Shown here in pieces: positions 1 through 61,718 of a DNA stretch of 61,718 nucleotides (positions within the stretch are counted from its first letter, which is position 1; every line of letters begins with the position of its first letter). A model generated the notes under the pieces. It had not been told where the DNA came from. It searched no databases and saw only the letters and a program-made list of their open reading frames with translations. The position numbers and the translations under genes were made by a program. The stretch covers positions 1 to 61,718 of the IMG/VR virus record IMGVR_UViG_3300021180_000012. One strand, written 5' to 3'. Source of the stretch: a virus.

Positions 1-176
1 GGGGATTTACCACCGTGCTTCCTGCACCTACCGTTACTCATCGTCTGTGTAGCCATACAACGTAGCTTGCTGCCAGGACGCTTCGAGTAACACACCGGCG
101 TCCCTTTGTCGTTGTACCCGAAGATCCGCTTGCCCTCGGGAGTTACGGCTATTACCTTGTCTCTTAATCTTGATGG
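1..176. repeat. Terminal overlap of the contig, left copy (with 61543-61718)
   Basis: These 176 bases recur at the right end of the window with three mismatches by eye (positions 3, 6 and 132 against 61545, 61548 and 61674). All three fall at third codon positions of the terminase small-subunit frame, so the protein is unchanged. The simplest reading is an assembly overlap of a circular or circularly permuted genome, with strain variation between the two copies. A true packaged direct terminal repeat would be expected to be identical. Confidence 0.9.
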
Positions 177-185
177 AGCCACCAT
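1..185 (-). CDS. terS: Terminase small subunit, 5' part (continues at 61718)
   Basis: This is the N-terminal part of the gene that resumes at 61718. The ATG at 185-183 follows a strong AAGGAGG ribosome-binding site and opens MVAPSRLRDKV, which joins in frame to the right-end copy. The complete product is about 284 residues. A cysteine-rich segment ends in CRKHGG, a C/H signature I associate with phage proteins encoded beside the large terminase; it may be a small zinc site. The assignment rests on this signature and on position two genes before terL. Confidence 0.7.
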   Translation of the reverse strand, partial: MVAPSRLRDKVIAVTPEGKRIFGYNDKGTPVCYSKRPGSKLRCMATQTMSNGRCRKHGGKS

Positions 186-203
186 GACTGAGACCTCCTT
201 CTA

Positions 204-278
204 TACTGTAGGTCGGATTTGAACCAGCGACCTCCCCAATGGTGTTAGGGGCGCTCTACCAGACTGAGCTACTACAGT
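204..278 (-). tRNA. tRNA-like gene with irregular anticodon arm
   Basis: On the minus strand a perfect 7-bp acceptor stem (ACTGTAG with CTACAGT), a perfect 4-bp D stem (GCTC/GAGC) and a T arm with TTCAAAT loop (one mismatch in the stem) form a tRNA cloverleaf of about 75 nt. The anticodon arm is abnormal: CCCC and GGGG enclose a 10-nt segment, so no standard 5+7+5 arm with U33 forms and the anticodon cannot be assigned. CCA is not encoded. It sits between the stem-loop at 283-324 and the terS ribosome-binding site, so it could be a degenerate tRNA, a processing signal or a tRNA mimic. Confidence 0.6.
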
Positions 279-282
279 GAGC

Positions 283-324
283 GCAGGGACTGAGCCAGAA
301 AGGCCCTAAGAACTCAGTCCCTGC
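283..324 (-). other. 12-bp perfect stem-loop between the secreted-protein gene and tRNA-like element
   Basis: GCAGGGACTGAG at 283-294 pairs perfectly with CTCAGTCCCTGC at 313-324 around an 18-nt loop. No T-run follows on the minus strand, so it is not a classical intrinsic terminator. Each arm contains one CAGNNNCTG site, the word enriched across the genome. It may be an RNA processing or stability element, or a paired protein-binding site. Confidence 0.7.
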
Positions 325-390
325 AAGCCGAGCGCAACCCGGAGACAGGTATGGCGAACCGTTGCAGATCGCGCTCGACATCGTACGGAC

Positions 391-984
391 TTACGAGCGA
401 CCCCAGGCCAACACGTTGAGCGTGAAGGACTGACCGTGCGCCCCGCCGTCGACAATCACATAACGTACGCGTACGTAGTCGCACAACATAGTCGGACGAA
501 CCGCACCGGACGCGGCGTCAGCCGTTGTAGCAGTCACCGAGGTACCCGCAGACGCTGATGGGGCTAATGTCGCCTGAAACGACTTCGCCCCGCCGTTGCC
601 TAAAACGGTTGTGAAGTGTATCGCGTTAAACCAAGTCGTTCCGGCGTTGGGCGAAGTGTCAATATACACGTCCAACGTATCGCCAGCAGCAGCCGCAGCC
701 GCTGTGACCGAACAAAAGACTTGGAGTTCCTTGTACTTGCCCAGGCCGGAGACGGCGGTGCCGTTCACTGTATGGGCTACGGCGTCGGTGGTCGACGCGA
801 GCAGGGTTACGGCGCTGTTGGCATTCGTTGTGTACGTGTTGCCGGTCAGGTCGCCGCGTGTCGTGTGTAGTGCGCCGTTGTCGTCACGGACTGCTGTGGG
901 TGTCGCTGCCGAAAGCGGCGGTCCCAACCAACAGAGCGCGAGAATGGCCGAGAGAGCGCCGATAGCGCCAATCTTTCGGATCAT
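391..984 (-). CDS. Predicted secreted protein with Sec signal peptide
   Basis: The 197-residue product starts after AAGGAG-caaca-ATG. It begins with a clear signal peptide: RK, a hydrophobic core over about residues 8-20, then a small-residue cleavage region near PLSAA (residue 26-27). The mature part is rich in Thr, Ala, Gly and Ser with alternating hydrophobic residues, suggesting an all-beta fold, and has only two cysteines. I do not recognise a family. A signal peptide is uncommon for a protein encoded between the endolysin and terminase. It may act in the periplasm or on the cell surface during lysis or exclusion, or be a virion adhesin-like protein; the function is unknown. Confidence 0.75.
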   Translation of the reverse strand: MIRKIGAIGALSAILALCWLGPPLSAATPTAVRDDNGALHTTRGDLTGNTYTTNANSAVTLLASTTDAVAHTVNGTAVSGLGKYKELQVFCSVTAAAAAAGDTLDVYIDTSPNAGTTWFNAIHFTTVLGNGGAKSFQATLAPSASAGTSVTATTADAASGAVRPTMLCDYVRVRYVIVDGGAHGQSFTLNVLAWGRS

Positions 985-1044
985 TGTTGCTCCTTAGTTC
1001 GTAGTGTTTGTGGGCTAGGTAGTACAGTTAAAGCGGCTGAGTAG

Positions 1045-1491
1045 TCAGCCTACGGTCGACGGGCTGACGCCGGTTCCGTTCCCGGCATCGGCACTCGGAG
1101 TGGCTGATACCGCTCCAATGCCGGAAGTGTTGTCGAGCGGTAGGCCGTCGACGGGGGCCGGGTCGGTCACTGCCGTTGGATCGGGTGCATCGGCCTGAGC
1201 GGTCACGTCACCGGCGCTGCCGCCGTCCTCGACGACCGGAGCGGGTTCGGGAGCGGCGTTCGGGTCGACGTAGGCCGGGATCGTGGCGAGAACAGCCTTT
1301 GCGTCGTCGATGTGGTAGACCTGGCGAAGATCGAGGTAGGCGTCACTGTTTGAGATCTGTGCAAGACGCCCATTGCAAGCGTCGATGCCGGGAATGGCAT
1401 CGTAGAGTAGTCCGGTCAGAACCTTGCCGTCCGACGAGACCATGATTACCTTGTCGCCGTTCTGTGCGGGGCGACCGTTGCCGTAATGCAT
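1045..1491 (-). CDS. Small protein with compact N-terminal domain and acidic Pro/Ala tail
   Basis: The 148-residue product has a compact N-terminal part (about 1-70; NGRPAQNGDKV, then GLLYDAIPG and LDLRQVYHIDD) that resembles small SH3-like modules seen next to phage endolysin genes. A low-complexity tail of Pro, Ala, Asp and Thr fills the remaining half. It follows the GH25 endolysin gene in the same direction. The motif CTCTGGAA lies upstream at about 1541. Function is not known; an endolysin accessory or virion-linked protein is possible. Confidence 0.65.
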   Translation of the reverse strand: MHYGNGRPAQNGDKVIMVSSDGKVLTGLLYDAIPGIDACNGRLAQISNSDAYLDLRQVYHIDDAKAVLATIPAYVDPNAAPEPAPVVEDGGSAGDVTAQADAPDPTAVTDPAPVDGLPLDNTSGIGAVSATPSADAGNGTGVSPSTVG

Positions 1492-1591
1492 CTTCGTATC
1501 CTTTGTGGAGTAGTTGCAGTTTTGCGAGGGCTGCTAACCTCTCTGGAAGTAGTATCTACTGGTCTATTCGATCTGAGCCGTTAGGCGAGGA

Positions 1592-2350
1592 TCATTTTAT
1601 CGTATGATCGGATCGGAGCTTGCTGAACGGCCCGAAGAACACGTCCAAGTCGAAGTTCTGCTTTACCGACTGACCCTGCATCCTGCCAGTCCCTGTGTAC
1701 TGCTGGAATGAGCAGTAGGCCGCTGCCGGGATGACCGCAGGGTCCGGGTTGGGTGCTGGATCGGAGGTTGCGTACCTCGCTATGCAGAGAGTGTACATGT
1801 GAGAGGGGAACGCTGTTGCGTACCGCTCGCGGTAGTCGCTGTCGTTGCAGTAGATGATCGGGTAGTAGCCACTGAGACGCTTCAGTTCCTGCGCTACGGT
1901 GAGCGCCATCTCCGCAGACGGATAGTGTTTGGTGCCATCCTGGTCGACGGTGGGTTCCACGTCCAGCATGTGAACCAGGCTGACGCCACGAACGATGTTA
2001 GGCTCCCAGACTTCCCAGAAGTTCTCGGCCTGAGCAACCGCAGGAGCGAATGGATCGAGCCAATGGTACGCAGAGGGGGCGAACCCGTTGTTCGGATTGT
2101 CCTTTTCACCGGGGAGCAGGTTCTTCGCAACCGTGTTGCCCCTCGTGATGTGATCGAGGAAGTGTGGATCGCGTCCGTTCGCAGCAGTTGATGCTTTCGC
2201 CCAAAAGAACTTACGTGGGGGATACCCAGTTTGTGGTTGGTTGGCGAGACCGAACTGAATTGCCCCGTTGTCGTCGTCACCGTGGTAAATGTCGAACCCG
2301 TACGCGACCTTCGTAGGGTCTGTGCCCCACAATTGTGATGCTTTTGCCAT
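1592..2350 (-). CDS. Endolysin, GH25 muramidase
   Basis: The 252-residue product has the features of glycoside hydrolase family 25 lysozymes, which cut the MurNAc-GlcNAc bond of peptidoglycan. These are YGFDIYHGD near residue 18 (first conserved Asp), FFWAKAS near 49, HMLDVEPT near 128-134 with the Asp and catalytic Glu pair, PIIYCND, IARYA, and a C-terminal FQQYTG...DLDVFFG segment. There is no signal peptide or separate wall-binding domain, so release needs a holin or similar. The start follows GATGGAG-caaaaac-ATG. A TATCAG-NNN-CTGATA palindrome lies 30 bases upstream, and a sigma70-like promoter at 2815-2844 could drive it through a long leader. Confidence 0.9.
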   Translation of the reverse strand: MAKASQLWGTDPTKVAYGFDIYHGDDDNGAIQFGLANQPQTGYPPRKFFWAKASTAANGRDPHFLDHITRGNTVAKNLLPGEKDNPNNGFAPSAYHWLDPFAPAVAQAENFWEVWEPNIVRGVSLVHMLDVEPTVDQDGTKHYPSAEMALTVAQELKRLSGYYPIIYCNDSDYRERYATAFPSHMYTLCIARYATSDPAPNPDPAVIPAAAYCSFQQYTGTGRMQGQSVKQNFDLDVFFGPFSKLRSDHTIK

Positions 2351-2814
2351 GTTTTTGCTCCATCTCGATAGATTTGGTAGGGTATCAGCCTCTGATAGTA
2401 GTGTTTTCGTGAATACGTTTGCAGAGTATGAGTGCCAGCGGCCAGCGCCCCCTTCATATGAAAAGGGGGATGGGGGTACCCTACCATGCTTGTATGGCTC
2501 ACAGTCCCTGATAGCCGGTGTCGATGCACACTCCCCACCCTATAGGTGTCAGACGCTGTGAACCCTCACGTACAGCACGGTTAGGGACTGTGTACAGCGA
2601 GCTATCAGCGTGTGTGAGCCGGTGTTGCTCTGTGTGCGTGTGTGAGGGTGTCAGACGCTGATAGGGTGTGCTATGGGTACGTTCCGTACCACTAATAATG
2701 CCGTACCAGAGCACAATTCACCCTCTTGCACTTGCTTGCATACATCACATGGGTTGATACCTCGCAAGCTCACCACACCGTACCGACTGCCTAGCGTGCT
2801 ATTGATGTGAGCAC

Positions 2815-2844
2815 AGCATACGGCCACATATAGAACCCTGTCAA
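2815..2844 (-). promoter_or_regulatory. Sigma70-like promoter upstream of the endolysin
   Basis: On the minus strand TTGACA (2844-2839) is followed after 18 bases by TATGCT (2820-2815). The -35 box is perfect and the -10 matches four of six bases. Transcription would start near 2808 and run through a leader of about 450 nt into the GH25 gene and then towards terS. No other good promoter was seen for this gene group. Confidence 0.55.
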
Positions 2845-3206
2845 TCGACCATAGATCTAATCACAGTATTGACAGCTATTGACACAACATACCCCATCGA
2901 TAACGCCGTTTTAATGTCCCGCTCGCAAGCTCGCGAGACGAATAGACCAATTCGACCGTACCCGTTGCTCGCTAACAGCCATGTACCGCCGTCTGCTCTA
3001 CTCTGTACAGCTAATTCGCCCCTAGAATGGCCGGTTAAACCGTGACGCTTTCGCGTCTAGAATGCCCGCACAGCGTTCAGCAGGGTAAATCACCCCATGT
3101 GCACGGCTACAACGGCACACACGGCCACACAGCAAGCTTTAACCGTGCTTTGCGTCAATCGACCTAACCGCCATATGCACACAGCACAGCACCGTGCTAT
3201 AGTCCA

Positions 3207-3244
3207 CACAACAAAACAGAGCACATCAATCAAGGTGTGCTCTG
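3207..3244 (-). terminator. Intrinsic terminator after the 3290-3847 gene
   Basis: CAGAGCACA (3217-3225) and TGTGCTCTG (3236-3244) form a perfect 9-bp stem with a 10-nt loop. On the minus strand it is followed by TTTTGTTGTG. It lies about 45 bases past the stop codon of the 3290-3847 gene and closes the short-gene region. Confidence 0.8.
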
Positions 3245-3289
3245 CTCTGTACTCAGTATTCGATTGTTCGCGGATCTAACCGCCGATTA

Positions 3290-3847
3290 TTACGTATCCT
3301 TCTTTCGGTTCACGTCGACGGAACCCGTATAGTGGGGTAATTCCATCTTGACGGTAACATTCCCTGATATCTCAATGGTTTGCTCTGTCAATTCGTACGT
3401 GTACACACCTTCCGACCATTCGCCGTAACTAGTTGTCGTGACAAACTGATAGATACCTTTGTGCTCGCGAACGTCGACAACTTGATAACCGCCGGAACCG
3501 TTATTAGCGTAAACGGTGCGACCTTCGCTAATCGCTTGCTTGACTTCCTCAATCGTGTACCGCTTGATAACCGGCTCAATTGCACAGTCAGAGCTAGTAC
3601 CTTGCTCACGGCCACGGTAATAGGCGCTGATTGCATCGTTCAGCGTGTTGTATGTGTCGTCTGCCGGTTGACCGTCGACGCCAATATACCACGGTTGGGT
3701 ATTGCGCTCGCCAAACGTATCAAACGGTATGTGCTTGACTTCGTATACCATGCCGAGCAGATTGACGCGGTATAGACCTGCGCAAACCTTGCGTTTACCT
3801 ATCGTGGCTAATCGACCGTCATTTAGTTGTACCTGTACGTTTTTCAT
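3290..3847 (-). CDS. Unknown early-region protein, 185 residues
   Basis: I chose the ATG at 3847 (MKNVQVQLND) because GGAAGGTGTCAG lies directly upstream; a longer frame from 3871 would run through that site. The product is mixed alpha/beta with several Tyr-rich segments (YIGVDGQPADD, YRGREQG, TYELTEQ) and no membrane segment. No family is recognised. It is the last gene of the accessory region and has its own terminator. It is probably co-transcribed with the zinc protein at 3864-4118 from the promoter at 4166-4194. Confidence 0.7.
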   Translation of the reverse strand: MKNVQVQLNDGRLATIGKRKVCAGLYRVNLLGMVYEVKHIPFDTFGERNTQPWYIGVDGQPADDTYNTLNDAISAYYRGREQGTSSDCAIEPVIKRYTIEEVKQAISEGRTVYANNGSGGYQVVDVREHKGIYQFVTTTSYGEWSEGVYTYELTEQTIEISGNVTVKMELPHYTGSVDVNRKKDT

Positions 3848-3863
3848 AGTCTGACACCTTCCT

Positions 3864-4118
3864 TTAAGCATTCAAGCACTTGCGCGAACATACCATCTTG
3901 CTGTGATACAAACCGCCGTCTGTCAATAGCCGGGTATTGTACTCTGCTTCCGTCTCATTGGCGTTATCGTGCTTCCATGATGATACCCGCTCAATTGCTT
4001 GCTTGTATTCGCTCGCGTCGACTGTGACTAACGCCGTACCATTCGGTTTGATGTGCTTTCCACATTCGTCACAGCCATCACCAATTGGCCGAACAACTTT
4101 TAATACCTTGTCTCTCAT
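3864..4118 (-). CDS. Small zinc-binding-type protein, 84 residues
   Basis: CDEC near residue 16-19 and CSRKC near 77-81 form two cysteine pairs typical of a treble-clef or zinc-ribbon site. The middle is helical and polar. The ATG follows GGGAGGGTTCAGACT; this leader also contains TTCTGGGAGG, one form of the CTCTGGRA-like word. A strong promoter sits 50 bases upstream. Position and size fit an early host-modifying protein, but no target can be named. Confidence 0.7.
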   Translation of the reverse strand: MRDKVLKVVRPIGDGCDECGKHIKPNGTALVTVDASEYKQAIERVSSWKHDNANETEAEYNTRLLTDGGLYHSKMVCSRKCLNA

Positions 4119-4165
4119 AGTCTGAACCCTCCCAGAAAAGTCAATTGATTGATTAGTACAGTGAT

Positions 4166-4194
4166 AGTATATCAGAGCTAACAGCGTCTGTCAA
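4166..4194 (-). promoter_or_regulatory. Strong sigma70 promoter with overlapping CAGNNNCTG site
   Basis: TTGACA (4194-4189) and TATACT (4171-4166) are separated by 17 bases on the minus strand. The genome-wide motif CAGNNNCTG (4182-4190) overlaps the -35 box and spacer, so a protein bound there would compete with RNA polymerase. It drives the genes at 3864-4118 and 3290-3847. Confidence 0.85.
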
Positions 4195-4560
4195 CCCTAT
4201 TATGGTTATTCTGCAAACTTTCTTTAATCCGTTCTCATCTTTCTGGGAATAGGTATAACCATAGGTCGCGAACCCGGCCAATTGAGCACAGCGAACATTC
4301 GATCTAATAGTGTCTGCGAACCGTAAAAATAGTAGAATACCCATTCTTGACCACAGAACGCACGCACAGCGATTGATACCCGGCTCACGACAATACACTC
4401 ATAAAATTGTCTGCGTGCGCTGTGCGTGCATCCCCATCGGGAAAAACGGCCAATTAACACACCCTAATATGCACATCCGACACACAGCCGGATTATCGAC
4501 AGTAGACAGAGCTTGACAGCACAGACAGCGTAGTGTCAACGGTGTTGACTAGAGCAGACA

Positions 4561-4597
4561 CAAAAATACCCGCTCACCTTTGACAGCAAGCGGGTAT
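4561..4597 (-). terminator. Intrinsic terminator after the 4623-5792 gene
   Basis: ATACCCGCT (4566-4574) and AGCGGGTAT (4589-4597) form a perfect 9-bp stem with a 14-nt loop. On the minus strand the stem runs into TTTTTGTG. It lies 25 bases beyond the stop codon of the Ala/Thr/Lys-rich protein gene, which is thus a single-gene unit with its own promoter. Confidence 0.85.
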
Positions 4598-4622
4598 CGA
4601 TCGATATTAGGTTGACCGGCGA

Positions 4623-5792
4623 TTAGCGCGGTACAATCTTGACAGTCAAGGCCGGTGCCGACCTTTGCGGTTTGAATGCGAACGTATACCCGGTTCCTCC
4701 CTTAACCTTGACGTTCTGCGTACCCTTCCCGCTTTCGGAACCCTCAACATACTTCCAACCGGAACCGAGCACGCTGTACCCTTCCGGTGCACTCACAGTG
4801 TCTGTGAGCCCCTTTGCAATCAGGTACTCATAGGTGAGCTTGTAACCTTTGGGTAACGTCTGCTCACCTTCCGCAAGGATTTCAGCAAGACGGTATTCCG
4901 ACTGATAGCACCGTCGAACGCTCGCGAGGTACGTATCACGTGCAACCGGCGTGTGTCCGTGAGCACGGCCATACGTAACCGCGTAGTTACGGGATGCACG
5001 CGCGTTCGCCAATTGATCGATTGCAAGCTCAATCGCAGACACTGATAGCAACGGCCATGTATTCCAGCGCTCGCCGTACAGTTCCTCGCGTGACTTGCCG
5101 GGTTCCTTAACCTTCGCAACCTTTGCGACCTTCGCCGGTGCCGTGGCCTTGACGGTTCCAACCTTCGCCGTTTGCGTGCTCTTGCCGGTTGCCGTTGTCT
5201 GCGTCTGCGAACCCTTCGCCGGTGTTGTCGTGCTCGCCGTGGCCGTGATACCATTCGCACGGTTATACTGCATTTTGGCACGGCCATATGTGAACTTATG
5301 AGCAGTCAAGCGCTTTTTGTAAGCGTCTGCCGGTTCGTTCCGCTTTTTCGCGGGTTCCGGGTTCGTGAGTACCCATTGCTCATAGGTTGTGAACAGTTTG
5401 GGTGTCTTAACCTTCGCCGGTGCCGTGGCTGTGGCCGTCTTGCCGGTGCTCGCAGGTTTGGCCGGTGCGCTCGCCGTGGCCTTGACCGTGGCCTTAACGG
5501 GTTCCTTCGCCGTGGCCGGTGCAACACGAACGCGAGCAGTCACCTTGACCGGTGCGGAAGTCTGCGCAGGTTTGACCGGTGCCGTGGCCGGTTTGCTCGC
5601 CGGTTTGGTGCTCTGCTTGCTGTCGTGAAGTTCTGCAAGGTCGCGAGCAACGGTGAACCCTTTGACGCTATCAACCTTCTTGCCGGATAGTGTGATATCC
5701 CAATTCTTAGATGTGGGATTGAGAGTAAGCAGATACGAACCCGCTTTGCCCTTCGCCGTGTGCGTACCGTTTGCGTTCTTTAACCAGTTCAT
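4623..5792 (-). CDS. Ala/Thr/Lys/Pro-rich linker protein, 389 residues
   Basis: The product has a folded N-terminus (about 1-55, a likely small beta domain: SYLLTLNPTSKNWDITLSG). A long basic low-complexity stretch (about 60-240) with repeats such as KATAPAKV follows, interrupted by a helical piece with WVLTNPEP. The C-terminal domain (about 240-389) contains REELYGERW, several helices and a final GTGYTFAFKPQ strand. The basic repeats recall histone-H1-like or AlgP-like tails and could bind nucleic acid. It is transcribed alone from 5866-5895 to 4561-4597. Function unknown; DNA binding is only inferred from composition. Confidence 0.7.
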   Translation of the reverse strand: MNWLKNANGTHTAKGKAGSYLLTLNPTSKNWDITLSGKKVDSVKGFTVARDLAELHDSKQSTKPASKPATAPVKPAQTSAPVKVTARVRVAPATAKEPVKATVKATASAPAKPASTGKTATATAPAKVKTPKLFTTYEQWVLTNPEPAKKRNEPADAYKKRLTAHKFTYGRAKMQYNRANGITATASTTTPAKGSQTQTTATGKSTQTAKVGTVKATAPAKVAKVAKVKEPGKSREELYGERWNTWPLLSVSAIELAIDQLANARASRNYAVTYGRAHGHTPVARDTYLASVRRCYQSEYRLAEILAEGEQTLPKGYKLTYEYLIAKGLTDTVSAPEGYSVLGSGWKYVEGSESGKGTQNVKVKGGTGYTFAFKPQRSAPALTVKIVPR

Positions 5793-5865
5793 TGTCTATG
5801 TCCCTTCTGATTGTGTGGCCGGGTTGACCGGCCTAGTCGATATTCAAAAATGAGCGTGCGTATAG

Positions 5866-5895
5866 ATCATAGCACACTGTGTATAATCCTGTCAA
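5866..5895 (-). promoter_or_regulatory. Strong sigma70 promoter for the 4623-5792 gene
   Basis: TTGACA (5895-5890) and TATGAT (5871-5866) lie 18 bases apart on the minus strand. The -35 box overlaps the last codons of the upstream gene (stop at 5892-5894), a compact arrangement that makes the downstream gene an independent unit. Confidence 0.85.
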
Positions 5896-6467
5896 GCCTT
5901 GATTAGTTCGGCATTATCATACGCCACGAACCCGGAACGTTTGCCGTTGATAAACAACTCAACGCCGTACAGGTTACGCCATTCGCGCAGACTGTTGCAC
6001 AGCACCGCATAGCTCGCAAACGGCACTTGACAATAGAACCGTACGCAGAGCAGTCTATGATAGTGCCATTCCACACGCAGAACACCGGAACCCTTCCAAG
6101 TGCTATTGTGATAGATCGATACCCGGCCTACCGTGCAACCGTCTTGCAACCGTGATACCCATTCACGCAAACCGCGCAAGTTCCGCGAACGCTTGACGGC
6201 AACACCGGTCAAACCGTCTATTAACCGTACCTCGCGAGCTTCGAACGCTTGCATGTTGACTGCTCGCCAACCTTCCGACTGTGCACCGCTCTCAATCCTG
6301 AAAGCATTTTTAAGGCCATACTTGACAGGGATTGAGTATTCCTGCTCGCGTGTTACCCATGTTTGGGTACGGCCATTCCTGCGAGCACGTACCGGTGTGC
6401 CGTCTGCGTTCGTGTTGCTCGCGTGCTCAAAGTCACCGGCGTTGACTGCTTCAAACTTACTTAACAT
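5892..6467 (-). CDS. Unknown early-region protein, 191 residues
   Basis: The product begins MLSKFEAVNAGDF and is basic and Trp/Tyr-containing, with an Arg-rich middle (RSRNLRGLREWVSRL) and a C-terminal part with LRVEWHYHRLL and VELFINGKR. The alternation suggests a mixed alpha/beta fold. There are no membrane segments and no recognised family. The gene overlaps the end of its neighbour by 11 bases, implying translational coupling from the promoter at 7753-7782. Confidence 0.65.
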   Translation of the reverse strand: MLSKFEAVNAGDFEHASNTNADGTPVRARRNGRTQTWVTREQEYSIPVKYGLKNAFRIESGAQSEGWRAVNMQAFEAREVRLIDGLTGVAVKRSRNLRGLREWVSRLQDGCTVGRVSIYHNSTWKGSGVLRVEWHYHRLLCVRFYCQVPFASYAVLCNSLREWRNLYGVELFINGKRSGFVAYDNAELIKA

Positions 6468-7008
6468 CGTTCGTTACCTCCGATAGTTCGCGTGCTGTGC
6501 GCTCATCTGCAAGTCTGCGCAGACGGGATATCACACCGTCTGACTTGACACCATAGCCAACCTTGCGTTTAGTGCGCTTTACCCGGCATATGTCCATATC
6601 GCCACGGTTCACGCCGTGCCATTCGAACCCGTCAAGGTAAAACCATACGTCTGTGCGCTGAACCCTTGACCAAACACCGGGTACGAACATATTGGACTGC
6701 TTGTAATACTCAACCCAGAGCGTGAAATCACTAGTCCAATTGGTTACGCACTTCGTACGGTTCGTACCCTCCGATACACCGCCGTCTGTGCGCTCATAGC
6801 GGTACGGTTTGTCACCTACCGACAGGTACAGCGTGTTGACACCCTTTGATACCATAAACTCAATGTCAACGATTGCTGCACACTGATAGCAGATTTTACG
6901 CTCTGTCGGTTCGCCGTGGTCAACCGTTGCGTACCCGGTTGTGCATGTGCCGTGCTCGCTCACGGTGTGGCCGCAAGACAGCAATTCGATTGTGTTACCA
7001 GTTTGCAC
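6457..7008 (-). CDS. Cysteine-containing unknown protein, about 183 residues
   Basis: The open frame reaches 7152, but I prefer the GTG at 7008 because GGAGG lies 8 bases upstream and this start overlaps the neighbour's stop by 14 bases, the usual spacing here. The product has LLSCGHT...GTC near its start and CYQC about residue 40, a likely zinc site. A Trp-rich middle (WVEYYKQ, VWFYLDGFEWHG) and a basic C-terminus follow. No family is recognised. It belongs to the same early transcript as its neighbours. Confidence 0.6.
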   Translation of the reverse strand: MQTGNTIELLSCGHTVSEHGTCTTGYATVDHGEPTERKICYQCAAIVDIEFMVSKGVNTLYLSVGDKPYRYERTDGGVSEGTNRTKCVTNWTSDFTLWVEYYKQSNMFVPGVWSRVQRTDVWFYLDGFEWHGVNRGDMDICRVKRTKRKVGYGVKSDGVISRLRRLADERTARELSEVTNDVK

Positions 7009-7429
7009 GGTTGACACCTCCGCACATTCCAGACAACGAACCGACAGGGAACCCGTATCGATCGAACGCAAGGTTGTGTAAATCTTCCTGCGAGCATGTG
7101 ACGTGCAGAGGGTACGCAAACGTTCCGGTGCTCTGCTGTGCTTGCTTAGCACACCACGTGAACGCCGTACCCTTTTGTTTCTGCGTAGTCACAGAAAAAC
7201 GTCTGTCAGTGACTGTAAGCGTACCGTACCGGTTGCTAGTCGATTTATCCTCATAGGTGTGGACACCGGAACCGGTATTTTCGTAAACAGCTATCAGAGT
7301 ACCATAGCTGTAAACGGCTATGTTGCCGTTCTCATCTTTCAATCCCCACAGAGCACCGGCATTGATGGCGAGCTTTTTGAAGCTCTGAACCTTGACCATT
7401 CGGCCACTTGTTAACTTTGCATCTAACAT
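6995..7429 (-). CDS. Unknown early-region protein, 144 residues
   Basis: The product begins MLDAKLTSGRMVKVQSF after GGAG-taaccaacct-ATG. Its N-terminal half is predicted beta-rich (GLKDENGNIAVYSYG, YGTLTVTDRRFSV), like the protein at 3290-3847, which also opens with a short 'L..GR.V.V' type strand. The C-terminal half contains three cysteines. No family can be named. It is the second gene behind the promoter at 7753-7782. Confidence 0.65.
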   Translation of the reverse strand: MLDAKLTSGRMVKVQSFKKLAINAGALWGLKDENGNIAVYSYGTLIAVYENTGSGVHTYEDKSTSNRYGTLTVTDRRFSVTTQKQKGTAFTWCAKQAQQSTGTFAYPLHVTCSQEDLHNLAFDRYGFPVGSLSGMCGGVNRANW

Positions 7430-7444
7430 AGGTTGGTTACTCCT

Positions 7445-7705
7445 TTAACCTTTGTTCGTCATATATCCGCACAACTCTAGTGTCATACGGGAATAGAATT
7501 GACCGTCGACTGTGTAAACGCCAATGTTATAGTCACTAACCGCCGATACCAGTATACAAGCACCGTTACGGTTTGTCAAGTTCACAACCTTTGTGACTTT
7601 CAATAATGCTCGCAAGGTGTCCATAGTGTACCTCTCTATCGACCGATTAACATGATAACCGCGTCTATCAGCACTGACATTGACGGAATAGCGATTAGCA
7701 ACCAT
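7445..7705 (-). CDS. Small unknown early protein, 86 residues
   Basis: The frame starts MVANRYSVNVSADRRGY after AGGTGAG-taca-ATG; an internal ATG at residue 28 is possible. The sequence is basic and beta-leaning (VTKVVNLTNRNGACILV, YNIGVYTVDG). It is the first gene behind a strong promoter and therefore probably among the earliest expressed. No family is recognised. Confidence 0.65.
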   Translation of the reverse strand: MVANRYSVNVSADRRGYHVNRSIERYTMDTLRALLKVTKVVNLTNRNGACILVSAVSDYNIGVYTVDGQFYSRMTLELCGYMTNKG

Positions 7706-7752
7706 ACCATTGTACTCACCTACTTTCGATCTAACCTTATTGAACTGTGAAC

Positions 7753-7782
7753 ATCATATCACAACCTAGTACCGTCTGTCAA
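7753..7782 (-). promoter_or_regulatory. Strong sigma70 promoter for genes 7705 to 5892
   Basis: TTGACA (7782-7777) and TATGAT (7758-7753) lie 18 bases apart on the minus strand, with an A/T-rich stretch just upstream near 7795-7820 that may act as an UP element. It precedes the gene at 7445-7705 by about 45 bases. Confidence 0.85.
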
Positions 7783-8181
7783 TCCCATTATCGGCATTTT
7801 TCGAAAATACTTCAAAAATAGTTCGCAGACACTGACAACCGTATCTATACCAGTTATCAGACGCTGTTAACCTGCAATAGCTGTGTTTTAGTTGTTAATA
7901 GCTATCAGAGACTGACTTGACTATCAATAACTATCAAAGTACAATATAGGTAGGGTGAACACCAATTCTATTCATATGAAGCCGATTTTCCGGCTTTAAC
8001 CGGACCCGCCCACCAACTACAGACCAACAGACCCCGAGACCTCTCGGAGACCCCACACATAGGCGGGGCAACTGACCTCAGCCGCCGCGAGGCTCCGTAG
8101 AACTTTGAAGTGAACCCCGAAAATAATTCCAGGTTCAAAACAGATGCCCCTAAGCCGACTTCCTTTTCTCAGACACTGAGA

Positions 8182-8217
8182 CCCCAGAACCCCTTCTAGA
8201 ACCCCGATAGAGACCCC
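8182..8217 (-). other. Potential G-quadruplex (four G4 tracts)
   Basis: The minus strand carries four GGGG tracts (complements of 8182-8185, 8190-8193, 8202-8205 and 8214-8217) with loops of 4, 8 and 8 bases. This fits a quadruplex pattern with somewhat long loops. It abuts the inverted-repeat element at 8218. Confidence 0.45.
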
Positions 8218-8379
8218 ATAATAAAAACGGTGATTTAGTACCCCCCAATATAGGTATAAGACCATATCTACTTTTACTTAAAACTATACTCATATGTACG
8301 TAAAATCTAGTATCTGTTCATATGAAATGTAAGCGAAAACATACATATTGGGGAGTACCGGAACGCCGTTTTTATTATT
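8218..8379. repeat. Long inverted-repeat element 1
   Basis: A left arm starting ATAATAAAAACGG and ending TACCCCCCAATAT (8218-8251) is mirrored at 8346-8379, with about 27 of 34 positions matching. The outer 13 bases are perfect. The A/T-rich centre contains CATATGAGTATAGTT on the minus strand, which is shared with element 2 at 35197-35320. Possible roles are replication origin, regulatory operator pair or a MITE-like element; no flanking target duplication is evident. Confidence 0.8.
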
Positions 8380-8469
8380 GCCCATCTGGAAACCGCCGAT
8401 CTAGCACACCCTAACACCCACATTGAGATGGGAATTGCCCATTTTCGTTCGCAGTCATTGAGAACCCTG

Positions 8470-8505
8470 AAAAACAAAAAAGCGACCCTCAACATGAAGG
8501 CCGCT
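8470..8505 (-). terminator. Intrinsic terminator of the replication module
   Basis: On the minus strand AGCGGCC (8505-8499) pairs with GGTCGCT (8487-8481; one G-U pair) and runs into TTTTTTGTTTTT. It lies about 50 bases past the stop of the last gene of the module (8558). Confidence 0.85.
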
Positions 8506-8557
8506 TGCCATAACTTGGCATTTTCAAAAATGGTGCTACCACCCCTAACTCACCGTT

Positions 8558-8800
8558 TTAATTCTGAAATTGCTCGTGCCACCACTCCGTCTCAACACCC
8601 AATTCTCCGACCTCGGCACCGCGTTTTCGGTAGTATTTTATAACATCCTCTGCGAGCTTTCCGACCGTCCATTTAGCCACCGGTGCAGCCACCCTAACGA
8701 CGCCAAAAGCCGCCCCAAAGCTAAAGCAGAGAGGCAGCAGATCGACGTAGTAGTTAGTCAGGTGAACTCGACGCATCAGTGGTCTCGTTCGTACCACCAT
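8558..8800 (-). CDS. Small protein with one hydrophobic segment, 80 residues
   Basis: The start overlaps the end of the upstream gene by 47 bases and is preceded by AGAGAGG. A hydrophobic stretch at about residues 20-43 (LLPLCFSFGAAFGVVRVAAPVA) may span the membrane, followed by a charged helix ending in WWHEQF. An internal Met at residue 9 is an alternative start. This is the last gene before the module terminator. No family is recognised; a membrane-acting accessory role is possible. Confidence 0.55.
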   Translation of the reverse strand: MVVRTRPLMRRVHLTNYYVDLLPLCFSFGAAFGVVRVAAPVAKWTVGKLAEDVIKYYRKRGAEVGELGVETEWWHEQFQN

Positions 8801-10643
8801 CAGCGTTTGCGTCCTCTCTGGGGGTAGGAGTAGGCATCATTGGGTCGTCGAAGATCAACCGCTCAATCTCGCCGTTGCGAACCTCAGCGCTAACCGACTG
8901 ACTGTCGCCGGTCGCCATGTCCCAACCACCTTCACTTTTGGCTGGTACTGAGGTATCATGGTCTCCGGACAAGCCGGGTTGTCTGTGCGTAGAAGTGCTA
9001 TCACTTCCAGAGAGATCGGTGTCCGAACTTCCCGAATAGGCCCCCAATTCTCCGCTATTGGCCCCCGACGTACCGGAAACGTCCCCCTGTACGAGATCGC
9101 CAATGTTACCGTCTTGATCGACTTCGTAGAGAGCGCCCCCGTTAACAGAGACTGTGCCACCACCTTTTGCCTGGCCCGACAGATCGATTGTCTGGATCTG
9201 GTTTTCGGGTAAGCTCTCAGCGATTGCGTCATCGTAGATCTGCAACGACTTCTGCAAAGCCGGTTCGATCTCATCAGGTCGCCAGCCGCGAGCTTGCAGG
9301 TACATGTTAAGCTCGTCGATCATGACCTGACGGCGTACGTGAACGCTGAGCTTCGGTAGCTCATTGCTGAGAAACCGTATGCAGTCCACAGCGATGTCGC
9401 CGCTGGTAATCATCAGACGCTGTGGGTCATACAGCATGGACTGTGGACCCTCCTTGTACCGTCCGATCATCGATCCCTGCACATCGTACACGGCCACCAC
9501 GCCGCCGCTGCCAAGCTCATCGAGCGTGCGTAGCTGTTGACCGCTCAGCTTGACTCGCATCTGCTGTAACAGCGCCTTGAGTGCCAGCGGTACACGGTTA
9601 GATCCATCTTCGACCATAAGCACCTCGCCGGGTCTGGCAGGTATAGAACCAGGGCTTACGTCTGGTCTGAGACCCATGCTAACATGGTCGTCGACCAGCG
9701 TCTTGAAGATCTTACCTCCGAGTTCACAGGCACTGAGAGCACACTTGTAGTAAGCTATGCCCATCAGCTTGTTATCAGGCCACCACAGTACGAGATGCGG
9801 CGATGAACACTCCTCGCACTTGTGTTCCCGCTCAACACGCCATCGCGTTGACCCATCTTCGAGAGTAGTGTCACCGGACTGCACGATCGATGCCGGGTTC
9901 TCGATGTACCGGCGCTCGCGGTTGTTGAGTTGTAGGTAATAGCCGCTTTCATCGAGGCCCAACATACCCTCAGCGACTGACCTGTCGCGGCAGACGCCTA
10001 CACACCTCGCACCGTTCTCGACCATCTCTTGCAGTACGGAGTTGTCGTCACCTTCGTCGTCGATATCAGCGATTGATAGCTCGTAGACGTAAACTTCATC
10101 CGTGTGGTCGCCGGGTTCTGTGGTGAAGCCCCCCAGTTTGAACGAATAGTGCTTATTGCCGTGCGCCACATCGAAGGCCACAGTCTCTGTGGATTGTGGT
10201 GCGGGAGCCGGGTGTGTCTCGTTCCATTCGTCTATGTCGCGAGCGTCCATGAGATCCAGCTTAGCTGCTTCGAGTTCTGCGAGCAGAATGGTATCCACAG
10301 CCTCTGACCACATCTTGAGTTGCACCATGAACGCAATCTGCCCTTGTTCGCCGCGTACGTTAGGATTGCGCAGGGGTCGTGGGTAGGTATGCAGGATCGA
10401 GAGCACACGCTGTAGGCTTTGGGCCGGTGAGAAGTTCTGCCGTCGATAATCTCTGGAAGAAGAATAGTTATCAACTTCCATTTGGTCGATAGTTGACACC
10501 TTGACGGTCCCGAAGTCTACACAGTGTCTGTTGTAGCATACCTCAGTGACTGCTACCATACCCGGTTGTGCCATTGGGCCGGGAGGGTTTGCGGACATCA
10601 AAAACGAAGGCACTCCGCATACTTCACATGTACGTAATTCCAT
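8754..10643 (-). CDS. Large unknown protein with zinc sites and acidic tail, 629 residues
   Basis: I chose the ATG at 10643 because the upstream gene's TAA ends one base before it. The product opens MELRTCEVCG with a CxxC, has CYNRHC near residue 36-41 and CEEC about residue 260, suggesting zinc ribbons at the N-terminus and in the middle. A helical central region (about 60-150, 370-460) follows, then a Gly/Ser/Asp/Thr-rich acidic tail over the last 150 residues. Acidic tails of this kind occur in SSB-like and hub proteins. No family is recognised. Confidence 0.75.
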   Translation of the reverse strand: MELRTCEVCGVPSFLMSANPPGPMAQPGMVAVTEVCYNRHCVDFGTVKVSTIDQMEVDNYSSSRDYRRQNFSPAQSLQRVLSILHTYPRPLRNPNVRGEQGQIAFMVQLKMWSEAVDTILLAELEAAKLDLMDARDIDEWNETHPAPAPQSTETVAFDVAHGNKHYSFKLGGFTTEPGDHTDEVYVYELSIADIDDEGDDNSVLQEMVENGARCVGVCRDRSVAEGMLGLDESGYYLQLNNRERRYIENPASIVQSGDTTLEDGSTRWRVEREHKCEECSSPHLVLWWPDNKLMGIAYYKCALSACELGGKIFKTLVDDHVSMGLRPDVSPGSIPARPGEVLMVEDGSNRVPLALKALLQQMRVKLSGQQLRTLDELGSGGVVAVYDVQGSMIGRYKEGPQSMLYDPQRLMITSGDIAVDCIRFLSNELPKLSVHVRRQVMIDELNMYLQARGWRPDEIEPALQKSLQIYDDAIAESLPENQIQTIDLSGQAKGGGTVSVNGGALYEVDQDGNIGDLVQGDVSGTSGANSGELGAYSGSSDTDLSGSDSTSTHRQPGLSGDHDTSVPAKSEGGWDMATGDSQSVSAEVRNGEIERLIFDDPMMPTPTPREDANADGGTNETTDASSSPD

Positions 10644-10644
10644 C

Positions 10645-10935
10645 TTAGGCTCGCTGTTCTCCGCAATGGTAGAGATGGAACACGAGGTCTCCATCCAGCA
10701 GTTGGAACGTGCCAACATACTTATCTGTGTCTGCTAGCTCGCGGATGTGGCCGGTGCCTAGCAGTTTGAACATCTGGTTAGATGCTGTGCCATATGGGTC
10801 TACCTCAGTCCACATTGTCGGGGTATCCTTTTGCAACTGCACACAAAGAGGCTTAGCACCCTTTGCCATGACAATCACAAACTGGTCCTGAATAGGTACT
10901 GGGTATTTCCATACGGCTTTGGGGATAGTTGTCAT
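10645..10935 (-). CDS. DUF7352-type small phage protein, 96 residues
   Basis: The sequence VWKYPVPIQDQF, then MWTEVDPYG, FKLLGTGH and YVGTFQLLDGDLVFHLY matches the pattern I know from DUF7352 phage proteins, a small beta-rich family of unknown role. The ribosome-binding site lies within a TATC-GGAGACTG sequence, a variant of the genome-wide motif. It directly precedes the large zinc protein gene with one base between stop and start. Confidence 0.75.
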   Translation of the reverse strand: MTTIPKAVWKYPVPIQDQFVIVMAKGAKPLCVQLQKDTPTMWTEVDPYGTASNQMFKLLGTGHIRELADTDKYVGTFQLLDGDLVFHLYHCGEQRA

Positions 10936-10952
10936 TTAGCAGTCTCCGATAA

Positions 10953-11180
10953 TTAAAGCATATCGTTCTCGATAGCTCGTCTTGCAACAACCGCAACCGC
11001 TGATAGGTACTTGGCTGCTGCAATGGTTGCCTGTGCGATGACCTTCAACGTGTTCTCGCCGTTGTCGTCCTGGTCGAGTTCCACGGCGATCTGCAAAGCG
11101 CTGTCAGCTTCGTCGAGACGTTCAATGATCTCGGATTTCACCTGCTCATCGAGCGGGTTAGGTTCAGGTGTTGGTGGCAA
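10953..11180 (-). CDS. Small helical protein, 75 residues, TTG start
   Basis: The start is a TTG at 11180 preceded by GGGAGG at a good distance. The product is acidic at first (LDEQVKSEIIERLDEADSALQ) and then an Ala-rich helix (AQATIAAAKYLSAVAVVARRA). The two helices could form a hairpin. It overlaps the upstream gene by 17 bases. No family is recognised. Confidence 0.6.
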   Translation of the reverse strand: MPPTPEPNPLDEQVKSEIIERLDEADSALQIAVELDQDDNGENTLKVIAQATIAAAKYLSAVAVVARRAIENDML

Positions 11181-11496
11181 GAGCTTCCTCCCATTTCTTG
11201 GTTATCCAAACCATGAAAGCATCACAGCCATTGATAGCTGTGAGCAACGTCCACTTGCTTTCGCGAAGGTTGATCCACTGCTGAACAGTGGTCAGTGGTA
11301 TGTTCTGCATGGTGCGCCCTTGAAGCTTCTCGAAGATCCGCTCAGCGAGCTTTGCTTTCCATGCATCACGATTGGCGTCAGTGTCTGTGAACCTGCGCTT
11401 GACAGTTGCCGTGTAGTAGTACGATGCCTTGCCACAGTACGTGTCGATCGATTTCACAGACACATCCGGCTCACCGGAACAGCCGCGCATTTTCAT
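11164..11496 (-). CDS. Unknown small protein, 110 residues
   Basis: The product begins MKMRGCSGEPDVSVKSIDTYC and contains YYYTATVKRRFTDTD, a strand-rich N-terminal half, then a helical C-terminus with WINLRESKWTLL. It lies between 11499-12332 and 10953-11180 with two-base and overlapping junctions, so it is part of one transcript. No family can be named. Confidence 0.65.
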   Translation of the reverse strand: MKMRGCSGEPDVSVKSIDTYCGKASYYYTATVKRRFTDTDANRDAWKAKLAERIFEKLQGRTMQNIPLTTVQQWINLRESKWTLLTAINGCDAFMVWITKKWEEALATNT

Positions 11497-11498
11497 GC

Positions 11499-12332
11499 TT
11501 AGTCCTCATCTTCGTCGAGGTCGGTGTCAACCTGCTTGCCTCGACCCTGGGCTGAATACTTGACCGCTGGTTGCCAGTGCTCGCGCCAATTGCATATGAA
11601 CTCATACCACTCATCCGGCCCCATATCAGGACACGCAAGGCCCCATAGCTCGTCAGTCAGCGAACGGGTCGTCGAGTTCATCGTCGACGGGGGGTCGGAA
11701 TAGCCCACAGCCTGTGTTGTGTTGCTCTGGTCTGACGCCACGTGGGGCATTGCAGGTGCACCCGCCTCGTTGACGCTTATACTCTGCGAGCCACCCCGGT
11801 ACTTGCTCAGAACCCCGTGGATATTGGCTACTGCCTGGGCGCAGTCCTTGAGGTACTTGCTGCGACCCTCCGTTCCCGGTCCCTGCTTCGGAATGTACTT
11901 GAGGATGTTCTCGATCTGCGTCATCGCGACCCACTTCGGCATTGATGTTGGGTTTTCCGGCGCGAACTCGTGCAGCATCTCCACTAAGGTTCTCAGCCTC
12001 TGTTCCCCGAGATCCCCGTTGCCCATCACTATACGAAGCTCCTGCAAAGCCCGTGTTGCTCGCTCGGGTTCCGGTCGTCGGCGTGCTTCCAGTCGATCGC
12101 TGATAGCCTTTAACCCCTCCGCTGCTTCCTCCGATCGAGCCTTGTCTAGAAGCTCTGCCATTGTAGCCTTTGCTTCGTATTCTAGCTCCTCCCTGTGCTC
12201 CGCTAGAACCGCTGCTCGCACCTGTCGAGCCAGTGTCACCCCGAACTTCCGGTCGTCCGGTAGTCGTGGTCCTATCAAAGCCGACAGCCCGTTCGCTAAC
12301 CGCTCGTCCCGTTCCCGCTGAATTGCGCTCAT
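11499..12332 (-). CDS. Unknown helical protein, 277 residues (overlapped by 11653-12534)
   Basis: The ATG follows AGGAG-ttaatagacc. The product is strongly helical and charged over residues 1-130 (LADEREELEYEAKATMAELL-type composition). It then has a middle with MPKWVAMTQIENILKYIPKQ and ends in an acidic DLDEDED tail after a Trp-rich WYEFICNWREHWQP. The composition is that of a normal protein, so I consider this frame the principal coding frame of the overlap. No family is recognised. Confidence 0.7.
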   Translation of the reverse strand: MSAIQRERDERLANGLSALIGPRLPDDRKFGVTLARQVRAAVLAEHREELEYEAKATMAELLDKARSEEAAEGLKAISDRLEARRRPEPERATRALQELRIVMGNGDLGEQRLRTLVEMLHEFAPENPTSMPKWVAMTQIENILKYIPKQGPGTEGRSKYLKDCAQAVANIHGVLSKYRGGSQSISVNEAGAPAMPHVASDQSNTTQAVGYSDPPSTMNSTTRSLTDELWGLACPDMGPDEWYEFICNWREHWQPAVKYSAQGRGKQVDTDLDEDED

Positions 12333-12534
12333 GGTCTATTAACTCCTGTAGTCTAATGTATAGGTCGCCAAAATGTACTTCACAACCACTGGCAGTGATA
12401 TTACTATTCCCAGAGAGGCGGATCATCAGCCGACCGCCATAGCTATCGAACTCTATTACCCTATCCTCGCTCTCAATGCGTAGCGAATAGGTCTTTACCT
12501 GGGCAATTGGGTAGCCCTTACTATGGCCCTCCAT
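11653..12534 (-). CDS. Overlapping-frame protein, 293 residues; C-terminal two-thirds overlap another gene
   Basis: The start is convincing (GCGGAGG-cgtgta-ATG), and the first 67 residues look like a folded domain with strands (VKTYSLRIESEDRVIEF, GGRLMIRLSG, EVHFGDLYIRL). From 12332 down to 11653 the frame continues for 680 bases within the gene at 11499-12332, in another frame. There the product is Gly/Ser/Thr/Arg-rich, ending in a cysteine-containing CTCNAP...TGCGLFRPP. Either this is a true overprinted gene or the original stop near 12332 was lost. Confidence 0.5.
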   Translation of the reverse strand: MEGHSKGYPIAQVKTYSLRIESEDRVIEFDSYGGRLMIRLSGNSNITASGCEVHFGDLYIRLQELIDHERNSAGTGRAVSERAVGFDRTTTTGRPEVRGDTGSTGASSGSSGAQGGARIRSKGYNGRASRQGSIGGSSGGVKGYQRSTGSTPTTGTRASNTGFAGASYSDGQRGSRGTEAENLSGDAARVRAGKPNINAEVGRDDADREHPQVHSEAGTGNGGSQQVPQGLRPGSSQYPRGSEQVPGWLAEYKRQRGGCTCNAPRGVRPEQHNTGCGLFRPPVDDELDDPFAD

Positions 12535-12739
12535 TACACGCCTCCGCGTAGCCTCCGTTAATCAGTGTCTTGGCTACGTCGGGTCGGATCTTGATAGATC
12601 CGTTGAACGCTGACACCTCGGCTATGCGGAGGTTAATGTCGAGTTCGCAAACATCCCCAACTTCCAGAGCACCGACTTTGTATCGTGTTTTAAGGATCTT
12701 AGTATCCTTTGTGATCTTTATGTATTCGATCTCTTTCAA
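12521..12739 (-). CDS. Small unknown protein, 72 residues
   Basis: The frame opens with a TTG codon (KEIEYIKITKDTKIL), after a G-rich but atypical leader. The product is beta-rich (VGALEVGDVCELDINLRIAEVSAF) and could be a small barrel. Its end overlaps the start of the next gene by 14 bases. No family is recognised. Confidence 0.55.
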   Translation of the reverse strand: MKEIEYIKITKDTKILKTRYKVGALEVGDVCELDINLRIAEVSAFNGSIKIRPDVAKTLINGGYAEACNGGP

Positions 12740-12758
12740 GGGAAAGGCCCCCCCCTGT

Positions 12759-13043
12759 CTATATAAACCAGTAACGACCGTATCTCAGAGGATGCTCGTC
12801 AATGTCGAGTATGGGCAATGGCATTGGCTTAAACAACGGGTCGTCATAGACAGCCCCGTGTGTCAGAGCCTGATTAGCTATCATCATCTTGCCGTTGCCT
12901 TTGAAAACCCGAGGCCCATCTTCCGGCAGGTACTTGCTGTGTAGCTCCTCCATGCCTACGAAATCTGTGGCCTCTAGTTCCTTGATATCCTTCGCGAAGG
13001 GGCTACTATTCGCGGTGTCTCGTTCGGGCGTGTCTCCATCCAT
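12759..13043 (-). CDS. Small unknown protein, 94 residues
   Basis: The product begins MDGDTPERDTANSSPFAKDIKELEA and ends with LPILDIDEHPLRYGRYWFI. It overlaps the upstream gene by 70 bases in another frame. Composition is acidic with a hydrophobic end. No family is recognised, and the downstream 19 bases hold only a run of C residues. Confidence 0.55.
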   Translation of the reverse strand: MDGDTPERDTANSSPFAKDIKELEATDFVGMEELHSKYLPEDGPRVFKGNGKMMIANQALTHGAVYDDPLFKPMPLPILDIDEHPLRYGRYWFI

Positions 13044-13177
13044 TCCAATAGGTCCTTGTGGTAAGGTTGAAGTTTGATACCGAATGCTTCCACGAACATC
13101 TCAAAGTTCCATCTTGGTAGACAGACTATGTTAGGGCGGTGGATAGCCACCCAGATATCAACCTCTGTTAACTTCAT
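12974..13177 (-). CDS. Small unknown protein, 67 residues
   Basis: An ATGA overlap couples it to the upstream gene at 13174-13587. The product MKLTEVDIWVAIHRPNIV...FEMFVEAFGIKLQPYHKDLLEWM is helical with two Trp residues and a basic end. It overlaps the following gene by 70 bases. No family is recognised. Confidence 0.6.
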   Translation of the reverse strand: MKLTEVDIWVAIHRPNIVCLPRWNFEMFVEAFGIKLQPYHKDLLEWMETRPNETPRIVAPSRRISRN

Positions 13178-13587
13178 TTCTTGAAGTCTCCTATGCCTGG
13201 TATAAGACCGGGCGGTAGGTTGAGTGGCACAATGATACGCCGCTGGTCGCTGTCCTTGTCGACACGAGAACGTATCAACGCGTCGATCTCGCGGTGCGTG
13301 GTGACGAACACCTCATTCTCTGGGAAGTGAGGATTAATCACCAATTCAAGTTTGTACTTCTTGGCGACCCACCACGCAGGGACTGCATGTCGGCTATTGC
13401 ACACAACGGCGTCGGACGGAAGCCCGATCTCGCTGCGTGCCTTCATGATAGGCCCGACTATGTTATCAATCCCTACGATGAGGTCGTCAATCATGTACTC
13501 TTTGCGGAACTCTGCCATCTCAGCTTCGAGATCCGCTAACTCACCCTCGCGTCGATCGCGCTCTTTTTGGCTCTCATCGAGTGGCAT
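13174..13587 (-). CDS. Unknown protein with N-terminal coiled coil, 137 residues
   Basis: Residues 1-35 are a charged coiled coil (ERDRREGELADLEAEMAEFRKEY). The rest looks like a compact alpha/beta domain: DDLIVGIDNIVGPIMKAR, DAVVCNSRHAVPAWWV, YKLELVINPHFPENEVFV, then REIDALIRSR and RRIIVPLNLPPG. The D-x-IVGP and HFP segments might be catalytic, but I cannot place the family. It is flanked by ATGA-type overlaps. Confidence 0.65.
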   Translation of the reverse strand: MPLDESQKERDRREGELADLEAEMAEFRKEYMIDDLIVGIDNIVGPIMKARSEIGLPSDAVVCNSRHAVPAWWVAKKYKLELVINPHFPENEVFVTTHREIDALIRSRVDKDSDQRRIIVPLNLPPGLIPGIGDFKK

Positions 13588-13813
13588 GGTTGACGCTCCT
13601 GAAACTAGCGGGACCAGCCCATGCGTAGGTAGTGTCGCCGTAGGGTCTGTGAACCCCTATATACCAGTTGGCATCCGGCCTTGCTTCGCAGTAGAAGTGG
13701 GTGTCAACCTTTATGGGGCAGTAATTGCTGCCGAACCGCACCGGCTTAACTGTATGGTGTGTACAGCGGATAGTACCGTATGACGGTTCGGAGGTTGTTG
13801 GAGGTCCGTTCAT
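13574..13813 (-). CDS. Small unknown protein, 79 residues
   Basis: I chose the ATG at 13813, which overlaps the upstream TGA as ATGA and follows AAGGAGGGG; a TTG at 13852 would extend the frame. The product MNGPPTTSEPSYG...IRCTHHTVKPVRFGSNYCPIKVDTHFYCEARPD has three cysteines and several histidines, and may bind a metal. No family is recognised. Confidence 0.6.
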   Translation of the reverse strand: MNGPPTTSEPSYGTIRCTHHTVKPVRFGSNYCPIKVDTHFYCEARPDANWYIGVHRPYGDTTYAWAGPASFRSVNHATR

Positions 13814-14190
13814 CTCCCCTCCTTCGCACATCGGATAGGTTCCGTCAGACAATTGAAGAAGCAGTTACGAGGGCAACCGCACACACCGTCTACACCGTGG
13901 TTGCGGACATACGACGGGCAACTGTCGCCGGTGTACGGCCTGTAGCCTTTGCGACGACGCAAGATCATGCACAGAGGGTTGCTGTTGATCTGTACGAACT
14001 CCCATCCGTACAGCGCCATCTCGATACAGACACCGGCAATCGGTTCGCCGGGGTGTGTGTTGTAGTGGGCTAAGGCCATGTAATCGTACTGGATGCTGCC
14101 AACAGCCTCTACGACCGCTGCCTTGAACTGTTTGCTGTCCACAGTGGCAAGGAGTAACTGGGCCATCTTGCGCCAGAAGTAGTTAAACAC
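13810..14190 (-). CDS. Unknown cysteine-rich protein, 126 residues
   Basis: The product begins MFNYFWRKMAQLLLATVDSKQFKAAVVEAV with an amphipathic helical start. A middle (ALAHYNTHPGEPIAGVCIEMALYGWEFVQI) and a C-terminus with SCPSYV...GVCGCPRNCFFNCLTEPIRC follow, the latter holding six cysteines that suggest a zinc or disulfide-stabilised module. It is coupled by ATGA to the gene at 13574. No family is recognised. Confidence 0.65.
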   Translation of the reverse strand: MFNYFWRKMAQLLLATVDSKQFKAAVVEAVGSIQYDYMALAHYNTHPGEPIAGVCIEMALYGWEFVQINSNPLCMILRRRKGYRPYTGDSCPSYVRNHGVDGVCGCPRNCFFNCLTEPIRCAKEGR

Positions 14191-14199
14191 TGTGTCCTC

Positions 14200-14853
14200 C
14201 TAGAAGTTCTCGGCTTCGAGAACTCCCTCCATGATGCGAATGCCCATTACGGCAAGCTGCTTAGCCTCTGTGTAGAGATCGCTAGCGTTGCCGTCATTGG
14301 CTGCACCGTTGATGACTGTGTTCAGATGCGCCTGACAGCACTCGCCGTACTCTTCACCGGCTGCGAGGATCAACTGAGGCACAGGCTGGTTAGGAAACTT
14401 AGTAGTAGCCTTTATGTACTCGGCTTTGACATCGTGGAGTAAGACACCGATCTCTGCCGGTCGCGTCGGTTGGCTAAGCATTTCAAGTAGCCGCGCCAGT
14501 GCAACATCAGCAGTATGCCCATCCCAGACATCAGCAAGCTCGCGCTCAGCTACTTTGAAGCTATCCCAGTGCTCGTGCTTGTAGTGGTTGCTGACCTGAC
14601 CCGTAGGCAGTTGCGCTACCACAATAAAATAGCGACCGCCAAAGCACGGCTCTCCGTCGTGATGCAGCTTAGACTTATGTATGCCATACAGCCCCTGCGA
14701 AGCCCACATGTTGAACAGCAGGGCATTGTAAACACGGCGGTACTCGTAGAGTTCCCCGAAGGTGTGAAAGCCATCAGAGATACTGTTGCGGTCCTCGTCG
14801 GTGTTGCAGTTCATAAGCAACTGATAGTTCTCGTTTGTCATGTCCGTAGCCAT
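14200..14853 (-). CDS. WDGH-domain protein fused to a MazG-like segment, 217 residues
   Basis: The N-terminal 110 residues carry the WDGH-family pattern: ISDGFHTFGELYEYRRVYNALLF, HHDGEPCFGGRYFIV, LPTGQVSNHY and the diagnostic VWDGHT. The family is common in phages, with no settled function. Residues about 120-217 (YIKATTKFPNQPVPQLILAAGEEYGECCQAHL) resemble the MazG-like nucleotide pyrophosphohydrolase helical core, which uses an E-E-x-x-E type metal site; here GEEYGE fits. A fusion could link substrate recognition to NTP clean-up, but that is inference. Confidence 0.75.
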   Translation of the reverse strand: MATDMTNENYQLLMNCNTDEDRNSISDGFHTFGELYEYRRVYNALLFNMWASQGLYGIHKSKLHHDGEPCFGGRYFIVVAQLPTGQVSNHYKHEHWDSFKVAERELADVWDGHTADVALARLLEMLSQPTRPAEIGVLLHDVKAEYIKATTKFPNQPVPQLILAAGEEYGECCQAHLNTVINGAANDGNASDLYTEAKQLAVMGIRIMEGVLEAENF

Positions 14854-14959
14854 TGTTAGTAAGCCTTTCTGTTCGCCATTTCGATCCTATAACAGTAGTA
14901 TCTAGAGGCATAGCCTCTGTGCAGTCTAACTGGTTTGACACGTATTGCTTATTTCAACG

Positions 14960-15091
14960 TTACCTCTTCATTCTGCGGTGTATGTCGCCTATCGCTCTGC
15001 CCAACCAGCGGCCACCGTAGACAATGACGACACCCGCTATGATAACCGCCGCGAAGATATCTTCGGGCGTGATCCTCATGTAGAAACGCAT
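14960..15091 (-). CDS. Single-pass membrane microprotein, 43 residues
   Basis: A short frame MRFYMRITPEDIFAAVIIAG...RRMKR ends at a TAA at 14962-14960. GGAGGG lies 10 bases upstream and overlaps the stop of the previous gene. Residues about 12-26 are hydrophobic (IFAAVIIAGVVIVYGG), followed by a basic tail, which predicts one transmembrane helix with the C-terminus inside. Size and topology would fit a lysis-control or accessory membrane peptide. Confidence 0.6.
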   Translation of the reverse strand: MRFYMRITPEDIFAAVIIAGVVIVYGGRWLGRAIGDIHRRMKR

Positions 15092-15097
15092 ACTCTG

Positions 15098-15298
15098 TTA
15101 ACCCTCCATGTCTTTACATGTGCCGTTCTCGTTGAAGTTCTGAGGAAAGATAATGCGTAATCTAGCATTGAGGATGCCCATAGACACTGCCACTCTGTGT
15201 GGCTTGCCGTCAGGATCATGTGTTGAGTTAAGTGCAGCAATGTAGCCCATAGAGGCTGCTGCCACAGCTAGCACATCCTTCTGCTGTTTCTCGGTCAT
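15098..15298 (-). CDS. Small unknown protein, 66 residues
   Basis: The product begins MTEKQQKDVLAVAAASMGYIAALNSTHDPDGKPHRVAVS and ends in KDMEG. It follows AGGAGATAGC-ATG. An Ala-rich first helix is followed by a polar domain. It lies directly after the primase-helicase gene with one base between stop and start. No family is recognised. Confidence 0.65.
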   Translation of the reverse strand: MTEKQQKDVLAVAAASMGYIAALNSTHDPDGKPHRVAVSMGILNARLRIIFPQNFNENGTCKDMEG

Positions 15299-15299
15299 G

Positions 15300-17417
15300 C
15301 TATCTCCTCATTCGTCGGACCATGCGAACCTTGAGCGTCTTGCGCTCTCTGGAAAGAGATCTAACTACGCCGTTTTCTCGGGTTAAGCCAGCCTCTCCCC
15401 ACAATTCGCGTAGGTGATTGGATATGTAGTAGCGATTGACAGGTCTGCCAGGGCCTGTGACAACCCCCTTGTCGACCTCAACACGTATAGCTCCTAGCTC
15501 TCGAAGGTCATCTACCTGGTCTCGCAGTGTGTTCTTAGCTAGGTTACAGTCCGCACTAAGCTCGTCCATAGTTTGACCTGGGTTATCAGACAATGAGGCT
15601 ATGGCTTCGAGATTGAAACCAACGCAGGTGTCGATGGCAATCCTTGCAAGTATCCGGTATTCGTCATCACCTATGGACGCCGGTGTGTTAACAAGCCCTA
15701 AGCCCATGAGCAGTTTGGTAAACTGGGCTGCAAGGCGAGTAGCCACCTCGTGTTGCGGTCGGTACAGCAACTTCCGTTCGCCGCGTGGATCTCGCTCGAC
15801 GCTAGCACGAAGCATAGCCACGAGTTCTGCAAGAGCGATAACCCGCTCCACCGTCCATTCGTCGAGTTGAGGTATGGCGTCCTCGTTTACTGCCACATCA
15901 AGGAAGGACTTCGCGGCCTCCGTTAACTCAGCAGCTATCTCTACTTCCTTGCCGACGTTTCGGATCGATGCACGTATCTGGTCCTTGTGTCTTGCGGCCA
16001 CACCCTTTACGATGTGCATCATGAGGAACCTTTCACCCAGAGAAGCAGAACGCTCTCCGTAGATCTGTTGGGTGACACCGGTTATCATGTTGAACACGCT
16101 CTCGTACTGTCTGAGAACACCGTTGCCGAACTCCTTAGCTGCGTTGCCGTCGTAGGCATCTCGCAGTACGCCTAGAAGTTCGTCCTTGTGCACTCGCGGC
16201 ATCGAGAGGATTGTGGTGAAGTCCTTGACCGCCAAGATCTTGTGATGAAGCTTTGGCAAGAGACTGGGGTCCTCGCCACCGCCCTTCACAAACCCTGAGA
16301 TCAACGAGTGCGGCGTAAGCGTTGACCGCATTATAACGTTGAGGCACTTCATAACAGAGGATATGAGTAACGTTTTGCCGCCACCGGGAGGTGCTACCAG
16401 ATGCATCCACAGCGGCGGTCCTGGTATCCTCACGGAGAGCACGACGGCGCATATGACCCTCAACGCGTCCTCAAGATCCTGCGTCATGTGTATATGCTTG
16501 CGATAGACTGCGAGCACGTCAGACCACTTGGGCCTCAGCGATGACGTTATAGGTATCCGGCTTTCCTTCTCCTTCTTCTGCTCATCTCGCTCATCGGGAG
16601 ATAGATACACATCTACGAGGTCATCAATCTCTGCAAACGTGCAGTCTTTTGTTACAAGGTCGCGAACGTCAGTACCTTCCGGTAGCTCCGTGGGCCATGC
16701 CAGGTGATAGACCTTCTTAGCCCGTTCCTTGATCTTGTAGTAGAGCCGTTCCTTGCCCTTCTCACCGGCTGTGTCGTGATCGTAGCACATGACAACATCA
16801 CGACCATCGATGAAGTCAAGCCACGCATCCTTGAAGATAGTACCCGGCGTACCGAGAACCATTCCTTCTTGGGTCTCTTTCTCTATGAGCCACCGGAGAG
16901 CTATGCAGTCCCAACCACCCTCCACGATATACACACGGTCGTCTGCGTGTCCTTTCTGGGAAGTGAAGTATTCAACGCCGAAAAGTTGTGCGTCGATCGT
17001 CGGCAGACCTTTTAGCTTGTCGCCAATCCGGTACATGTAGAGGTTGATGATCGCTCCCCGTGAATTGTACACAGGCATTGCGAACCTCTGACCATCGTAC
17101 ACGATACCAGCTTCCTTGAGGATGTCAGGTGGTAGCTGCCGGTCGTTAGCAAGGGATATGAACTCCTGCTGGTAGCTGTCCTGTTCCTCAAGGTATCTGG
17201 CATACCAGAGCTTCATGTACGAGTACACGTTACCCTTCTTGCCACATGACTTGCAGTCCCATTGGCCGGTGTCGATGTTTGCGTACAGGTGGTTCGGTTT
17301 AAAGCAGAATGGACAGGCCCCGTACGCCTCACGTCCTGTCATCCTGCGTTCGTCATAGTCAAACCCGAGTTCTACTAAGGGTCGTAGCTTCTCGGGTGCT
17401 TGTTGTTTTGCTGCCAT
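15300..17417 (-). CDS. DNA primase-helicase-like protein, 705 residues
   Basis: The N-terminus has a zinc ribbon (CPFC at 35-38, CKSC at 55-58) as in DnaG/T7-type primases. A Toprim-like region follows (VYIVEGGWDCIALRWL about 162-177; VVMCYDHDTAGEKG about 203-216) with the Glu and DxD acidic residues that bind metal. Around residue 340 lies a Walker A (APPGGGKT), followed by ILAVKDFTTIL as a Walker B-like strand. The C-terminal 200 residues include a winged-helix-like AIASLSDNPGQTMDELSADCNLAKNTL. It should synthesise primers and hydrolyse ATP at the fork. A TATCAG-NNN-CTGATA palindrome forms its ribosome-binding region (17425-17433). Confidence 0.85.
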   Translation of the reverse strand: MAAKQQAPEKLRPLVELGFDYDERRMTGREAYGACPFCFKPNHLYANIDTGQWDCKSCGKKGNVYSYMKLWYARYLEEQDSYQQEFISLANDRQLPPDILKEAGIVYDGQRFAMPVYNSRGAIINLYMYRIGDKLKGLPTIDAQLFGVEYFTSQKGHADDRVYIVEGGWDCIALRWLIEKETQEGMVLGTPGTIFKDAWLDFIDGRDVVMCYDHDTAGEKGKERLYYKIKERAKKVYHLAWPTELPEGTDVRDLVTKDCTFAEIDDLVDVYLSPDERDEQKKEKESRIPITSSLRPKWSDVLAVYRKHIHMTQDLEDALRVICAVVLSVRIPGPPLWMHLVAPPGGGKTLLISSVMKCLNVIMRSTLTPHSLISGFVKGGGEDPSLLPKLHHKILAVKDFTTILSMPRVHKDELLGVLRDAYDGNAAKEFGNGVLRQYESVFNMITGVTQQIYGERSASLGERFLMMHIVKGVAARHKDQIRASIRNVGKEVEIAAELTEAAKSFLDVAVNEDAIPQLDEWTVERVIALAELVAMLRASVERDPRGERKLLYRPQHEVATRLAAQFTKLLMGLGLVNTPASIGDDEYRILARIAIDTCVGFNLEAIASLSDNPGQTMDELSADCNLAKNTLRDQVDDLRELGAIRVEVDKGVVTGPGRPVNRYYISNHLRELWGEAGLTRENGVVRSLSRERKTLKVRMVRRMRR

Positions 17418-17446
17418 AATTTATCAGCCCCTGATAGCTTACTCCC

Positions 17447-18007
17447 CTACTCAAAAAGCAATATGTTGAACACGGATTGGAGATAGTAGTACACAGGCAC
17501 TTCAAGCCACTTCTTACCGTTCCCTGCTATGTTCAACACCTCGATACCATTCGAGACTATCCAGTAGGCGACTTCGTAGGGATCGATCTGCTTCTCCCAA
17601 TTGCCGCCCCCTGCATACCACTCGTTCTCCATGAAGATATCGAGATGAGGTTTTTTGTAGTGTCTGATAGCTGCCAGTGTGCAGTATTCGCCAGGAGTGT
17701 TGAAGTCGACACATAGACGGATCGTAGCGTCTGCGGCTTGAACATTCCTGTGTGTGCGGGTACGGTAGTCTGGGCAATCGTCCCGCATCTGGTACATCCA
17801 CGCGTATCCTGGTTTCTTCCCTCGTTGGGTAAGAAAGCCTGTGGGCATATGACCGCCGGTCTTGAAACCCATTTCCTTAGCGATTGCAACACCGGCAATA
17901 TCTGCCCCTACTTGCCCTCCCGAGATAACCTTACGCAACGTCGTAGGGTTTGGCACAGGGGGCGTCAGGATACGTCTTTGTTGGTATCCTTTGACTATTA
18001 CTCCCAT
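17447..18007 (-). CDS. SLOG-superfamily nucleotide-binding protein (putative molybdenum-carrier type), 186 residues
   Basis: KVISGGQVGADIAGVAIAKEMGF at about residues 26-48, followed by GGHMPTGF, matches the YpsA/'putative molybdenum carrier' branch of the SLOG Rossmann-like fold, known for nucleotide-ligand binding. The second half holds DATIRLCVDFNTPGEYCTLAAIR, the expected T-x-G-...-T element. In phages such genes often sit among nucleotide and DNA metabolism genes, as here beside the primase. The ligand is unknown; binding of an NAD- or ADP-ribose-like nucleotide is plausible. Confidence 0.75.
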   Translation of the reverse strand: MGVIVKGYQQRRILTPPVPNPTTLRKVISGGQVGADIAGVAIAKEMGFKTGGHMPTGFLTQRGKKPGYAWMYQMRDDCPDYRTRTHRNVQAADATIRLCVDFNTPGEYCTLAAIRHYKKPHLDIFMENEWYAGGGNWEKQIDPYEVAYWIVSNGIEVLNIAGNGKKWLEVPVYYYLQSVFNILLFE

Positions 18008-18015
18008 GCCATCCC

Positions 18016-18252
18016 CTATAGTTTCCGTTTAGCTTGACTGATGATCTCGGTTGCTGCGTGCTCGATATCGGCGTACTGTACTAAGGCACCCTCTTCTTCG
18101 TCGGACACCGTGTCTTTCTCAACACCGACACCGGGAGGAACACAGCGTCTGTGAGCGAAGTCATCACCATCGTCCATCTTGACGATTACACAATCCTCAA
18201 CGTCGTCTGTATCTTTGATCTTCTTTTTACAGAAGCGGCAAGTCTCAGTCAT
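18016..18252 (-). CDS. Small zinc-ribbon protein, 78 residues
   Basis: CRFC at residues 5-8 and HRRC near 34-37 form a likely C2HC zinc site, followed by an acidic helix (DEEEGALVQYADIEHAATEI) and a basic end. The gene lies between the polymerase and SLOG-like genes on the same transcript. It may be a polymerase or primase accessory protein, judged by position only. Confidence 0.65.
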   Translation of the reverse strand: MTETCRFCKKKIKDTDDVEDCVIVKMDDGDDFAHRRCVPPGVGVEKDTVSDEEEGALVQYADIEHAATEIISQAKRKL

Positions 18253-18262
18253 TGTTATCCTC

Positions 18263-20809
18263 CTATGCAGCTAACGCGTATTTACCGGGTTTCCATTTTT
18301 CTTCTTCTACACCCCATCGGTGCTTAGTCACTGTGCACTCGACGGGCATAGGAACACCAACCCGACCCTCCGTATCCTCCATACGGGCGATGATCGATTG
18401 GATGATATTGTCTGTTAGGTGCTTCTCTCTAATCTCGATCTTGAGTTCGTCATGGATCGTGATAATGAGATGGGCATCACAGTTCTTTAGCCGGGACAGG
18501 AAGGCATCAACCTTTACCAGCGCATTCTTCATCATGTCAGCGGCTGACCCCTGCACCATGTAGCTAACGGCTCGATATCGGAACTGTGGATCTACGCAGA
18601 GCTTGCGACCATACAGGTTTATGATGTACCGATCGCGGCCACCCTTCTTGCCTAGCCTGTCCATGAACTCCTTCATCTCAGGCATTGAGGCATTGTACTC
18701 TTCGTCAAACTCGCGTGTTTCGTCGAGCGTACAGTACAACAGATGGGTATAGCTCTCGGGACCACCCCCGAAGATCTTAGCGTATGTGATGTGCTTGCAA
18801 CGTTGTCGGCTACTCTCTTTACCCAGAGAAGCCTCAGCCGCTACTATGCTGTAGCCGTGCTTTGCAATCCAGTCCTGCGCAATATCGTAGACTGTGCTGT
18901 CGCTAGGCGAATGGCGAAGCGCCTTGACCTTGCTCCAACCTATCTCGTTCCAGTAGTCCTTGACGGCATCGTTCGCCGGGTCCCTGAACAGGTCTAGCGC
19001 CTGTACAACAGCCTTAGCGGTGTTCTTGTTGAGCTTGCCGCCCCATGCCTTGTCTGCCATAGCCTTGAACGGGTCAGCGCCCGTGCTGATGGCTTCCAGC
19101 ATGACCGGTACTTGCGCAAGGAATGCGAAGATCCTGACCTCTTGTTGCGAGTAGTCGAAACCCAACCACACGTAACCAGGTCGAGGTCCAAAGACCTTAG
19201 TGGAGCTATAAGTGGCTGATAGGCTTTTCTTGCCGCCAGCCGAGACTTGTTGAAGGTTGGGGTCGTTGCAAGAGAACCGGCCTGTCTTAGTTCCGCATTG
19301 GTTGAGGCCCGGATGGATGACCCAACAGTCCCTGACTATTAGGTCAGGCTTCATCAAACCTTCGAACTTATCGAAGAACAGCCCCTTCGTATGCTTTGCG
19401 GCCCTATACCCGGCAAGTTCCTGTACGAACGGCTCGTACATCAGGTCTCGCAGGGTATCTTTGTCGGCGGTCAGTTTCTCGCCTTTGCCAACACCCTTGC
19501 GCTTGAACTGATGCGGAATGCCGAGACCACCCTCACCCTTTGGTAAGTACAGCACACGCATTAGCTGAGGAGATGACGACGGATTGAACGGCGGCGGTTT
19601 CCATTCGATCTTTCGTGGGCGCTTAGTCTCCGGTGGTGCCATCTTCTCTGGGGGTAGATGTAACAAACCATGTTCTTCGATAATCGACTGCATGTTGGCG
19701 AGATGGCTGTGCGGTCCCTCGTGATCCTTTGGTTTGGCACAGCCCATGACTTCGCATAGCTCGGGGTTGTCATGGAAGTACCCCATAGCCTCTAAGCAGT
19801 TCTGCGTCTCGATGCGGTTCTCGTCGGGGAAGGCACGCATACCGCGTTCTTCCATCTTGTTGACGATAGGCCATATGCTGCGCATCTCGAAGTCGTACTT
19901 CTCACGAAGGTAGTCATCGTCTGACATCACATCATGGTAGAACAGGTGCAGTCCCATTGTACGGAACGTATCAAACCGGCAGTACCGCTTGCAGCCTTCG
20001 AGCCACAGTGTGTTAGGCTCCTGCTCTTGCTCAAGGTCTAGCTTTGCGAAGTATGCAGGTAGCCAGTAGTCCGTTTTGGGTTCCTCGGATGAGAGCATCA
20101 GAGGCATGTTGTTCTTGATCGCTCGAACGTTGTAGCTCTTTAGTCGCCGTCTCGCAGACACTACGGCCTCTTGCAACTGCTTCTCATCAATGTCATCAAT
20201 ATCGAGGATGCGCTTGCTCAGAGGCTTTAAGCCGTAGTCGAGTTCCAACGTGTTGCAGACGCGAGCCTGGAAAAGCGTATCATGAATGCGACCGCCAGCA
20301 AGCTTGACCAGGAACTCCACGAAGATGCCAACCTTTGCCAGCATCCGGCAGTCGAACTTGGAGTTGTGGAAGATTGCTTGTATGCCTGGGGTAGAAAGAA
20401 CTGAGATGATATACTCAACGTCTGCGGGGTTAGGTGTTACCTCTCGGGTGAACGGATTGACTTCCCATGCACAGTACCAGGTGTGACCCTCTTCGTCGCA
20501 CATAGAGACTGCGAATGGTTTATCGACACACATAACCCCGTCAACGTCGTGTGCGCCCCACACATCAACGCCAGTGGTCTCGGTGTCGATCGCTACTATC
20601 TTGCCGGGTTTGAATTGATCTCGCGGTAGCTGAAACCCCGGCGGTTCTGTCTCAGGTCGCGGTGTAGCTATGGCTTCGTCTAAAGAGCGCAAAAGCTCCT
20701 CTTCCCAGTCCGGTTCCTCTTCCAGACGTTTAAGGCGCTCATCTCTTGTAATCATCCTGCGCACGCTAGCAGGGTTTACCATCCTACGTACGCGAGTTTT
20801 TATCTTCAT
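18263..20809 (-). CDS. polA: DNA polymerase I-like (family A) with proofreading domain, 848 residues
   Basis: Residues about 70-260 form a DnaQ-like 3'-5' exonuclease: IDTETTG at 74-80, then FHNSKFDCRM, and YCRFDTFRT as motif III. The polymerase domain shows CGTKTGRFSCNDPN, motif A DYSQQE near 552, the O-helix R-x3-K-x3-Y near 668-676 and motif C HDE near 786. The O-helix position equal to E. coli Phe762 is Tyr, as in T7 polymerase. There is no 5'-3' exonuclease domain. The N-terminus has the basic MKIKTR start also found on other replication-module proteins. It is the main replicative polymerase of the phage. Confidence 0.93.
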   Translation of the reverse strand: MKIKTRVRRMVNPASVRRMITRDERLKRLEEEPDWEEELLRSLDEAIATPRPETEPPGFQLPRDQFKPGKIVAIDTETTGVDVWGAHDVDGVMCVDKPFAVSMCDEEGHTWYCAWEVNPFTREVTPNPADVEYIISVLSTPGIQAIFHNSKFDCRMLAKVGIFVEFLVKLAGGRIHDTLFQARVCNTLELDYGLKPLSKRILDIDDIDEKQLQEAVVSARRRLKSYNVRAIKNNMPLMLSSEEPKTDYWLPAYFAKLDLEQEQEPNTLWLEGCKRYCRFDTFRTMGLHLFYHDVMSDDDYLREKYDFEMRSIWPIVNKMEERGMRAFPDENRIETQNCLEAMGYFHDNPELCEVMGCAKPKDHEGPHSHLANMQSIIEEHGLLHLPPEKMAPPETKRPRKIEWKPPPFNPSSSPQLMRVLYLPKGEGGLGIPHQFKRKGVGKGEKLTADKDTLRDLMYEPFVQELAGYRAAKHTKGLFFDKFEGLMKPDLIVRDCWVIHPGLNQCGTKTGRFSCNDPNLQQVSAGGKKSLSATYSSTKVFGPRPGYVWLGFDYSQQEVRIFAFLAQVPVMLEAISTGADPFKAMADKAWGGKLNKNTAKAVVQALDLFRDPANDAVKDYWNEIGWSKVKALRHSPSDSTVYDIAQDWIAKHGYSIVAAEASLGKESSRQRCKHITYAKIFGGGPESYTHLLYCTLDETREFDEEYNASMPEMKEFMDRLGKKGGRDRYIINLYGRKLCVDPQFRYRAVSYMVQGSAADMMKNALVKVDAFLSRLKNCDAHLIITIHDELKIEIREKHLTDNIIQSIIARMEDTEGRVGVPMPVECTVTKHRWGVEEEKWKPGKYALAA

Positions 20810-20872
20810 GGCTGCTTCACCACATGTAGTTTAAGGGCGACCCAAAGTTGAGCCGCCCCGTATCAGGGTCCG

Positions 20873-21466
20873 TTACTCGGCTACCGGTTCAGCCGCTGCA
20901 ACTTCCCATACCAGCGGATCGAGACTTTCCAGCATTTTGATAATGGCGAGCGCTGCGTCTCGTTGGTCCGGTGTGCAGCCTTTATTCTCCCAGTCTTTGT
21001 ACGTACGATCGTAGAACTCCTGGTAGGTTCCAATGGCGCAACCACACCTCACTTTGCCAGGGCTGTAGTGGTTGATAGGCCACTTAACAAAGTATACGAC
21101 CATAGGGGCAAGCTTATTACCGATCGTGGCCTCTTCACCGATCGTGGCCTCTTCACCGATCGTGGCCCATGCACCGATCGTGGCCCTGTCACCGATCTTG
21201 GCCCATGCACCGATCGTGGCCTCTTCACCGATCTTGGCCCATGCACCGATCGTGGCCCTGTCACCGATCTTGGCCCATGCACCGATCTTGGCCCATGCAC
21301 CGATCTTGGCCCATGCACCGATCTTGGCCTCTTCACCGATCTTGGCCCATGCACCGATCTTGGCAGAGCTTGCCACAAGGCAAAACCATCCGTCAGTCGC
21401 TGTGTACTTACCATCTACGAGATCGTAGTTCTTGATGTCTTTCCACAACCTATATCTCTCAGCCAT
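20873..21466 (-). CDS. Hexapeptide-repeat (left-handed beta-helix) protein, 197 residues
   Basis: After a short N-terminal region (RYRLWKDIKNYDLVDGKYTATDGWF), residues about 33-116 are 14 tandem hexads of the form I-G-x-x-A-(K/T), the consensus of left-handed beta-helix proteins. The hexads come in three versions at positions 3-4: AW, EE and DR. A C-terminal globular part (about 120-197) includes YFVKWPINHYSPGKVRCGCAIG and an Asp/Ala-rich helix. Family members are often acyltransferases, but the lack of an evident catalytic His in the repeats argues for a structural or antifreeze-like/DNA-mimic-like rod. It lies between polymerase and 21503-23071. Confidence 0.8.
   Translation of the reverse strand: MAERYRLWKDIKNYDLVDGKYTATDGWFCLVASSAKIGAWAKIGEEAKIGAWAKIGAWAKIGAWAKIGDRATIGAWAKIGEEATIGAWAKIGDRATIGAWATIGEEATIGEEATIGNKLAPMVVYFVKWPINHYSPGKVRCGCAIGTYQEFYDRTYKDWENKGCTPDQRDAALAIIKMLESLDPLVWEVAAAEPVAE
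21119..21370. repeat. 18-bp tandem minisatellite, 14 units
   Basis: Fourteen units of ACCGATC(G/T)TGGCC plus a variable CATG, TCTT or CTGT and a final C run without interruption inside the hexapeptide-repeat gene. Each unit codes one hexad on the minus strand, so gains or losses of units keep the frame. Near-identity of units at DNA level suggests recent expansion or ongoing gene conversion. Confidence 0.95.
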
Positions 21467-21502
21467 TGATATCTCCTTATTCCAAAAAGTCTTCGAGTAC
21501 GT

Positions 21503-23071
21503 CTACTCGGCTAGTTTGATGGTTTCGATCTTAATAGCCGTCTGTTTGGTCTTGTTCCCGATCCTGCGGAGCACACCGTACTCCATGTTCTTGCCGCACT
21601 TGTAGAGGCCGATGAACCTGCCTTCGATAACAGGGCTTGCGTCGTTGCCGCCGTCGTGGAACTTGCGTTCAGCGGTTACATCCTTGTTCATGTACTTCTT
21701 GGTGTCAGCATCCGATAGCCGAGTTGGTTGTTCTGGCTTCTGCGGCATAGTAGGAGGTACAGCAGTGCCAGCCTGGGCTTGTTGAACACCCTTAGCAATG
21801 CCGTCCTTTATCTGCTTATCAGCCTCCGCGATCGTAGGCCCCGAGTTGTCGAATGCAGCCTGGGCGCGATTTGCTGCACCCACCTTCGGATTGAGGTGTT
21901 CGGCCATACCATCGGCAGTGTCGACGTTCACCGGCTCCTCGTAGAGTTTGACACTATCCCACTTCACCATGAGAGGAGTTTTCGGCTTCTCTGGGCGAAG
22001 AATAAATGGGCCGCTCTTTCCGTCGCCAGTGCTCATAGAGCCTTCTTGCAGGATGCCGGTCACGCCCATTGTCTGACCTGGTACACGCTGTGCACGCTCG
22101 GCTGTGACCTTCTTGCCGACCATCGGCGCAAGGTACTCGGTAATCTCCTCGGGTGTCGGTGGCTCGCGGTTAACGCTCACGAGTTCAGCGGCAGGTTTGG
22201 GCGTCTGGGCTTTGTTCTCCTCAGTCCCTGAGAACCGCCCGGTCTTGGTTCCCTGCTGGTTTACCATCGGAGGGTTGGCTTCTTTCGGCCACAACGATAC
22301 CCGCCCATCAGCCCACGCCTCGATGCTCTCCTTGAAGTCCTCGAAGCTGAACGGGAACGCGAGCATCGACCACACGATACGCAACGAGGTCTCGCGGAAC
22401 TCGGGTGTCACCGTCCGATCTTCCGGCAGTTTGAATATCTGCCAGGTCTCCATCCAATCGGCCACAGCCGCTGTGAACTCCTCCGTCGACATCTCGGTGG
22501 TCAGACGGTCCCACAGGCCGACGATATGCTTCGGGACCGACCCGTCGATCTTGCGCCCTTTCATGCGCTCGCTTTCGCTGAACTTCTTAGCGACCGATGC
22601 GCGAGCTTCCGTGGAGATCGCCGGGTTGATTTCGAACAAGGTGCACAGCGTCTGAAACGGCTCGAAGTTAACGAGGTAGCCCGGTACGCTTTCGAAGTGC
22701 TCATCGCGGATCTGGATCAAGCACTCCTTGACCCGTCGAAGCTGATCGGGGAACACAGTACCGGGTACGTCGGACAGCGAGATGTTCACAGTGACTGGGG
22801 GCAGTACGCTTGCCATTAGGAACTTGAGGTGCTTTTCGGCTATGTCCTTTGCTTCATCAGCCGATAGCGCCCCCATGACAGCTACCTTCTCACGGCGCTG
22901 TGCCGGGGCATCAGGGAGGCCCGTAGCGCCTTCTCCGATCTCTTCGTAGCCGTGGTCGACATAACCCTGATGCTCATACCAGTCGGCGTACTTCATCACA
23001 GGGTCTTGCATAGCGTTCTGTTTGGCCGCGTATGTGCGGTACTCTTCAAGTCGGTCATTGGGGATTGCCAT
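21503..23071 (-). CDS. Unknown protein with a copied polymerase motif, 522 residues
   Basis: The product begins MAIPNDRLEEYRTYAAKQ and has a helical first half (about 70-270). A central segment NQQGTKTGRFSG (about 272-283) nearly repeats NQCGTKTGRFSC of the adjacent polymerase. A Pro/Glu-rich linker and two C-terminal beta modules follow (VGKKVTAERAQRVPG...; MNKDVTAERKFHDGG), each looking like a small SH3-like barrel. It starts after GAGGAG-aataaa-ATG. No family is recognised; position suggests a replication accessory role. Confidence 0.7.
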   Translation of the reverse strand: MAIPNDRLEEYRTYAAKQNAMQDPVMKYADWYEHQGYVDHGYEEIGEGATGLPDAPAQRREKVAVMGALSADEAKDIAEKHLKFLMASVLPPVTVNISLSDVPGTVFPDQLRRVKECLIQIRDEHFESVPGYLVNFEPFQTLCTLFEINPAISTEARASVAKKFSESERMKGRKIDGSVPKHIVGLWDRLTTEMSTEEFTAAVADWMETWQIFKLPEDRTVTPEFRETSLRIVWSMLAFPFSFEDFKESIEAWADGRVSLWPKEANPPMVNQQGTKTGRFSGTEENKAQTPKPAAELVSVNREPPTPEEITEYLAPMVGKKVTAERAQRVPGQTMGVTGILQEGSMSTGDGKSGPFILRPEKPKTPLMVKWDSVKLYEEPVNVDTADGMAEHLNPKVGAANRAQAAFDNSGPTIAEADKQIKDGIAKGVQQAQAGTAVPPTMPQKPEQPTRLSDADTKKYMNKDVTAERKFHDGGNDASPVIEGRFIGLYKCGKNMEYGVLRRIGNKTKQTAIKIETIKLAE

Positions 23072-23100
23072 TTTATTCTCCTCGTAAACTCTGATTACTA

Positions 23101-23122
23101 TACGGATCGCCGTTTTTATTAC
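23101..23122 (-). repeat. Solo arm of the inverted-repeat elements
   Basis: On the minus strand GTAATAAAAACGG-CGATCCGTA matches the arm of elements 8218-8379 and 35197-35320 (ATAATAAAAACGG-CGTTCCGGTA). No partner arm is present. It lies in the intergenic space 30 bases upstream of the ATG at 23071, near the middle of the replication module. Confidence 0.65.
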
Positions 23123-23138
23123 GGCAAAATGTTAGAGG

Positions 23139-23597
23139 CTAATTCTCATCAGCCTCTTCGGGGTCTAGTAGCTCTAACTTGCGCAGGAAAGCTTCGGCTC
23201 TGGGTTCGTCACCCTCAAGCTCTCCGAGGACAGCACGGGCGAACTGTCCAACAGACCAAAACGGTATGGTGCTCGCGACATGCCGACGAAGGATTGACAT
23301 CTCGTCAGCATCAAACGTCGTCAGGGTCTGTGAACCCTCCTGCTTCTCTGGGATAAGAGACACAGCTAGATGAGGGTAACGCAGATCCAGTTGGTGATGT
23401 CGCTCGCCGTCGTCGCCGTCCATGACCACGTAGAACTCGCTGCCACTAACAGGGTTCGGGTTCTGCCCAGGTTCGAACTCCCGTAGCTCACCTTGCACTG
23501 GTCGACCAAAGTTTATCGAGTGTCCTTTGACTTGCTTGCCGACCCAGAGCTTGAGAGTAGCCGGATCGTTACTCTTCGCGATGTCTGCGATTTCCAT
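23139..23597 (-). CDS. Unknown protein, 152 residues
   Basis: The product begins MEIADIAKSNDPATLKLWVGKQVKGHSINFG, with a beta-rich N-terminal domain (ELREFEPG, EFYVVMDGDDGERHHQLDLRYPHLAVSLIP) and a helical, acidic C-terminus. The gene contains both enriched DNA words (CAGGGTCTG and CTCTGGGA) within 30 bases near 23322-23353. It sits between the SSB-like protein and 21503-23071, and may belong to the same nucleoprotein complex. No family is recognised. Confidence 0.65.
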   Translation of the reverse strand: MEIADIAKSNDPATLKLWVGKQVKGHSINFGRPVQGELREFEPGQNPNPVSGSEFYVVMDGDDGERHHQLDLRYPHLAVSLIPEKQEGSQTLTTFDADEMSILRRHVASTIPFWSVGQFARAVLGELEGDEPRAEAFLRKLELLDPEEADEN

Positions 23598-23676
23598 TAT
23601 ATCCTCTATCCCAGAAAGGGTAAAGGCCAGCCCCTGCTATCAGAGGCTGACCGATGTTACAGAAGCCGGTTAGGGC

Positions 23677-25077
23677 TTAGGGTTTGCGAAGCTGGTCGAA
23701 CGGTACCTCGCGGGACACGCGGCCCACCATGACCGTCGCGATCGAGGTGTCGGCGTTCAGGGACTGCACGGTACCGCGAAGATCCTCGGACGGTTTCTTC
23801 GGGTTCGCGAAGATCACTTCCTCACCGACGTTCACCTCGACATCGACAAGGACCTCGGAGAAGGCTACAGTGTAGACCTTCTTACCTACCTTGACTTCGA
23901 GGCTTTCACCCTCGTTGTCGATGCTCTCGCAGATGCCGGTGTATTCCTTGCCGTTCTGCTCGAAGGTCACTTCGTCGCCAATGTTGATGGTGATGCCGCC
24001 GCTCTCAGCGGCTGCGTCCTCGCCGGTCTTGGTGGCGTCGTCGAAGGCAACGGTGTAGCTCTTGCCGCCACAATCGACGCTGAGTTCCTGCTCGGCGGCG
24101 TCGACCTCGGTAACGGTGCCGGTGCGCTCCTTGCTGCCGACCTTCCAGGTGATTTCGTCACCCACGCTAAAAGGTGCGTCGTCCGGTGCTTCCTCACCTT
24201 CCTTCTTGAGATCGGAGAGGCTGACAGCGTACAGCTTCTTGCCGACCTTGACCTGGGCCTCGTCGCCGTCGATGCTGTCGATGGTACCGGCATACGTCTT
24301 GCCGCCCTGTTCGAACTCGACATCATCGCCTTCGGAGAAGTCGCTGCCCCCGGCGTCGTCCGGGTCCTCGTTCTTCGCAACCGCCTCGTAGGGAACCGTG
24401 TAGGTTTTCTTGCCTACAGTGACTGAGACCTCGCTCTCGGTCTCGTCCACGCTGTCGACGATGCCGACCATCTCCTTCGAACCCACAGTGATTGTGACCT
24501 CGTCGCCCTCGGCGCATGGAGCCGGTGGAGTTTCGGTCTTGGGTTTCGCCGCCGCGCCAGCTTTCGGTTTGGATGCCGTGGTACTCTTGGCGCTGCCGCC
24601 CTTCGCGAGTTCGGCGGGGAGCTTGTAGCCCTCCTCGCGCTCCTGCAAGTAGACGTTCTGGAAGCCGGTCTGCGTGTTGGTCTTGAGCTTGATGCGCCAA
24701 ACCTGCTTCTGCTTCACGGCGTCCTCAAACAGCTTCTCAAGCTGTGTGGGATCGAGTTCGGAGGCGTCATTCCCTGTGAGCGCTTCGAGGCGCTTGATGG
24801 TCTTGCTGCTGATGTCGCCCTCGTAGAACAGACCCTGCCACTCGTACTTGGTCTCGTTCACGCGGTCGCCTTCGAGGATGTACCAGCCGTGGAGCGAACC
24901 CCACGCCGGGGGGTTGTCCTTCGTACCCTGCGACATCTTGACTTCGACGCCGTTGTACAAGGCGACGTATTCGCCGTCATCCCAATTGCTTTCGCCGGAG
25001 GAGTGGGCCGTCTCGACGGACGAACCCCAGTTTTTCTTCGCGTTCTTCAACAATGCGTTGAGATCGTTAGCTGCCAT
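23677..25077 (-). CDS. DUF669 SSB-like protein with about five tandem SH3-like modules, 466 residues
   Basis: Residues 1-150 match the DUF669 pattern of phage recombination/SSB-associated proteins: DLNALLKNAKKNW, DDGEYVALYNGVEVKMSQG, LFYEGDISSKTIKRLEAL and QVWRIKLKTNTQTGFQNVYL. A Lys/Ala/Pro linker follows. Residues about 190-466 are roughly five repeats of a 55-60-residue module, G-D-E-V-T...V-G-K-K-x-Y-x-V, resembling KOW/Tudor/SH3-like barrels. This large C-terminal array is unusual for the family. It lies upstream of polymerase and downstream of the Sak4-like ATPase, in line with a DNA-coating role. Confidence 0.8.
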   Translation of the reverse strand: MAANDLNALLKNAKKNWGSSVETAHSSGESNWDDGEYVALYNGVEVKMSQGTKDNPPAWGSLHGWYILEGDRVNETKYEWQGLFYEGDISSKTIKRLEALTGNDASELDPTQLEKLFEDAVKQKQVWRIKLKTNTQTGFQNVYLQEREEGYKLPAELAKGGSAKSTTASKPKAGAAAKPKTETPPAPCAEGDEVTITVGSKEMVGIVDSVDETESEVSVTVGKKTYTVPYEAVAKNEDPDDAGGSDFSEGDDVEFEQGGKTYAGTIDSIDGDEAQVKVGKKLYAVSLSDLKKEGEEAPDDAPFSVGDEITWKVGSKERTGTVTEVDAAEQELSVDCGGKSYTVAFDDATKTGEDAAAESGGITINIGDEVTFEQNGKEYTGICESIDNEGESLEVKVGKKVYTVAFSEVLVDVEVNVGEEVIFANPKKPSEDLRGTVQSLNADTSIATVMVGRVSREVPFDQLRKP

Positions 25078-25131
25078 TGATACCTACCTTGTTTTGTTGT
25101 TGTAGTACTTCTCTGGGAATGAGATCTGCTA

Positions 25132-25204
25132 GTACACTGCGCTTTCTCGTTCGGAACGTTTCCCACGGCAGAGCCGGTCCTACTTGCCTACTTGCGCAGT
25201 GTAC
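25132..25204 (-). other. 11-bp stem enclosing a 51-base loop, between lipoprotein and SSB-like genes
   Basis: GTACACTGCGC (25132-25142) and GCGCAGTGTAC (25194-25204) are perfect inverted repeats. No T-run follows. With the stem-loops at 283-324 and 60789-60855 it forms a class of 11-12-bp stems with long loops in intergenic spaces, possibly RNA-processing or attenuation elements. Confidence 0.6.
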
Positions 25205-25209
25205 AGTGT

Positions 25210-25692
25210 TTACGAACGATCCAGCGTAGCCGCCGCGTTGGGTTGATCGGTGTTCGCTGTGTCGTCGTGAACATGGAGGATGACGGAGTATCGGTGAGCC
25301 GTCAGTGGATCGGGTTGAAGTTGACCAGAGGCCGTGTAACTGTGACCGCCGACCGCGTAGTTGCCGGTCATGACGCCAGCGTTTGTGATGCCGCCGACGA
25401 GATCGTGACCGATGCCGGATTGCCCGTTGAAGTCGATGGTGCCAGCGGTCATTGCGCCGGATGCGTTGATGGAGAAGTGGACATCGCCGCCGTGTGCGGT
25501 CGTATCGGCTGAGAACGTTCCGTTGTAGTTGCCCTGGTAGCTCGATGTTGTACCACCGCCGCCACCGCCCGGTGAGGAGGACCCGCCCCCGCCACCACCG
25601 CAACCCGTAACCGAGGCGAGAACCGCGAACACTGCTGCTGCCAGCATTCCCTTACCGTAGGGGCTGCCACTGATTGATGTGAATACCTTCAT
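25210..25692 (-). CDS. Predicted lipoprotein, 160 residues
   Basis: I chose the ATG at 25692 (MKVFTSISG) with GAAGGG seven bases upstream. A signal sequence with hydrophobic core (LAAAVFAVLASV) ends in a VTGC lipobox near residue 31. Lipid-modified Cys would be followed by a long Gly/Ser/Pro-rich tether and a beta-rich domain with Gly-Thr-Asp repeats. The lack of Asp at +2 predicts outer-membrane sorting in a Gram-negative host. A lipoprotein inside the replication operon suggests superinfection exclusion or receptor masking, as known for some phage lipoproteins; here that is inference. Confidence 0.8.
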   Translation of the reverse strand: MKVFTSISGSPYGKGMLAAAVFAVLASVTGCGGGGGGSSSPGGGGGGTTSSYQGNYNGTFSADTTAHGGDVHFSINASGAMTAGTIDFNGQSGIGHDLVGGITNAGVMTGNYAVGGHSYTASGQLQPDPLTAHRYSVILHVHDDTANTDQPNAAATLDRS

Positions 25693-25733
25693 TGCTTTGC
25701 CCTTCTTTCGAATGTGATATAGAGCAAACGCTG

Positions 25734-26216
25734 TTAGCGCTTGCGAAGAGTGTTGATGTAGCGGCGTCGTGGCCCGACTTCGGAGCCTTTGAGAACTCCC
25801 GTCCACTGCCCTGACTTGGCCGGTCGCGAGCGCTGCTGCGAGTAGAGTTGATCGGAGGTCATGAATGGCCGGTATCGGCCTTTGATTGTCTTGTTGTCCA
25901 TGGTTTCCCTTGCGTAGTATTCGAGACGTATTGTTCCGGCTAACACAGCGTCTGCAATCTGCCGTCGCTCGTTCTTAGTGGTTAGGCGCATCTGCCACTG
26001 CGTTTTGGATAGCTCTCCGTCTTGGAGTGCACAGTTCTGCGAGACCTCATCAGGGCGCTTGTATCGGGTTAGATTAAAGCCGTGACCGCCTTGTGACCAA
26101 TCGTTTGACGCCTGAGCAACTATGCCAAACTTAACCGCTCCACCGTTTACTGTATAGGCTACCTGCCTACCCGCAAACTCTGACACGTCACTCCATTTAG
26201 AGAGAACTTTCCACAT
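25734..26216 (-). CDS. Unknown basic protein, 160 residues
   Basis: The product begins MWKVLSKWSDVSEFAGRQVAYTVNGGAVKFGIVAQ and is beta-rich at first, with a central helical KNERRQIADAVLAGTIRLEYYARE and a very basic C-terminus (QQRSRPAKSG, GPRRRYINTLRKR). The charge suggests nucleic-acid binding. It lies directly downstream of the Sak4-like ATPase gene. No family is recognised. Confidence 0.65.
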   Translation of the reverse strand: MWKVLSKWSDVSEFAGRQVAYTVNGGAVKFGIVAQASNDWSQGGHGFNLTRYKRPDEVSQNCALQDGELSKTQWQMRLTTKNERRQIADAVLAGTIRLEYYARETMDNKTIKGRYRPFMTSDQLYSQQRSRPAKSGQWTGVLKGSEVGPRRRYINTLRKR

Positions 26217-26229
26217 TGACCTTTGCTCC

Positions 26230-27165
26230 TTAGCGACGGCCCTTGACGGTGAACTTCGCCTTCACTTCGGAAAGCTCAGCCTTGCGTCGTAGCTCGCCGT
26301 CGTCCTTTTGTTTGTTTTCGTAGGCGTAGACGATGTTAGCGTATGCTTCTTCCGCACTATCGCCCATAGGGATTGATATGACTGGATCGCCGCCGGGTGT
26401 GTTGAAGTTGTTCTTCATTCGGCACTTCGCGTCAACGTTTTCGTCACCGCGAATTACCAGCTTACGTTCACCGCCGACATAACAGTAGCACGCGGTAATA
26501 TCGCAGAAGCCGTTCAGGAAGCGTCGCCCCTTCTCCTCGATGGATGCGATAAGCTTCATGTTCTTAACCCCTGTAGCCTTCTGCATTTCCTTTTCCAGAG
26601 TGTGGGAGATAAACACCACACCCCGGCCTGTTGCAGTCAGCCGCATTATCTGGTCCTTAAACTCTGCGAGCCGCCGATTGTTGCCCTTGTTGAAACCGAG
26701 AGACCCGCTGTTGATATCGTCAGGATCATCGTCGGCTTGCTCGATCACGAACTTACCGGCGAGATCCCATGCGAAGTCTGCGGTGTCAAAGGTGATGGTC
26801 TCGTACAGATCAGAGGCTACGATCTGGTCAATGACCTTCACGAACTGTTTCTTCCAACTCGTGAACTGCCCTTCCCGTGGAAGCCTAACAATCTCTAAGA
26901 AGTCACCACCTGGTTCGAAGAATAGCGAAAGGTTATCGGGGAACATTGAAGCAAGCTCCGTTTTCCCTATGCCTGGTTCGCCGTGGATGAAAAGCTTCGC
27001 AGATCGGAGATTTCCGCGTGGCTTCTCAGCCTTTGTAGGAAGAGATAGGTCGATCTCATTTGGTCTGACTATCGATCGTTTCGCCACCGTAGGGGCGCTA
27101 ACGACTGACCGCGTAACTGGTTTCGCGGCTGACCTACCTCCGATCCTCGCTGTTATTGTTGCCAT
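26230..27165 (-). CDS. Sak4-like RecA-fold ATPase (single-strand annealing/recombination), 311 residues
   Basis: The start at 27165 follows GGAAGGTGG-ctactat. After a basic N-terminus, KLFIHGEPGIGKTEL carries a Walker A (about 62-69), and ETITFDTADFAWDL and GRGVVFISHTLEKE give the Walker B strand and sensor. This is the AAA_24/Sak4 pattern of phage recombinases that work with SSB-like partners; the DUF669 gene lies three genes downstream. A perfect promoter is located 180 bases upstream, so expression of the recombination-replication set may be boosted here. Confidence 0.85.
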   Translation of the reverse strand: MATITARIGGRSAAKPVTRSVVSAPTVAKRSIVRPNEIDLSLPTKAEKPRGNLRSAKLFIHGEPGIGKTELASMFPDNLSLFFEPGGDFLEIVRLPREGQFTSWKKQFVKVIDQIVASDLYETITFDTADFAWDLAGKFVIEQADDDPDDINSGSLGFNKGNNRRLAEFKDQIMRLTATGRGVVFISHTLEKEMQKATGVKNMKLIASIEEKGRRFLNGFCDITACYCYVGGERKLVIRGDENVDAKCRMKNNFNTPGGDPVISIPMGDSAEEAYANIVYAYENKQKDDGELRRKAELSEVKAKFTVKGRR

Positions 27166-27342
27166 ATAGTAGCCACCTTCCGGTTTATCGTAGTGTCTGA
27201 GAGCCTTCGTTTCCTCGTCCGATGTTTCCAGCAATGGGAGAGGCTAACGTATTCAGAAAGCTCGATCTAACCGTACGGATGGCTGTTGTGAATGTTCAGC
27301 GGGATCGGCGGCTGCTTTGGCCGTGCTCGCCCGACAAGATAG

Positions 27343-27371
27343 ATTATACAGGTCATCCGCACAGTTGTCAA
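27343..27371 (-). promoter_or_regulatory. Consensus sigma70 promoter upstream of the Sak4-like gene
   Basis: TTGACA (27371-27366) and TATAAT (27348-27343) are both perfect and are 17 bases apart on the minus strand. An A/T-rich segment of the kind seen above the other early promoters (AAAATTTTTCAAAATATT) lies just upstream. It sits in the middle of the replication module and would drive the Sak4-like to polymerase genes. Confidence 0.9.
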
Positions 27372-27420
27372 TAGGATTTCGAAAATATTTTGAAAAATTT
27401 TGCGCCCATCTGAAAATGCC

Positions 27421-27639
27421 CTAGCGAGAGCAGAGACAGGTGTAGCAGATGCCCTCGCTTTCATGCATTCTATCAGCCTCTGAGTACGTATCCATTTCTA
27501 GGCCACATAACGTCCGGTTTGGGTCCTCGACTTTGAACACATGCCATTCGTCCCAACCCGCAGGCTTTGCGAACCTCTTGCCTATAGGTGCGATGAGGAG
27601 TTCGTCGGCCTCATGCAGCGCATCGTTTTCGCGTGGCAT
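27421..27639 (-). CDS. Small zinc-type protein, 72 residues
   Basis: The product begins MPRENDALHEADELLIAPIGKRFAK and contains WHVFKVEDPNRTLCGLEMDTYSEADRMHESEGICYTCLCSR. The Cys at about residue 45 and a C-terminal CYTCLC cluster suggest a zinc site. The pattern of CG-L followed by CxxC is common in short phage and actinobacterial zinc proteins. Its start shares a base with the stop of the nuclease gene (TAATG). Confidence 0.65.
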   Translation of the reverse strand: MPRENDALHEADELLIAPIGKRFAKPAGWDEWHVFKVEDPNRTLCGLEMDTYSEADRMHESEGICYTCLCSR

Positions 27640-28763
27640 TAGTCGTCACCTCCCTCATCGTTTACCAGTTCGGGGAATACGTGCAGACGTTTGGTGTAGA
27701 GCTTGTGGGCGTCGTGCGAGCCACCGCAGATCGGCAGGAACTCACAGGGTTTGTTCCACTTCATACACGCACCGGAGTTGCGGTACGATACATAGCCCCC
27801 GAGAGACCATTCGTACATCCGCTCAATCTGGTAGTCGAGATCACGGTCTCTGTACGTCTGTATCTCAGCCTGTGACACGGAGATCTGGTTGCGACAGAAG
27901 TATTCGTCGCCCTTTTCCTCCATGTGCTTGTCGACACGCTCTAGGTACTGAGCTAGGCTTTCGGGCTTCTTGTAGTAAGTACCTGTGAACTTTTGCCCAG
28001 GTCGCTTGATGAGGTTGTAGTTGAAGCCCTCGGGCCACTCACCATAGTTGTGCAGGACACAGAGGCTGTAGATCATCATCTGCAAGTCGAATGCCATCTT
28101 CTCCGCTAGGTAGAAGTCCTCGATCTGCGATTTGGTCTTATGGTCTGTGATCCATAGCTTACCGTTGATGCGCTCGATCAAGTCGATCTTACACCATATG
28201 AGTATCGTCACCCCATTGCGCAGTTTGTAGGGGAACGACAGTACCTTCTCAACGGCTATGATCTGTCTCTTGGTATCGCGCACAGCCCACCGCTTGAAGT
28301 ATCGTTTGATGACAACCGCCGAAAGACCGGCTGTCACCTCCATAGCCTGTTCCTCGGCAGGGTCGAGATCCTTAGACTTCGCGGCTTTGGCATCGAGCGC
28401 CTTGTTTGCCAGCAGTGACCAATACTTAATCTCTTGCCCAGAGAGAACAGTCTTTGAGAGTTCCCCTACTCTCTGGGAGTAAGTCTTATCAAGTACGTCA
28501 TGGAAGTAGCTGCCAAACTCAAGAGGTCGATCATGGCTTGCTCCGTTCCGCTCCAACCCCTGCATGAGCCGTAGCTCGGCTTTCTTCGGGCAGAGGTTGA
28601 ACAGCCCTAGACCGGACTGCGTTATGCCGTCGCGCTCCATCATCCAAAAATGCTCATCGGAGATCCGGGTTGGTCCCTTCGAAGGTTTTAGCTTCGATAT
28701 GCTGTCAAGGGCTGTCATTACGGCTTGATTAGGCTTTGTACCAGCCCGTACACGTATCTTCAT
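27639..28763 (-). CDS. RecB/Cas4-like PD-(D/E)XK exonuclease with Fe-S cysteines, 374 residues
   Basis: FGSYFHDVL carries the conserved His (residue 88), followed by AVEKVL (Glu172), KIDLIER (Asp194) and ITDHKTKS (Asp207-x-Lys209), the PD-(D/E)XK core. Cys58 and a C-terminal C-x6-C-x5-C (333, 340, 346) are arranged as in the iron-sulfur nucleases AddB and Cas4. The protein begins MKIRVRAG, one of four basic MKI(R/K) starts in this module. It probably resects DNA ends for the Sak4-like/DUF669 annealing system. It is not associated with a CRISPR array. Confidence 0.88.
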   Translation of the reverse strand: MKIRVRAGTKPNQAVMTALDSISKLKPSKGPTRISDEHFWMMERDGITQSGLGLFNLCPKKAELRLMQGLERNGASHDRPLEFGSYFHDVLDKTYSQRVGELSKTVLSGQEIKYWSLLANKALDAKAAKSKDLDPAEEQAMEVTAGLSAVVIKRYFKRWAVRDTKRQIIAVEKVLSFPYKLRNGVTILIWCKIDLIERINGKLWITDHKTKSQIEDFYLAEKMAFDLQMMIYSLCVLHNYGEWPEGFNYNLIKRPGQKFTGTYYKKPESLAQYLERVDKHMEEKGDEYFCRNQISVSQAEIQTYRDRDLDYQIERMYEWSLGGYVSYRNSGACMKWNKPCEFLPICGGSHDAHKLYTKRLHVFPELVNDEGGDD

Positions 28764-28824
28764 AGGGTTTGTTACCTTCCGACTGCGCCATACAGCTATG
28801 TCGCCGGGTGTTAACCTGCGCAGT

Positions 28825-29553
28825 CTAGTAAAGAGCTATTGATTGGTCGTACCTAAAGTTCTCCCAATACTGAGCGAATAGCCTGTCGATGCGCCGTGCG
28901 TAGTCCATGTGTTGTGCAGAACCTTCGCCTGTGCGCAGAACGAACGACGGGTGTTTTATTGTCTCATGGTGCACAACCATGCTGCCGAGTTCCGGCATTA
29001 CAGCCACCGGCCAAAAGCTATCAGCTACTCTTCCCACACTTACCACAGTGTTCGGGTTCAACACCTTAATAGTGTCTGTTAGTCTGGGTAGGCAGTTGTA
29101 GACCTCCGATGTCGCCGGTTCCCGATTGCCCGGTGCCAACGGTTTGCTCTTGTATGGTCGGCAAGCAAGCAGGTTGAGCAGAGCTATCGTGATACGCCCA
29201 TAGCCTCTGCAAGCCCAACAAGGCTCGCTAACTGTGCCGTCCTCTAGCCCCATGCCATCGCAGAACGGACAGGCATTATGGGGCGCGGCGTCTATCAGGT
29301 CTCGCAGAAGTTTCCCGGCAGGACCACAGAACGGGTAGCCTAACGTGTCCTCAGTCTCGCCGGGACCTTCGCCTATCATCACCATGTCAACATGCGAGCC
29401 GCCAAACGCAAGCACTGAGCGTGGCACAGTGTCTATGAACACATGATTGCGTACATGAGCGCCCATAACGCACTTTGTACACCCGCGCCATTGTGCATTG
29501 ATAGTTGGGATGGTCACAGGGTTTGAGGCTCGCTTGATCCTTATGGGGATCAT
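28825..29553 (-). CDS. Family-4 uracil-DNA glycosylase with inserted zinc finger, 242 residues
   Basis: The start at 29553 follows CGGAGG-cgcaaactgt; longer starts are possible. C25-x2-C28 with C131 and C154 supply the four Fe-S cysteines of family 4/5 enzymes. GEGPGETED (61-69) is the uracil-pocket motif I, and an HPSF segment near 214 is motif II. Between them residues 95-119 contain CPFC...CWACRGYG, a DnaJ-type zinc finger insertion I do not know in the family. The enzyme should remove uracil from DNA, implying that this phage uses ordinary thymine DNA. Confidence 0.85.
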   Translation of the reverse strand: MIPIRIKRASNPVTIPTINAQWRGCTKCVMGAHVRNHVFIDTVPRSVLAFGGSHVDMVMIGEGPGETEDTLGYPFCGPAGKLLRDLIDAAPHNACPFCDGMGLEDGTVSEPCWACRGYGRITIALLNLLACRPYKSKPLAPGNREPATSEVYNCLPRLTDTIKVLNPNTVVSVGRVADSFWPVAVMPELGSMVVHHETIKHPSFVLRTGEGSAQHMDYARRIDRLFAQYWENFRYDQSIALY

Positions 29554-29786
29554 ACAGTTTGCGCCTCCGTACGCCATGCGATCGGCTGACCGCTCTTGTG
29601 TAGTACGTAGACTTTGTGACCTGTGTCTAGGATTATCCACGCACCTTGACCGGACTTCGACAACAGGAAGTCAACCGCTGTTGCCGTTTCGGAACTTCCG
29701 TCTCGTATAGGGTACAGTTTGCCCAACCTCGTTGCCGCTACCTCGTGGGCCGGTCTGCGAGTATGAAGCTTTTTCTTTACTGTCAT
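29550..29786 (-). CDS. Small basic protein, 78 residues
   Basis: The ATG follows GGAGA-aagctg. The product begins MTVKKKLHTRRPAHEVAATRLGKLY and then has a predicted beta domain (AVDFLLSKSGQGAWIILDTGHKVYVLHKSGQPIAW). It overlaps the upstream gene by 116 bases in another frame and ends over the start of the glycosylase gene. No family is recognised. Confidence 0.6.
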   Translation of the reverse strand: MTVKKKLHTRRPAHEVAATRLGKLYPIRDGSSETATAVDFLLSKSGQGAWIILDTGHKVYVLHKSGQPIAWRTEAQTV

Positions 29787-29961
29787 CAGCTTTCTCCATA
29801 TTGTGCTGCCAAGTGTATAGCTGAGTTAGGATACGCTTCGCAGCCGGTGATACGTTCGCTTTGGTTATGGGACCGTGGACGTTAATTGCGTCCCTTAAAG
29901 CGCCTACGATAGCTCGCTCTAGCGATCCCCGATCCGGGCCTTTCTTGTGGTAGTTTGGCAT
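29671..29961 (-). CDS. Small protein, 96 residues, overlapping its neighbours at both ends
   Basis: The product begins MPNYHKKGPDRGSLERAIVGALRDAINVHGPITKANVSPAAKRILTQL, which looks like a helical, possibly HTH-bearing domain over residues 12-50. The tail from about residue 58 overlaps the next gene and is polar and low-complexity. It also overlaps the end of the RuvC-like gene by 80 bases. No family is firmly recognised. Confidence 0.55.
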   Translation of the reverse strand: MPNYHKKGPDRGSLERAIVGALRDAINVHGPITKANVSPAAKRILTQLYTWQHNMEKADDSKEKASYSQTGPRGSGNEVGQTVPYTRRKFRNGNSG

Positions 29962-30532
29962 TGGCCTTAAACACTCCCTTGATATGCAAACCGATACCCA
30001 CAGCGTCTATGGCATGTGACGAGATAACCGCCTCACCTCCTTTAACACGAACAAGCTTCGGGTCATCTTGTCGACCCTCAGCCTTTAATCCAAGTCGATC
30101 GGCTATCCGGTGGGCAACAACCATCTTACCCATGCCTGTGCCTTTCCACCCGCCAGCCCCGTTGATACGTACAGTAGTGACAGGCACTTGCCACATATAG
30201 AACATGCCAGCTATACGCCCCACAAGGTATGATAGCTTAACGAGATCGCTGTCGTCGCCATCTTTGCCAGTAGCGCATGTCAGACCTTTCTCGTTTTGAA
30301 AGAACGTCGGCAGTTCGATATAAGCCGCTGCTAGCATTCGCACATCGCATATCTCGGAGTAGTTAAGCATGTGCTCCATAGTGATGCAGATGTTCTCGGC
30401 TCGCTGCTGCCAGGTTCCCTTACCTGACCGGATGACCCCCGTTCTCTCTGGGATAAGACTATCATCATTAAACACCGCCCAACCGGTGCCACCGCTGCCC
30501 ATAGATAGGCCGGGGTCCACACATAGTATCAT
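29882..30532 (-). CDS. RuvC-like Holliday-junction resolvase, 216 residues
   Basis: CVDPGLSMGSGGTGWAVF (Asp6), AYIELPTFF (Glu73) and SSHAIDAVGIGLHI (Asp near 177) form the RNase H-like catalytic set of RuvC-type resolvases. The C-terminus is basic. The likely role is cutting branched DNA before packaging or in recombination; it lies between the SNF2 helicase and glycosylase genes. Confidence 0.85.
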   Translation of the reverse strand: MILCVDPGLSMGSGGTGWAVFNDDSLIPERTGVIRSGKGTWQQRAENICITMEHMLNYSEICDVRMLAAAYIELPTFFQNEKGLTCATGKDGDDSDLVKLSYLVGRIAGMFYMWQVPVTTVRINGAGGWKGTGMGKMVVAHRIADRLGLKAEGRQDDPKLVRVKGGEAVISSHAIDAVGIGLHIKGVFKANAKLPQERPGSGIARASYRRRFKGRN

Positions 30533-30535
30533 CCT

Positions 30536-30712
30536 TTACCATCCTTGTTCGTAGTGCTCGTAGTACCGCATAGCCTCTTCTTTGTTGTGCTGGTCGCTCT
30601 TGCACTGTGCGTAGCCTTCGACAGCACCATCTTTAAAGCCCATGCGATAGCCAACGCCGCTAGTTACCGCACAGATGAGCACAATGCAGATTAGTATGAT
30701 GCGGTTTTGCAT
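30536..30712 (-). CDS. Small membrane-anchored protein, 58 residues
   Basis: The frame MQNRIILICIVLICAVTSGVG...HYEQGW starts at 30712-30710, overlapping the helicase stop, and ends just before the RuvC-like start. The first 20 residues form a hydrophobic helix (or uncleaved signal), followed by a polar, charged 38-residue domain (RMGFKDGAVEGYAQCKSDQHNKEEAMRYY split by one Cys). Gene density and tight junctions support it. Function unknown. Confidence 0.65.
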   Translation of the reverse strand: MQNRIILICIVLICAVTSGVGYRMGFKDGAVEGYAQCKSDQHNKEEAMRYYEHYEQGW

Positions 30713-32160
30713 TACACAGCCTTTCTTAGCCCTATCTTAGCACGGCGAGCCAAGAACCTCTCCTTGAACTTCGCCGCGAATAGTTTGCTGTCGAGGATCT
30801 TGTCTCCCACAGCGTCTATGGTGTCCTCGTCTGTTGTGTCCATAGCGGCTAGGAAGATGTACAACAATGCCGCCTTCTTGTCCGGGTGCTCTATGCGATC
30901 CATGAACTGCGCCATGTCTTTGCACGAGTGTATGATCGAGTACAGTATCATAGTATCAGAGATTGATAGGTCAATACCGAACTGAGCAACCTTGATCTGT
31001 ATTAGTATGACACGACCTGGGATCTGCGAGGTACGGAACCAGTTGAACTTGCGAACTCGGCTATCGCGGTTGTCCTCCCCTGTCACCATCTCGCAGACGA
31101 TACCAGCCTTGCGCAGAGCGCCATAGATAGCCTCGACCTCGGCATTGAACCTGAACCCGACAACCACCGGTTGCTCGGATAACTCACCCTTGAGTAAGCT
31201 TATGAGTTCTTTAGTCTTTGAGGCCCATCGGTACGTTGGCTTAGGGTCACAGCCCCCGGCAATCCTTGCACACCACGTACGCTGTACAATGAGATGGTCT
31301 GTCTCGATCTTCTCGAAGCCATCGCCATTGTTGACTACTGCTTCGAACTTATCCTCAGCCGTTGAGTACATCTTGGCTTGCTCAAGGCACATGCGGACGA
31401 ACCGAGTTTCCTTGATCTTCTTGTTGCCGAGACCGGCTTGATGGCGGGTGAGAACAAACGCTCTGCGATGCACGTAGTCTTTGATAGCCTCTTTCATTCC
31501 ACGCTTAGGTTGCCAGCCATTCCATCGAAGCTCGAAGTACCTAGCTCGGTACTCCCAGTACGAGTAGCATCCCATGAAGTGTCCGTCAAGGAACTGGAAT
31601 TGACAGAACAGGTCTAGCGGTCCCTCGGGGGCAGCAAGCCCGGTCAGGATAGCCCGGTGCTCGACATCGCGGAAACCCTTAGTACAAAGCTCAGTGATCT
31701 TCGCTTGCGGGTTCTTAATCGCTGTGCTCTCATCTAGACCAACGAAGTACCACGGCAAGAACGCCAGCCCCGGTGTCTCTCGAAGGCTATCATAGTTTAT
31801 AAGTACGTACGTTATGCCATCCTTGCCGAAAGCCTCATTGACTGTTAGCTCAGTACGCTTGTCGAACGACTTACCGTGTACTACGATGTACCGCTCACCC
31901 TCAAGCCGTAGTTCTTTCTCCCATGCTTCGAGAACGCTGATAGGGGCTACTATCAGACAGGGAAAAGGTCGGCCCCGAAAGGAGCCAACCTCTTTTTCGA
32001 TCCACCGGCGTAGCAGTCGAATGCTCGCCAGTGTCTTACCCAGTCTCATCTCCATCAGACACGCTACATGCTTTAGCAGTTCGCCGTAGGCTATGTAGCT
32101 GTCTTGATGCTTCATGTTCTGCCTATAGTGTCTGTGAACTGCACGCAGCTTGATCTTCAT
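30712..32160 (-). CDS. SNF2-family DEAD-like helicase/translocase, 482 residues
   Basis: Motif I EMRLGKTLASI (about 37-47), Ia LIVAPISVLEAWEKE, II GLDESTAIKN (DEST at 143-146), III AILTGLAAPEG and VI QFMDRIEHPDKK are the Snf2/superfamily-2 pattern. The protein starts MKIKLRAVHR, another basic MKI(R/K) N-terminus. Phage SNF2 proteins are usually found in replication modules and may remodel or unwind DNA; the precise task here is unknown. Its ATG overlaps the upstream TGA (ATGA). Confidence 0.88.
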   Translation of the reverse strand: MKIKLRAVHRHYRQNMKHQDSYIAYGELLKHVACLMEMRLGKTLASIRLLRRWIEKEVGSFRGRPFPCLIVAPISVLEAWEKELRLEGERYIVVHGKSFDKRTELTVNEAFGKDGITYVLINYDSLRETPGLAFLPWYFVGLDESTAIKNPQAKITELCTKGFRDVEHRAILTGLAAPEGPLDLFCQFQFLDGHFMGCYSYWEYRARYFELRWNGWQPKRGMKEAIKDYVHRRAFVLTRHQAGLGNKKIKETRFVRMCLEQAKMYSTAEDKFEAVVNNGDGFEKIETDHLIVQRTWCARIAGGCDPKPTYRWASKTKELISLLKGELSEQPVVVGFRFNAEVEAIYGALRKAGIVCEMVTGEDNRDSRVRKFNWFRTSQIPGRVILIQIKVAQFGIDLSISDTMILYSIIHSCKDMAQFMDRIEHPDKKAALLYIFLAAMDTTDEDTIDAVGDKILDSKLFAAKFKERFLARRAKIGLRKAV

Positions 32161-32417
32161 GACCTCACCGTCAACAGCATCCAGTTAGTGATGCCATAGT
32201 GAGCGGCCATAGTCTGTGCCAGCCACTCGGGACCGTACTCTGGGTTCTGCGGTGCATCCTTGCCGTACGACATGTCCCATGCCTTAGTAACATCGTTCGT
32301 GAACTTAGCAGGTTTAGCCGCTGGTCCTCTTCGACCCCTGCTAGAGTGAGGGTCAGGCTGGTATGACTGAGCTAAGAAAGCCTGAGAACCGTTCGCTATA
32401 ACAAGCATTACTATCAT
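32157..32417 (-). CDS. Small unknown protein, 86 residues
   Basis: The product begins MIVMLVIANGSQAFLAQSYQPDPHSSRGRRGPAAKPAKF and ends with WLAQTMAAHYGITNWMLLTVRS. The N-terminus is hydrophobic and may be a membrane anchor or signal. The gene is joined by ATGA overlaps to both neighbours. No family is recognised. Confidence 0.6.
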   Translation of the reverse strand: MIVMLVIANGSQAFLAQSYQPDPHSSRGRRGPAAKPAKFTNDVTKAWDMSYGKDAPQNPEYGPEWLAQTMAAHYGITNWMLLTVRS

Positions 32418-32638
32418 AGTTGCTTCCTTCCGTTCGGGTACATCTCGCGGAACTGCCTCAAGGTAAAGTGACCACTAGCAGCCCTTGCGGGTTTCCATCT
32501 CTTAGCCTCGATCGAGGCTACGTACTGTTGGCCGGATGCACGCTGCACATACCGGACCATCGTAACACTAACCCTCAAGTTGTCAGCGTACTTGAAATTG
32601 ACAAGCTGTGTTAACGCGTCTGCATACTTGATAGCCAT
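32414..32638 (-). CDS. Small unknown protein, 74 residues
   Basis: The product begins MAIKYADALTQLVNFKYADNLRVSVTMVRYVQRASGQQYVASIEAKRWKPA, and is basic and helix/strand mixed. Its start shares a base with the upstream stop (TAATG). No family is recognised; the charge would allow nucleic-acid binding. Confidence 0.65.
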   Translation of the reverse strand: MAIKYADALTQLVNFKYADNLRVSVTMVRYVQRASGQQYVASIEAKRWKPARAASGHFTLRQFREMYPNGRKQL

Positions 32639-33354
32639 TAGTAACCCTTGACCTCCTGACGCGCATAGAAGAGGTGACAGGCACAGTCAGACTTGCAGTA
32701 GCCTTGAACCCCTGTGATCGGACAGTACACACCATCCCAGACAGCTTCGCAGTTCATGCACTTGAACCAGCGGCTATCAGGATACTTAGGGTTTGAGGCC
32801 CCGCAAGTTGGGCAGACAGGTACGGGGCGTTCCTCCCAGATGTGCACCCACCTACCTTCATTGTAGACCTCTACTTCCAGAGAATGATCGAAGGCTGTGA
32901 CCTCGAAGTCTATCACGTCCATCATATGCTCTGTCAGCTTATTGTGCATCTCAACGCAAGAGCGTACAAACTCGTTCGCGTCAGTCCTTGTGAAGAAGTG
33001 AGCTAGCCCTTGCTCGGGCATCTCCGACATCGGATACCAGAAGCCCATGCCCAGACAATCGCCCTGGAAGATGCCGAACTCCTTGTGCCGTACCATGTAG
33101 CCGCCAGGGGCTGAGGGTTTGAATACCTCAGCTACCCTGAACCGGATATCACGCGGTCGGTGCTTTAGACACTCCTTGACGAAATCGGGCAGACAATCAA
33201 AGTCCGGTGTCAACCCACCGTCAGGGTCTGCTAATGCCATGACAGCAAACACGTGGTTATCCAGTAGCTTATCCACGAGGCTATCTAGCTCCTGGTCGTA
33301 GCTTGATGCGTGCCTTGACGGTTGTTCGGGTCGTCGAGTTCTTCTTATCAACAT
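32638..33354 (-). CDS. Unknown protein with C-terminal zinc ribbons, 238 residues
   Basis: The first 170 residues are an alpha/beta domain (DKLLDNHVFAVMALADPDGGLT, YMVRHKEFGIFQGDCLGMGFWYPM). Residues about 180-230 hold CPTCG, CMNC, YC and CKSDCAC, likely one or two zinc ribbons. It overlaps the upstream gene by 74 bases. No family is recognised; zinc ribbons at the end of an early protein suggest contact with nucleic acid or RNA polymerase. Confidence 0.65.
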   Translation of the reverse strand: MLIRRTRRPEQPSRHASSYDQELDSLVDKLLDNHVFAVMALADPDGGLTPDFDCLPDFVKECLKHRPRDIRFRVAEVFKPSAPGGYMVRHKEFGIFQGDCLGMGFWYPMSEMPEQGLAHFFTRTDANEFVRSCVEMHNKLTEHMMDVIDFEVTAFDHSLEVEVYNEGRWVHIWEERPVPVCPTCGASNPKYPDSRWFKCMNCEAVWDGVYCPITGVQGYCKSDCACHLFYARQEVKGY

Positions 33355-34231
33355 TGTCCTTGTCTCCCATGATTACCTGAGACCATGCAGCAAGGCCCGA
33401 CACCTCACCTGTACCGTCGCAGCGGTCGCACACGTCGCCGCTAGGCAGTACACATTCACCCTTGCACCGTCCACATACCACAGTGTTGCGGTCGTCCTTC
33501 TTCACTGCTCGAATGCGGACCCGCTTCTCTGGGAGTGATGATACACTGGTCGACTTCTCGCCAGGTTCCTTACCGGTGCCTTCACAATGGCTGCACACAT
33601 CGCTAGCTTTGTCATCGTAGCCACTGCCAAAGCAGATGGTACAGTCGTCGGTCGGGTTCGACTTGACAAGCTCTTTGATGCGGCTAACAGCCTCTAAGCC
33701 TTTTTTGCTTAGACGAAAACGGACTACGTAATCCCCTCTCTCCTTTTGGCGCTCCATGTAGCCCATGAAATGCAGGGCTGATAGCGCCGGATGATTGTCG
33801 ATGCTATGCTCGTATCGAAGGCCCTTTGAGAACACTTCTAGTGAAGCCTCAAGGGCTGTGAACCACCCGTTGCCGATCGACTTCCACGCGACCATGATGT
33901 CAGTCAGGTTCCGTTTGATAGCAGTCTCCGAGAAGTCAAACGAGACGTTGATCTGGTGTGATCGCTCAAGAGTACGAGGTAGCGCGGCGTCGATCTCAGG
34001 GAGTTCTACGTGCATGTGTGGGCCGGGGTGTCCGGTGGGGAGCAGACAGACATCGTACGGACGGCCTTTGCCATCCATGCCGCCATAGCCGCAGATCGGG
34101 CTATTCGGATCTCGTGGGCATGTCTGTATCGAGTGGCGTAGTGCAGCCCGAAACTCGGGCATGTCTACCTTCTTGACCTTTGGGGTCTCAGGCTTTGATG
34201 GCGGGGTTGCCGTCTTGACCCGGATTTTCAT
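33281..34231 (-). CDS. Winged-helix-like protein with two DnaJ-type zinc fingers, 316 residues
   Basis: I chose the ATG at 34231 (MKIRVKTATPP), with CGGAG upstream and an ATGA overlap. A Cys/His-containing N-terminal domain (CPRD...ICGYGG, CLLPTGHPGPHMH) is followed by a helical, possibly winged-helix part (NHPALSALHFMGYMERQ...LSKKGLEAVSRI). Two CxxCxGxG pairs come next (CTICFGSG...CSHCEGTG and CGRCKGEC...CDRCDGTG). It shares the MKIR N-terminus with the helicase, nuclease and polymerase. A DNA-binding role is plausible. Confidence 0.7.
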   Translation of the reverse strand: MKIRVKTATPPSKPETPKVKKVDMPEFRAALRHSIQTCPRDPNSPICGYGGMDGKGRPYDVCLLPTGHPGPHMHVELPEIDAALPRTLERSHQINVSFDFSETAIKRNLTDIMVAWKSIGNGWFTALEASLEVFSKGLRYEHSIDNHPALSALHFMGYMERQKERGDYVVRFRLSKKGLEAVSRIKELVKSNPTDDCTICFGSGYDDKASDVCSHCEGTGKEPGEKSTSVSSLPEKRVRIRAVKKDDRNTVVCGRCKGECVLPSGDVCDRCDGTGEVSGLAAWSQVIMGDKDNVDKKNSTTRTTVKARIKLRPGAR

Positions 34232-34464
34232 TGGGGTGCTCCGTTGCTTTGCAGTTCGGCTCTCAGTGTTTGTGCTTTGCCCTGCACCTTCAAAAAACAC
34301 GTAATCAAGAAGGTGAGCACAAAGGCTATGAAGATGACGTAGGCAATGATAGTTATGAGTTTGTGAGCACGTTTGTGCTTGCGCATGTTCTCAGTCTCTA
34401 CGCCAACCCAGGCATGACGAACTATGCCATTGTAGCGCCGTGGGTCTTTGTTAAGGTCGTTCAC
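34228..34464 (-). CDS. Single-pass membrane protein, 78 residues
   Basis: The product begins MNDLNKDPRRYNGIVRHAWVGVETENMRKHKRAHK, a basic cytoplasmic stretch. One strong hydrophobic helix (LITIIAYVIFIAFVLTFLITCFL, about 36-58) and a short outer tail follow. It is coupled by ATGA overlaps to genes on both sides. Early expression argues against a classical holin; exclusion or membrane targeting is possible. Confidence 0.7.
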   Translation of the reverse strand: MNDLNKDPRRYNGIVRHAWVGVETENMRKHKRAHKLITIIAYVIFIAFVLTFLITCFLKVQGKAQTLRAELQSNGAPQ

Positions 34465-34709
34465 TCCGTTACCTCTCTTTCGTAGACGGTGTTGTACACG
34501 TCGAGAGCGCGGATAGCGCGGCTGTTCTCCATTGTGGCCTTGCGGTCACAATCCTTGCAACGTAGTTCAATGAGCTTGCGCTCGTGCTGTGAATGAGCTT
34601 CGACCCCGTTGCTAAGGTCGATCTCAGTTGAGTAGGTCACAAGGAATGACCACTTCGCAGACCCACAGTTACGACAGGTCAGCGGATCAGTCTCTGCTGT
34701 GTCAGGCAT
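34461..34709 (-). CDS. Zinc-ribbon protein, 82 residues
   Basis: CRNC at 12-15 and CKDC at about 51-54 enclose a beta-rich segment, a classical zinc ribbon, followed by a helix with REVTE at the end. Early position directly behind the main promoter suggests a regulator or host-interacting protein. No family is named. Confidence 0.7.
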   Translation of the reverse strand: MPDTAETDPLTCRNCGSAKWSFLVTYSTEIDLSNGVEAHSQHERKLIELRCKDCDRKATMENSRAIRALDVYNTVYEREVTE

Positions 34710-34711
34710 TG

Positions 34712-35116
34712 CTAACCCTTTCTAAATTGCATCCGAATGGTAACTTTCGTGGTGACAGGGACTGCGAAGTAGGCCCTTATTATGCACCTCGGTCTTGCGT
34801 CGAAGAGTGTGTCGATGTAGGCTTTCGCAGCGTCTAAGCCTCTACGATGGGCAACCGGTTCCCCGGCTCCGTCGTATATGTGGCAGGAATGACCGGCATC
34901 CTTTACAAGCTCCTCGTAGACCCTGATATGGTAGCCCTTGTAGTCCTCTGCCTTGTACGTACGTCGCACAACCAACGGCCTGTTGGACGCACGCAGATCT
35001 GCATAGACCTTCTGAGCTATCTTCGTCTTGGGTCCGTGTGACGGCTTGCCTAGCTGACCGTACAACTTCAACATATCAGACGCTGATACCACCTTAGTAG
35101 CCACTCGAACCTCCAT
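34712..35116 (-). CDS. First gene of the replication module; unknown protein, 134 residues
   Basis: The ATG at 35116 follows GGAAG about 20 bases after the expected transcription start. The product begins MEVRVATKVVSASDMLKLYGQLG with a helical part. It then has a beta domain (YKGYHIRVYEELVKDAGHSCHIYDGAGEPV) and a basic C-terminus. No family is recognised. As the first product of the strongest promoter it is a candidate regulator, possibly of the repeated DNA motifs. Confidence 0.7.
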   Translation of the reverse strand: MEVRVATKVVSASDMLKLYGQLGKPSHGPKTKIAQKVYADLRASNRPLVVRRTYKAEDYKGYHIRVYEELVKDAGHSCHIYDGAGEPVAHRRGLDAAKAYIDTLFDARPRCIIRAYFAVPVTTKVTIRMQFRKG

Positions 35117-35141
35117 TTAGACACACTTCCGGCGCTGACCC

Positions 35142-35171
35142 ATTATATCATGAGGTCCGCAGATCTGTCAA
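35142..35171 (-). promoter_or_regulatory. Main consensus sigma70 promoter of the replication module
   Basis: TTGACA (35171-35166) and TATAAT (35147-35142), both perfect, are 18 bases apart on the minus strand. AAAATATTTC lies upstream as a possible UP element. The leader to the first ATG is only about 20 bases. Confidence 0.93.
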
Positions 35172-35196
35172 GAAATATTTTCAAAAATCTTGCCGG

Positions 35197-35320
35197 AATT
35201 AAAACGGCGGTTTCGTACCCCCTAATATGGTTCTTAACTTGTAAATTATTGATAACTATACTCATATGTCAATACCTAAAATACATATTGGGGGGTAGCG
35301 GACCACCGTTTTTATTATCG
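35197..35320. repeat. Long inverted-repeat element 2
   Basis: A left arm AATTAAAACGG...TACCCCCTAATATG (35197-35229) faces a right arm whose complement reads ATAATAAAAACGG...TACCCCCCAATATG (35284-35320). The centre holds CATATGAGTATAGTT, shared with element 1. On the minus strand TTGACA (35272-35267) with AATAAT 16 bases on (35250-35245) may be a second promoter between the arms. The element lies between the late terminator and the early promoter. Confidence 0.8.
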
Positions 35321-35334
35321 AGGCCATTTTCAGC

Positions 35335-35381
35335 AATAAAAAGAGCCGGCTCTCAGACCCTGTGAAGGGCGAAAACCGGCT
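35335..35381 (-). terminator. Intrinsic terminator of the structural module
   Basis: On the minus strand AGCCGG (35381-35376) pairs with CCGGCT (35349-35344), with an inner CCCT/AGGG pair, and is followed by CTTTTTATTG. The loop contains a CAGNNNCTG site (35354-35362). It lies 25 bases past the last structural-side gene and isolates the early promoter. Confidence 0.8.
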
Positions 35382-35403
35382 GGAAAGGAGTTCAATTGAG
35401 CGG

Positions 35404-35973
35404 CTATTGCTGCTCGGGTTGCGGCGTTTCGGTGCCAGTACCGGTTCCCGATCCTTCCTGGGATGAGGAATTATCCTGCTGAACTGGCGTTGGTGCCGGG
35501 GCGGGAGTGGGCGCGGGAACCGGGGTTGACGGCGTTGGGGCGACTACCGGCGTCGGCTCGGGCTGTGCTTCGACAGGTGCTGCGGTCGGTGTAGCAGAGA
35601 CTGCGATTGTGCTCGGGTCGGTCGGCGGGGCAAGCGGCGGTACCGAGGCCGGGGAGCTTCCATCGGTCGGCGGCGGTGCGAGCGCGGCGGCAAGGTCGAC
35701 AAGTCCGATCGACTTCACGGACACCATATCCGCTTGAACGGTGTCAAAGGTTGCGAGTATCTGGTCCTGTGTGATCTCGCCACTGTTGGCCGCGTTACGC
35801 GTGTCCTCGAAGTGGCCCATCCACTTGTCGAGCATCTGACCGAACGATGCTTGCTGGTTCTGCAAGGCATCCTGACGACGGGCGCACATGACTTTCAGCG
35901 CGGCTATCGTCTGATTGGCGATACCGAGTTGACCTTGTAGCTGGTCGACTGTCGGCGTCTGATCTTGATCCAT
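35404..35973 (-). CDS. Coiled-coil protein with long Pro/Ala/Thr tail, 189 residues
   Basis: Residues 1-80 are helical and Gln-rich (VDQLQGQLGIANQTIAALKVMCARRQDALQ), predicted coiled coil. The rest is a Pro/Ala/Thr/Val low-complexity tail. The ribosome-binding site GGAAGG lies inside TTCTCTGGAAGG, an instance of the second enriched DNA word. It ends the structural transcript. A virion- or lysis-related role is possible; no family is recognised. Confidence 0.65.
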   Translation of the reverse strand: MDQDQTPTVDQLQGQLGIANQTIAALKVMCARRQDALQNQQASFGQMLDKWMGHFEDTRNAANSGEITQDQILATFDTVQADMVSVKSIGLVDLAAALAPPPTDGSSPASVPPLAPPTDPSTIAVSATPTAAPVEAQPEPTPVVAPTPSTPVPAPTPAPAPTPVQQDNSSSQEGSGTGTGTETPQPEQQ

Positions 35974-36012
35974 AGACTATATACCATCCTTCCAGAGAAG
36001 TGACAGCCGCTG

Positions 36013-36246
36013 CTACTGCTTTGGCTCGTTGTTGTTGACAGTGATCGGCTGCGGTTGCTGCTGTGACTGAGCAGCGGCGGCGTTGTCGAGGATCTTGTTC
36101 GTAACGTCGCTAGGCGTACTGTCTGCCGCCTTGTTGCTCATTTCTGAGTTGTGCTTTAGAAGCTTGACGAGTGTCACTGCCCCGCCAATGACCAGGCCGA
36201 GTTGGGTAACAAGGTTTGTGATCTGGTCAGGTGTCCACGCTGCCAT
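36013..36246 (-). CDS. Small membrane-associated protein, holin candidate, 77 residues
   Basis: The product begins MAAWTPDQITNLVTQLGLVIGGAVTLVKLLKHN, with one amphipathic or transmembrane helix (about 10-28), followed by a polar Gln/Pro/Asn tail. Size and place next to another membrane protein suit a holin or antiholin, but a single helix and the distance from the endolysin gene leave this open. Confidence 0.5.
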   Translation of the reverse strand: MAAWTPDQITNLVTQLGLVIGGAVTLVKLLKHNSEMSNKAADSTPSDVTNKILDNAAAAQSQQQPQPITVNNNEPKQ

Positions 36247-36264
36247 TGGCCTTTCCTTTCCTGA

Positions 36265-36789
36265 CTACGCGTCTCTGATAGTCTCCGACATCGACTTGCC
36301 GGTAGAGTTGTCGCTGCTGTTACGGTGCGCAGGGTGTGAGGATGTATGGATTAGTATAACCCTCGTACGTTCTGCCCACTCTTGGTTTGCCTCGTTGGAT
36401 GTCCTGCGGAACTCACGTAGCTCTGCAAGACGCCCTGCAATGTTGTCGGTGATGGTCTTAGCCTCTACGCTCTTGTTGACTTTCAACAGCCCTGTGAAGG
36501 CCATCTCAACAGTCTCTTCGAGGATCTGTATCTCCTTCTGTCGGTCGTGAAGCAGACGAGTCTTTTCCTCGTTGTCAACTTCGAGCTTGAGTATCCTGTC
36601 AGCTTGAAACGAAACACTTTCCATCAACGAAGTTATGCGGTCGTGTTGTGTCTTGACTACGATCTGCAAGGCTTCGTTAGCTTGTTTGAGCATCTGTAAC
36701 ATGCCCCATTTCAACAGCCCGAAGGCCATGACAGCTATGACCACAAACTCTACCCCGAACTCCAAACTCGGAACCAAACCATGTTGCAT
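36265..36789 (-). CDS. Membrane-anchored coiled-coil protein, 174 residues
   Basis: An N-terminal hydrophobic helix (VEFVVIAVMAFGLLKWGML, about 9-27) is followed by a long coiled coil (about 35-105; QIVVKTQHDRITSLMES, VDNEEKTRLLHDRQKEIQILEE) and a polar tail. The topology resembles an i-spanin or a holin partner. Its stop lies inside a TATCAGAGAC sequence that also leads into the next gene. No family is recognised. Confidence 0.6.
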   Translation of the reverse strand: MQHGLVPSLEFGVEFVVIAVMAFGLLKWGMLQMLKQANEALQIVVKTQHDRITSLMESVSFQADRILKLEVDNEEKTRLLHDRQKEIQILEETVEMAFTGLLKVNKSVEAKTITDNIAGRLAELREFRRTSNEANQEWAERTRVILIHTSSHPAHRNSSDNSTGKSMSETIRDA

Positions 36790-36806
36790 AGTCTATGCTA
36801 ACCCCC

Positions 36807-39491
36807 TTACTTACCTGCGTCTAACCAGGTAAGCCCTTTCTTCAATGCGTTGGTTGCGAACATTGCTGTGCCTGGGTTATTACTTGGGTCAAAGTTTGCG
36901 TTGCCACCGTTATATCCATTGCGGTAGAATATCTCAACAAGTACGGTAGATCCGGCAGTAACAGACACTGTGCCTGTTGTATCCCATGCACCACTACTGT
37001 ATATAACACTTCCCCCTACCCTTATCTTGAGTAGGTCATCCCATATACCTACGTACCAGTCAAACGTGATCGTAGACCCTGTGGTATTCTTCAAGTTCAT
37101 TCGAAGATATAGCGTGTCTAGGACGCCAGGAGTTGAATACCTCCAACACATATCAATGGGTGATAGGCTGGCTTCTTCCCAATAGAACGGGTTAACAGTT
37201 CCGGGTTGGTTGGTTCCCGGTGTCCCGGTCGCATCTGGGAAGTAGCTGTCATCCAATGCGCTCGATATGGTGTTACCCTCGGCTAGATAGCCGCGTACTC
37301 GCCACACCGGGGTTCGTGCAGCATCTGCGAGTGCACCGGCCCCGCCAGTAGTAGCGTACGGTGCTGTCGGCGCTGCAATCAAAACATCTTGTTCCGTTAC
37401 GGTCGTAGGGTCTATGTACGGCGATACACACTTGATCTTAACCACAGTACCTACCAGCGTCGACGCCACAGCGAACCTTCCCAGAGCTTGCGTCAAGTTG
37501 ACAAACACGTCAGTATTGGTATGCCCCGTAGCTAGCGTACTTCTCTGGGAACGAAGCATATCAGAGACAGTGTAGTGATTAGTCGTTACCAACGTTGCCG
37601 TGGCCCAACCCATAATCTCATAGTTTGCAGCGTTGCTCACCGACTGGTCAGCCTGGGTCAGTAGGCCGTAATTGCCTTGACCGGTTAGCACTGAGTTCTC
37701 AGAGGTTGTGGATAGTGCATTGTTCGTAGCAACGTTGAAGGTCTCGGTAGCGTCGAACCCGTTGCCGTTCGGAGTGTATGTACTGCCCAGAGCGGTTGAG
37801 GCAACCCCGAAGATCGACCTTGCAGAGATAGTGCCGATCGGATCGTACGTAACGCCTCCGTCTGTGGACATCATGACTGTGCAACCCTGCCAGCCCACAG
37901 CCCCTGTCGCCGCTACGTAGACACCGGCATTCGTGCCGTCCGTGTCTCGTAGCTCCTTGCCTGACCACGCAAAGAAGTCAGTGGCTATCGGAGTGCCGTT
38001 GGTAGTCCCGCCTGTCGGCGTCGTGCCGGTCGTAGTCTGTGTGATTACGCCGTCGTCATCGGCTACAAACTTACACCTCATCTCGCCTCGTGGGGCGCAT
38101 TCCATCTCCACGATGCGAACACGTCTTAGGGTTCCTGAGCTATCAGTCTGTAACATGATGACATCAGCACAACAGAGCTTAGTCCATCTCGGGCTTACTT
38201 GTGCTGCGTAGGTGTCACGCTCTACCCACTGCAAGTACATTAGGCGCTCTGCCATCTGCCTTGCTTCATTGTCGCCCAGTGTCAAAGGATATGACTGTGT
38301 GATGTAGTTGTTGCACCGGGCTGACTGCCGTATAGCTCCTTGCGTAGCTTGCTGCATATCGATAGAGGTAGAGTAGTAACCTACGTCGATGCGTTTTGGT
38401 AGGGTCACATCCTCTGCACGACTTTTCACAACTCTCTGGATAGGAGGAGCAGTACCGCTGTCTACAGTCTGAACACCGAGATCGTCATTCGCCCAGGTCA
38501 AGGTAGCCACGGGAGCGCCACCACGCGGTATACCCTTAACCTTGCCATCGACATCTACCAGATCGAACGAGTAGGCATCGAGCAGCGGCTGTATAGCAGA
38601 CTTGACATCGGTTCTTGACGCCATCACAATCCCTGTGACCTGCGTAGTCGACAGAAGCGACAAGTCCATTTCGGTAGAGGGGTCTATGTCTACCTGAGCC
38701 ATCATGTCGCTCAGAACCTCGTCGAGCATCGAGGCCCCGGTGTCGATCTCCACGCTAAAGTTCGGCAGACGGTTTCCGAAGTTAGTGACAGCGAAGTTCT
38801 CAAAGACTATGTAGCACGTTCCACGGAACGCCGGGTTGTCAGATCCAGCCGGGAGCACGGTGTTGCTAGCGCTAGTGATAATCAGCGGGTCGGCTAACTG
38901 GGTCTCTGTACCGTAGTACAGGCGCACATGCGAGCCGTCTGATAGCGTCCAGCTATCCCCGACCTGGTTGCTCAGACCATCGAAGATAGCAGCGTGTGTT
39001 ACTGTACCGTACTGCGATGTAGGTGTGCCGGGGGTAGTTAAGTTGTCAAGAATTACGATGTCATCAGCAAAGATCTTGATATGCCCAGACCCGATCCTGT
39101 TACCACGGCACAACGCCAGTGCACACGACAAGGTGTAGGTGTAGTTCCTAGTAGTGACTGTTGGGCCACCACCGAATGACTTACCGCCACCGCCGCTGTT
39201 GATGTCCTGCTCGTGCTCTACGAGGTCGGTTCCCCAGATGATGATACCAGGGATGCGGACCTTACCCCAACACTGTGGGATCGAGGTGCCGTACGAAGCT
39301 ACCGTAATTCGTAGGTCGCTTACACGGCCCATATCGGCTGTGAAGTAGTGTTGCCGAGAGCTATCTATGTATGATCCTACTGTAGTGCCTATCGACCACC
39401 CTAGCATTGCGCCAGCTATCGAGAACGCTAGACCCGGTGCAGCTATGCCGCCGACAACCCCACCGATAACTCCTAGTATCAATGTAGCCAT
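36807..39491 (-). CDS. Tail-tip/receptor-binding-type protein, 894 residues
   Basis: The N-terminus has two glycine-rich hydrophobic helices (LILGVIGGVVGGIAAPGLAFSIAGAMLGWSIG split over residues 4-38), then YGTSIPQCWGKVRIPG. This start is typical of the large tail-tip proteins (phage-tail_3/GTA gp15 type) next to the NlpC peptidase. Residues about 250-480 fit that hub-like domain; the C-terminal 400 are beta-rich and Thr/Gly-rich, probably host-binding. A small stem (CTTACCTG/CAGGTAAG) spans its stop codon. It follows the DUF2460-DUF2163-NlpC order known from gene transfer agents. Confidence 0.75.
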   Translation of the reverse strand: MATLILGVIGGVVGGIAAPGLAFSIAGAMLGWSIGTTVGSYIDSSRQHYFTADMGRVSDLRITVASYGTSIPQCWGKVRIPGIIIWGTDLVEHEQDINSGGGGKSFGGGPTVTTRNYTYTLSCALALCRGNRIGSGHIKIFADDIVILDNLTTPGTPTSQYGTVTHAAIFDGLSNQVGDSWTLSDGSHVRLYYGTETQLADPLIITSASNTVLPAGSDNPAFRGTCYIVFENFAVTNFGNRLPNFSVEIDTGASMLDEVLSDMMAQVDIDPSTEMDLSLLSTTQVTGIVMASRTDVKSAIQPLLDAYSFDLVDVDGKVKGIPRGGAPVATLTWANDDLGVQTVDSGTAPPIQRVVKSRAEDVTLPKRIDVGYYSTSIDMQQATQGAIRQSARCNNYITQSYPLTLGDNEARQMAERLMYLQWVERDTYAAQVSPRWTKLCCADVIMLQTDSSGTLRRVRIVEMECAPRGEMRCKFVADDDGVITQTTTGTTPTGGTTNGTPIATDFFAWSGKELRDTDGTNAGVYVAATGAVGWQGCTVMMSTDGGVTYDPIGTISARSIFGVASTALGSTYTPNGNGFDATETFNVATNNALSTTSENSVLTGQGNYGLLTQADQSVSNAANYEIMGWATATLVTTNHYTVSDMLRSQRSTLATGHTNTDVFVNLTQALGRFAVASTLVGTVVKIKCVSPYIDPTTVTEQDVLIAAPTAPYATTGGAGALADAARTPVWRVRGYLAEGNTISSALDDSYFPDATGTPGTNQPGTVNPFYWEEASLSPIDMCWRYSTPGVLDTLYLRMNLKNTTGSTITFDWYVGIWDDLLKIRVGGSVIYSSGAWDTTGTVSVTAGSTVLVEIFYRNGYNGGNANFDPSNNPGTAMFATNALKKGLTWLDAGK

Positions 39492-39495
39492 TGAA

Positions 39496-40017
39496 CTACT
39501 CCAATCGATTAAAACGCCAGACTGAGTGTATCTGGTTATGCCAGGTGGAGAACGGAACCTCTGTGACCCTAGATGCCAACCCCATGAACCAGGAGTGGAT
39601 TATGGTCTTATCCTCTGTGTAGTACACTAGATGGTGGAACATCTGGTATGGGTGTTCTACTCGCAACAGGATAACGTCGCCAGGTTCGAAGTCCTTCGTC
39701 TCTTTCTGGGTAAAGGATGATCCAAGACACTCGATCATTTCGAGCAGCTTATCAGCCTTCTTGTCGTACTTTGGTCGGTCCTCAATGACTGTGCCATCCA
39801 TCAGGTTAAGCCCGATAGACAGCATACCGTAGCAGTCAAGGCCATGCCCCAACACTCGTCCTCCGTGGTGGAATGGAGTGCCTAGCGTTCTACGTATCGC
39901 CGTGGTCATCTCAGCGACTGTTACGATGGTGGCCTTCCCGTCGTAGCTAGGTAGTCGTTGCCCGGTACGTACGGCTCCGAGTGGATGTTCACTAAGTTGT
40001 TGAACTTGCTCCTGCAT
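39496..40017 (-). CDS. NlpC/P60-type tail peptidase, 173 residues
   Basis: GHGLDCYGMLSIGL near residue 60-70 carries the catalytic Cys, and PYQMFHHLVYY near 122-132 the His, as in NlpC/P60 cell-wall peptidases of phage tail tips. DFEPGDVILLRV is the usual segment between them. The protein likely opens peptidoglycan during DNA entry. It overlaps the upstream gene by 98 bases. Confidence 0.85.
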   Translation of the reverse strand: MQEQVQQLSEHPLGAVRTGQRLPSYDGKATIVTVAEMTTAIRRTLGTPFHHGGRVLGHGLDCYGMLSIGLNLMDGTVIEDRPKYDKKADKLLEMIECLGSSFTQKETKDFEPGDVILLRVEHPYQMFHHLVYYTEDKTIIHSWFMGLASRVTEVPFSTWHNQIHSVWRFNRLE

Positions 40018-40793
40018 GTTAGTGGGTTCCTATCACAGCCAGCTTCGAGCACGACTGCATCGCCCACAATCACTGTGAACTTTGTCGGCTCTTGCAGCAC
40101 GATCGTCATGTTACCGTGGCCGTCAGAGGTTGAGGTTTTGACTTCCATGCTAATGTCATGGTTCAAACCACCGCCGCCACCAATGGTGCCAAACCTAACC
40201 ATGCCGTAGTCGTAGTACCCGGTAATGTTGCTATCGGAGAATATCAGGGTACGCACGTCGACCACTGTAGCCACTGTTGCCGAGTGACGAAAGCCCGTCA
40301 TGTTAACCTTACATTGGCTGTCACCCAACTGGTTAACTCGGCACAGCGGAGTGATGACATCGCCTATCTGTTGGTTAAGCTTCTGTCCCAGAGAGTTAAT
40401 TGCCAACTGAGCCTGACCGTCGCCGTAGTCGGCTTGCCCGGTAGTGCCTTTGATATCCGTTATGTGCAGCATCGTTAGGTCGTTGGGGTTGACACGCATG
40501 ATCGTAATGTCTGCGTAGTCATAGCGCCCACCGTCCAGATCCTCTTCGAGAATGTACGTGCTGTCGATCGCGAATGTCATGTCGGTCTGGTCTGTAGTCA
40601 GGTCAGCATTGGTCTTAGGGGCTGCGGGTGTCACACTGTTGGGCTGATACTCTAACCCGCTGTATGTTATCGGGAGATCCCAATCGGTGAACCCCATTGT
40701 CACGCCATCGACCCTACTAACCTTTATGAGCACAGCTACTGGGGATGGCGGTGACTGTAGATAATCGTCGAGGGCCACGCTTATGTTTCTCAT
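39921..40793 (-). CDS. DUF2163/BR0599-type tail hub protein, 290 residues
   Basis: The order LIKVSRVDGVTMGFTDWD, GLEYQPN, ITIMRVNPND and the cysteine pairs TPLCRVNQLGDSQC and AGCDRNPLTCRSKF near the end are those of the DUF2163 tail proteins found in alphaproteobacterial phages and gene transfer agents. These form part of the hub below the distal tail protein. It lies between DUF2460 and NlpC genes as expected. Confidence 0.88.
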   Translation of the reverse strand: MRNISVALDDYLQSPPSPVAVLIKVSRVDGVTMGFTDWDLPITYSGLEYQPNSVTPAAPKTNADLTTDQTDMTFAIDSTYILEEDLDGGRYDYADITIMRVNPNDLTMLHITDIKGTTGQADYGDGQAQLAINSLGQKLNQQIGDVITPLCRVNQLGDSQCKVNMTGFRHSATVATVVDVRTLIFSDSNITGYYDYGMVRFGTIGGGGGLNHDISMEVKTSTSDGHGNMTIVLQEPTKFTVIVGDAVVLEAGCDRNPLTCRSKFNNLVNIHSEPYVPGNDYLATTGRPPS

Positions 40794-41464
40794 ACCGGGA
40801 CCTCCAATATATTGATGCTATCCCAGTCCATGACATCGAAGTCGCTCCATGCCGCTGTCTGGTCATCGACATCGAAGCGCATAGGCGTGTCCCAATAGCC
40901 GTCCCACGCGAATGTATGCCCGACTTGGTTTGTGTTGAAGGTAACAATCCCTGTGGTCACATCCAAACTCCAATTACCAGAGCTAGGCCACGGCGTTGAA
41001 CTGCCGTCTCGGTATAGGTGGAATGGAGTTGCACCGGTGCCGGTCGTACCGCCAGCGCTGTTCATGTCCGGTTTGCGGATAGGCACAGTCTCTGTTCTCC
41101 CGGCGTATACTCTCTGGTGATAGAGTTGCATAGTGGTGCCGGAAGTGTACAGAGGTAGACTTTCCGAGGCAAACGTTTGCCCGTTATCAGTGCTTGTGAA
41201 GTATTCGCGAAGATTGCGAAACCGCCAACCCCAGGCTTTACCCTGAGCAGCGGCAAAGTGAGCCGAGATTACCTTCATCGCATTCTTTGACTTGGTAGTC
41301 AGGTTGATCGATAGTTTCCAGTAACCTCGGCTCTGCATCGGGAAGCGGCTTTCGGGTCCGTGCGCAATCCCTGCTACAACCGTGGTGTTGTAACTGAGAC
41401 CACCTTTAGTTCCCCAATCGAGTAGAGGGTCTAATTGTATCTCAAGAAACCCAGGTGTAGACAT
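40790..41464 (-). CDS. DUF2460-type distal tail protein, 224 residues
   Basis: The product has FLEIQLDPLLDWGTKGG at the start, then FPMQSRGYWKLSINL, AHFAAAQGKAWGWRFRN and GIVTFNTNQVGHTFAWDGYWDTPMRFD, the features of DUF2460 (GTA gp12-like distal tail) proteins. It joins the tail tube to the hub. Its ATG overlaps nothing upstream and follows the tape measure gene by 10 bases. Confidence 0.88.
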   Translation of the reverse strand: MSTPGFLEIQLDPLLDWGTKGGLSYNTTVVAGIAHGPESRFPMQSRGYWKLSINLTTKSKNAMKVISAHFAAAQGKAWGWRFRNLREYFTSTDNGQTFASESLPLYTSGTTMQLYHQRVYAGRTETVPIRKPDMNSAGGTTGTGATPFHLYRDGSSTPWPSSGNWSLDVTTGIVTFNTNQVGHTFAWDGYWDTPMRFDVDDQTAAWSDFDVMDWDSINILEVPV

Positions 41465-41474
41465 GGACTGATAC

Positions 41475-44400
41475 CTACCTTATCGTTTTCATCGCACGTC
41501 GAGCATCCTGCATCATGGATGCTTTGGACTGTCGGAAACCGCGAACGTCGGGTGTCGTAATATGGAAGTTCTGGTTGATCACAGTCTGTGACCCTCCACT
41601 CTCACCTGTCCACGCCCCGCCGCCGTTCTTGTTCTTTAGTTTACCAAGAGGCACAATCATTCCGGGTCCGTCAGGGATTAGTACCTCATTGTCGTTTACG
41701 TAGGTCGGAACGCCTGGGATAGCGCGACCGCCTTCGGCTGCATAGTACACAACAGGTGCACTAGGGGCAGGTGTGGCGACGGGGGATTGGGTAGGGGCAG
41801 ACCCTCCCCCACCGCCGCCCCCTCCTTTCCCGAGGGAAAGGAAGCCTAGACCGGTGCTGATAATCCCTGTGAGTGTGCTAGCCCAGTTAGAGCCACCACT
41901 AGTGAAACCAGAGCCGGTACCTATCTGTCGCGAAAGGTACTTCAATATCTGTGATTGAAGGTACTCTTCTGCCATCTTTGTCAGCGTCTGAGTGAAGCTG
42001 TCATAGATGCTCTTGAACAACCGAGTGAATACATTGGAAAGGTTGTTACCCATTCCACTGATTTTCTTGTTGGTCTGGTCGATCTGCTGTTGTATCTGCT
42101 GTAGCCGTTGGATGTATGGGTCGTTAGGATCGTTAGGGTACTGGTTCTTGAACTGTTGCTCAGCTACTTGGTACTGCATGTATTCGTTCTGCTGTTCAAG
42201 TTTCTGTTGCTGCAAGCTCCCTCTCTGCTGTGGGTCAGGATTGAACGCACTGTTAAGCCCATTCATAAACCCCTGTGCCAAAGCCTGTGTACCCTGCGAC
42301 ATCATGTCGGAGATCTTCTTGCGAAGGTCTAGCTGCTTCTGTAGCTGGAAATTAGCCTTTGCTAAGTCCGTGTCAAACCCAGGTGGCAGAACGAAGTCGA
42401 ACACCGGTCGGCCTTGTTCGTCGACGCCGATCTGCTGTAGCTGCTTGAAACTGTCAATGTATGCTTGCAAGCTGTTAGGCTTATCACTAGCATCCATCAA
42501 CTGCTTAGCAGTGTTTGCGTAGTCCTCGATCTGCTTCTGCCTTGTTGCCTGGGCTTGCTGCTGAACAGTCTGAGCTTTCAGTTCATCCTCGTAAGCCTTG
42601 ATAGCCGCTTGACCGACATCTCCCCAATCTGCTCGTATACGTGCCAGGGCTTCTGCGTTTGCAGCTTCCCAGTCGTGCACAGCTTTCATGGGTGCGTTGT
42701 ACATGTCAGCGATTGCGTTCTGGCTTTCCAACGACTTGGCCTGTAGCTGTCGTCGCTGGTCGACTAGGAACTGTGCGCTCTCAGCGTTCTCTTCGTCCTG
42801 AGCCTCTTTCTTGATGCGATCTTCAAAGACGTTGAGCTTTTCCTTCTCAGCGTCTGTGCCATGTTGCAGTATGTTGTCTATCGCATCGAAGTTATCCTTC
42901 TTCCACTTATCAAGGGCTGCTTGCCGCGCATTAGCGAAACTCGGGAAATACTTCTCAGAGATCTTCTGCTGGTACTGCTCCCACTTATCGTCAAGTGAGC
43001 GTCCTTGAGCTTTCAAGAACGTATCGGCATCACCCTGGTCAGCTTGACCAGCCGCCTTCATTGCCTGATTAGTCTTGTCGAGATCGGCCTGGTCGTTGCG
43101 GCTTAGCGGTCCCATCTGATTTCTCAGTGTTGCCGGGTCCTTGATGATACCTTTACGTACTAGCTCGTTGATCTGTGCGATCGCAGAGGCTGTGTTGCTC
43201 TTAGGCTGCGTACTTTCGTCCGCTTTTCTCTGGAAGGAAGATACCATGCTGTCTAGTTGGCCCATTGCCAGCACTTGACGCTCGGTATCGAGGACTGTGC
43301 GTTTAGTGGCGTCATCCAGCAGACCCCACTTCTCCGCACCGCCCTCGGCTTCAACCGCTGCCTTCTTGACTTCATCGCCAGCGATCTTTTGAGCGAACGC
43401 CAGATCCTGTAAGTCTTTGACAGCCTTGAACCTTGCTGCCGTATCTTCCTGTGCCTGGATCGCACCCATGTAGGACTTCTGAGCACCGGGTACCGTTCCA
43501 AGAGCGTTCCATTTATCGAGACCGCCAACGTTCTGAATTGCACGCTGTTCCAGATAGCTCTTAGAGGCTACGGCTACCTGGTCGTTCATCTTGTCTACAA
43601 GAGCTTTGACGTACGCTGCGTGCTCAGCAACATCGGCCTGGGCTGCGAGCTTTAGTAGAGCTTCACGCTGCTTCGTATCCTTTATTAGACCTAGCTTTGT
43701 TGGCTCTGCTAGAAGCTGTCTAGCTTTCTCGACCTCGTTATTGGTGTCAAGATCCTCTTTCTTTGCCTTGAGACTGATAATCATGTGCAGACTATCGATC
43801 TCTTCTTTGTACCTCTTCTGAGCAGCCTTGCGCTCAGCCTCTTCCTGTTTGGCGGCTTCCTTAGCAGCTTTGGCCCTATCAGCCATTGTCTGCATATCGG
43901 CATGTGTTATTCCACCGTTGGTGGCAGTAGGTGGCATGTACGGTATTCCGTCATTACTACCTCCACCGCCCCCCGGCATGAACGCATGTGTGTAGCCGCC
44001 CCATGTCGCTGCTGCTATATCAGCCTTCGATAGCACCCTGTCATCCGACACATAGTCGGGGTTTCGAGTATTCCGGTGTTGCGGGTTCTCGATGTTGCTT
44101 TCTAGTCGATGGGCAGCCCCATTCTCATAGTGTACTGCCCAGAAATGCCCACGACCATACCTATCGCCAGGAGCCGCGTGCATCAAGGTACCTTCGGGGT
44201 AGTTGCCGGAAGCATCAGGGCCTACTCTGTTTGCACGTGTGTCAAACGATGAGACACTAGCTCCTAATACTTTGGTCAGTTCCCCCGCACAGTCCCTGCC
44301 TATGTACTTGCCGAGATCTTGCATCATCGACTGTACGTAAGTAGGAACTACCTTCGGGTCATAATGGCCGCTACCTACGGCTGCACGCCGCTGCTCGGCT

Positions 44401-47069
44401 GTTAGCTTAGCCTGATCGTGTAGGTAGTTAGTCAGAACAGGTAGAGAAGCCTCAAGGGCTGCTAACCTAGCTCGCATCCCGCTCTCTGTACTGTAGTTCG
44501 GGTTAGACGTATCGTAGCCCTGCGACTTGAGAGCATCGGAAGCGAAGATATCTCGGTTAGCTTGTCTTGCCTTGCCGCCTATGCCTGGGTTCCAATGGCC
44601 CCATGCATCCTGCAATGCCCCTTGTAGATCTGCAATCTCTGTGGATACCTTGAGCTTTGCAACGACCGCAGCCCCGCTAGCGCTGGACGCTGCTGCCTGG
44701 GCCTCAGCGTTTGCGAAGTTCTGTGCAGACTTAGCGGCCTGGTCCTGGGCAGAACGCATGTCATCATATGCGCCCTTGAGCTTGTACAGTTCGAACGCAA
44801 GTCCCGCTACAGCTAGCACGAGGATTGCGATAGGTCCTGTACCTGCCAGGGATAGCTCAGCCAACGATGCACCAAAGCCAGTACCGGCTCCTGCTGCACC
44901 TCGGAACGCCCACAGCAAGCCTTCGCCGGGTCCGAGGGCCTTAATCAAGAACCTCGCACCGTCTGTTACCTTAACTGTAGCCCCGAAGAACCTCAAGAAG
45001 TCGATGCCCAGTTTGGCTACGATAGATAGAGCACCAAACGCTGTGACCGCGGACTGTACAGGCTGAGGAAGCTTTTGGAATGCTTCCATAGCTGTTAGCA
45101 CAGCGTCTGCTATCCGCTTTATTGTCGGCATCCATGTGATGAACAGTTTCATCGCACGCTCGCCAACCGGCATGAACTCTACCTGGATCGTTCGAATGAA
45201 CTGCTTCCACTGGTTCTGTCCAGCTTGCATAGCTCGATCGAAGCGCTGGTCAACTGTAGTGTCTGCTAGCCCCTTCTGTGCTTTGGTTGTCAGCACAAGA
45301 GCGTCGTGGTAGTCCTTAGCGCCTGACTTCATCAAAGCCATAGCACCAATGCCGCCACGCATAGCTCCGATCAGCGAGTTGACAGCCTCTGCGTTACCAC
45401 CCGTAACCTGTTTGATATCCGACAGGACACCGTATAACCCACGACCAGCCAAACCTGATGACGAGAAGTCCTTAACGAGATCAATACCCATGCTGTTCGC
45501 ACGGGCTTGAAGTAGCTCGATGTTCTTTCGGGCTTCCGCTGTTGGATTGGCAATGTGGTTGAGCAGGTTAGTTACCTGCGTGTTGGCCTCAGAGGTTGAG
45601 AACTTCTGCTGTGTTAGAGCAGACAGAGCCGCTTCGACGTCTGCAAGCTGAACACCGTAGTTAGCCGCCATTCCTGTTGCTTTGCCGGTGTTGTCTGTCC
45701 ACTCCTGAATAGTCGAGTTGCCGCGAGCAGCAGCAATCGCTATCAGGTTCATAGTGTTTGCAGCCTCCCCACCCTTGATGTGAAAGACATGCATGGTTCC
45801 GGCAAGAGCGTTTGCGGTACTATCAACCTTTGACTGTGTAGAGATCGCTTCCTTAGATGCGACCATGAGAATGTTCTGAGCTTCCGCGCCCTTGTAGGCG
45901 TGGTTGGCAATCCTCATGTACCCGTCGGAAATGTCGTCAAGCTCAGCCCCTGTTGCTTTGCCAGTGGACAGAACTACTTGCTGCATCTCCTTCAACTGAG
46001 CGTTGGTCATCAACGTATTGTTGGCGACCGCAGTTGTTTTGGCTTCGAACCCGGCATACATACCAGCAGTAACAGCCTCTATGCCTGTTATAAGGGCTGC
46101 TGTGTTGCTAAGGGCGCTACCTACCGCTTGCCATCGAGCCGTCGTAGCTTCTGCCGCTGCTTGCTGTTCGGCTACGTACTCTTCCACGGACGCGCGATTG
46201 GCTGCTAGGCGCTTTGCATCCTCTTCTGCGAGGATTGCCGTCATCTCGCGCTCGATCGCTGCACGCTCGGCAAGAGCTTCCTTCACCTGTGCGTTTATCG
46301 AAGCTTCGTACTCAGCGTTCGCCGCCTCGCGCTCGGCAAGCATTCCCTTTTCAAGATTTACCAGTTCACGAGAGGAAACCTTCCACTCGTTTGTGTATAT
46401 GGCAAACGCTGACATCCTTCTCTGGAGAAAGACTTGATATGCTTCCGCACTGAGGTTGCCGTTCTCGTATTCGAACTTCGCAAGGTTTGCTAACGACTCC
46501 TGCTTCTGCTTGTTGGCAAGGTCGGTGGCCTTCGCATCATCTGCTCGGGCCTTCTCGACCGATCGCGCTGCTGCTTCCTCTTCCGCTAGCAGAGCCGTGT
46601 ACTCTTCCTGAAACTTACGTTCAGACGCTATGCGCTCGGCATCTGCCTGTCGCTTTGCCTCAGCCATCTCTCGGTTAGCCTGTTGGTCAGACCGTAGACG
46701 CTGAGAAGTAAGTTCTCTTTCCAGAGAGACCATCTGCGTAGCAGCAGCCTTCCACTCCGATGTGTAGGCTTCGAACGACTGCATACGCTGTTGCAAAAAC
46801 TTCTTGAAATCATCGGCTGACTTCTGCCCCATCTGGTACTCGTACTGCGTGCGGTTCATTGCTGCTCGCTGTGCACGGGCAGAACTTTCCTCGATGGTTC
46901 TGTTGGAAGCAGACGCAGCCCGTGTAAAGGCTCCGTTCATAGCCTCTGCGGATTTCTCCATCATGGCTTGCGTCTGCTTCATCTGAACTTCGACCTTAGA
47001 GAGACGTGCGTCTAAGGCTGCTGTGTCGGCGCTGATTACCGCCTTCAATTCTGCAATTGTGCTAGCCAT
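41475..47069 (-). CDS. Tape measure protein with embedded peptidase-like domain, 1864 residues
   Basis: The product begins with a long Ala/Glu/Arg coiled coil (about 1-330). The PhageMin_Tail-type domain follows (about 335-620; GMYAGFEAKTTAV, GTMHVFHIKGGEA), then hydrophobic helices near 740-770. Around residues 905-1030 a separate globular part has GRDCAGELTKVLG (Cys near 927) and HFWAVHYENG (His near 975), in the manner of NlpC/CHAP-type cysteine peptidases. More coiled coil and a Gly-rich C-terminus follow. At roughly 0.15 nm per residue the length predicts a tail of about 280 nm. It follows the -1 frameshifted chaperone gene. Confidence 0.9.
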   Translation of the reverse strand: MASTIAELKAVISADTAALDARLSKVEVQMKQTQAMMEKSAEAMNGAFTRAASASNRTIEESSARAQRAAMNRTQYEYQMGQKSADDFKKFLQQRMQSFEAYTSEWKAAATQMVSLERELTSQRLRSDQQANREMAEAKRQADAERIASERKFQEEYTALLAEEEAAARSVEKARADDAKATDLANKQKQESLANLAKFEYENGNLSAEAYQVFLQRRMSAFAIYTNEWKVSSRELVNLEKGMLAEREAANAEYEASINAQVKEALAERAAIEREMTAILAEEDAKRLAANRASVEEYVAEQQAAAEATTARWQAVGSALSNTAALITGIEAVTAGMYAGFEAKTTAVANNTLMTNAQLKEMQQVVLSTGKATGAELDDISDGYMRIANHAYKGAEAQNILMVASKEAISTQSKVDSTANALAGTMHVFHIKGGEAANTMNLIAIAAARGNSTIQEWTDNTGKATGMAANYGVQLADVEAALSALTQQKFSTSEANTQVTNLLNHIANPTAEARKNIELLQARANSMGIDLVKDFSSSGLAGRGLYGVLSDIKQVTGGNAEAVNSLIGAMRGGIGAMALMKSGAKDYHDALVLTTKAQKGLADTTVDQRFDRAMQAGQNQWKQFIRTIQVEFMPVGERAMKLFITWMPTIKRIADAVLTAMEAFQKLPQPVQSAVTAFGALSIVAKLGIDFLRFFGATVKVTDGARFLIKALGPGEGLLWAFRGAAGAGTGFGASLAELSLAGTGPIAILVLAVAGLAFELYKLKGAYDDMRSAQDQAAKSAQNFANAEAQAAASSASGAAVVAKLKVSTEIADLQGALQDAWGHWNPGIGGKARQANRDIFASDALKSQGYDTSNPNYSTESGMRARLAALEASLPVLTNYLHDQAKLTAEQRRAAVGSGHYDPKVVPTYVQSMMQDLGKYIGRDCAGELTKVLGASVSSFDTRANRVGPDASGNYPEGTLMHAAPGDRYGRGHFWAVHYENGAAHRLESNIENPQHRNTRNPDYVSDDRVLSKADIAAATWGGYTHAFMPGGGGGSNDGIPYMPPTATNGGITHADMQTMADRAKAAKEAAKQEEAERKAAQKRYKEEIDSLHMIISLKAKKEDLDTNNEVEKARQLLAEPTKLGLIKDTKQREALLKLAAQADVAEHAAYVKALVDKMNDQVAVASKSYLEQRAIQNVGGLDKWNALGTVPGAQKSYMGAIQAQEDTAARFKAVKDLQDLAFAQKIAGDEVKKAAVEAEGGAEKWGLLDDATKRTVLDTERQVLAMGQLDSMVSSFQRKADESTQPKSNTASAIAQINELVRKGIIKDPATLRNQMGPLSRNDQADLDKTNQAMKAAGQADQGDADTFLKAQGRSLDDKWEQYQQKISEKYFPSFANARQAALDKWKKDNFDAIDNILQHGTDAEKEKLNVFEDRIKKEAQDEENAESAQFLVDQRRQLQAKSLESQNAIADMYNAPMKAVHDWEAANAEALARIRADWGDVGQAAIKAYEDELKAQTVQQQAQATRQKQIEDYANTAKQLMDASDKPNSLQAYIDSFKQLQQIGVDEQGRPVFDFVLPPGFDTDLAKANFQLQKQLDLRKKISDMMSQGTQALAQGFMNGLNSAFNPDPQQRGSLQQQKLEQQNEYMQYQVAEQQFKNQYPNDPNDPYIQRLQQIQQQIDQTNKKISGMGNNLSNVFTRLFKSIYDSFTQTLTKMAEEYLQSQILKYLSRQIGTGSGFTSGGSNWASTLTGIISTGLGFLSLGKGGGGGGGGSAPTQSPVATPAPSAPVVYYAAEGGRAIPGVPTYVNDNEVLIPDGPGMIVPLGKLKNKNGGGAWTGESGGSQTVINQNFHITTPDVRGFRQSKASMMQDARRAMKTIR

Positions 47070-47101
47070 AGTTTTCTCTCCAAGGTCTCAGTCATTGCGA
47101 G

Positions 47102-47332
47102 CTATCTTCGGCCTCTTGGACGATCGAGCAAAGCTTTCTCGATTAGGTTGTTAGCCTTGTCGAAAATGATTGCCCAATCCCGCCAATACGAACCTCTCGG
47201 CGCTGCTTCAAGTTCCCACGGAGTGCAATTGAGAACCTGACAGGCTTTGATTATTCCGTACTCTCGGCAGTATCGTCCGTTGATACCTTTCGTGAGATAG
47301 AACTTCGCAATTTCTTTCTCACTTCCAAAGGG
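47102..47332 (-). CDS. Tail chaperone extension reached by -1 frameshift at CCCTTTG
   Basis: The heptamer C-CCT-TTG (47332-47326), read in the frame of the upstream chaperone, is a canonical X-XXY-YYZ slippery site. After slipping back one base, translation continues with GSEKEIAKFYLTKG for 74 residues to a TAG at 47104-47102. The fusion would be 153 + 74 = 227 residues. The extension has the look of gpT-type domains (REYGIIKACQ, CTPWELEAAP). It fits the gpG/gpGT scheme of tailed phages, directly before the tape measure gene. Confidence 0.85.
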   Translation of the reverse strand, partial: PFGSEKEIAKFYLTKGINGRYCREYGIIKACQVLNCTPWELEAAPRGSYWRDWAIIFDKANNLIEKALLDRPRGRR

Positions 47333-47784
47333 GGCCGGTTCATATCATTGAAGCGCTCAATGATCCTCCATAGGACGCCAGCGTCCACACCGGCCGCGAT
47401 GATGGCCTCGACCTCAATCGGGATCGGGTTGCCATCGTTCGTCAGGTCCCAATCCGAGACGTACATCTCGCACTGTGTTGCGGCCCGTCGAAGCGTGGTC
47501 ATCTCGGGGCTGTTGTTCAGGTTGGCGAGAAGATCTTCGTTCTTCGGATTGAGGGTGTTCTTCCAGAAGTAGCAGTAGCAGAACGGATCGGCCTCGCGCT
47601 GCTGCCGCTCATCCTCTTCGCCCACATCGTTTATGTACGGCTCCATGATAAGCTCGCCGTCGTCGCCGCGAGCCTCCGTGTCGAGGTAGATAGGTACGGG
47701 TCCTACCTTCTCGACTGCGCGAGCCTTGACATCCCCGCGATTGTGCTTCGGGAATACCATAGTTGGTTTTGACTGTGTTTTCAT
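47251..47784 (-). CDS. Tail assembly chaperone (gpG-like), 177 residues
   Basis: The zero-frame product begins MKTQSKPTMVFPKHNRGDVKARAVEK, contains acidic and Trp/Tyr-rich middle parts (DPFCYCYFWKNTLNPKNEDLL, EMYVSDWDLTNDG), and ends 24 codons past the slippery site. It sits between tail tube and tape measure genes, the fixed place of these chaperones. A fraction of ribosomes is expected to shift to the extension at 47102-47332. Confidence 0.85.
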   Translation of the reverse strand: MKTQSKPTMVFPKHNRGDVKARAVEKVGPVPIYLDTEARGDDGELIMEPYINDVGEEDERQQREADPFCYCYFWKNTLNPKNEDLLANLNNSPEMTTLRRAATQCEMYVSDWDLTNDGNPIPIEVEAIIAAGVDAGVLWRIIERFNDMNRPPLEVRKKLRSSISRKVSTDDTAESTE

Positions 47785-47812
47785 TGGTTGCCCCTAATGT
47801 TACCTTTCATGG

Positions 47813-47846
47813 ATAAAGACCACCCCCACAAGGTCTGTGAGGGTGG
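47813..47846 (-). terminator. Terminator/attenuator after the tail tube gene
   Basis: On the minus strand CCACCCTCACA pairs with TGTGGGGGTGG (47846-47836 with 47830-47820; one G-U), followed by TCTTTATCC. Strong transcription stops after abundant tail tube genes are common and would lower expression of the chaperone and tape measure genes. Confidence 0.7.
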
Positions 47847-47873
47847 CCCGACTACTCTCTGGGAAGAGAGGTA

Positions 47874-48875
47874 TTACAGTGTTGCGAGACCACAGATGAC
47901 TTCGAGGTTGATGTCGTTGTTGGTCGTGTCCTCGCCGGTGTAGAAGTCGTAAGACCCTGCGAACAGTTCGTCGCTGTCGGTCTCGTCCTCGTTGCTCGTG
48001 AACAGTGAGAACCCATACTTGATCGAGTTGTACGTGTTCGGGGAACCCGATGCCAGGATAGGGCCGGTAGCCTGTAGCTGTAAGTAGCTCTGCGTGCTTG
48101 CTTCCAGGTTGTTGAGGAAGTAATCGCTCTCCGTACCCTCAGCGACTATTAGCTTGCAAGAGCAATCCGGGATCTTCTCAAGGATGCCGCCGATGCTGCT
48201 TGTGGCGTCGTCGATGAAGATCTGCGAGCGGTACTTCGCCTTGACGGAGAGTTCGATATCCTTCGCCGTCAGCAGCTTACCGCCTGACAGACCCGCATAG
48301 GTAGTCGCGTAGTTTACGCGGCAGTCCAGCATGTTGACCAGGACCGGCGAAATCATCGTCGGGCTGCTGGTCATTGTGATCGGCTTCGTTGGGTACTGCC
48401 CGAACCCTGCACAGTCGTAGTCAGCCATTGAGTCGCTGATATGGATTGTGAGGTCCGTCATTGTGCCGAAACCGAACTTGCTGTTCTCACCCTGGTTGTT
48501 GCCGTACTCAAACGAGATCGTTTGCGGCGTGTCAACCGTTGTCGGGAGCATTGCGTACGTGTACTTGTACGCACCGGTCGCAGGGTTTGTCGGTGCAGCC
48601 CCTGATGCGGCGTTGAAGAGAAAAGCCCCAAAGTACGCCATGATGTTGTAGCCGAGAGCGCCGGTCATCTTCCATTCCGACCAGCGCTTGCCTCGCTGCT
48701 GTCCGATAGCCGACTTGTGGCCCTCAGCGTCTGCCTTCTTGACGTTGTTCTGACGCTTGTTGGTGAAGGTGGCGTTCTTGAACGCCTTGTTAGCCGCTAC
48801 GATGGTCCCACCTGTGGTCTCAAGTCCAAACTGAAACCCACGTAGCTTCTTACCGATAAGCATGTTTGTTGCCAT
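47874..48875 (-). CDS. Major tail (tube) protein, 333 residues
   Basis: Position just before the tail chaperones, length, and a beta-rich sequence with LRGFQFGLETTGGTIVAANKA, SIKYGFSLFTSNED and a Gly/Thr-rich end support a tail tube protein. A DIELSVKAKYRSQIFIDDA segment lies in the middle. It starts after AGGAG-aacttggatcg. No other candidate is present in the tail region. Confidence 0.75.
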   Translation of the reverse strand: MATNMLIGKKLRGFQFGLETTGGTIVAANKAFKNATFTNKRQNNVKKADAEGHKSAIGQQRGKRWSEWKMTGALGYNIMAYFGAFLFNAASGAAPTNPATGAYKYTYAMLPTTVDTPQTISFEYGNNQGENSKFGFGTMTDLTIHISDSMADYDCAGFGQYPTKPITMTSSPTMISPVLVNMLDCRVNYATTYAGLSGGKLLTAKDIELSVKAKYRSQIFIDDATSSIGGILEKIPDCSCKLIVAEGTESDYFLNNLEASTQSYLQLQATGPILASGSPNTYNSIKYGFSLFTSNEDETDSDELFAGSYDFYTGEDTTNNDINLEVICGLATL

Positions 48876-48919
48876 CGATCCAAGTTCTCCTGTTCTTAGA
48901 GGTTGATAGCTGCTTTGGG

Positions 48920-50755
48920 CTACGTGGTAGTAATGGTGCTACCAGGGCCGGTCAGCGGACTTTCGAGCGTTAAGCCGCCCAAAGTGGCTACGGTCGCCAC
49001 ATAGTAGTTGTACGTCATACCTGACACCATCGAGTTGTCATCGAATGACGTTGTACCCCACGCTACGTACGCGAATGGCTGCGCGTTTTTGCGTTGAGCT
49101 ACCCCGTTGTGGCTTGTCGAGTTAAGCCGGTAGATGTTGTAGCCGAGGAATGGGCCACCGGACGGTGCAGTCCACGCCACAGTCACCTTAGTACCTACCT
49201 GAGTGTTTGTCACTCCGGTTGGCGGTGGGCTACCTACGTACTCAGCCCCCGAGGTGCTTGTGTTGGGGCCTTCGTTGCCAGCGCTGTTGATGCTGCTGAC
49301 TTCGTAGTAGTATGTATTGCCGTTCGTAGCCGTTGCATCCACAAACGTCTGCCCTACGAATGCAGCGCCAGCGCCTAGCGTGGTGTACGTACCGCCGATC
49401 GTTGCCGACCGCTTAACATTCACTGATACAGCACCGGTTGCGTTTGTCCACGTCAACGACACCTGGTTGTTACCGGGCGTAGCTACTAGGCTAGTTGGTG
49501 CTGCCGGTGGGGTCAGTGAGACACCCGTACCCTGCGCTGAGTTTGCCGACGCACCGGAACCGTTGGTGGCCTGAACCACGTAGTAGTAGTTCGTATTGGC
49601 GGCTAACCCGGTGTTGTCGGTGAAGCTGTTAGTAGCGCTGGTACCTATCTGCGAGTACCCCGATCCATTCGTGGTTGATCGAAGGATGTTGTACCCCGTC
49701 GCGCCCGTGGTCGATGTCCACGCTAACGACAGGTTCGCAGAGTTTGCTACGGCTGATGCTACCAACCCGGTCGGTGCGTTGCACAGTGTACGGATCGTCG
49801 CGGTTGCAGGACCATTTGTGGTACCGTTCGCATTGACCATCTGTGTACGTGCAATGTAGTCCGTACCGGCTGTCAGCCCCGTTAGGCTGTTCATGCTAGA
49901 TGCAGTAGCGCCCGTTAGGGTAGTTACGACAGAAGCAAACGTGGTGTCAGCGGCTGTGGTAACTTGGATGTTGCACGACGTAGCACCCGAGGTAAGCGCA
50001 CCGGGGTTGAACTGGATGCTAGTCGTAGCTACGGTACCAGCGGTAGGAGCGGCAGGAGCGGTCGGAGCAGACGCACCGACAAGGGCTACAGTCATTGCGA
50101 TGCCGGGGTTAGGTGTACCGCCCTCCGAAGTCCATCCGGGGGTTACAACAGTACCCGAACTTGAGGTTACAGCGTTTGCGTACTCAAGAGCAAGCACACC
50201 ATAGGTGCCAATAGCACCGGTACTGGCTGCGTCTAGGGTGTAACCTGCCCCTGCTGCCGGGGATGCAACCGGACCAGCGAAGAAGAATACCGACGATGCT
50301 ACGAAGTCGTTAGCCGCCCCGGTAGTTACAGACGGAGAACTTCCATTCTGTGCGTGCTGAACTGCTGAGGTAGGGGTCTCATTCGCTGTGGCATTCTGGA
50401 AACCCTGAACACGCATCACCCACTGTGAGGTGTTGGTGGGCATTGACGATATTGTTATGGTACCTGCCGCGAGAGCACCACCGGACCATGTGGTAGCCCA
50501 CAAGTCCATAGTGTATGTGCCATCAGCCTGGGTCTTGATCTTTGTCCAGCCGCCATTGTTGACAGTACCGCCGGTAAACCCGCTAGCACTTGGCGCTGTA
50601 GACCCGGACGCAGCCGCTGAGGAGTTGTTGTTCACGACCCATACAAGTAGCACGCCAGACGTTCCCGACATGGCGATGCTTCCGATGTTTCCTGAACCTG
50701 TACCAGATACAGCACTTACCATGCCGTATCCGTGGTCAAAGGCAACGTTAGACAT
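48920..50755 (-). CDS. Fibronectin type III repeat virion protein, 611 residues
   Basis: The first 215 residues are a Ser/Gly/Thr-rich beta domain (GVLLVWVVNNNSSAAASG, WVMRVQGFQNATANETP) of the type found in phage surface proteins. Residues about 230-611 hold four Fn3-like modules (APAAPTAGTVATTSIQF, APTGLVASAVANSANLSLAWTS, APTSLVATPGNNQVSLTWTN, PPTGVTNTQVGTKVTVAWTAP), each ending with a Y-x-V/NTYYYEV strand. It is placed between the tail terminator and tail tube genes and may decorate the tail or bind host-surface glycans. Confidence 0.8.
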   Translation of the reverse strand: MSNVAFDHGYGMVSAVSGTGSGNIGSIAMSGTSGVLLVWVVNNNSSAAASGSTAPSASGFTGGTVNNGGWTKIKTQADGTYTMDLWATTWSGGALAAGTITISSMPTNTSQWVMRVQGFQNATANETPTSAVQHAQNGSSPSVTTGAANDFVASSVFFFAGPVASPAAGAGYTLDAASTGAIGTYGVLALEYANAVTSSSGTVVTPGWTSEGGTPNPGIAMTVALVGASAPTAPAAPTAGTVATTSIQFNPGALTSGATSCNIQVTTAADTTFASVVTTLTGATASSMNSLTGLTAGTDYIARTQMVNANGTTNGPATATIRTLCNAPTGLVASAVANSANLSLAWTSTTGATGYNILRSTTNGSGYSQIGTSATNSFTDNTGLAANTNYYYVVQATNGSGASANSAQGTGVSLTPPAAPTSLVATPGNNQVSLTWTNATGAVSVNVKRSATIGGTYTTLGAGAAFVGQTFVDATATNGNTYYYEVSSINSAGNEGPNTSTSGAEYVGSPPPTGVTNTQVGTKVTVAWTAPSGGPFLGYNIYRLNSTSHNGVAQRKNAQPFAYVAWGTTSFDDNSMVSGMTYNYYVATVATLGGLTLESPLTGPGSTITTT

Positions 50756-50769
50756 CTATAGGCTCCTTC

Positions 50770-51249
50770 CTACATTAAGTAGTAGCAGATTTCGTAATCT
50801 CCACCGAGATGACAGTAGTTAACAGCGTCTGCGAAAGTCGGATACTTGATCGGATTTTTACGGACGATGGACATTATCATCAGTTGAACTGTGTCATCAT
50901 CAGGGTCTATCCACACCTGCTGAGACTTCGGCCTACCGGCGCTCGGGTCGATCTGGTTCTGCCAATCGAATAGACGATCAATTGTGTTCGCCATGTCTGC
51001 GAGTAGGCTAAAGTCGCTGCCCTCGACCACGCCCTTTATCTGGTAAACCCCCTCACTGTAAAATCGGTACCCAAAGTTTCCTCTGTAGTCCGTGCTATGT
51101 ATCATCCTAAAGACACCCATAGGGGCTGTAACGCTAGTTCCTTCCGGTATGTTCTCCTCTCGGAAATTGGTACCGTAAGTCGCTGCCCAGTGAGTGTCAT
51201 CAATGCATTGGTGATAGATATACTTCGCCAATGTACTTAGCTCATTCAC
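50770..51249 (-). CDS. Tail terminator-like protein, 159 residues
   Basis: The product lies in the position of tail-completion/terminator proteins, between the HK97-gp10-like gene and the tail tube region. It contains DYRGNFGYRFYSEGVYQIKGVVEG and ADMANTIDRLF, a pattern of strands and a helix close to that of gpU-like folds. It ends DYEICYYLM. Assignment rests mainly on order and size. Confidence 0.6.
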   Translation of the reverse strand: MNELSTLAKYIYHQCIDDTHWAATYGTNFREENIPEGTSVTAPMGVFRMIHSTDYRGNFGYRFYSEGVYQIKGVVEGSDFSLLADMANTIDRLFDWQNQIDPSAGRPKSQQVWIDPDDDTVQLMIMSIVRKNPIKYPTFADAVNYCHLGGDYEICYYLM

Positions 51250-51251
51250 TG

Positions 51252-51740
51252 CTACCTCCTTGTAATCTTGCCTTTAACAGATAGGCCGTCCATAGCCTTC
51301 CTGATTTTGTCTGTCAGCGTCCGCTTGTTGTCCATAACAGCGGGAGTTATGAAAGGCTGTGGGTTGGTCGCACTGTTCTCAATGTTGTTGCCGTACGCAA
51401 CCCCGCATATGACCCATGCTTCATCAGGGTCCTCGGGTCGCGTCTCCTCGATCATGTCCAACGTCTCGTTGGGTCCTATGCGGCGACCTTTGGGCGTCTT
51501 TCCGCTAGACCGGGCTGAGTTGAACTTGCTCTCGGCATTGCTTCGACATTGATTATAGTCAGAGCTAGCAGTGGTTGTTACGTATATGCTCTCAGCAAGG
51601 GCCTCCGTATCTCGTGGCGCTCGTGCCTTAGCATCCTCTCTGATTATCTCAGCGGTCTCGTACACTGCGGTCCTGATGGCCGTTTTGAGCTTAGCCCTCA
51701 TCTTCGTTAGACCATCGAGGTTGAGGGTTGTTCGGCTCAT
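51252..51740 (-). CDS. HK97 gp10-like neck/tail-completion protein, 162 residues
   Basis: TKMRAKLKTAIRTAVYETAEIIREDAKARAPRDTEALAESIYV, followed by NNIENSATNPQPFITPAVMDNK, is the classic HK97-gp10 pattern (helix, AP-x-DTG/E-L-x-xSI, then a PF-x-xPA motif). The protein connects head and tail. It overlaps the upstream stop by a few bases. Confidence 0.85.
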   Translation of the reverse strand: MSRTTLNLDGLTKMRAKLKTAIRTAVYETAEIIREDAKARAPRDTEALAESIYVTTTASSDYNQCRSNAESKFNSARSSGKTPKGRRIGPNETLDMIEETRPEDPDEAWVICGVAYGNNIENSATNPQPFITPAVMDNKRTLTDKIRKAMDGLSVKGKITRR

Positions 51741-52138
51741 ATTACAACCTCCACAAGCAAGGCGATGTCGGTCTCGTCTGTCTCAAGCGTGTTATCGAGC
51801 ACACGGTAGGTTATAGCAGTCCCTGATGGGTTGCCTCCTACTACCGAGACCTGATCGCCTATCGCTATTGCATAGGTCTTGGGTATGTAGATGGTACGCT
51901 CGATACGGTCAACGTCGATGTTGTCTTTCGAACGCTGAGGATACGGGCCATTGACTTCATCGTCGACCCTGCACGGTATACCAGTCCCTGCGACTGTCAA
52001 GGATACGCGGTCGCCGCCCTGTCCATTCGAGACCTTGCTCTGCCGGTACCAAGTCAAGGTATCATCGAATGAGAGCATGTTTAGCGCAGCCATGTCCGCG
52101 AGGAACCCTTCGGACCAGAAGCTGCTCATAGCTACCAC
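51737..52138 (-). CDS. Head-closure-like protein, 133 residues
   Basis: The beta-rich product (DTLTWYRQSK, TVAGTGIPCRVDDE, ERTIYIPKTYAIAIGDQVSVVGG, ITYRVLDNTLETDETDIALLVEVVI) has the strand pattern and location of SPP1 gp16-like stoppers. The assignment follows from order between the adaptor and gp10-like genes. Confidence 0.65.
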   Translation of the reverse strand: MVAMSSFWSEGFLADMAALNMLSFDDTLTWYRQSKVSNGQGGDRVSLTVAGTGIPCRVDDEVNGPYPQRSKDNIDVDRIERTIYIPKTYAIAIGDQVSVVGGNPSGTAITYRVLDNTLETDETDIALLVEVVI

Positions 52139-52935
52139 CCCCAGGTATCTTCTTGGTTGCCGTCAGGCGACCAGGGACCATTTCTGTACCCGTCGTAGCC
52201 CTGCATAGACCCTACGACCCATTCACCCTTCGGATGCAGGTTGCCGAATGCGTAATCACCTCGGGTCATTATTTCGTCACCCGAGCGATCCATTGCAGCG
52301 GCTCCCGCAATCTCTGGGATAAGGCTCTCCAATATAGACATGCCACGTTCCCACCACTGCTGCTCTAATGGGTAGCCAGCCTTTGCGCCCGATGTGCTGA
52401 ACTGGGTTGTAGTGGTGCCTTTTTTGTACAGGATGATTTCGCCGGTCGGACGTTTGCCGCCGATGTAGGGACGGAGCACAGAGGCTACTAGAAGAGACAT
52501 GCCCTGGTCTATCCCGGCCTGGTACGAAGTATTCAACGTGTAGTAGTCATTGATGGTCGCAAAGGTTTTGATCCATGTGTACACGTTGAAAAACTCGAAG
52601 TCGATCTTGGCATCGGGGAGAGAGGTAGGTGTCAAACCTAGCAAAGTCCTGATATTATCATAGACTGCTGTCCAGACAACCCAGAACTGAAATGGATACG
52701 AAAGCTGTACGGAACTGACAGTTGGTTGCCAGATACCTTTGTGTAAGCCACCGATAACCGGTGTGTACATTGCAGCGAGTAGCTGAGGATTAGCCGACCC
52801 TCCGGGGGTGACAGTGACCGCAGCATTGTTGACGACGCCATCCGGCCTCGTAATGTTGAGGTTAGCGCTGCTCACGGTAAACGCTGATCCGAGATCGAGC
52901 GAGTACGTCATGCGCTGGCTCATCGTAGCTTGCAT
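52132..52935 (-). CDS. Head-tail connector (adaptor-like) protein, 267 residues
   Basis: The gene follows the capsid genes and precedes head closure. The product has a beta-rich start (MTYSLDLGSAFTVSSANLNIT), a middle with WVVWTAVYDNIRTLLGL and a C-terminus with YPLEQQWWERGMSILESLIPEIAG. The ribosome-binding site lies in CTTTCTGGGGGT, and a CAGNNNCTG site (52954) is just upstream, both enriched words. No exact family recognised. Confidence 0.6.
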   Translation of the reverse strand: MQATMSQRMTYSLDLGSAFTVSSANLNITRPDGVVNNAAVTVTPGGSANPQLLAAMYTPVIGGLHKGIWQPTVSSVQLSYPFQFWVVWTAVYDNIRTLLGLTPTSLPDAKIDFEFFNVYTWIKTFATINDYYTLNTSYQAGIDQGMSLLVASVLRPYIGGKRPTGEIILYKKGTTTTQFSTSGAKAGYPLEQQWWERGMSILESLIPEIAGAAAMDRSGDEIMTRGDYAFGNLHPKGEWVVGSMQGYDGYRNGPWSPDGNQEDTWGW

Positions 52936-52968
52936 TGTCTACCCCCAGAAAGTGTCAGCGACTGAGAA

Positions 52969-53325
52969 CTAGCCGTACAGACTGTCCTCACTGTCGTATT
53001 TGTCGGGATCGATGACCCGACCGTTCTCGTCGATCGGACGGCCCTTATGGTTGACGACAGTGCCTTCGAGGGTCTGAATTGCGGCTCCTCGATGCGGCGA
53101 CTTGTCGTACTGCGGTCGTCCATCGACGCCAACAGTCCCTGAGTGCGGTACATCCCAGTCATCCTTCGGGTCGTAGCCACCGACCTGTAGGAGCCGTTCA
53201 AGGCCGCGAAGCGCTTTGGCCGGTCTGCGAAACCGAACGCTCGTTGGAGACGACGGCATCGGAGACTGACCGTCATCCTGTGTTTCGTCAGGGCTTGTCG
53301 ATCCCTGTTGGGCTTTTGCTGCCAT
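52969..53325 (-). CDS. Small structural-region protein, 118 residues
   Basis: The N-terminal 35 residues are polar and Ser/Gln-rich. They are followed by basic VRFRRPAKALRGLERLLQVGGYDPKDDWDVP and a Gly/Asp-rich end. It lies between the major capsid and adaptor genes. It may be a head-tail joining or decoration-related protein; no family is recognised. Confidence 0.6.
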   Translation of the reverse strand: MAAKAQQGSTSPDETQDDGQSPMPSSPTSVRFRRPAKALRGLERLLQVGGYDPKDDWDVPHSGTVGVDGRPQYDKSPHRGAAIQTLEGTVVNHKGRPIDENGRVIDPDKYDSEDSLYG

Positions 53326-53366
53326 GTAAGTTTCCTTATCTCTCTGGAAATGAGATTGGCCCCGTT

Positions 53367-53400
53367 ACCCCTAGCAGGGCCTATCTCGTAGAGGTTAAGT
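53367..53400 (-). other. Stem-loop after the capsid gene
   Basis: On the minus strand AGAT-A-GGCCC faces GGGCC-A-ATCT around a loop of about 13 bases, between the capsid stop and the next gene. No T-run follows. It may protect or trim the abundant capsid mRNA. Confidence 0.45.
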
Positions 53401-53409
53401 AGGTAACGG

Positions 53410-54528
53410 TTAGCTGCCGATCGCAGGGATCGTGGGCTGCACGTACTTGCTTCCGTCGCCGCCGATGTAGCCGACAGCGCCGTTCGCTCGATTGTATACC
53501 GACATGCCGAACTCGCGCTCGTAGCCGCGTGCCCGCAAAGGATGACGCTCGTCCTCGTAGGTGATAACGAAGTCTCCCGCGCCATCGAGAGCGTTGCCTC
53601 CGTCGGGCTGGTCGCCACGGATACGCATTGCCACCGGCTTGTCGGGACCGTTCGCCATGTATGCGAACACGTAGTTCGCGATCATCCACGGCTTGACCCA
53701 AACCTGCGCACCACGGAACCATCCGATCTGCCGGTTGTACAGCTTGAGCGGATCGATGTTGCCGACGCCGTATTCCTGCGTCTCCGAGAGCCGGGTCTGA
53801 ACGTATGTGAGCGGCTTGAAGTCCTCAAGGGCCTCCACGTTGCTCTCATCCGCTCGGTTGATGACTATCATCGGCTGACCTTCATTGAAGTGCTCGATGA
53901 CGGTCTCCAACAGACCCTGCAACCAAGAGTTTGTCCACACAGCGGTTGCGAGGTAGTGAGTGTGGGTGTGCGGGTCGAATGTCTCGCCGTTGGGTCCCGG
54001 CGGGATCACTGCACCATCAGCGTTTAACAGCGCCTTGAGGGGGATCGGCAACATACTGGATACCTGGTCGACCCGGTAGTCCACGAAGTTGCTGTTGACC
54101 CCCATGAAGATTGCCATCTTGAACTCACGGAGCATGTTCTGGATGTCGCCCGTCATCAGGTTCTGGATCTGGGCGGCGAACTCGTTGGTTCGGCGGTTGA
54201 GAACGTACAGACGGTTCCAGCCGAGAGCTTCACCCCATGCATGAAGCGGGAAGCCGACCGGCGAACCCTGTAGGGTTTTCTGCACGTTCGGCGTACCCAT
54301 TTCGTCCATGCGCTGCGGTCGGGACTTACCGCCGCCACCATAGCGAAGCATACGCTGTGTAGTCTTGTATACGAGATCGCCCATTACCTGGTCGACCTGT
54401 CGGTTCCATGCGTTCAGAGCGCTTGCGATCCCATCCCATGCGCGATCTTCCCCAAATTGCGCAATGGTCTGCGTGTTCGCTTTAAGGGTCTGAAACGATG
54501 TTAGTGTGCCAAACGTTGTTAAGGCCAT
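53410..54528 (-). CDS. Major capsid protein (HK97-fold), 372 residues
   Basis: The product is in the expected place after scaffold and decoration genes. It has a helical N-arm (TLKANTQTIAQFGEDRAWDGIASALNAWNRQVDQVMGDL), a long spine-like region (RLYVLNRRTNEFAAQIQNLMTGDIQNMLREFKMAIFMG) and an A-domain-like C-terminus (GDFVITYEDERHPLRARGYEREFGMSVYNR). Several such capsids share the VKPWMIANYVFAY type strand. No other capsid candidate exists. Confidence 0.8.
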   Translation of the reverse strand: MALTTFGTLTSFQTLKANTQTIAQFGEDRAWDGIASALNAWNRQVDQVMGDLVYKTTQRMLRYGGGGKSRPQRMDEMGTPNVQKTLQGSPVGFPLHAWGEALGWNRLYVLNRRTNEFAAQIQNLMTGDIQNMLREFKMAIFMGVNSNFVDYRVDQVSSMLPIPLKALLNADGAVIPPGPNGETFDPHTHTHYLATAVWTNSWLQGLLETVIEHFNEGQPMIVINRADESNVEALEDFKPLTYVQTRLSETQEYGVGNIDPLKLYNRQIGWFRGAQVWVKPWMIANYVFAYMANGPDKPVAMRIRGDQPDGGNALDGAGDFVITYEDERHPLRARGYEREFGMSVYNRANGAVGYIGGDGSKYVQPTIPAIGS

Positions 54529-54596
54529 CGTCGATGTTACCTATACCTTCCTTAACCTCTACGGGTTATCAGTCTATGAGTAGCCGGGGTGAGCTA

Positions 54597-55379
54597 CTAA
54601 TTGATAGCGAACACGTAGAGCCGTTCGCTGTCCATCGCCATCGCGATCGGTTTCTGTCCGGTCAGTGTCGATGTGTCGGTGATGCCACCCGGAACAGTGG
54701 ATGACAGGTAGTAGTCGGTTCCCGGTACAAGCAACTGATCGCTGTAGCCGAAAATGACGGCATCGTACAGTGTAATCGGGTTGCCCTTGCGCACCTTGAT
54801 TGGTGCCCATCCGCGAACGCGGCTCTGCTTCTGCTCAGCGCCGGATGCGCCGACCGGCTGACCGACCGTTGTGTGCGTGATCTGCAACGGCAGGATTGTC
54901 GAAGGCTGAGCAGTGTTGAACAGTGACGACTGAACGCCGATCTGCTCAAGCTCCTTGCCAGCGAAGCTACCAGCGGCTGTGAACACGAAGTTCGGGAAGT
55001 TCCCGCTCACCGTCCAGGTCCCGGCCCCGGTTGTTGCCAGACCGGTAATGGCTGTCTGGACATCGGCGTTCGTGTTTGCCACCGTCAAAGGCGCTGTGAA
55101 CGCTCCGAGGTAGCTCAGTGTATACGAACCGTCGTTTGCCAGACCGTTCGGCTGTTCCGGTTGGCTCATCGTCTGAACGTCGTTAACAGCCGCTGTGGTG
55201 CCGGTCTGATCTTCGAGTGCACGCATGACGCGCGAACCCGCTGCCGTATTCATGATATAGCAAGCATCGGCTGCCTGAATGTCCTCACCGGCGATGAGGT
55301 CAGGGCCGATCATGTGGTTGGTCGAGGGCGTCGGTGTCGCCAACGAAGCCCCACCCGCAGACTTTACGATCTCTGCCAT
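54597..55379 (-). CDS. Head decoration-like protein with inserted Ig-like module, 260 residues
   Basis: The ends resemble short head decoration proteins (LIAGEDIQAADACYI at the start; TLYDAVIFGYSDQLLVPGTDYYLSSTVPG near the end). Inserted between them, at about residues 83-160, is YTLSYLGAFTAPLTVANTNADVQTAITGLATTGAGTWTVSG, a module of a beta-sandwich type found repeatedly in phage surface proteins. It precedes the capsid gene. Confidence 0.7.
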   Translation of the reverse strand: MAEIVKSAGGASLATPTPSTNHMIGPDLIAGEDIQAADACYIMNTAAGSRVMRALEDQTGTTAAVNDVQTMSQPEQPNGLANDGSYTLSYLGAFTAPLTVANTNADVQTAITGLATTGAGTWTVSGNFPNFVFTAAGSFAGKELEQIGVQSSLFNTAQPSTILPLQITHTTVGQPVGASGAEQKQSRVRGWAPIKVRKGNPITLYDAVIFGYSDQLLVPGTDYYLSSTVPGGITDTSTLTGQKPIAMAMDSERLYVFAIN

Positions 55380-55435
55380 GTAGTTGTCCTTCCTTTGCAG
55401 GTAGATTTTGAGGCGTTAGCCTCTGTTGGTCGGCA

Positions 55436-56107
55436 TTAGACCATGCTGGATGCGAAGCTGACCGCATCTTTCGCGGACTTCTCCTGTTCCTCCTTGGTGC
55501 CTTTGCCCTGGTTGCCCCCTTCCATGTTGGGACCCTGCGGAGTGGGCATTCCCTTCGCAAGTGAAGCGGCGTCGGCTTCCCACTCGGCTTCATTGGTCCC
55601 TAACATACGCTGATGCCAGCCGTCGGGAAGCTTGTGTTTGGCGGCAATCCGCATCTTCGTGGCCTCATCCTTTGTGGCCTGGGCCTCGGCTTTGACGCGG
55701 TTGGCTTCGTCGATTGCCGCTTGCTTCTCTTCGTTTGCGAGCCGTAGGGTTTCGGCAGTGTTGCCCTCTTCCTCGGCCTTCTTCTTCGCCGCCGCTCGAT
55801 CCGCAGCAGCCTTTTCCTTCTTCTGCTGATCGGCAAACTCCAACTTGGCTTTGGCGACCGCTTCCTCGGTAGCTTTGGCCGTAGCCTCTGCTATCTTGGC
55901 ATCGAGCGCGGCCTTCCCCTTCTCGTCGAGACCGGCGAGCGGGTCTGTGTCGCCGCCGCCAGCGCCTCCACCGGTGCCGGAACCATCGCCTGTTCCACCG
56001 CCGCCTTCGCCACCGCCCCCGCCAGCACCACCAGAGCCTCCACCGTCCTCGGGCTTGCGGTAGATGCCATAGTTACAGTCACCGATACCTGTTCGAAAGT
56101 GTCTCAT
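55436..56107 (-). CDS. Scaffolding protein, 223 residues
   Basis: After a Gly/Thr-rich start, residues about 50-170 are an Ala/Lys/Glu coiled coil (LDEKGKAALDAKIAEATAKATEEAVAKAKLEFADQQKKEKAAADRAA; broken by one Gly). A C-terminal basic/acidic tail ends in SFASSMV. This is the typical scaffold composition and position, directly before decoration and capsid genes. No protease domain is evident. Confidence 0.75.
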   Translation of the reverse strand: MRHFRTGIGDCNYGIYRKPEDGGGSGGAGGGGGEGGGGTGDGSGTGGGAGGGDTDPLAGLDEKGKAALDAKIAEATAKATEEAVAKAKLEFADQQKKEKAAADRAAAKKKAEEEGNTAETLRLANEEKQAAIDEANRVKAEAQATKDEATKMRIAAKHKLPDGWHQRMLGTNEAEWEADAASLAKGMPTPQGPNMEGGNQGKGTKEEQEKSAKDAVSFASSMV

Positions 56108-56120
56108 TGTCTTTGCTCCT

Positions 56121-56759
56121 TTAATCGATCGCAGACCCTAATTGGTCATTAGGGCCTTCGCGGTAAATAATGGTACAACGGCATCTGCTGACGCAGGATC
56201 GAGCACCCATAGGTATTAAGCTATTGATCGGAACCCAACCTGCCAGTGTCTGTTCAACACAGTCAGGGCAGTGGTCAGACCCTCCGAGCAGGTTTTTCTC
56301 CTCGGTAGACCCCGACTTCACTTCGAGTATCCGGCGCTCGTTCTCGTAGGTAACGCGAGCCGCGTCTGCATATAATGTGGCCCTCACAGCCATTGTGCCA
56401 TTCGACGCCTGTGCGCCAGTGTATATGTCCTCAGCAAAGCCTTGAAGGTAGCCATACTGTTCCGATACGTAGTCGCTGACCCTCCCCCAATCATCCGATG
56501 TCATCTGGTCCCACCCGCCATTCGCGGCGGCTGCGAAAGACATGTGCAGCATCTTGATTTCTGCTGCCATCAGTTCCTGCCACTTGGGTATTGACATCTG
56601 ACTTGATCGTAGGCTATCAGTCCACGACTTCATTCGGTCTGCTGAGTGATCGGTTATGTCATCCAGCATGTTCCGTACAGCTACCCTGCCGATAAACCTT
56701 CCTGTGACATCATCGTGGTAGCGTTTGCTAGCCGTACTGTACGAGAACCGGGGCATCAC
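56121..56759 (-). CDS. MuF-like minor head protein, 212 residues
   Basis: The C-terminus has CPDCVEQTLAGWVPINSLIPMG followed by SCVSRCRC, the characteristic zinc-type ending of the Mu gpF/SPP1 gp7 family. The N-terminal 130 residues are helical. These proteins sit inside the head near the portal and help DNA exit. It follows the portal and a small gene. Confidence 0.85.
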   Translation of the reverse strand: MMPRFSYSTASKRYHDDVTGRFIGRVAVRNMLDDITDHSADRMKSWTDSLRSSQMSIPKWQELMAAEIKMLHMSFAAAANGGWDQMTSDDWGRVSDYVSEQYGYLQGFAEDIYTGAQASNGTMAVRATLYADAARVTYENERRILEVKSGSTEEKNLLGGSDHCPDCVEQTLAGWVPINSLIPMGARSCVSRCRCTIIYREGPNDQLGSAID

Positions 56760-57004
56760 TTCACCTCCGCGTCAAGGAGGGTCTTTGAGCCTCGTGGAGC
56801 AATGTCCCGGTAGAATTGCTTCGCAGTAACTATGTCCTGGTCATCTATCGAAGCCAAGAACTGTTTATCAGTGTCTGACCACTGTAACGGCCTACCCTTG
56901 CTTACGCGCTTTCGAGACTGCTGCCGGGGAAGGCTTTGTTGGGTTTGGGGTTCTTGGCTGAGGGTCTGTTGGCCCGGTTGGTGTGTCTGTAGGCTGATTA
57001 CCAC
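56756..57004 (-). CDS. Small gene overlapping the portal 3' end, about 82 residues
   Basis: The frame opens with GTG codons just after AGGAGG; I take the GTG at 57004, eight bases from it. The first 37 residues overlap the portal gene in another frame and are Gln/Pro-rich. The last 45 (QWSDTDKQFLASIDDQDIVTAKQFYRDIAPRGSKTLLDAEVK split by one residue) look like a real domain. It ends at the MuF-like start. It could be a small head protein. Confidence 0.5.
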   Translation of the reverse strand: MVISLQTHQPGQQTLSQEPQTQQSLPRQQSRKRVSKGRPLQWSDTDKQFLASIDDQDIVTAKQFYRDIAPRGSKTLLDAEVK

Positions 57005-58547
57005 TACCAGCACCTCCTGTAGCTAACAAGTCAGCCTGTCGACGTTTGATATCATTAGCGATGTCAGTCGACAGACCCTTTATCTGATCCTCGCCCCATC
57101 CGCTCTCGCGCATGTAGGTCTCAAGTGGCATACCCGCAGCGACTGCGGCCTCAGCAGCTTGCCAGAACGACAGGTTAGCCATTTCAACCGTCAGCGGATC
57201 GCGGTCGCCAGCATCCGCGTAGACTGCGGTGAGCATTGCTTGTTCGTCAAGCGCCTCTCTCTGGAAAAGATTAGCAATCTCTATACACCGATGAACGACC
57301 TCAACCCAACACGGTGCGAACCGCTTCTGCCGAGACTTAGTTCGGTTGCGTATCGGGGTCTCGATCTTGTAGACGGCCTCGCCACTGGGCCAATTGCCAG
57401 TGATTGAGTGTAGCGGAGTGCCTGTGGCCCGACAGAAGCTCTCAACCTTCATTTTGTAGACGCCGATCAAGCTGTCAGTATTGCCAGGGGCTAACACCCC
57501 CCACTCCGCTGTCGGTTCCTCTGCATGGTAGAACACGCCGGGACCGGTCTTTGGTTTGACCGTCTTGTTGTTGATCTTTTGGAGCTTGTATCCTCGACCC
57601 CACGTACGCTGATAGCCCGTCATGCGAGCAGCAGCTTGAATATCGTACTGGATGTCGTTGATCTGATCCTGAGCGCCGATTAACCCGCCGTCGAGTATCG
57701 AGGAACCGTAGTTCTCAAACTCGTCAGACAGGTTGGGGAAATGGATGAACGGGATGTGCATTGGGTTGCCATCCATGTCCGTGTAAGGGATTGTCAGAGG
57801 CTCTGACCCTGGAGCCTGGGGGCCTGGTTCAAGGCCCTGTATCGGGTCGGTCGGTAACAAGAACGGAACCCACAGGTCGCTCCCGTTAGCTCCTGCATAA
57901 CGTTCAAGAGCGCCGTCATAGTAGACGACGCGACGTTTCCCGAATAGCGGGTCATCCCACTCCTTGACGGCGTACAGCATGTTACCGTAGGTGTCATACC
58001 CTATGAATACACCACGGTACCCGTCCCACCATTGCTCTCGATGGATGACAATCTTCTTGTTGTCGGGGTCCCAGTCGACCATCAGACAGTAATTACCGTC
58101 GCGGATGGAATTATGGTGGGTGCGCTGCTGTATGTCGTCCATCTTGATCCGCTGCCAGAAGTCATCGATCCACTTCTGCACGGTGTCATCCTCGCAGGTT
58201 ATCCGTTCAAGCTCCAACCTACCCGCGTGCTCTGTGAGCACCTGACCGCAAACGTTGTCGCAGTAATCGTTGCCGATGACGCCAGCTAGCATACCCTGTT
58301 GGTCTAGCGTCAAAGTCGTTTCCTGCCGACCCATTGCATAGTCTCTGAATAGTCGGATGTTCTTAAACGAAGCTACTGCTTCGCGACGATCGATTGATAT
58401 CTGCTCGTGGATATCCTTTACGCCTGATCGTAGCCGACTGAGCAGCCTGTCTCTGGCTGTGGGTTGGGAGCCTAGAGATGTCGGGGGCTGAGCGACTATT
58501 ACGCGTCGTCGAGCTTGAATACGACGGCTCCTTTGTGCGACTGCCAT
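56892..58547 (-). CDS. Portal protein, 551 residues
   Basis: The product follows terL and precedes the MuF-like gene. It has the portal features DIHEQISIDRREAVASFKNIRLFRDYAMG, YCLMVDWDPDNKKIVIHREQWWDGYRG, LDGGLIGAQDQINDIQYDIQAAARMTG and FCRATGTPLHSITGNWPSGEAVYKIETPIRNR; the last is a strong portal signature. The ATG at 58547 follows AGGGAG-tttatgtag and lies inside terL, giving a 185-base overlap. Portal rings form the DNA channel. Confidence 0.9.
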   Translation of the reverse strand: MAVAQRSRRIQARRRVIVAQPPTSLGSQPTARDRLLSRLRSGVKDIHEQISIDRREAVASFKNIRLFRDYAMGRQETTLTLDQQGMLAGVIGNDYCDNVCGQVLTEHAGRLELERITCEDDTVQKWIDDFWQRIKMDDIQQRTHHNSIRDGNYCLMVDWDPDNKKIVIHREQWWDGYRGVFIGYDTYGNMLYAVKEWDDPLFGKRRVVYYDGALERYAGANGSDLWVPFLLPTDPIQGLEPGPQAPGSEPLTIPYTDMDGNPMHIPFIHFPNLSDEFENYGSSILDGGLIGAQDQINDIQYDIQAAARMTGYQRTWGRGYKLQKINNKTVKPKTGPGVFYHAEEPTAEWGVLAPGNTDSLIGVYKMKVESFCRATGTPLHSITGNWPSGEAVYKIETPIRNRTKSRQKRFAPCWVEVVHRCIEIANLFQREALDEQAMLTAVYADAGDRDPLTVEMANLSFWQAAEAAVAAGMPLETYMRESGWGEDQIKGLSTDIANDIKRRQADLLATGGAGSGNQPTDTPTGPTDPQPRTPNPTKPSPAAVSKARKQG

Positions 58548-60249
58548 CTACATAAACTCCCTTCGGATAAGCGCCTAGCGGGATCGGTGACATTGCATCG
58601 ATACCGTAAGCCTCTGCGATCAATTGAGCTTCACTTTCGTACTCGGCATCGACCAGTGCCTGAGCAGCATCACTTTCTCCAGAGAAGCCCATAGTGTCTA
58701 TGTCCTGACCAGGTTCGGTTTCGATATCCAACGCAACCTCTGAGTATGCATCGCTAGACGCGTCTACCTGGTCTTTCTTGCCTGAGTTCGGGAATTGCCG
58801 TAGTTCTTCGAGGTACGGTGTGACCCAATCGTCGGGATCGTCAGGTCGCCCAATTACACCATCGAAAACGATCGACACGAGACCGGCATTCAGGTACTGG
58901 GAGTACGGATCTGCACGCTTCTCTTTATCGCCACTGACTAGCTTGATCTCGACATCATAGCCTTTGAGAAGCTTGCGGAAGGAAAGCGCCATGTCCTTGC
59001 CAGCCGCTGCCGGGTCCTGCGGAAGCCGGAACTTCAAGATATCGCGGTAGCGAAGCCAGTCTAGCTTTGCAGTAGCCTTGATCTGCTTGTTCCGTTCGTC
59101 CGTGTCCTCTCGGAAGCGTACAATGTTCAGGATATAGATGCGCTCATCCTCTCCTAGCCCCATCAACACTCCTACAGTGTAGTCGCCATCCTCAGACGAC
59201 GCGATGTCCCATGCACGGCAGATCTTGACAAGCTTTACAGGTAGCCGGGGAACGATATCTATACGACTGATCTTGAAGAAGGAGCCATCAACCTTTGAGG
59301 GCTTACCCTGGAACTGGCTATTCCAGATCGACAGGTTCTTCTTCTGTTCCTTGTAGTACCCAGGCTGTGCAGCAAGACGCGGCGACAGATACTGACCCTT
59401 ACTTCTTCCCAGAGGGTCAGGACCCCCTACCTCGGGTCGTTCGTCGCAGTCCCATTCAGCCCGATACGAAATCAGTTCCCACTTACCGCCGAACTGTACA
59501 AGGCCCTCTTCCTTTATTAGCTGTCCTGCGAAGTCCTCTTCGTTGTAGCGGTGGAACATGACAATGACGTTGGTGTTGGAGTTGATACGCACCTTTGCAC
59601 TACCAACCCAGAACCCCCAGGTACGTTCCCTGATAGCCTTTGACATCGCATCTTGCGGAGAGGCGTACGGGTCGTCGATGATTAGGTAGTCCGCACCTTG
59701 ACCGACAAACCCTGTTGCCATGCCTAGCGCTTTGAATGATGCCTGGGCGTCTCGCGCACCCGAGCGTATCTTTGTAGAGAACTCTTCATCACTGGCTCTC
59801 TTGGGGATGTACAGTTCGTCCTTATGGTCTGAGAACATGTTCAGGTAGGTACCCGACAACATGATCTCCTTGTTGACCTTACCGAACTTCGTGCTATGCT
59901 CGATGTTATACCCTGCGACCCTGACCCTTGCTCCCGGTTGGTTCGCCAACAGGTAGGCCGGTAATCTCTGGGAAACGATTATACTTCCTCCGTGCTGAGG
60001 TGGCTTGTGTATCATTATACGCTGACCCTTTTGATGGGTGAGCTTTTCAAGACGCTCGCACAGGTGGACTTGCCAGGGTTCGAGAATGATGTTGCTAGAG
60101 GTCTCAACGAATGAGCCTAGCGAAACACGATCGGAGATGCCATAGTTCTTGTTTACATGACCATCCCCGGTAAACTGCCTTTGGAGTTCGAGAATGGCCC
60201 CCTCATACAATGTATCCCCAGGCATGTATTCAGCCGTTGTGGAAACCAT
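58363..60249 (-). CDS. terL: Terminase large subunit, 628 residues
   Basis: IMIHKPPQHGGS (Walker A, about 79-89) and DYLIIDDP (Walker B, Asp192-Asp193), with a coupling motif FHRYNEEDFAG, form the packaging ATPase. RAWDIASSEDGDYT (about 343) and KKDQVDASSDAYS supply metal-binding Asp residues of the RNase H-like nuclease. The last 61 residues are Ser/Arg-rich and lie over the portal start, so they are probably by-products of that overlap. The enzyme cuts and packages DNA. Confidence 0.95.
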   Translation of the reverse strand: MVSTTAEYMPGDTLYEGAILELQRQFTGDGHVNKNYGISDRVSLGSFVETSSNIILEPWQVHLCERLEKLTHQKGQRIMIHKPPQHGGSIIVSQRLPAYLLANQPGARVRVAGYNIEHSTKFGKVNKEIMLSGTYLNMFSDHKDELYIPKRASDEEFSTKIRSGARDAQASFKALGMATGFVGQGADYLIIDDPYASPQDAMSKAIRERTWGFWVGSAKVRINSNTNVIVMFHRYNEEDFAGQLIKEEGLVQFGGKWELISYRAEWDCDERPEVGGPDPLGRSKGQYLSPRLAAQPGYYKEQKKNLSIWNSQFQGKPSKVDGSFFKISRIDIVPRLPVKLVKICRAWDIASSEDGDYTVGVLMGLGEDERIYILNIVRFREDTDERNKQIKATAKLDWLRYRDILKFRLPQDPAAAGKDMALSFRKLLKGYDVEIKLVSGDKEKRADPYSQYLNAGLVSIVFDGVIGRPDDPDDWVTPYLEELRQFPNSGKKDQVDASSDAYSEVALDIETEPGQDIDTMGFSGESDAAQALVDAEYESEAQLIAEAYGIDAMSPIPLGAYPKGVYVDGSRTKEPSYSSSTTRNSRSAPDISRLPTHSQRQAAQSATIRRKGYPRADINRSSRSSSFV

Positions 60250-60277
60250 TCTTCAACTCCAAAATAGAGACAGGCCG

Positions 60278-60340
60278 GGAGAGCGGAAGGGCTTCGCTCT
60301 CCACGGCTGTTTGTCGGGTAAAGGATCTCAAACCCCGACA
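60278..60340 (-). other. Two stem-loops upstream of terL
   Basis: GGAGAGCG (60278-60285) pairs with CGCTCTCC (60295-60302), and TGTCGGG (60312-60318) pairs with CCCGACA (60334-60340). They fill the gap between the 60343-60759 gene and terL. No T-run follows the upper one, so partial attenuation or RNA processing is more likely than full termination. Confidence 0.55.
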
Positions 60341-60342
60341 GC

Positions 60343-60759
60343 TTAGGTCGGCTGTGTCTGACCCTGCGTACCCTGCAACGTCGGTGATGGCGTCGGCGGT
60401 GCCTGTGCTGCGGTCGGAGCCGCTGTAACCGGTGGCTTGACTGCCGCGAGCGAGGCGATCTTGGCCGCCGCCCATGCCATAAGGCCGTCGGAAAGCTTGC
60501 TCAGAACGCCGCCGAGCAGGTTCTTCAACATGGCCGTGACAAACGGGTTGCCGCCGTCGATCATGTTGATATAGGTTGTCAAGTGATCCTGCAACCAGGA
60601 CTGAACGGCTGCGACCGTCGGCGTTGCCTGGTTTGCGATGAACTTCTCAGCGGCTGTGGTGATTTCCTCCCACAACTTGTCCTGCCACTGTGATCCGAGA
60701 AGATCGGAGATCAACTGGTTCTCCCAGTGGTTAATCTTGATTGTTTTCAGCGGGTTCAT
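60343..60759 (-). CDS. Unknown protein between terS and terL, 138 residues
   Basis: The product begins MNPLKTIKINHWENQLISDLLGSQWQDKLWEEITTAAEKF and is helical, with a moderately hydrophobic segment (FVTAMLKNLLGGVLSKLSDGLMAWAAAKIASLAAV) and a Pro/Thr/Gln-rich tail like that of the proteins at 35404 and 36013. The C-terminal tail pattern and helix might fit a holin-like or membrane-associated protein. No family is recognised. Confidence 0.6.
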   Translation of the reverse strand: MNPLKTIKINHWENQLISDLLGSQWQDKLWEEITTAAEKFIANQATPTVAAVQSWLQDHLTTYINMIDGGNPFVTAMLKNLLGGVLSKLSDGLMAWAAAKIASLAAVKPPVTAAPTAAQAPPTPSPTLQGTQGQTQPT

Positions 60760-60788
60760 AGCCCCTATGTCCTTTCTGCGTGTGTGAT

Positions 60789-60855
60789 GGGTGAACCGGA
60801 GGTTAGGAATGTGCTCAGATCGCTTTGATTAGCTTTTCTATTCCCCGGTTCACCC
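60789..60855 (-). other. 11-bp stem with 45-base loop after terS
   Basis: GGGTGAACCGG (60789-60799) and CCGGTTCACCC (60845-60855) are perfect inverted repeats in the spacer between terS and the 60343-60759 gene. No T-run follows on the minus strand. The form recalls the stems at 283-324 and 25132-25204. Confidence 0.65.
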
Positions 60856-60872
60856 CGTAGGCCCACGAGAGC

Positions 60873-61718
60873 CTACATCTCAGCGTCTATCACGTCCGCA
60901 CCTTCCGGCACGGGCTGTAGATGGGCGCTGCTACGAGGTTGGCCGATCAGAGAGCCGAGCGCATGGTGGATGTCGCCCATGAAGTCTAAACGTATGGCGT
61001 CAGACACTGCGAGTACCTCTTCGCCGGTCGACTTGTCGATCAGCCGGTACCTTTTGTTTATCGCCGCCATCACTTTGACTATGCCCTCTTTGCACGCATG
61101 TCCGATAGAGGTTACGAGCGCGTAGACTTGCTCAGCCTTCATGAACTGTTTCAAATCCCTCTCTCGAAGGTGAACAGCAGTTGTTAGCCGTGAGCGATCC
61201 AACGCCAGCTTGCGGATCTCGTTGAATGTGTGCTTCTGACTGAGAGCACCACGGTAAGTGGTCACAATCTCTGTTAGGAACTCTTCATCTATCGACCCAC
61301 CATCCTCAAGCTTGTCGTTGAGTTCTGTGATAAGCCCTGCTAGCTTCTTCATTCCGTTTTCGGTAAGGCCGCAATCCAGTTCCTGCGTCAACTGCTTCTC
61401 ATAGAGGTCGAGGAGCTTGATCTCGTGTCTGTTGTCGAGCAAGTCAGGATCTTGACCGGCTAAGCGCATGTCGCCTTGCAGGTACTTCGGGAGAGCTTCG
61501 GAAGTTCGTAGGTGGGTAGCATTGTAGTGCATAATCCCTGACGGAGACTTACCACCGTGCTTCCTGCACCTACCGTTACTCATCGTCTGTGTAGCCATAC
61601 AACGTAGCTTGCTGCCAGGACGCTTCGAGTAACACACCGGCGTCCCTTTGTCGTTGTACCCGAAGATCCGCTTACCCTCGGGAGTTACGGCTATTACCTT
61701 GTCTCTTAATCTTGATGG
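60873..61718 (-). CDS. terS: Terminase small subunit, main part (starts across the junction at 185)
   Basis: The frame is open to the right end of the window and joins in frame to the ATG at 185 of the left copy. An internal GTG at 61637 is not the true start, since coding similarity continues upstream. After the Cys/His segment (CRKHGG) the protein is mostly helical (about 60-230: LDNRHEIKLLDLYEKQL, HLRERDLKQFMKAEQVYALV), as expected for ring-forming DNA-binding subunits. It ends with DVIDAEM. Confidence 0.7.
   Translation of the reverse strand, partial: PSRLRDKVIAVTPEGKRIFGYNDKGTPVCYSKRPGSKLRCMATQTMSNGRCRKHGGKSPSGIMHYNATHLRTSEALPKYLQGDMRLAGQDPDLLDNRHEIKLLDLYEKQLTQELDCGLTENGMKKLAGLITELNDKLEDGGSIDEEFLTEIVTTYRGALSQKHTFNEIRKLALDRSRLTTAVHLRERDLKQFMKAEQVYALVTSIGHACKEGIVKVMAAINKRYRLIDKSTGEEVLAVSDAIRLDFMGDIHHALGSLIGQPRSSAHLQPVPEGADVIDAEM
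61543..61718. repeat. Terminal overlap of the contig, right copy (with 1-176)
   Basis: This is the partner of 1-176. The three differences are synonymous in terS (AAA/AAG, TCC/TCT and GGC/GGT codons). Joining the ends gives a circle of 61542 bases. Confidence 0.9.

Follow-up and report, generated by a model that had tools for sequence, protein, structure and literature searches.

The window analyzed here, a virus record of 61,718 bases carrying tape-measure, terminase and major head genes (IMGVR_UViG_3300021180_000012), contains an open reading frame of 197 amino acids whose middle part is an in-frame 18-bp minisatellite, and the question is what role a protein with such a repetitive core may play in a phage. 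A sequence-only reading of the locus had seen in it a rod with selectable faces encoded next to DNA polymerase, possibly a DNA mimic, a scaffold or an inhibitor of host defence, whose unit number would vary between phages. In this work we propose that the product is a probably non-catalytic display or spacer rod placed on a conserved docking domain and diversified by repeat recombination. We give this reading a probability of roughly 55%, a confidence that belongs mostly to the architecture and evolution of the protein and less to its role.

The organization of the locus is summarized in Table 1. The gene forms part of a co-directional run and lies directly upstream of the gene for family-A DNA polymerase, the neighbour already recognized in the earlier reading. 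A frame artefact was considered and rejected: the 18-bp unit is devoid of stop codons and the other frames are open for this reason, but the minus-strand frame is fixed by the ribosome-binding site, by the constraint on the I, G and A codons and by the homologues. The first 34 residues resemble, by eye, the N-termini of two of these homologues (L003 and L019).

Table 1 Features of the minisatellite gene and its surroundings, in window coordinates
Feature	Position	Strand	Evidence
Open reading frame, 197 aa: N-terminal segment, hexapeptide array and C-terminal domain	20873-21466	-	ORF list, ribosome-binding site, Pfam Hexapep E 9.2e-24
Ribosome-binding site TAAGGAGA, strong, 5 nt upstream of ATG	21472-21479	-	read directly in the sequence
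N-terminal segment, residues 1-34 (RLWKDIKNYDLVDGKY..DGW)	21365-21466	-	compared by eye with homologues
Array of 14 hexads, 13 regular (21131-21364) plus ATIGNK; residues 35-118	21113-21364	-	TRF, in-frame reading
Sole difference from the sister contig: unit 8, AAG to ACG, K to T	21234	-	contig comparison
C-terminal domain, residues ~123-190, probable divergent family member	20897-21100	-	hhalign; predicted beta4-alpha3
Family-A DNA polymerase, 63 nt downstream of the open reading frame	18263-20809	-	Pfam DNA_pol_A E 7.7e-52, phrog_17
Sak4-like ssDNA annealing protein	26230-27234	-	phrog_124 E 2.2e-19

Tandem Repeats Finder (TRF) placed the array at 21119-21364, as 13.7 copies of an 18-base period (score 334) or 6.8 copies of a 36-base one (score 383); no other tandem array in the window scored above 84, and none of 200 shuffles of the open reading frame exceeded 39. 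Read in frame on the minus strand, the array consists of 13 perfect A-[KT]-I-G-X-X units and a degenerate fourteenth (ATIGNK) that ends at 21113; the fourteen-unit minisatellite described earlier is thus confirmed, with its range about 6 bases off and its last unit imperfect. The three variants listed for the X-X pair were found as well (AW seven times, EE four times and DR twice among the regular units), and a further variable position, K or T in the proportion 8/6, had been left unmentioned. The A, I and G codons are identical in 13/13 regular units and all the variation falls in three codons, which in a hexapeptide solenoid correspond to exposed positions; for the five unit types pN was 0.209 and pS 0.024. 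Nearly all related arrays have most of their variation at the corresponding positions, with pN/pS from about 0.6 to infinite and in several cases near 1. Recent homogenisation of the array is therefore well supported and diversifying selection is not, since the low pS in the window may result from recency alone. The recent expansion claimed before holds in this form, the core codons being free of silent changes.

The selectable faces fared worse. The rod is short, its 14 hexads making fewer than 5 coils, and in the window identical unit types are not enriched at lag 3, which corresponds to one hexapeptide coil (p 0.89). Among the other arrays an enrichment was detected only in L019 (p 0.019) and in L024, in which it extends over all lags 1-4.

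That the array has a hexapeptide-solenoid sequence, as assumed from the beginning, is supported by the match to Pfam Hexapep (PF00132; 82.5 bits against a cut-off of 27, E 9.2e-24) and by the motif [LIV]-[GAED]-X2-[STAV]-X, which fits 13/14 hexads; a sequence search of PDB returned LpxA and LpxD solenoids with E down to 1.6e-10, matching the repeat only. A single-sequence AlphaFold2 model was poor (mean pLDDT 48) and had a 12-residue period. When a 12-row family alignment was supplied, the predicted array adopted a period of 6 residues with pLDDT of about 70-82, residues 123-190 were modelled as beta4-alpha3 (pLDDT mostly 73-86) and the N-terminal segment stayed mostly below 50 (residues 1-30). 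In the structural comparison this model matched first a chain from the respiratory supercomplex of Chlamydomonas, where the rmsd was poor (11.8), and next MfpA, onto which the array superposes with Z 8.0 and rmsd 2.1 over 82 residues, a Z near 8 being common for such models. Foldseek against PDB gave no match at E <0.001, the structural rows spanning mainly residues 16-132 and barely covering the C-terminal domain. The array of the alignment-based model thus has a six-residue period, and the nearest solved structures are mixed, right-handed pentapeptide solenoids such as MfpA being among them; the array sequence itself favours the left-handed hexapeptide type.

Hexapeptide solenoids invite an enzymatic interpretation, and the automatic annotation of the relatives follows it, which would make the product a degenerate or active acyltransferase of the LpxA-like kind, related to DapH, DapD or GlmU. 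The repeats are indeed similar in sequence to those of the left-handed beta-helix acyltransferases LpxA, LpxD and NeuD, the Leptospira homologues carry such names, and a phage-encoded hexapeptide acetyltransferase, NeuO, exists (PMC3046976). However, all NCBIfam transferase models remained far below their cut-offs (best 49.2 against 207 bits) and the best matches span the repeats only. Hexapeptide acyltransferases use a catalytic His located within the solenoid, and array residues 35-118 contain none, the only His of the protein (133) lying outside; the near-perfect repeats and variable length further distinguish the window protein from LpxA, LpxD and NeuD. Close relatives also differ in rod length, and pentapeptide repeats may replace the hexads in front of the same C-terminal domain. 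With no transferase model above cut-off and no His in the array we rejected the enzymatic interpretation as very improbable. A fixed unit number in all relatives together with a transferase active site had been named beforehand as the outcome that would speak against the earlier proposal; what was found is variable length in relatives and no transferase signature.

The resemblance to MfpA bears on another possibility, that the protein serves as an inhibitor or decoy whose target is a defence system or a DNA enzyme of the host, as with MfpA and Qnr or, through DNA mimicry, Ocr. The phage origin, the position in a replication region and the variable exposed surface are consistent with such a function, the window protein shares the beta-solenoid character of MfpA and Qnr, and some relatives with the same C-terminal domain have pentapeptide solenoids, the fold of these two proteins. 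Yet the window has hexads instead of pentads, an additional C-terminal domain and no acidic excess in the array, and the superposition on MfpA has a Z value that is ordinary for models of this type. In DNA mimics the mimicking surface is strongly acidic. The array contains 10 basic and 10 acidic residues, and for this reason the suggestion of a DNA mimic is disfavoured; inhibition or decoy action as a whole appears doubtful, though a non-mimic inhibitor is conceivable.

The rod is followed by a conserved C-terminal domain, the family-defining part of the protein, which the sequence-only reading did not mention. A DNA-pattern scan for the unit returned two contigs. One is a near-identical sister; the other belongs to an otherwise unrelated phage and encodes a homologue (202 amino acids, about seventeen hexads) with an N-terminus similar to that of the window protein. 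Starting from the C-terminus of this homologue, relatives were recovered in a T4-like phage record, in two contigs of human-gut phages, in ten additional viral contigs and in a Spirochaetes MAG; the domain was also found on Leptospira and Chloroflexota plasmids, and among 198 genomes surveyed from the phylum of the MAG it was present in 2, one being the MAG itself. The family motif reads H.V ... I.IGC...T..EW ... YS..QI.EYK.YID. Aligned to the family with hhalign, the window C-terminus scored 22.5 (E 5e-4, probability 31-34%), a weak result in absolute terms but higher than any obtained with 300 shuffles (at most 17.9) or with 200 unrelated segments of the window (at most 20.0). The alignment is gap-free from GC to the last helix and covers most of the domain. 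The evidence that the C-terminal ~70 residues are a divergent copy of this phage and plasmid domain is therefore good but not overwhelming.

The closest described family is PHROG 5353 (also PHROG 7964 and 32789), in which, as in the window, hexapeptide repeats precede a C-terminal domain. Its profile matched the window protein over the repeats (E 1.1e-19, profile columns 69-164) and its C-terminal columns were matched by the relatives L007, L008 and L003/5, whereas the isolated window C-terminus, too divergent for HMMER, gave no direct match to phrog_5353. The three PHROG entries are labelled 'unknown function' and none of the relatives has a function assigned. Tblastn with the N- and C-terminal parts of the window protein against phages and plasmids gave nothing useful (in one search weak matches, E about 1 or worse), and the same holds for a C-terminal peptide scan, for megablast with 24 kb of window DNA against phages and for a scan of viral contigs for the polymerase; when terminase and capsid were scanned for, no phage other than the known sister came up. 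A PDB sequence search with the C-terminal profile yielded nothing significant (best E 0.073), and no paper on a family combining the rod with this domain was found in the open-access literature.

What precedes the C-terminal domain differs between its carriers. Hexapeptide solenoids were found in the window, L003/5, L007, L008, L010-L012, L014-L017, L019, L022, L023 and L024, and solenoids of the pentapeptide type in L006, L020/L021, L025 and the second gene of L022. TRF detected a tandem DNA array in each of the 18 C-terminal homologues to which it was applied (weak in L015), with a period that tracks the solenoid: 18 bp or its multiples for hexapeptide and 15 bp or its multiples for pentapeptide rods. 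Nearly all these arrays, of 5 to about 28 units, are phage-specific minisatellites. Identity of units reaches 63-93% within arrays (56% in L015) against 43-56% between them, so each lineage has homogenised its own units by concerted evolution. L009, a phage hexapeptide protein lacking the C-terminal domain, has no array, and the pentapeptide-repeat protein L028 (743-1360), with a different C-terminus, has a 45-bp array; coding minisatellites are thus usual in the family but not exclusive to it. The L028 gene is found upstream of the L010 homologue, a few genes away, with genes for PAPS reductase and DNA methyltransferase nearby. In L022 a hexapeptide and a pentapeptide member stand side by side, and a plasmid of Leptospira mayottensis (L024, 1067-3234) carries four consecutive hexapeptide-repeat genes, of which only the last possesses the C-terminal domain. 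Since both the type and the number of steps change on the same end domain, the rod can be regarded as the fast-changing and probably non-enzymatic part of the protein.

The number of units differs even between close relatives. Between shared anchors in flanking DNA of 90-93% identity, L007 has 5 units and L010 has 15; of the two Leptospira genes, L022 has 12 and L023 has 19. Neither difference (10 and 7) is a multiple of 3, so that the two ends of the rod rotate relative to each other; we infer that a function requiring a fixed angle between them is unlikely, and a rod free of this requirement argues against a fixed active-site geometry. The expected variation in copy number is therefore borne out among relatives (5 vs 15, 12 vs 19), and within the phage's own population it comes down to one nucleotide in one contig. 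The sister contig, otherwise identical over 38,805 bases, ends inside the array 25 nt from this mismatch; a point change, the loss of four units or a jump in the assembly would each account for it. Copy-number variation inside the population is thus tentatively suggested by one variant in 38.8 kb, which lies in the array.

Both the variant and the array length may in fact be artefacts of short-read assembly, an explanation that concerns the variation only and is compatible with any view of the function. The proximity of the contig end to the sole mismatch fits it, the last 78 nt of the sister contig recur elsewhere in the array of the window, and a second contig has been closed via a 76-nt overlap inside its own array. 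Against it, the 76-nt overlap hints at an assembler working with 77-mers, in which case a 77-mer joining the K of unit 5 to the T of unit 8 must have been read, and length differences occur also in Leptospira plasmids deposited as complete sequences. We consider an artefact possible, if somewhat unlikely. The L012/L013 pair likewise differs only inside the array, near a contig end. The ends of the L003/L005 contig (IMGVR_UViG_3300025009_000108) overlap by 76 nt within the minisatellite, so that assembly may account for its apparent terminal repeat.

Variation of this kind could also be of little consequence, produced by slippage in a rod that acts only as a stabilising cap or an oligomerisation handle for the C-terminal domain. 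The wide range of unit numbers following no multiple-of-3 rule, the lack of face periodicity in the window and the pN/pS near 1 in several arrays agree with neutral dynamics, but no array has lost the frame or the hydrophobic or small core, distant phages have kept arrays, as have both solenoid types, and some replicons hold several copies side by side. On balance purely neutral turnover seems unlikely.

In the reading preferred here, a display or spacer rod on a docking domain, the small phage protein would be a beta-solenoid fused to a conserved C-terminal alpha/beta domain. Its 18-bp units would be gained, lost and exchanged in frame by slippage or single-strand annealing during phage replication, which would give a new rod length and a new exposed pattern of X-X and K/T residues with the I/G/A core and the frame kept. 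The rod would then offer a surface that evolves rapidly and serves for display or spacing, the conserved contact being made by the C-terminal domain. The Sak4-like annealing protein of the window is a possible driver of such recombination.

The neighbours of the rod gene in the window comprise the polymerase, a primase-like protein, the Sak4-like protein, an exonuclease and a helicase, and a Sak4-like protein (L035), an exonuclease (L032) and a DnaB helicase (L037, on the contig of L003) recur in the vicinity of homologues. This setting among replication genes suggests that the protein probably acts early in infection, on the host or on phage DNA metabolism. Such timing is tentative, because a DNA methyltransferase, a PAPS reductase, a glucosyltransferase and the small terminase subunit also occur beside homologues. 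A bolder and clearly speculative extension would be a diversity-generating module operating without reverse transcriptase, in which a conserved docking domain carries interchangeable hexapeptide or pentapeptide beta-solenoids with exposed residues reshuffled by minisatellite recombination, the resulting population of rods tracking changing host targets.

The nearest case found in the open-access literature is NeuO of prophage CUS-3, a phage-encoded hexapeptide-solenoid enzyme whose gene contains a variable-number tandem repeat (PMC3046976). The likeness lies in the combination of a phage hexapeptide solenoid with a tandem repeat within the gene. The repeat of neuO, however, has a 7-bp unit, lies immediately behind the start codon and thus not in the solenoid, and causes frame switching (PMC3046976), whereas the 18-bp unit of the window is the solenoid itself and preserves the frame, and NeuO is an enzyme. 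An in-frame intragenic tandem repeat that varies between strains has been described in E. coli tolA (PMC3477136); it resembles the window in being an in-frame coding repeat and differs in belonging to a bacterial gene and not to a phage hexapeptide solenoid. Hexapeptide repeats, PHROG families of unknown function and coding tandem repeats are all known kinds. Relative to PHROG 5353, what is added here is the minisatellite and the exchange of solenoid type, and for a phage domain riding on either of two solenoid types, each built by a lineage-specific minisatellite, no description was found in the open-access literature. The domain offers a handle on a widespread group of uncharacterised proteins of phages and plasmids, which now bear transferase or plain pentapeptide annotations. 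Should the arrays truly turn over in populations, they would constitute a simple natural system for diversification of a solenoid surface with fold and frame kept, and typing the repeats of a single gene could reveal whether phages vary a binding surface through coding minisatellites.

Several other products of the window deserve mention. Just downstream of the polymerase gene lies that of a circularly permuted YpsA/SLOG-family protein (17447-18007, minus strand; Pfam cpYpsA E 1e-21). A 466-amino-acid protein (23677-25077, minus strand) carries several SH3/KOW-like repeats (GDEV....GK.Y.G...S...) behind an N-terminal domain and is the second internally repeated protein in the gene run; its PHROG matches are weak. 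A small lipoprotein-like product (25210-25806, minus strand) shows a signal-peptide-like stretch, a Cys and then a glycine-rich run, and a single tRNA-Gly (anticodon acc; 204-278, minus strand) is located near the edge of the record.
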